10,974 nucleotides of DNA from DASVDK01 sp036562265 [NCBI: Thermodesulfobacteriota bacterium] (lineage in GTDB: Bacteria; DASVDK01): contig DATCKS010000498.1 of assembly GCA_036562265.1 (NCBI GenBank), positions 1 to 10,974 of the forward strand. The letters run 5' to 3'. The notes beneath the pieces were generated by a model, which was given only the letters and a program-made list of their open reading frames with translations, had not been told where the DNA came from and searched no databases. A program made the position numbers and the translations under genes. This document shows positions 1-10,974 of the stretch, piece after piece; the first letter of the stretch is position 1, and every line of letters begins with the position of its first letter.

Positions 1-210
1 GGCCAGGGCCGTGCACATGAGGGGACGGCCGGCGTTGTAGCCGTAGCGCGCCTTGTAGGCGGCCGCGTCGAGGCCGTGGGTGGCGAGGTGCGTGTTCGTG
101 AGCTGCCGGAAGGCGCGACCGCACGCGAGGCAGACGATGGCGTCGTCGCCCACGGCACGCCTCGGGTCGGCGCGCAGCCGGGCAAGCTCGTCGGCGGACA
201 CGGTTCTCAT
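1..210 (-). CDS. MucR/Ros-like zinc-finger transcriptional regulator (partial, C-terminus beyond window)
   Basis: The 70 visible residues carry a Ros/MucR-type zinc finger: Cys27 and Cys30, then His41 and His45, followed by the family's HGLxxxxYKxRYGY and GRPLMC segments (residues 45-66). Known members bind DNA and control surface polysaccharide, motility or virulence genes. The ATG at 208-210 is preceded by AGGAGAG about 9 bases upstream (inside the end of tupC), which supports this start. The stop of tupC lies only 5 bases before it, so it is probably co-transcribed with the tungstate transporter. The spacing between the second Cys and first His is 10 residues, one more than I recall for typical Ros proteins. 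The rest of the protein is outside the window. The family call is fairly firm; the target genes are unknown. Confidence 0.8.
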   Translation of the reverse strand, partial: MRTVSADELARLRADPRRAVGDDAIVCLACGRAFRQLTNTHLATHGLDAAAYKARYGYNAGRPLMCTALA

Positions 211-215
211 GCTGC

Positions 216-1421
216 TCAGCTCTCCTGGCACGCCGGCAAAGGCTCGGGCGCCGCCTGGCCGGCCGGCGGGCCGGCCTGCGACGGACGCGCCTCCTCCCGG
301 CCGGGACGGCGCGGGACGAGATGCGCCGCCGTCGCCTTGAACGCCGCCACGACGGCGCGCCCCTCCTCGAGGCCGAGTTCGACGAAGGCGCGCTTCGTAA
401 CGGTCGCCACCAGCGGGAAGCCGCAATCGATCGTCACGCGGAACTGTCCCTCGAGCGGCAGGACGGCGCGCACCACGCCGGGCAGCCGGTTGCGAACGCT
501 CGTCAGCCCCTCGTGGACGTGGGAACCGGCGTCGCGGGGGCTGACCGCGACGTCCTCGGGCCGCACGCAGACGTGGACCGCCGAGCCGGCGGGCAGGTCG
601 GTGCGAACCTCGACGCGAGACACGGTACCGCCCGGACCGAAGACGCGCACGACGCCGAGGCCGTCGTCCACCGACTCGAGGACCCCGGGCTGGATCGTCT
701 CGACGCCGACGAAGGCCGCCACCCGCTCGTCCGCCGGCGCCTCGAAGACCTCCGCCGGTGTGCCGATCTGGACGATCCGGCCGCCGAGGAGGACCGCCAC
801 CCGGTCGGCCAGCATGAGCGCCTCGGACCGGTCGTGCGTCACCAGGAGCGCCGTCGTCCCCGTCTCGGCGAGCACGCGGCGCAGGTCCGCGATGAAGGCG
901 GCCCGGCTCGGCGCATCGAGCGGGGCGAACGGCTCGTCGAGGAGGACGAGCCGCGGCTCGATCGCCATGGCCCGGGCGAGGCTCACCCGCTGCGCCTCGC
1001 CGCCCGACAGGTGCCGCGCCCGCCGGCTCGCGAGGTGGCCGATGCCGAGCCGGTCGAGCCACGCCTGCGCCTTCGCGCGCGCCTCGCGGCGGCCGATCCC
1101 CCGGTATCGGAGCCCCTGCGCGGCGTTGTCGAGCGCCGTCGTGTCGAGGAGGAGCGGCTGCTGCATGACGGTGGCGATCCGCCGGCGATAGTCGAGCGCC
1201 GCCGGGCCGGTCGGCTCGACCGGCCGCCCCTCGAACGTGAGGCGACCCGCGTCCCACGGCCGCACGCAGGCCAGCGCGGCGAAGAGCGTCGACTTGCCCG
1301 ACCCGTTCGGCCCGATCACGGCGAGCGTCTCGCCGTCGACGACGTCGAGCGCCTCGACGACCAGCGCGGCCGGGCCGTCCCCGAACCGCACCTCGAGGCC
1401 GCGCACCTCGAGGAGGTTCAT
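216..1421 (-). CDS. tupC: Tungstate ABC transporter, ATP-binding protein TupC
   Basis: This cytoplasmic ATPase powers oxyanion import through TupB. Of 401 residues, 1-235 form the nucleotide-binding domain: Walker A GPNGSGKST (37-45), Q-loop MQQP (86-89), signature LSGGEAQR (138-145), Walker B LVLLDEP (158-164) and H-loop THD (195-197). Residues 240-368 hold TOBE-type segments as in ModC/WtpC; in that family they bind oxyanion and can limit transport. The last 30 or so residues are a Pro/Ala/Gly-rich tail of no clear function. It begins 7 bases after the tupB stop and follows tupA-tupB, which makes tungstate (or molybdate) the likely substrate. From sequence alone ModC or WtpC are alternative names; the TupA and TupB signatures next door decide for TupC. 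Confidence 0.88.
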   Translation of the reverse strand: MNLLEVRGLEVRFGDGPAALVVEALDVVDGETLAVIGPNGSGKSTLFAALACVRPWDAGRLTFEGRPVEPTGPAALDYRRRIATVMQQPLLLDTTALDNAAQGLRYRGIGRREARAKAQAWLDRLGIGHLASRRARHLSGGEAQRVSLARAMAIEPRLVLLDEPFAPLDAPSRAAFIADLRRVLAETGTTALLVTHDRSEALMLADRVAVLLGGRIVQIGTPAEVFEAPADERVAAFVGVETIQPGVLESVDDGLGVVRVFGPGGTVSRVEVRTDLPAGSAVHVCVRPEDVAVSPRDAGSHVHEGLTSVRNRLPGVVRAVLPLEGQFRVTIDCGFPLVATVTKRAFVELGLEEGRAVVAAFKATAAHLVPRRPGREEARPSQAGPPAGQAAPEPLPACQES

Positions 1422-1428
1422 GGCCGCG

Positions 1429-2127
1429 TCACCGGACCTTCCCTCGCTGCTGGATCATGGTGAGGCCGAGGTTCACGAGGTAGGCGAGGAGGAGCAGGAT
1501 GAGACCGAGCGCGATCGCCAGGTCGAAGTTCCCGCGGGCGGTCTCCATGACGGTGGCGGTGGTGAGGACCCGCGTGTGCCCCTTGATGTTCCCACCGACC
1601 ATCATCACCGCGCCCACCTCGGAGATGACGGCGCCGAAGCCGGCCATGACGGCCGCGAGGAGCGGCAGCCGCGCCTCCTTCCAGAGGGACAGGAGGAGCT
1701 GGGGCCGCGAGGCGCCGAGCCCGAGGAGCTGCAGGCGCAGGCGCGGGTCGAGGTTCTGCATGGCCGCCACGGTGAGACCGGTCACCATCGGCGCGGCGAT
1801 GATCACCTGGGCCACGACCATCGCGGTGGGGCTGTAGAGGATGCCCAGGATCCCGAGCGGCCCGTTCCGCCACAGGAGGATCGTCACGAAGAGGCCGACC
1901 ACGACCGGCGGCATGCCCATGCCGGTGTTGACGGCCGCGAGGAGGACGCTCCGGCCCGGAAAGCGGGTCAGGGCCAGGAGCGTCCCCATCGGAACGCCGA
2001 CGAGGAGGCTTACGAGCGTGGCCGTCCCCGAGACGCGCAGCGAGAGCCACGTGACCGCGACGACCTCGGGGTCACCCGTGACGAGGAGCCAGAAGGCCTT
2101 TCGGATCCCGTCCCAGACGAGGTCCAC
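1429..2127 (-). CDS. tupB: Tungstate ABC transporter, permease TupB
   Basis: A 232-residue inner-membrane permease. It has about five to six hydrophobic segments (around residues 30-52, 64-85, 94-118, 150-178 and 200-222). The EAA-type loop that contacts the ATPase lies around residues 127-150 (LGASRPQLLLSLWKEARLP). The stretch VGAVMMVGGNIKGHTRVLTT (171-190) and the following METARGNFDLAIALGLIL are hallmarks of TupB rather than ModB or CysT permeases. It starts with GTG, 9 bases after the tupA stop, with only a weak Shine-Dalgarno (TAGGT), which suggests translational coupling to tupA. The length is normal for the family. Confidence 0.9.
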   Translation of the reverse strand: MDLVWDGIRKAFWLLVTGDPEVVAVTWLSLRVSGTATLVSLLVGVPMGTLLALTRFPGRSVLLAAVNTGMGMPPVVVGLFVTILLWRNGPLGILGILYSPTAMVVAQVIIAAPMVTGLTVAAMQNLDPRLRLQLLGLGASRPQLLLSLWKEARLPLLAAVMAGFGAVISEVGAVMMVGGNIKGHTRVLTTATVMETARGNFDLAIALGLILLLLAYLVNLGLTMIQQRGKVR

Positions 2128-2136
2128 GCGCGAGAC

Positions 2137-2994
2137 CTAGCCGCCGACCTCGGCCTCCGACTTGCCGGCGTCGGGGAAGAAGAGCGGGGAGCCGTACTTC
2201 TCGACGCCGAACGTGCGGATGACCGACTGCGCCTCGGGCGACACCATGAAGTCGACGAACGCCTTGCCGCCGGCGGCGTTCACCTTCGGGTGCTTCGCCG
2301 GGTTCACGTTCATCACGTGATAGACGTTGAGCAGCGGCGCGTCGCCCTCGTGGAGGATCTCGAGCCCGAGGTTCCGCCTGAGCGACAGGTAGGTGCCGCG
2401 GTCGGTCAGCGTGTAGGCCTCCTTCTCCGACGCGATGTTGAGCGTCTGCCCCATGCCCTGCCCGGCCTCCTGGTACCAGCCGCCCGAGGGCCTGACGCCG
2501 GCGCTCTTCCAGAGCGCCTGCTCCTTCTTGTGCGTCCCCGAGTCGTCGCCCCGGGAGATGAAGGTCGCCTTCGCCTCGGCGATGCGGCGCATCGCATCGG
2601 CCGTCTTCGTGATCCCCTTGACCTTCGCGGGGTCGGACGGCGGGCCGACGATGACGAAGTCGTTGTGCATGACGAGCGACCAGTTGATCACGTGGCCCGC
2701 ATCGACGAGCTTCTTCTCCGCCTCCGGCGCGTGGGCGAGGACCACGTCCGCCTCGCCCCGCTCGGCGAGCGCCAGCGCCTGGCCGGTGCCGACCGAGATC
2801 GGCTTCACCCGATAGCCGGTCTTCTTCTCGAACATCGGGATCAGGACGTCGAGGAGCCCCGAGTCCATCGTGCTCGTCGTCGTCGAGAGGATGACGTCGC
2901 GATTTTCCTGCGCCCCCTCGGCGCCGCCGACCGACAGGAGCGCGGCCGCGACCACCGCGGCCAGCCAGAGCGCCGTACGCCTAGACGGATGCAT
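2137..2994 (-). CDS. tupA: Tungstate-binding periplasmic protein TupA
   Basis: The extracytoplasmic solute-binding protein of the Tup transporter, 285 residues, normal family length. Residues 1-28 form a Sec signal peptide (basic start, hydrophobic core LWLAAVVAAALL, probable cut after GAEGA). The mature protein shows the TupA signatures STTTSTMDSGLLDVL (37-51), SVGTGQALAL (67-76), SRGDDSGTHKKE (147-158) and YTLTDRGTYL (194-203). In characterised TupA proteins the TTTS and RGD/SGTH regions contact the oxyanion; that is family knowledge, not something shown here. The start is supported by GGGAGGA 7 bases before the ATG. Its first 14 bases overlap the end of the upstream regulator gene, so the two are probably translated together. 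TupA proteins prefer tungstate to molybdate. Confidence 0.93.
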   Translation of the reverse strand: MHPSRRTALWLAAVVAAALLSVGGAEGAQENRDVILSTTTSTMDSGLLDVLIPMFEKKTGYRVKPISVGTGQALALAERGEADVVLAHAPEAEKKLVDAGHVINWSLVMHNDFVIVGPPSDPAKVKGITKTADAMRRIAEAKATFISRGDDSGTHKKEQALWKSAGVRPSGGWYQEAGQGMGQTLNIASEKEAYTLTDRGTYLSLRRNLGLEILHEGDAPLLNVYHVMNVNPAKHPKVNAAGGKAFVDFMVSPEAQSVIRTFGVEKYGSPLFFPDAGKSEAEVGG

Positions 2995-3895
2995 GGACGA
3001 TCCTCCCGGACTCCTCCGTGCCGTAGCCGCCGAGACGCCGGAGGTAGTCCTTGAAGCGCCTGCCGGCCACCGTCTCGAGGAGACGCTGGACCGGCCGGGC
3101 GAAGTAGGTGTCCTTCCGCACGACCACGTCGAACCGCTCGCGCGCGATCGGCAGCATCTCGAGGCCGAGCAGGCGGGCGACGCCCGCCTCCGCCACGCCG
3201 ACGTCCGCCTCGCCGCGCAGGACCGCGAGCCCCACCTCGAGGTGCGTGCGCAGCTCGCGGCGGTAGCCGGTCACCTTCGTGACGGGGATGCCCGCCTCCG
3301 CGAGCCTGGTGTCGAGCAAGAGCCGCGTACCCGACCCGCGCTGCCGGTTGGCGAGACGCACGTCGGGTCGGGCGAGGTCGGCCACGCCGGTGATGCGCCT
3401 GGGATTGCCGGGCGCGACGACGAGGCCGACCTGCCGGTGGAACACGGTGACGATCACGGCCGGGACGCCTGCCAGGTCGCGCCGGACGAAGGGGACGTTG
3501 TACTCGCCGGTTGCCGGGTCGAAGAGGTGGCAGAACGCGAGGTCGGCGCGGTCGGCGGCGAGGGCCGCGAGCCCGGCGCGGCTGCCGGTCGCCGCCGCGA
3601 AGAGGTAGGTCTCCGGGGCCTCGTCGAGCAGCAGGTCCTGCAGGCGGCGGAGGGCCAGGTCGTCGCTGCCGGCCGCCATGAGGCTCGTCTCGAGACGCCT
3701 CGCCCTCGCGTCGTCGCGAGGGGTGCGTCTCGCCTGCCGCTCGATCCACTCGTCCACGAGGTGCCGGGGAAAGACGTACTTCCCGGTCACGCGCGTGGCC
3801 GGGATGGCGCCGCGCTTGACCAGCACGTAGACCTGCTTCTCGTGGACCCCGAGGTAGGCCGCCACCTCGCGCGTGGACATGAGGTTGCCCGGCAT
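2981..3895 (-). CDS. Helix-turn-helix / PBP-like fusion regulator, probable oxyanion-responsive regulator of the tup operon
   Basis: A 304-residue soluble protein with no signal peptide. Residues 7-52 are an excisionase-type helix-turn-helix (STREVAAYLGVHEKQVYVLV, then a GKYVFPRHLVDEW wing), the HTH_17 family. Residues about 73-290 match the PBP_like domain, a cytoplasmic relative of periplasmic binding proteins, with its NRQRGSGTRLLLD signature (183-195). This architecture is known next to molybdate and tungstate transporters; the effector here (tungstate or molybdate) is inferred from the neighbours. It is the first gene of the operon, and its stop lies inside the tupA start region. No Shine-Dalgarno precedes the ATG at 3893-3895 or the in-frame ATG at 3878-3880. 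A promoter -10 box ends 6 bases before the first ATG, so leaderless translation from 3895 is the best guess. Confidence 0.85.
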   Translation of the reverse strand: MPGNLMSTREVAAYLGVHEKQVYVLVKRGAIPATRVTGKYVFPRHLVDEWIERQARRTPRDDARARRLETSLMAAGSDDLALRRLQDLLLDEAPETYLFAAATGSRAGLAALAADRADLAFCHLFDPATGEYNVPFVRRDLAGVPAVIVTVFHRQVGLVVAPGNPRRITGVADLARPDVRLANRQRGSGTRLLLDTRLAEAGIPVTKVTGYRRELRTHLEVGLAVLRGEADVGVAEAGVARLLGLEMLPIARERFDVVVRKDTYFARPVQRLLETVAGRRFKDYLRRLGGYGTEESGRIVHASV

Positions 3896-3901
3896 GTGAG
3901 G

Positions 3902-3930
3902 AGCGTACGGCTAGCCCCGATGGGCGTCAA
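3902..3930 (-). promoter_or_regulatory. Sigma70-type promoter of the regulator-tup operon (leaderless)
   Basis: Read on the minus strand, TTGACG (3925-3930) is followed after exactly 17 bases by TACGCT (3902-3907). That is 5 of 6 matches to the -35 consensus and the three key positions of the -10. Six bases then separate the -10 from the ATG, so the predicted transcription start falls on or next to the start codon. It is the only convincing promoter seen ahead of the five-gene cluster. Confidence 0.6.
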
Positions 3931-3936
3931 GGTTCC

Positions 3937-3952
3937 TCCAGATTCCTCTGGA
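3937..3952. promoter_or_regulatory. Candidate operator: 16-bp palindrome upstream of the tup promoter
   Basis: TCCAGA and TCTGGA form a perfect 6-bp inverted repeat around a 4-base centre, 6 bases upstream of the -35 box. The position suits an activator or repressor site for the adjacent HTH-PBP regulator. Only one copy is visible, so assignment to that regulator is inference. It overlaps the 14-bp partial repeat copy at 3948-3961. Confidence 0.3.
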
Positions 3953-3961
3953 AAACGGAAA
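3948..3961. repeat. Partial copy of the 25-bp repeat
   Basis: CTGGAAAACGGAAA here is identical, in the same orientation, to the first 14 bases of the second unit of the tandem array at 4376-4450, and then diverges. Together the two sites bracket the aldehyde dehydrogenase remnant, which may mean the remnant came in, or was trimmed, with a repeat-associated element. Confidence 0.55.
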
Positions 3962-3969
3962 ATTCCTAC

Positions 3970-4330
3970 AGCCTTCGAGCGGGAACGGGGCTGCCCCCTG
4001 CCGGGCGGAGCACGGCGAGCCATGTGTCCCTCGTCCACGGCGACGCCGCGGCAGGCGAGGCGCTCCTCCACCACCCGGCGGTCCGCGCGGTGTCCTTCCG
4101 CCGGGTCGTCCTTCGTCGGCGGCCTGGTCCACGGGCGGCCGGCGAAGCGCGGCATCCGCGCGCAGTGCGAGCCTGGGGGGAAGGACCCCACGGTCGTCCT
4201 CTTCGACGCCGACCTCGACCGCACTGCGGCCGGGCCGGTCCTCGCCGGCTACGGTCCGACCGGGCAGCCTGCAGCACCGGGTCTTGGGACCGTCACCTCT
4301 ACTACGCCCCCCCACCCGTACGACGGCCCC
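3970..4330 (+). pseudogene. Aldehyde dehydrogenase remnant, frameshifted
   Basis: The plus strand encodes pieces of an NAD(P)-dependent aldehyde dehydrogenase in more than one frame. From about 3988 to 4098 one frame reads GLPP then SLVHGDAAAGEALLHHPAV and RAVSF, matching the family's AGLPPGVLNLVxG and VSFTGS region. An extra C at 4099 shifts to the next frame, AGSSFVGG through GIRAQCEPGGKDPTVV and LFDADLDRTA to GPTGQ (to 4267). This matches the ELGGKNPxxVxxDADLD segment with the general-base Glu. Two extra bases then shift back to CSTGS at 4270, where the catalytic Cys would lie. Both ends of a roughly 480-residue family protein are missing. It is a decayed fragment, not a working gene. The exact family member cannot be named. 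Confidence 0.65.
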
Positions 4331-4375
4331 CCGCGCGTGAGCCCCCCGGGGGCAGGGCGCGACGCTTTCCTCGGG

Positions 4376-4450
4376 CTGGAAAATGGAAAGGCCTGACCCC
4401 CTGGAAAACGGAAAGACCTGACCCCATGGAAAACGGAAAGGCCTGACCCC
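4376..4450. repeat. Three perfect-length tandem copies of a 25-bp repeat
   Basis: Units at 4376-4400, 4401-4425 and 4426-4450 each begin TGGAAAA(C/T)GG after one base and end CCTGACCCC. Unit 1 has T for C at its ninth base, unit 2 has A for G at its sixteenth, and unit 3 has A for C at its first. On the minus strand each begins GGGGTCAGG, a core that I recall from short repeats near IS200/RAYT-type transposases in several high-GC phyla. No transposase gene is present here. Confidence 0.9.
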
Positions 4451-4470
4451 GGAGGGGTGGGCGGGGGCGT

Positions 4471-4486
4471 CGGCATGGTCCCTGCT
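4471..4486 (+). promoter_or_regulatory. Possible sigma54 promoter for the chemoreceptor gene
   Basis: CGGCATG, four bases, then CTGCT gives the GG (4472-4473) and GC (4484-4485) pairs exactly 10 bases apart, as in the -24/-12 consensus TGGCACG-N4-TTGCW, with 9 of its 12 defined positions matching. Transcription would start near 4498, leaving a leader of about 175 bases. No activator gene is in view and GC-rich DNA gives such matches by chance, so this is tentative. Confidence 0.3.
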
Positions 4487-4512
4487 CGACGAAGGGGCGC
4501 TTTGGGACCATG
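4474..4512. repeat. 9-bp inverted repeat around the sigma54-like element
   Basis: CATGGTCCC (4474-4482) and GGGACCATG (4504-4512) are perfect reverse complements separated by 21 bases. It could be a protein-binding site or a weak RNA stem; there is no T-run after it, so it is a poor terminator candidate. Confidence 0.45.
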
Positions 4513-4586
4513 GCGTGCCCTCGCCGGCTCATCGAGGGGCGCCCTGCCGGATTTCGGGGACTTGAGCGGCGTTCCACCGGCAGACG

Positions 4587-4625
4587 GGTGACGGAGGGCG
4601 GCACCGGGTGCCGCTTCCTGTCACC
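4587..4625 (+). promoter_or_regulatory. Strong RNA hairpin in the chemoreceptor leader
   Basis: Bases 4587-4605 pair with 4607-4625 around a one-base centre (realistically a 3-base loop). GGTGAC pairs with GTCACC at the base and CGGCACC with GGTGCCG at the top. In between there are three G-U pairs and one A-C mismatch. The G-U pairs exist only in plus-strand RNA, so the fold favours the chemoreceptor transcript. It ends 47 bases before the GTG start and has no T-run, so leader regulation or mRNA stability is more likely than termination. Confidence 0.5.
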
Positions 4626-4672
4626 GCCCGGCCAGACGACGGCTCTCCGAACCGGAAGGAGACGACCTTTCC

Positions 4673-6928
4673 GTGTTGCACCGCTTCCGCATCGGCACGC
4701 GTCTCGCCGTCGGTTTCGGCCTCGTGCTCTGCCTCATGGCGGCCGCGGCGGTCGCCGGAGACGTGAGCCTCCGGTACGCCGTCGGAGCCGTCCGCACCAG
4801 GATCGAGCGCGAGGGGGCCACCGCACGGGGCGCGGCCCGCGTGTTCGCCCACACGCGGGCGATGCGCCACCACGAGACGGAGACGTTCCTCTTCGCGGGC
4901 GAGCCCGACCGGGTAGCCGAGGCGGTCGGGCGGTGGCAGGAGGCGCGCCGTCGCCTGACGGCCGAACTCGACCAGCTCGAGGCGCTGGTCGACGCGGCGG
5001 CGGAGACCGAGTCGCTCGCCCGCATGCGCGCGGCGGTCTCGGACTACGAGTCGGGCTTCGCCACGGTGTCCGGGATGATCAGCTCCGGCCTCATCAGCGA
5101 CCCGATCTCGGCCAGGGTCGCGCTCGGCCAGTACGCCGACTCCGGCCGCGCGGTCGAGACGGCGGCCCAGCACCTGGCCGAGGAGGCCAACCAGGCCAAG
5201 GCGGCATACGAGGAGGAGCTCAAGGGGCTGGTCGCGAGAGCGTCGGCGACGACGTACGCCGCCGTGACCCTGGCGATCGCGCTGGCCGGGCTCGTCGGGT
5301 GGGTCCTCACCCGCAGCCTCACGCGCCCGATCGCGCTCGCGGTGCGGATCGCGGAGCGCGTGGCGGTGGGCGATCTGCCGGAGCGGGTGCCGGCGCGGGG
5401 CCGCGACGAGACGGCCAGGCTCATCGAGGCGGTCAACGGGATGACGGCCTACCTCCGCGACATGGCCGCGACGGCGCAGCGCATCGCCGAGGGCGACCTC
5501 GGCGCCCGCGTCGAGCCGCGCTCCGATCGGGACGTGCTCGGCCTGGCCTTCAACGGCATGGGCGTCTACCTGAAGGCGATGGCGACCGCGGCGGAGGCGA
5601 TCAGCCAGGGCGACCTGCGCACGTCGGTGACGCCGAGGTCCGACCGCGACGTCCTCGGGTGGGCCTTCTCGGAGATGACGACCTACCTGCGCGCGATCGC
5701 CCGCACGGCGGAGGCCGTGGCCACCGGTGACCTGCGCGAGTCGGTCCAGCCCAAGTCGGACCGCGACCTGCTCGGCCGCGCGTTCGCCAACATGGTCACC
5801 GGCCTGCGCGGGCTCGTCGGCGAGGTGCGCGGCGGGGCCGGCGAGGTGGCGGCGGCCGCGAGCGGCATTGCCGCGGCGAGCGACAACGGCGCGAAGGGCG
5901 CCGAGCGGGCGCAGGTGGCCATCGAGGAAATGACGTCGACGATGCTCGAGCTGTCGGCGAACGTGCAGGAGGTGGCCGAGAACGCCCAGGGGCAGGCGGC
6001 CAGCGCGGCCGAGACCGCCTCGGCGGTGGCGCAGATGGTGGCGTCGGCCCGGCGCATCAGCGAGCGCGGCCAGGAGCTGGCCGACATCGCGCGGCGGTCG
6101 GGCGAGGCCGTGGCGAGCGGCCAGGCGGCCGTGCGCCGGTCGGCCGACGCGGTGGCCGGCGGGCTCAAGGCCGTGGAGCGCTCCACCAGCGGCATGGCGC
6201 GCATCTCGGCCGCCATCGGCGGCTCGGCGGAAGTGATCGAGGGGCTCGGAAAGCGCGCGCAGGAGATCGGCCGCATCGTCGCCATCATCGACGACATCAC
6301 GAACCGGACGAACCTCCTCGCCCTCAACGCCGCGATCATCGCGGCCCAGGCGGGCGAGCAGGGGAAGAGCTTCGCGGTGGTGGCCCAGGAGGTGCGCACG
6401 CTGGCCGAGCGGAGCGCCCAGTCGACGAAGGAGATCGGCAGCCTCGTGGCCGCCATCCAGGAAGAGACGCTCGCCGCGGTGGCGCACATGCAGGCCTCCC
6501 GCGACAGCGTGGCCGAAGGGCTCGTCCTCGGCGCCGAGGTGCGCGACGCGCTCGCGCGGATCGACGCCGCCTCGGCGGAGGTCACGGCCGAGCTCGCGCG
6601 CATCGAGGAGACGGTGGCCGAGGTCGAGCGCTGCACGGCCGACATCGGCCAGGCCACGCGCGACCAGGCCGCTGGCGGCGCCCAGGTCGAGCGCGAGGTG
6701 GCGAGGCTCGCCGAGATGGCGAAGGAGATCCAGCGCGCCACGCGCGAGCAGGCGTCCGGCGCGGGGGAGGTCGTGAAGCTCGCCGAGCGGATGCGCGCCG
6801 CGACGCACGACCACGCCGAGGCGGCCGTCGCCCTGCGCCAGTCGGCCGGCATCCTCGACGCCAACGCCGAACGGCTCACCGCCGCCGTGGCCCGGTTCCG
6901 CACGATCGAGGCCGAGGCGCGCGCGTAA
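4673..6928 (+). CDS. Methyl-accepting chemotaxis protein with four tandem HAMP units
   Basis: A 751-residue membrane chemoreceptor. Membrane segment 1 is about residues 11-29, an all-helical periplasmic sensor spans about 30-194, and membrane segment 2 is about 195-213. Four HAMP units follow (about 214-263, 264-302, 303-342, 343-382). The last three are 40-residue repeats each carrying GDL and SDRD(V/L)LG. The coiled-coil signalling domain runs about 395-700, with its hairpin tip around 540-570. The tip reads [16 protein letters not shown] (552-567) instead of the usual NAAIEAARAGEQGRGF, losing the Glu and Arg that in Tsr help form trimers of dimers. There is no C-terminal CheR/CheB-docking pentapeptide. 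The GTG start is chosen because AAGGAG lies 11 bases upstream; a TTG follows it at once. No che genes are nearby, and the ligand is unknown. Confidence 0.93.
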
Positions 6929-6979
6929 GGCGCAGGGCCCCCTGTAGGCCCGGGGCCCCCTCGGGGCGGGGCACGGCCT

Positions 6980-6988
6980 TGCTACGCT
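6980..6988 (+). promoter_or_regulatory. Extended -10 promoter of rsgA (leaderless)
   Basis: TGCTACGCT is an extended -10 (TG, one base, TANNNT). It ends exactly 6 bases before the rsgA GTG, so transcription should begin at the start codon. There is no clear -35 box, which extended -10 promoters can tolerate. The -10 hexamer and the 6-base spacing are the same as in front of the tup regulator gene. Confidence 0.5.
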
Positions 6989-6994
6989 AGACGC

Positions 6995-7900
6995 GTGCCT
7001 GACACCGGGCTCCTGGTCCTCCGCGTCTCCCGAGAACACCTGGTCGTGGCCGGCGAGGGCGGGCGACCGCTCGCCGCGTTCACGAAGCGCCGCAGCCGGA
7101 TCGTGGTGGGCGATCGCGTCGAGGTGCGCGAGCACAGCGACCGGCTCGAGGCGGTCCGGGTCCTGCCGCGCCAATCGGTCCTGCGCCGCCGCGAGGAGGA
7201 CGGGGAGCGGGTCCTCGCCGCCAACGTCGACCGCCTGGTGATCGTCACCGCGGTGGGCGTACAGTTTCGCCCCGGCCTGGTCGACCGCCTGCTCGTGGCG
7301 GCCGAGGTCGACGGCATCGTCCCCATCATCGTCCTCAACAAGATGGACCTTCCCGAGGCCGACGCCACGGTCGCCGAGGCCGCCCGCTACGAGCGGATCG
7401 GCTACCGGCTCCGGCCGACGAGCGTCGTCACGGGACAGGGGATCGACGCGCTCGCCGCCGACCTGCACGGCCACGTGAGCGCGCTGGTCGGTCACTCCGG
7501 CGTCGGCAAGTCCTCCCTCCTCAACACCCTCGCCCCGGGCGCCGCGCGCGCGGTCGCGGCGGTCAACCCGGTCACCGGCAAGGGGCGCCACACGACGAGC
7601 GTGGCCGAGGGGTACCCCTTCGACGGGGGGATCCTCATCGACCTGCCGGGGGTGCGGGAGTTCGGCCTCGCGGGGGTGACCCCGCGCCGCCTGACCGAGG
7701 CGATGCCGGACCTGCGTGCGGTCGCCGAGGGGTGCCGCTTCGCCGACTGCCTCCACCGGGTGGAGCCCGGCTGCGCCGTGCGCGAGGCGGTCCACTCGGG
7801 CGCCGTCGATCCGGCCCGGTACCGCTCCTATCTCCGCATGCTCGAGACCCTCCTCAACCCCGACGTCTACACGCGGGATCTCGAGGCCGATCTCGTCTGA
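6995..7900 (+). CDS. rsgA: Ribosome small subunit-dependent GTPase A (RsgA/YjeQ)
   Basis: A 301-residue cytoplasmic GTPase that helps late 30S ribosome subunit maturation. It has an N-terminal OB-fold (about 5-60), then the circularly permuted GTPase order typical of RsgA: G4 NKMD (115-118) comes before G1 GHSGVGKS (166-173), then KGRHTT (196-201) and G3 DLPG (216-219). A C-terminal zinc site follows with Cys247, Cys252, His254 and Cys260. All key residues are present and the length is normal. The start is GTG at 6995 with no Shine-Dalgarno; a -10 box ends 6 bases before it, so the message is probably leaderless. It follows the chemoreceptor by 66 bases and appears to have its own promoter. 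Confidence 0.95.
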   Translation: MPDTGLLVLRVSREHLVVAGEGGRPLAAFTKRRSRIVVGDRVEVREHSDRLEAVRVLPRQSVLRRREEDGERVLAANVDRLVIVTAVGVQFRPGLVDRLLVAAEVDGIVPIIVLNKMDLPEADATVAEAARYERIGYRLRPTSVVTGQGIDALAADLHGHVSALVGHSGVGKSSLLNTLAPGAARAVAAVNPVTGKGRHTTSVAEGYPFDGGILIDLPGVREFGLAGVTPRRLTEAMPDLRAVAEGCRFADCLHRVEPGCAVREAVHSGAVDPARYRSYLRMLETLLNPDVYTRDLEADLV

Positions 7901-7951
7901 AGGTCGCGGAGCCGGGCAGCGCCCGACGGCACGGCGCGCGCCGCTTCCCGG

Positions 7952-8290
7952 TCAGCGTGCCGCGCGCTCGGCGAGGATCTCGGCTTCGGCCTGGCGCCAG
8001 TGCTCGAGGGCGCGGCCCTCGGGGCGGCCGTCGCGTTCGTAGATCTCGTAGGCGCGGCGCGCGATCGCGTCGTGCAGGTCGGCGTCGACCGGCCGGGGTG
8101 CCTGATCGATCGCGCCGCGAGTGCTCGCCGAGCCGGCCGATGGGGCCTCGACGCCCTCGGTGGTGGGGGAGACGTCGGTGCGGACCGCCTCTCCGACGGC
8201 CTCTCCGGGGTGTGCGGTCGTGGGCTCGGCCGCCGGCGTGGCGGCCTTCTTCCTCCTCGTGGGTGGTCTGCGTCTGGTCGTGTCGGCCAT
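7952..8290 (-). CDS. DUF2934 small protein, function unknown
   Basis: A 112-residue protein. Residues 1-20 are Arg/Lys-rich (RRRPPTRRKK), about 20-68 are low-complexity and probably disordered, and 71-108 match the DUF2934 domain (AIARRAYEIYERDGRPEGRA, then LEHWRQAEAEI). The domain is short and helical, has no known function, and is common in soil bacteria. The basic start could bind nucleic acid, but that is speculation. GGAGG lies 4 bases before the ATG, a rather short spacing. It converges with rsgA (51-base gap) and diverges from the cupin gene. Confidence 0.85.
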   Translation of the reverse strand: MADTTRRRPPTRRKKAATPAAEPTTAHPGEAVGEAVRTDVSPTTEGVEAPSAGSASTRGAIDQAPRPVDADLHDAIARRAYEIYERDGRPEGRALEHWRQAEAEILAERAAR

Positions 8291-8456
8291 CGCCCCTCCA
8301 GGTGCTCGTGCTCCCGATGCGAAGCCCGATTGCGTAGCATGTGGGTCGCGCTCCCGCCAGAGCGGAGCGAGCCCCTGGTGCGGCGCCCGCGAGGCGGACC
8401 GGCCGCTCCGGCTATAATCGTTTCCTCCCGAGAGGCGACGAAACAGGGAGAGTGCG
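8291..8456. promoter_or_regulatory. Divergent promoter region between DUF2934 and cupin genes
   Basis: On the plus strand TATAAT at 8413-8418 is a perfect -10 for the cupin gene, with transcription expected near 8425 and a ribosome site AGGGAG at 8445-8450; no good -35 is seen. On the minus strand TGCTACGCA (8331-8339) resembles an extended -10 for the DUF2934 gene but lacks the last T. A 6-bp inverted repeat, CGCTCC with GGAGCG (8349-8354 and 8364-8369), lies between them. Confidence 0.5.
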
Positions 8457-8846
8457 ATGGCGAACGAGCCCTACGCCGCGGACGTGACGCGGCTCGCCCG
8501 AGAGAACGACGACTTCCGCCGGGTGCTCCACACGACCGACCGTTCGCAACTGGTGCTCATGTCGGTGCCCGCGGGCGAGGAGATCGGCGAGGAGACGCAC
8601 GAGGGGATCGATCAGGTCCTGGTCTTCGTGGAGGGCGAGGGGGAAGCGGTGCTCGCCGGCACGCGCCGGCCGGTCAGGGCCGGCGACGTCGTCGTGGTGC
8701 CGGCCGGCACGCGGCACAACTTCATCACCAGGGGGGCCGCGCCGCTCAAGCTCTTCACGATCTACACGCCGCCCGAGCACCCGTCGGGCACCGTTCACCG
8801 CACGCGGGCGGAGGCCGAGGCCGCGGAGGCCGCCTCCCACCACTGA
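8457..8846 (+). CDS. Small single-domain cupin protein
   Basis: A 129-residue cytoplasmic beta-barrel protein of the cupin_2 type. The first cupin motif reads GEETHEGIDQVLVFVEGEG (44-62) and the second runs GDVVVVPAGTRHNFI (76-90). The segment LKLFTIYTPPEHPSGTVH (97-114) identifies the well-populated group often labelled cupin or mannose-6-phosphate isomerase-like. In motif 1 only His48 of the usual His-x-His pair is present, and Gln53 stands where Glu is typical; His87 is kept. Metal binding is therefore uncertain. No enzyme activity is known to me for this group. It has a perfect TATAAT promoter and a good ribosome site, and stands as a single gene. Confidence 0.9.
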   Translation: MANEPYAADVTRLARENDDFRRVLHTTDRSQLVLMSVPAGEEIGEETHEGIDQVLVFVEGEGEAVLAGTRRPVRAGDVVVVPAGTRHNFITRGAAPLKLFTIYTPPEHPSGTVHRTRAEAEAAEAASHH

Positions 8847-8860
8847 GCCGCGCCGCGCCC

Positions 8861-8883
8861 CGACCGGACGAGCCTACCGGTCG
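8861..8883. terminator. Possible shared hairpin between convergent cupin and antiporter genes
   Basis: CGACCGG (8861-8867) and CCGGTCG (8877-8883) pair across a 9-base loop that contains the antiporter stop codon (8874-8876); the cupin stop ends at 8846. It could serve both strands. No T-run follows on either side, so it is a weak intrinsic-terminator candidate. Confidence 0.35.
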
Positions 8884-10742
8884 TCCGAGAGGGCCGGCTT
8901 CACCGCGGCGGCCGCGGCCGAGCCGGCGTCGGCCGGCTCGGCGGGCGCGGCTCGCTTCACGTCCCCTTCGGCCGTGGAGGCGGCCGCCGGCTCGGCGGCC
9001 TTTGGGGAGACGGTCGCCTGGCTCCCGTCCGGAGGCTCGGCGAGGATGGCGAGCCCGACGCGCGTGACGCGGCCGTCCTCCACCCCGCGCACGCAGAGCG
9101 CCACCTGGCCGATCGTCACCTGACTGCCCGGCTCGAGTTCGTCGCCCAGCCAGTCCCGCAGGACCTCGTCGAGCGTCTTCGAGGGCGCGGCATCGATCGC
9201 GATGCCGTACATCGCCTGCAGTTCCTCCACGGTGGTTCCGCCCCGCAGCGGGAACTCGATCTCCGCCGGCACGCCGGGGCTTTCGGCCGCCGGGGCGAAC
9301 ACCTGGTCGACGATCGGTTGCACCTCCGACCGGAGGACGAGCGAGACGTGGTCCCCGGCGTGCAACTCGGTGTCGCCCTGCGGCGGGATCACCTGGCGCC
9401 CCCGGGAGATCAGCGCCACCACCGCTCCGTCGGGGAGGGCGAGGTCCCGGATGCGCCGGCCGACCGCCCGGGACCTGGGGTCGACCGTGTAGTCGACGAT
9501 GTGGCTGTCGACGTGGCGGAGGGCGGCGATCTCGAGCGTCGCGGGAGGCTCGGGCAGCGGCGGAAGGCTCAGGCCGAGCGCCCGGGCGAGCGGCGGCATG
9601 GTCCAGCCCTGGGCGATCACCGAGACCAGCACCGTGAAGAACACGATGTCGAACACGAGCAGGGCGTTCGGGATCTCGAAGAGGAAGGGGAAGGTCGCCA
9701 GGACGATCGGCACCGCCCCCTTCAGGCCGACCCACGAGATGAAGAGCTGCTCGCGCCGACTGAACTTGAACGGCAGGAGGCACGCCGCGACGGCGACCGG
9801 ACGGGCGACGAAGACGAGCACCGCGGCCACCGCGAGCCCCTGCCAGGTGACCTCGGCGAGCCGGCTCGGGAAGCTGAGGAGCCCGAGCACGACGAACATC
9901 CCGATCTGCGAGAGCCACGCGAGGGCGTCCTGGAAGACGAAGATCCCCCGCTGGAAGACGATGCGGTTGTTCCCGACGACCAGGCCGGCCAGGTACACGG
10001 CGAGGAAGCCGCTGCCGCCCAGGGAGGCGGCCATCCCGAAGACGAGGAGCGCCCCGGCCGCGACGAAGACCGGATAGAGCCCTGCGGCCGGCAGGTTGAC
10101 GCGATTGATGACCCAGACGACGCTCCAGCCGCCGAGGAGCCCGACCACGGCGCCGAGCGTCATCTGCTTCACGAAGAGCCACACGAGCCCGAAGAACGAG
10201 CCGGCCGTGCCGGTCAGGATCTCGAGGCAGCCGATCGTGAGGAAGATCGCCATCGGGTCGTTCGCGCCGCTCTCGATCTCGAGCGTGGCGGCGATCCGCT
10301 CCCGGATGCGCACCCCCTGGGACCGGAGCACGGCGAAGACGGCGGCGGCGTCCGTCGAGCCGACGATGCTCCCGATCAGCAGGCCTTCGATCCAGGGCAG
10401 GTTCAGGATGAGCGAGGCGCAGATCCCGGTGACGAGCGCGGTCACCACGACGCCCGCCGTGGCCAGGCTGGCGGCCGGCCACGACGCGGCGCGGAACGCC
10501 GAGAGCGGCGTCCGAAGGCCGCCGTCGAAGAGGATGAACGCGAGGGCCAGCGTGCCGACCGCGTGGGCCAGGCGATAGTCCTCGAAGGCCAGGCCGCCGA
10601 TTCCCTCCGAGCCGGCGAGCATCCCGACCCCGAGGAAGACCAGGAGGACCGGCAGGCCGAGCCGATAGGAGAACTTGCTCGAGACGACGCCGCCCAGCAC
10701 CAGGACGGCGGCGAGGAGGATCAGGCGATCGACGGCGAACAT
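8874..10742 (-). CDS. nhaP2: K+/H+ antiporter, NhaP2/CvrA type
   Basis: A 622-residue inner-membrane cation/proton antiporter. Residues 1-390 form about 12-13 membrane segments of a Na_H_exchanger domain, with GSTDAAAVF (128-136), the ion-site motif ESGANDPMA (157-165), Arg314 and GLKGAVP (339-345). Residues about 405-480 are a TrkA_C/RCK_C domain (SHIVDYTVDPRSRAVGRRI onward), which in relatives senses ligands. Residues about 490-570 resemble the CorC/HlyC-associated domain, giving the NhaP2 domain order. Residues 575-622 are an extra Ala/Pro/Glu-rich tail, probably disordered; E. coli CvrA is about 578 residues. The ATG has only a weak GGAG 4 bases upstream. Likely role: potassium or sodium export for osmotic and pH balance. 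The exact ion cannot be told from sequence. Confidence 0.92.
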   Translation of the reverse strand: MFAVDRLILLAAVLVLGGVVSSKFSYRLGLPVLLVFLGVGMLAGSEGIGGLAFEDYRLAHAVGTLALAFILFDGGLRTPLSAFRAASWPAASLATAGVVVTALVTGICASLILNLPWIEGLLIGSIVGSTDAAAVFAVLRSQGVRIRERIAATLEIESGANDPMAIFLTIGCLEILTGTAGSFFGLVWLFVKQMTLGAVVGLLGGWSVVWVINRVNLPAAGLYPVFVAAGALLVFGMAASLGGSGFLAVYLAGLVVGNNRIVFQRGIFVFQDALAWLSQIGMFVVLGLLSFPSRLAEVTWQGLAVAAVLVFVARPVAVAACLLPFKFSRREQLFISWVGLKGAVPIVLATFPFLFEIPNALLVFDIVFFTVLVSVIAQGWTMPPLARALGLSLPPLPEPPATLEIAALRHVDSHIVDYTVDPRSRAVGRRIRDLALPDGAVVALISRGRQVIPPQGDTELHAGDHVSLVLRSEVQPIVDQVFAPAAESPGVPAEIEFPLRGGTTVEELQAMYGIAIDAAPSKTLDEVLRDWLGDELEPGSQVTIGQVALCVRGVEDGRVTRVGLAILAEPPDGSQATVSPKAAEPAAASTAEGDVKRAAPAEPADAGSAAAAAVKPALSDDR

Positions 10743-10863
10743 GACGCTCCGGCTTCGAGGCGGGCCTGCAACGATTCACAATAGCAGATGGCGTGGCTGT
10801 GAAACATTTCTCCTGGCAATCAAACGTCGGTTGCGGGAGCGTTGGGGCCTGGAGGACGCCCGC
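10743..10863. promoter_or_regulatory. Divergent promoter region between nhaP2 and the DUF1059 gene
   Basis: This 121-base spacer is less GC-rich than its surroundings. On the minus strand TGCTATTGT (10778-10786) is an extended -10 with transcription expected about 29 bases before the nhaP2 ATG. TTCACA (10775-10780) and TGTGAA (10798-10803) form an inverted repeat with 17 bases between arms, overlapping that promoter. No convincing promoter for the plus-strand gene was found. Confidence 0.4.
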
Positions 10864-10974
10864 ATGCGAAAGATGTTGAGATGCCGCGACCTGGGGATGG
10901 ACTGCGAGTTCCAGGCGCACGGCAAGACCGACGACGAGGTCATGCGCCACGCCGCGCAGCACGCGAAGGAGAAG
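10864..10974 (+). CDS. DUF1059 small protein (partial, C-terminus beyond window)
   Basis: Thirty-seven residues are visible before the window ends. LRCRDLGMDCEFQAHG (5-20) followed by KTDDEVMRHAAQHAKE (21-36) matches the start of DUF1059, a family of proteins of about 60 residues with a conserved CRDxGxDC motif and no known function. The two cysteines (7 and 14) might bind metal; that is speculation. The ATG at 10864 is preceded by GGAGG 8 bases upstream, which favours it over the in-frame ATG at 10873. It is divergent from nhaP2. Confidence 0.85.
   Translation, partial: MRKMLRCRDLGMDCEFQAHGKTDDEVMRHAAQHAKEK

Follow-up and report, generated by a model that had tools for sequence, protein, structure and literature searches.

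Regulators of the TaoR kind already have a characterised member: in the work of Rajeev et al. 2019, TaoR reportedly activates aor and represses tupABC, and EMSA and footprints are reported as well. Its canonical domains are an HTH and a PBP-like domain and it regulates a tungsten aldehyde oxidoreductase; in TaoR-like proteins with an additional TOBE domain, the HTH has been assigned to group 17 (PMC11980592). In Desulfovibrio vulgaris, DVU3193 has been named ‘tupR’, with reference to Rajeev et al. 2019, and disruption of DVU3193, of tupABC or of aor raises fitness on chlorate (PMC10102598); the likeness of the DVU3193 phenotype to that of tupABC and aor suggests that, in D. vulgaris, activity of the tungsten enzyme depends on the regulator. 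Passages from papers that cite Rajeev et al. 2019 give no DNA motif. Several further systems resemble one half or the other of such a protein. BldC molecules are described as lining up head to tail on direct repeats (PMC5859096); on a longer site they are one DNA turn apart, and a short site has 9-base repeats (PMC11963761). MoeA-PBP (MoeA1) fusions carry the same PBP_like domain, which is joined to a cofactor-synthesis enzyme and not to a DNA-binding domain, and are reported to co-occur with TupA (PMC11733289).

Here, we describe a regulator of this kind encoded in a window of 10,974 nucleotides, the window being the whole stretch of DNA that was analysed (Table 1). On the minus strand the regulator gene comes first, followed by tupA-, tupB- and tupC-type genes, and, with the ATG of tupA at 2994 and the end of the regulator gene at 2981, the 14 bases from 2981 to 2994 are common to both genes. 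The initial annotation had described the gene as a fusion of an excisionase-type HTH with a PBP_like domain that leads a tup-type operon and overlaps tupA by 14 bases, a description borne out in both parts by the Pfam scores and the ORF coordinates. The domain assignments are far beyond chance, and the NCBIfam family ‘excise’ (TIGR01764) also matches the protein, at 47.3 bits against a cut-off of 28.8. Pfam profiles found no TOBE domain in the regulator, that of the operon being on the ATPase, and no LysR HTH (HTH_1) in its N-terminal region, where HTH_17 was the only match. As the N-terminus of the protein is an HTH, the sensor should be cytoplasmic.

Table 1. Features of the regulator, its operon and the DNA upstream (nucleotide positions refer to the window; aa, residues of the regulator).
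Feature	Position	Strand	Basis or description
TaoR-type regulator gene	2981..3895	minus	ATG-started ORF, 304 aa
Regulator HTH_17	aa 5-54		Pfam PF12728, 52.5 bits against a cut-off of 27
Regulator linker	aa 55-78		low confidence in the structure model
Regulator PBP_like	aa 92-276		Pfam PF12727, E 2.7e-62, 209.8 bits against a cut-off of 27
tupA-type oxyanion-binding protein gene	2137..2994	minus	ORF, matches to solved chains, oxyanion-site residues
tupB-type permease gene	1429..2127	minus	ORF and profile matches
tupC-type ATPase gene	216..1421	minus	ORF and profile; C-terminal TOBE domain
Candidate promoter	3902..3930	minus	TTGACG (3930-3925), 17-base spacer, TACGCT (3907-3902)
Candidate operator	3931..3966	minus	degenerate 10-base direct repeats, read from 3965 to 3931 as GAATTTTCCG / TTTTCCAGAG / GAATCTGGAG / GAACC and running up to the -35-like box

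With its N-terminal HTH_17, its C-terminal PBP-like domain and its genomic tie to W/Mo transport, all features of the TaoR family, the regulator belongs to the TaoR kind, which is already published. It is like TaoR/tupR (DVU3193) of D. vulgaris Hildenborough in the pairing of HTH and PBP-like domain and in being linked both with the uptake of tungstate and with a tungsten enzyme, a comparison made with DVU3193 by description only (PMC11980592, PMC10102598). The locus numbers put DVU3193 at a distance from tupABC (DVU0747-0745), whereas the regulator of the window leads and overlaps its operon. The initial annotation had called ligand, DNA site and direction of control largely uncharacterised, which is too strong for the family, since TaoR/tupR of the same architecture has been published. 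The locus itself is ordinary for the TaoR family; what the analysis adds is a conserved promoter period, a shared pocket and a stated reservation about the operator proposed in the window. Other comparisons are more distant. ModE, too, acts in the cytoplasm, responds to Mo and regulates an oxyanion transporter (PMC11980592), much as is proposed here, but it senses through TOBE domains, of which the regulator has none. TupA has the PBP fold and aligned oxyanion-site residues in common with the regulator, but is exported and feeds the transporter.

We consider it likely that the regulator is a TaoR-type cytoplasmic transcription factor that responds to tungstate or molybdate and controls its own tup operon. 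Several copies would act on one promoter through an excisionase-like winged HTH and, by analogy with BldC, would probably line up head to tail along direct repeats that are spaced by one helical turn and lie immediately before the -35 box. On closing around intracellular tungstate (or molybdate), the PBP domain would alter the assembly of the regulator, the altered assembly would match uptake to supply, and tup would be repressed when tungstate is plentiful. The observations behind this model are the domain architecture, the operon, the conserved linkage, the 10-base arrays in relatives, the fold resemblances and the conserved pocket residues; we infer the ligand, the head-to-tail assembly and the sign of control.

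The partner in the operon points to tungstate. Among solved structures, the TupA-type protein matches those of TupA, 3lr1 (E 3.9e-68) and 5my5 (E 7.3e-63), its TTTS motif (aa 38-41) aligns with T9-S12 of the 5my5 protein, T9 being counted as the first T of TTTS, and its H88, R148, T154 and D198 correspond to H59, R118, T124 and D170 of that protein. These four residues have been named for the oxyanion site of Desulfovibrio alaskensis TupA, in which R118 has been probed by mutation (PMC5517513). The NCBIfam TupA equivalog scores 225.2 bits on the protein of the window, under its cut-off of 400; with solved-chain matches and kept site residues on one side and the sub-cut-off score on the other, tungstate is the likely, if unproven, substrate.

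The linkage extends well beyond the window. Of 297 genomes searched with the regulator, all from the phylum to which the first relative belongs, 213 have a match. Many of the matches listed are frames of about 640-690 aa, and the four such long frames that were scanned are all of MoeA type (NF011068 above cut-off), with the PBP domain at the C-terminus. A set of 87 relatives was assembled from 85 HTH-containing genes, chosen by eye among the matches listed, and one gene each from the genomes G003 and G005; frames of more than 600 aa (assumed from their length to be MoeA fusions), a fragment in G008 and the locus L003 (from the same genome as L119) were excluded. A transporter gene was counted as near when a TupA match (E <1e-15) or a TupB/ModB match (E <1e-10) lay within 5 kb, TupC/ModC being left uncounted. 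In the 87 relatives, 85 of them from among the matches listed, a TupA- or TupB/ModB-like gene is near in 56: TupA lies immediately downstream on the same strand in 27 and elsewhere within 5 kb in 23, and a TupB/ModB-like gene alone is found in six. At four loci (L096, L100, L107 and L108) two TupA-like genes stand in tandem. Among the closer relatives of at least 43% identity, again among the matches listed, TupA is next in 18 of 23. On the tree of relatives, the label ‘TupA next’ needs 13 changes against a mean of 24.0 when shuffled, none of 500 shuffles being as low; the window's branch is long and its placement unsure. Of the other 31 relatives (85 of the 87 being among the matches listed), 13 lie less than 3 kb from the end of a contig; the remaining 18, with 3 kb or more of DNA on either side and no such transporter gene within 5 kb, count against the proposal that the regulator controls its own tup operon. 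By eye, one transporter-less locus adjoins an FdhE-like gene and another a xanthine-dehydrogenase-type FAD subunit.

Other groups vary. In one other small phylum (12 genomes), TupA and TupB are next in all five full-length relatives; in the phylum of G003, the 1.5-kb flanks of nine picked relatives hold TupA in two, ModA in one and neither in six. Nine plasmid matches were opened among the 20 listed of 43; of these nine, six adjoin a Tup- or Mod-type transporter, one lies by nif genes, one in an arsenic cluster and one beside neither. The link of the regulator family to tungstate/Mo-type transporter genes is thus real, as the initial annotation had it when it placed relatives beside Mo/W transporters (56 of 87, 85 of these among the matches listed, and five of five in the small phylum). 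It had also named, as an outcome that would speak against its reading, homologues that for the most part lie far from oxyanion transporters; in the main phylum covered this is not what is seen, and in the phylum of G003 only three of nine have TupA or ModA in the 1.5-kb flanks.

Which oxyanion the sensor responds to is a separate matter. PBP_like also occurs behind an unrelated HTH_3, beside modA in Thermomicrobium and Deinococcus and beside nifH in Nostoc, which suggests that it is a movable Mo/W-sensing module. The position of the Nostoc protein, upstream of nifH, is comparable to that of VnfR1 and VnfR2 of Anabaena variabilis, Mo-dependent repressors with an N-terminal HTH that are encoded upstream of vupABC and vnfH (PMC4284476) and are likened here by description. 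The effector of the same regulator could accordingly be molybdate or a broader oxyanion signal, with tungstate specificity residing in TupA alone. PBP_like regulators do adjoin modA or modABC (Thermomicrobium, Deinococcus and Cereibacter plasmids) and nif genes (Nostoc), with a different HTH in Thermomicrobium, Deinococcus and Nostoc, the pocket residues are common across settings, and the sensor model fits ModA as well as TupA. We regard this alternative as unlikely: TupA itself is the partner both in the window and in 27 of the 87 relatives (85 of them among the matches listed), and the member in D. vulgaris is linked with the uptake of tungstate and with a tungsten enzyme (PMC10102598).

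The pocket bears on the same question. In the conservation count, for which 86 of 88 sequences (the window included) passed the length filter, G76, S77, D79, G104, S105, G108, H123, R154, R184, G189, R191, G210, H218, E253 and D256 are each present in about 100% (rounded). When the regulator is aligned by profile with 49 TupA sequences, TupA H88, R148, T154 and D198 fall on H123, R184, T190 and D231 of the regulator, which are present in 100, 100, 92 and 95% of the 86 sequences. The probability of this alignment is low, at 23.2% in two settings and <5% in two; the pairings of H88, R148 and T154 are stable in all four settings and that of D198 in three, global mode giving D198 a different partner; the TTTS loop is unaligned. 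The suggestion in the initial annotation that the regulator senses inside the cell the ligand that TupA captures outside gains from this, in that the sensor pocket lines up with the TupA oxyanion site through near-invariant residues, at low alignment probability. All 17 pocket-region residues compared are kept in four of four MoeA-PBP fusions. Since MoeA, to which the same PBP_like domain is fused, handles a cofactor intermediate, the sensor might bind that intermediate in place of a free oxyanion; MoeA-PBP fusions are present in G001 and G002, which also have the regulator, the four fusions keep the pocket residues, and a groove between PBP site and MoeA active site has been modelled (PMC11733289). 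The conserved residues appear, from the alignment, to match the small-oxyanion site of TupA, which speaks against this idea, and we think it very unlikely.

Structure models were built for the full protein and for the HTH alone. The full regulator model, made from five sequences, has a pLDDT of 77 and a pTM of 0.66, with a sensor of medium confidence. The modelled sensor matches the Mo-type binding protein 4kd5 (Z 13.7, 4.5 A, 210 residues), ModA 6nio (Z 13.1, 4.5 A, 208 residues) and TupA 5my5 (Z 12.8, 3.8 A, 213 residues); as the sulfonate-type protein 3uif (Z 13.0) and the LysR effector domain of BenM (Z 12.5) come within 1 Z unit of TupA, the predicted fold does not fix the ligand. Modelled alone, the HTH (pLDDT 87) resembles BldC bound to DNA (6ama, Z 8.8, 2.6 A, 55 residues; 6amk, Z 8.5, 1.6 A, 51 residues), the RdfS excisionase (Z 8.0, 1.6 A, 54 residues), Pukovnik Xis (Z 7.9, 1.9 A, 52 residues) and the lambda Xis-DNA filament 2ief (Z 6.3, 1.9 A, 50 residues), with MerR-type domains close behind (Z 7.3 and 7.0), so that the match to BldC and Xis is non-exclusive; Foldseek returned no match for the HTH model at E 0.001 or better. 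The regulator HTH is thus predicted to have the BldC/Xis-type winged-HTH fold. BldC, RdfS and Xis are without a C-terminal sensor, and the BldC family proper consists of small proteins lacking an effector domain, from which the regulator, with 304 aa and PBP_like, stands apart. Ordinary LysR-type action, with dimers on an inverted repeat and an unusual HTH, would agree with the resemblance of the sensor model to LysR effector domains and full-length LysR proteins. The regulator differs from LysR-type proteins in its N-terminal domain, which is HTH_17 with no LysR HTH found, its modelled HTH best matches BldC and excisionases, and direct 10-base repeats are found in the relatives, making such action highly improbable.

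These repeats are found in the promoters of many relatives. In the 200 bases before the start codon, relatives with tupA next to the regulator gene often carry short direct repeats, often GTAATnnnnn, with a 10-base period that end near a TTGACA-like box; the letters vary (GTAAT, GTCAT, GGTT, GTTG) and the period is constant. By eye, TTGA lies within 16 bases after the best-scoring array in 21 of the 27 TupA-next promoters other than that of the window, and a promoter-like box pair was found in 23 of 28 TupA-next promoters. Periods from 6 to 16 were compared, sequence by sequence and profile-free, in the 26 of 28 TupA-next promoters (the window included) left after removal of near-copies. Period 10 was the best of the 11 in 17.3 of 26 (ties split), whereas 300 shuffles averaged 2.4 and never exceeded 6.0; the controls gave 3.5 of 26 inside the gene and 1.8 of 25 at 500-700 bases upstream. 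Elsewhere period 10 was best in 18.4 of 59 other relatives and in 6.0 of 11 in two other phyla, and five plasmid relatives have no clear 10-base period (lag 10 z 1.6, lag 12 z 2.0). A pooled lag statistic (lag 10 z 8.3) was dropped in favour of the per-sequence test: it treats homologous stretches as independent, which they are not, and its in-gene control accordingly reached z 7.1 at lag 8 and 10.3 at lag 9.

The pattern GTAATN5GTAATN5-12TTGACA has nine matches in the 297 genomes, six of them before a regulator gene, against one for the reversed-pattern control. In 21 close genomes, GTAAT arrays at <=1 mismatch give 23 matches in 15 genomes, against two for the reversed control; 14 of the 23, in 12 genomes, precede the regulator gene and nine lie elsewhere, at seven places, so that the triple GTAAT array (<=1 mismatch) stands before the regulator gene in only 12 of the 21. 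By eye, the outlying arrays are near purF, sulfur-relay-type, porin-like and TupA-like genes, a lipoprotein/TonB-receptor region and two others, neighbours too mixed to call a regulon. The direct repeats about one helical turn apart seen in the relatives recall BldC, RdfS and Xis, and, by analogy, the one-turn head-to-tail binding described for BldC fits the 10-base period.

The window's own promoter is less clear-cut. The -10-like box of the candidate promoter ends six bases before the ATG, so that the transcript would be nearly leaderless, and a stricter consensus promoter scan gave no match for it. Just upstream, period 10 is the best period of the candidate operator in the profile-free test, and, over 90 bases of the window, the lag-10 value is reached in seven of 1000 shuffles and the lag-7 value in six of 1000. 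Scored with the repeat profile of the relatives, this site does better at periods 7 and 13 than at 10. That profile was rejected as proof of the window's operator: it looked strong against whole-stretch shuffles (0 of 500) but failed stricter controls, with 635 of 2000 column-permuted profiles as high, hence no specificity beyond AT-richness, and with 397 of 5000 shuffles of the AT-rich core and 43 of 2000 of a wider local stretch as high.

The AT-rich repeats at 3931-3966 have a second possible origin, in which the regulator would still control the operon from a site elsewhere and the repeats would be a decayed copy of a 25-base repeat present in three tandem copies at 4377-4450. The 13-mer TGGAAAACGGAAA occurs exactly at 3949-3961 (on the plus strand, in the candidate operator), 4402-4414 and 4427-4439, and thus in two of the three tandem repeats, and has five matches in the window at <=2 mismatches against 0.01 expected; 3931-3966 is also without a specific match to the relatives' profile. 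Against this, the island lies where the arrays of relatives lie, immediately ahead of the -35-like box, and in the profile-free test it scores best at period 10. Searched as exact 23-base patterns, the 25-base repeat gave no match in viral contigs or in the 297 genomes, and an Rfam scan of the window found no family at gathering score. Location and period of the window's repeats agree with a candidate operator; with these on one side, and the failed profile controls and the shared 13-mer on the other, the operator is plausible, and the decayed repeat, which we think doubtful, is a serious rival.

Taken further, the regulator as a TaoR-type factor of its own tup operon suggests a tentative and more general proposal, which we put forward as possible: TaoR-type proteins may be metal-gated filaments, put together head to tail by an excisionase/BldC-like winged HTH on 10-base arrays abutting the -35 box, with a PBP pocket, common to TupA and to the MoeA-fused domain, that switches assembly according to intracellular tungstate. 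If this is true, one pocket design would serve uptake, cofactor synthesis and gene control. The locus itself provides a testable link between three subjects that are mostly treated separately, namely the tungstate pocket of TupA, the like pocket in regulator and MoeA, and a promoter array that keeps its period while its letters change, and, in our view, a possible route to understanding how cells tell tungsten from molybdenum.

At the start of the operon, six bases separate the end of a -10-like box from the ATG of the TaoR-type regulator gene, and no Shine-Dalgarno sequence was seen by eye ahead of this ATG (window 3896-3907). A relative (locus L103) has the same arrangement, with a -10-like box near the ATG and no Shine-Dalgarno sequence by eye. 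As read from the sequence, the tup-type operon may begin with a leaderless message. The regulator's promoter island, its candidate operator, shares a 13-mer (3949-3961) with a set of three 25-base tandem repeats elsewhere in the window (see table). Searches of viral contigs and of 297 genomes from a single phylum gave no match to the exact 23-base forms of this repeat.

Tandem repeats and other genes of the window
Feature	Coordinates	Strand	Remark
25-base tandem repeats, three copies	4377-4450		TGGAAAACGGAAAGGCCTGACCCC type; upstream of chemotaxis-receptor gene
Chemotaxis receptor	4673-6928
RsgA GTPase	6995-7900
DUF2934 protein	7952-8290	minus
Cupin	8457-8846
Na/H exchanger with TrkA_C	8874-10742	minus

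The PBP_like domain also occurs in other settings. In three plasmid relatives it is joined to a Cro-type HTH_3 in place of HTH_17, and the fused gene adjoins modA in the Thermomicrobium/Deinococcus pair (L205, L208) and nifH in Nostoc (L207). On the Rhodobacter capsulatus plasmid pRCB133 (L204), a homologous PBP domain heads an arsenic-resistance cluster, and an HTH is annotated as its own small gene preceding the PBP-domain gene. A 48% identical relative from Myxococcales bacterium UBA5297 (L003/L119) has no tup- or mod-type match within 8 kb on each side.

Among the transporter genes, the operon's ATPase (216-1421) carries a TOBE domain, which is possibly a second cytoplasmic oxyanion site that might gate transport. 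At four loci (L096, L100, L107 and L108), the regulator is followed by two consecutive TupA-like genes, one 42-45% and the other 58-61% identical to the window's TupA.

Further GTAAT arrays (10-base-period direct repeats) precede a porin-like gene (L147, genome G261) and a lipoprotein/TonB-receptor region (L150, G035), and lie near a divergent TupA-like gene (L149, G202), all gene names being assigned by eye. These extra arrays possibly mark outer-membrane uptake targets.
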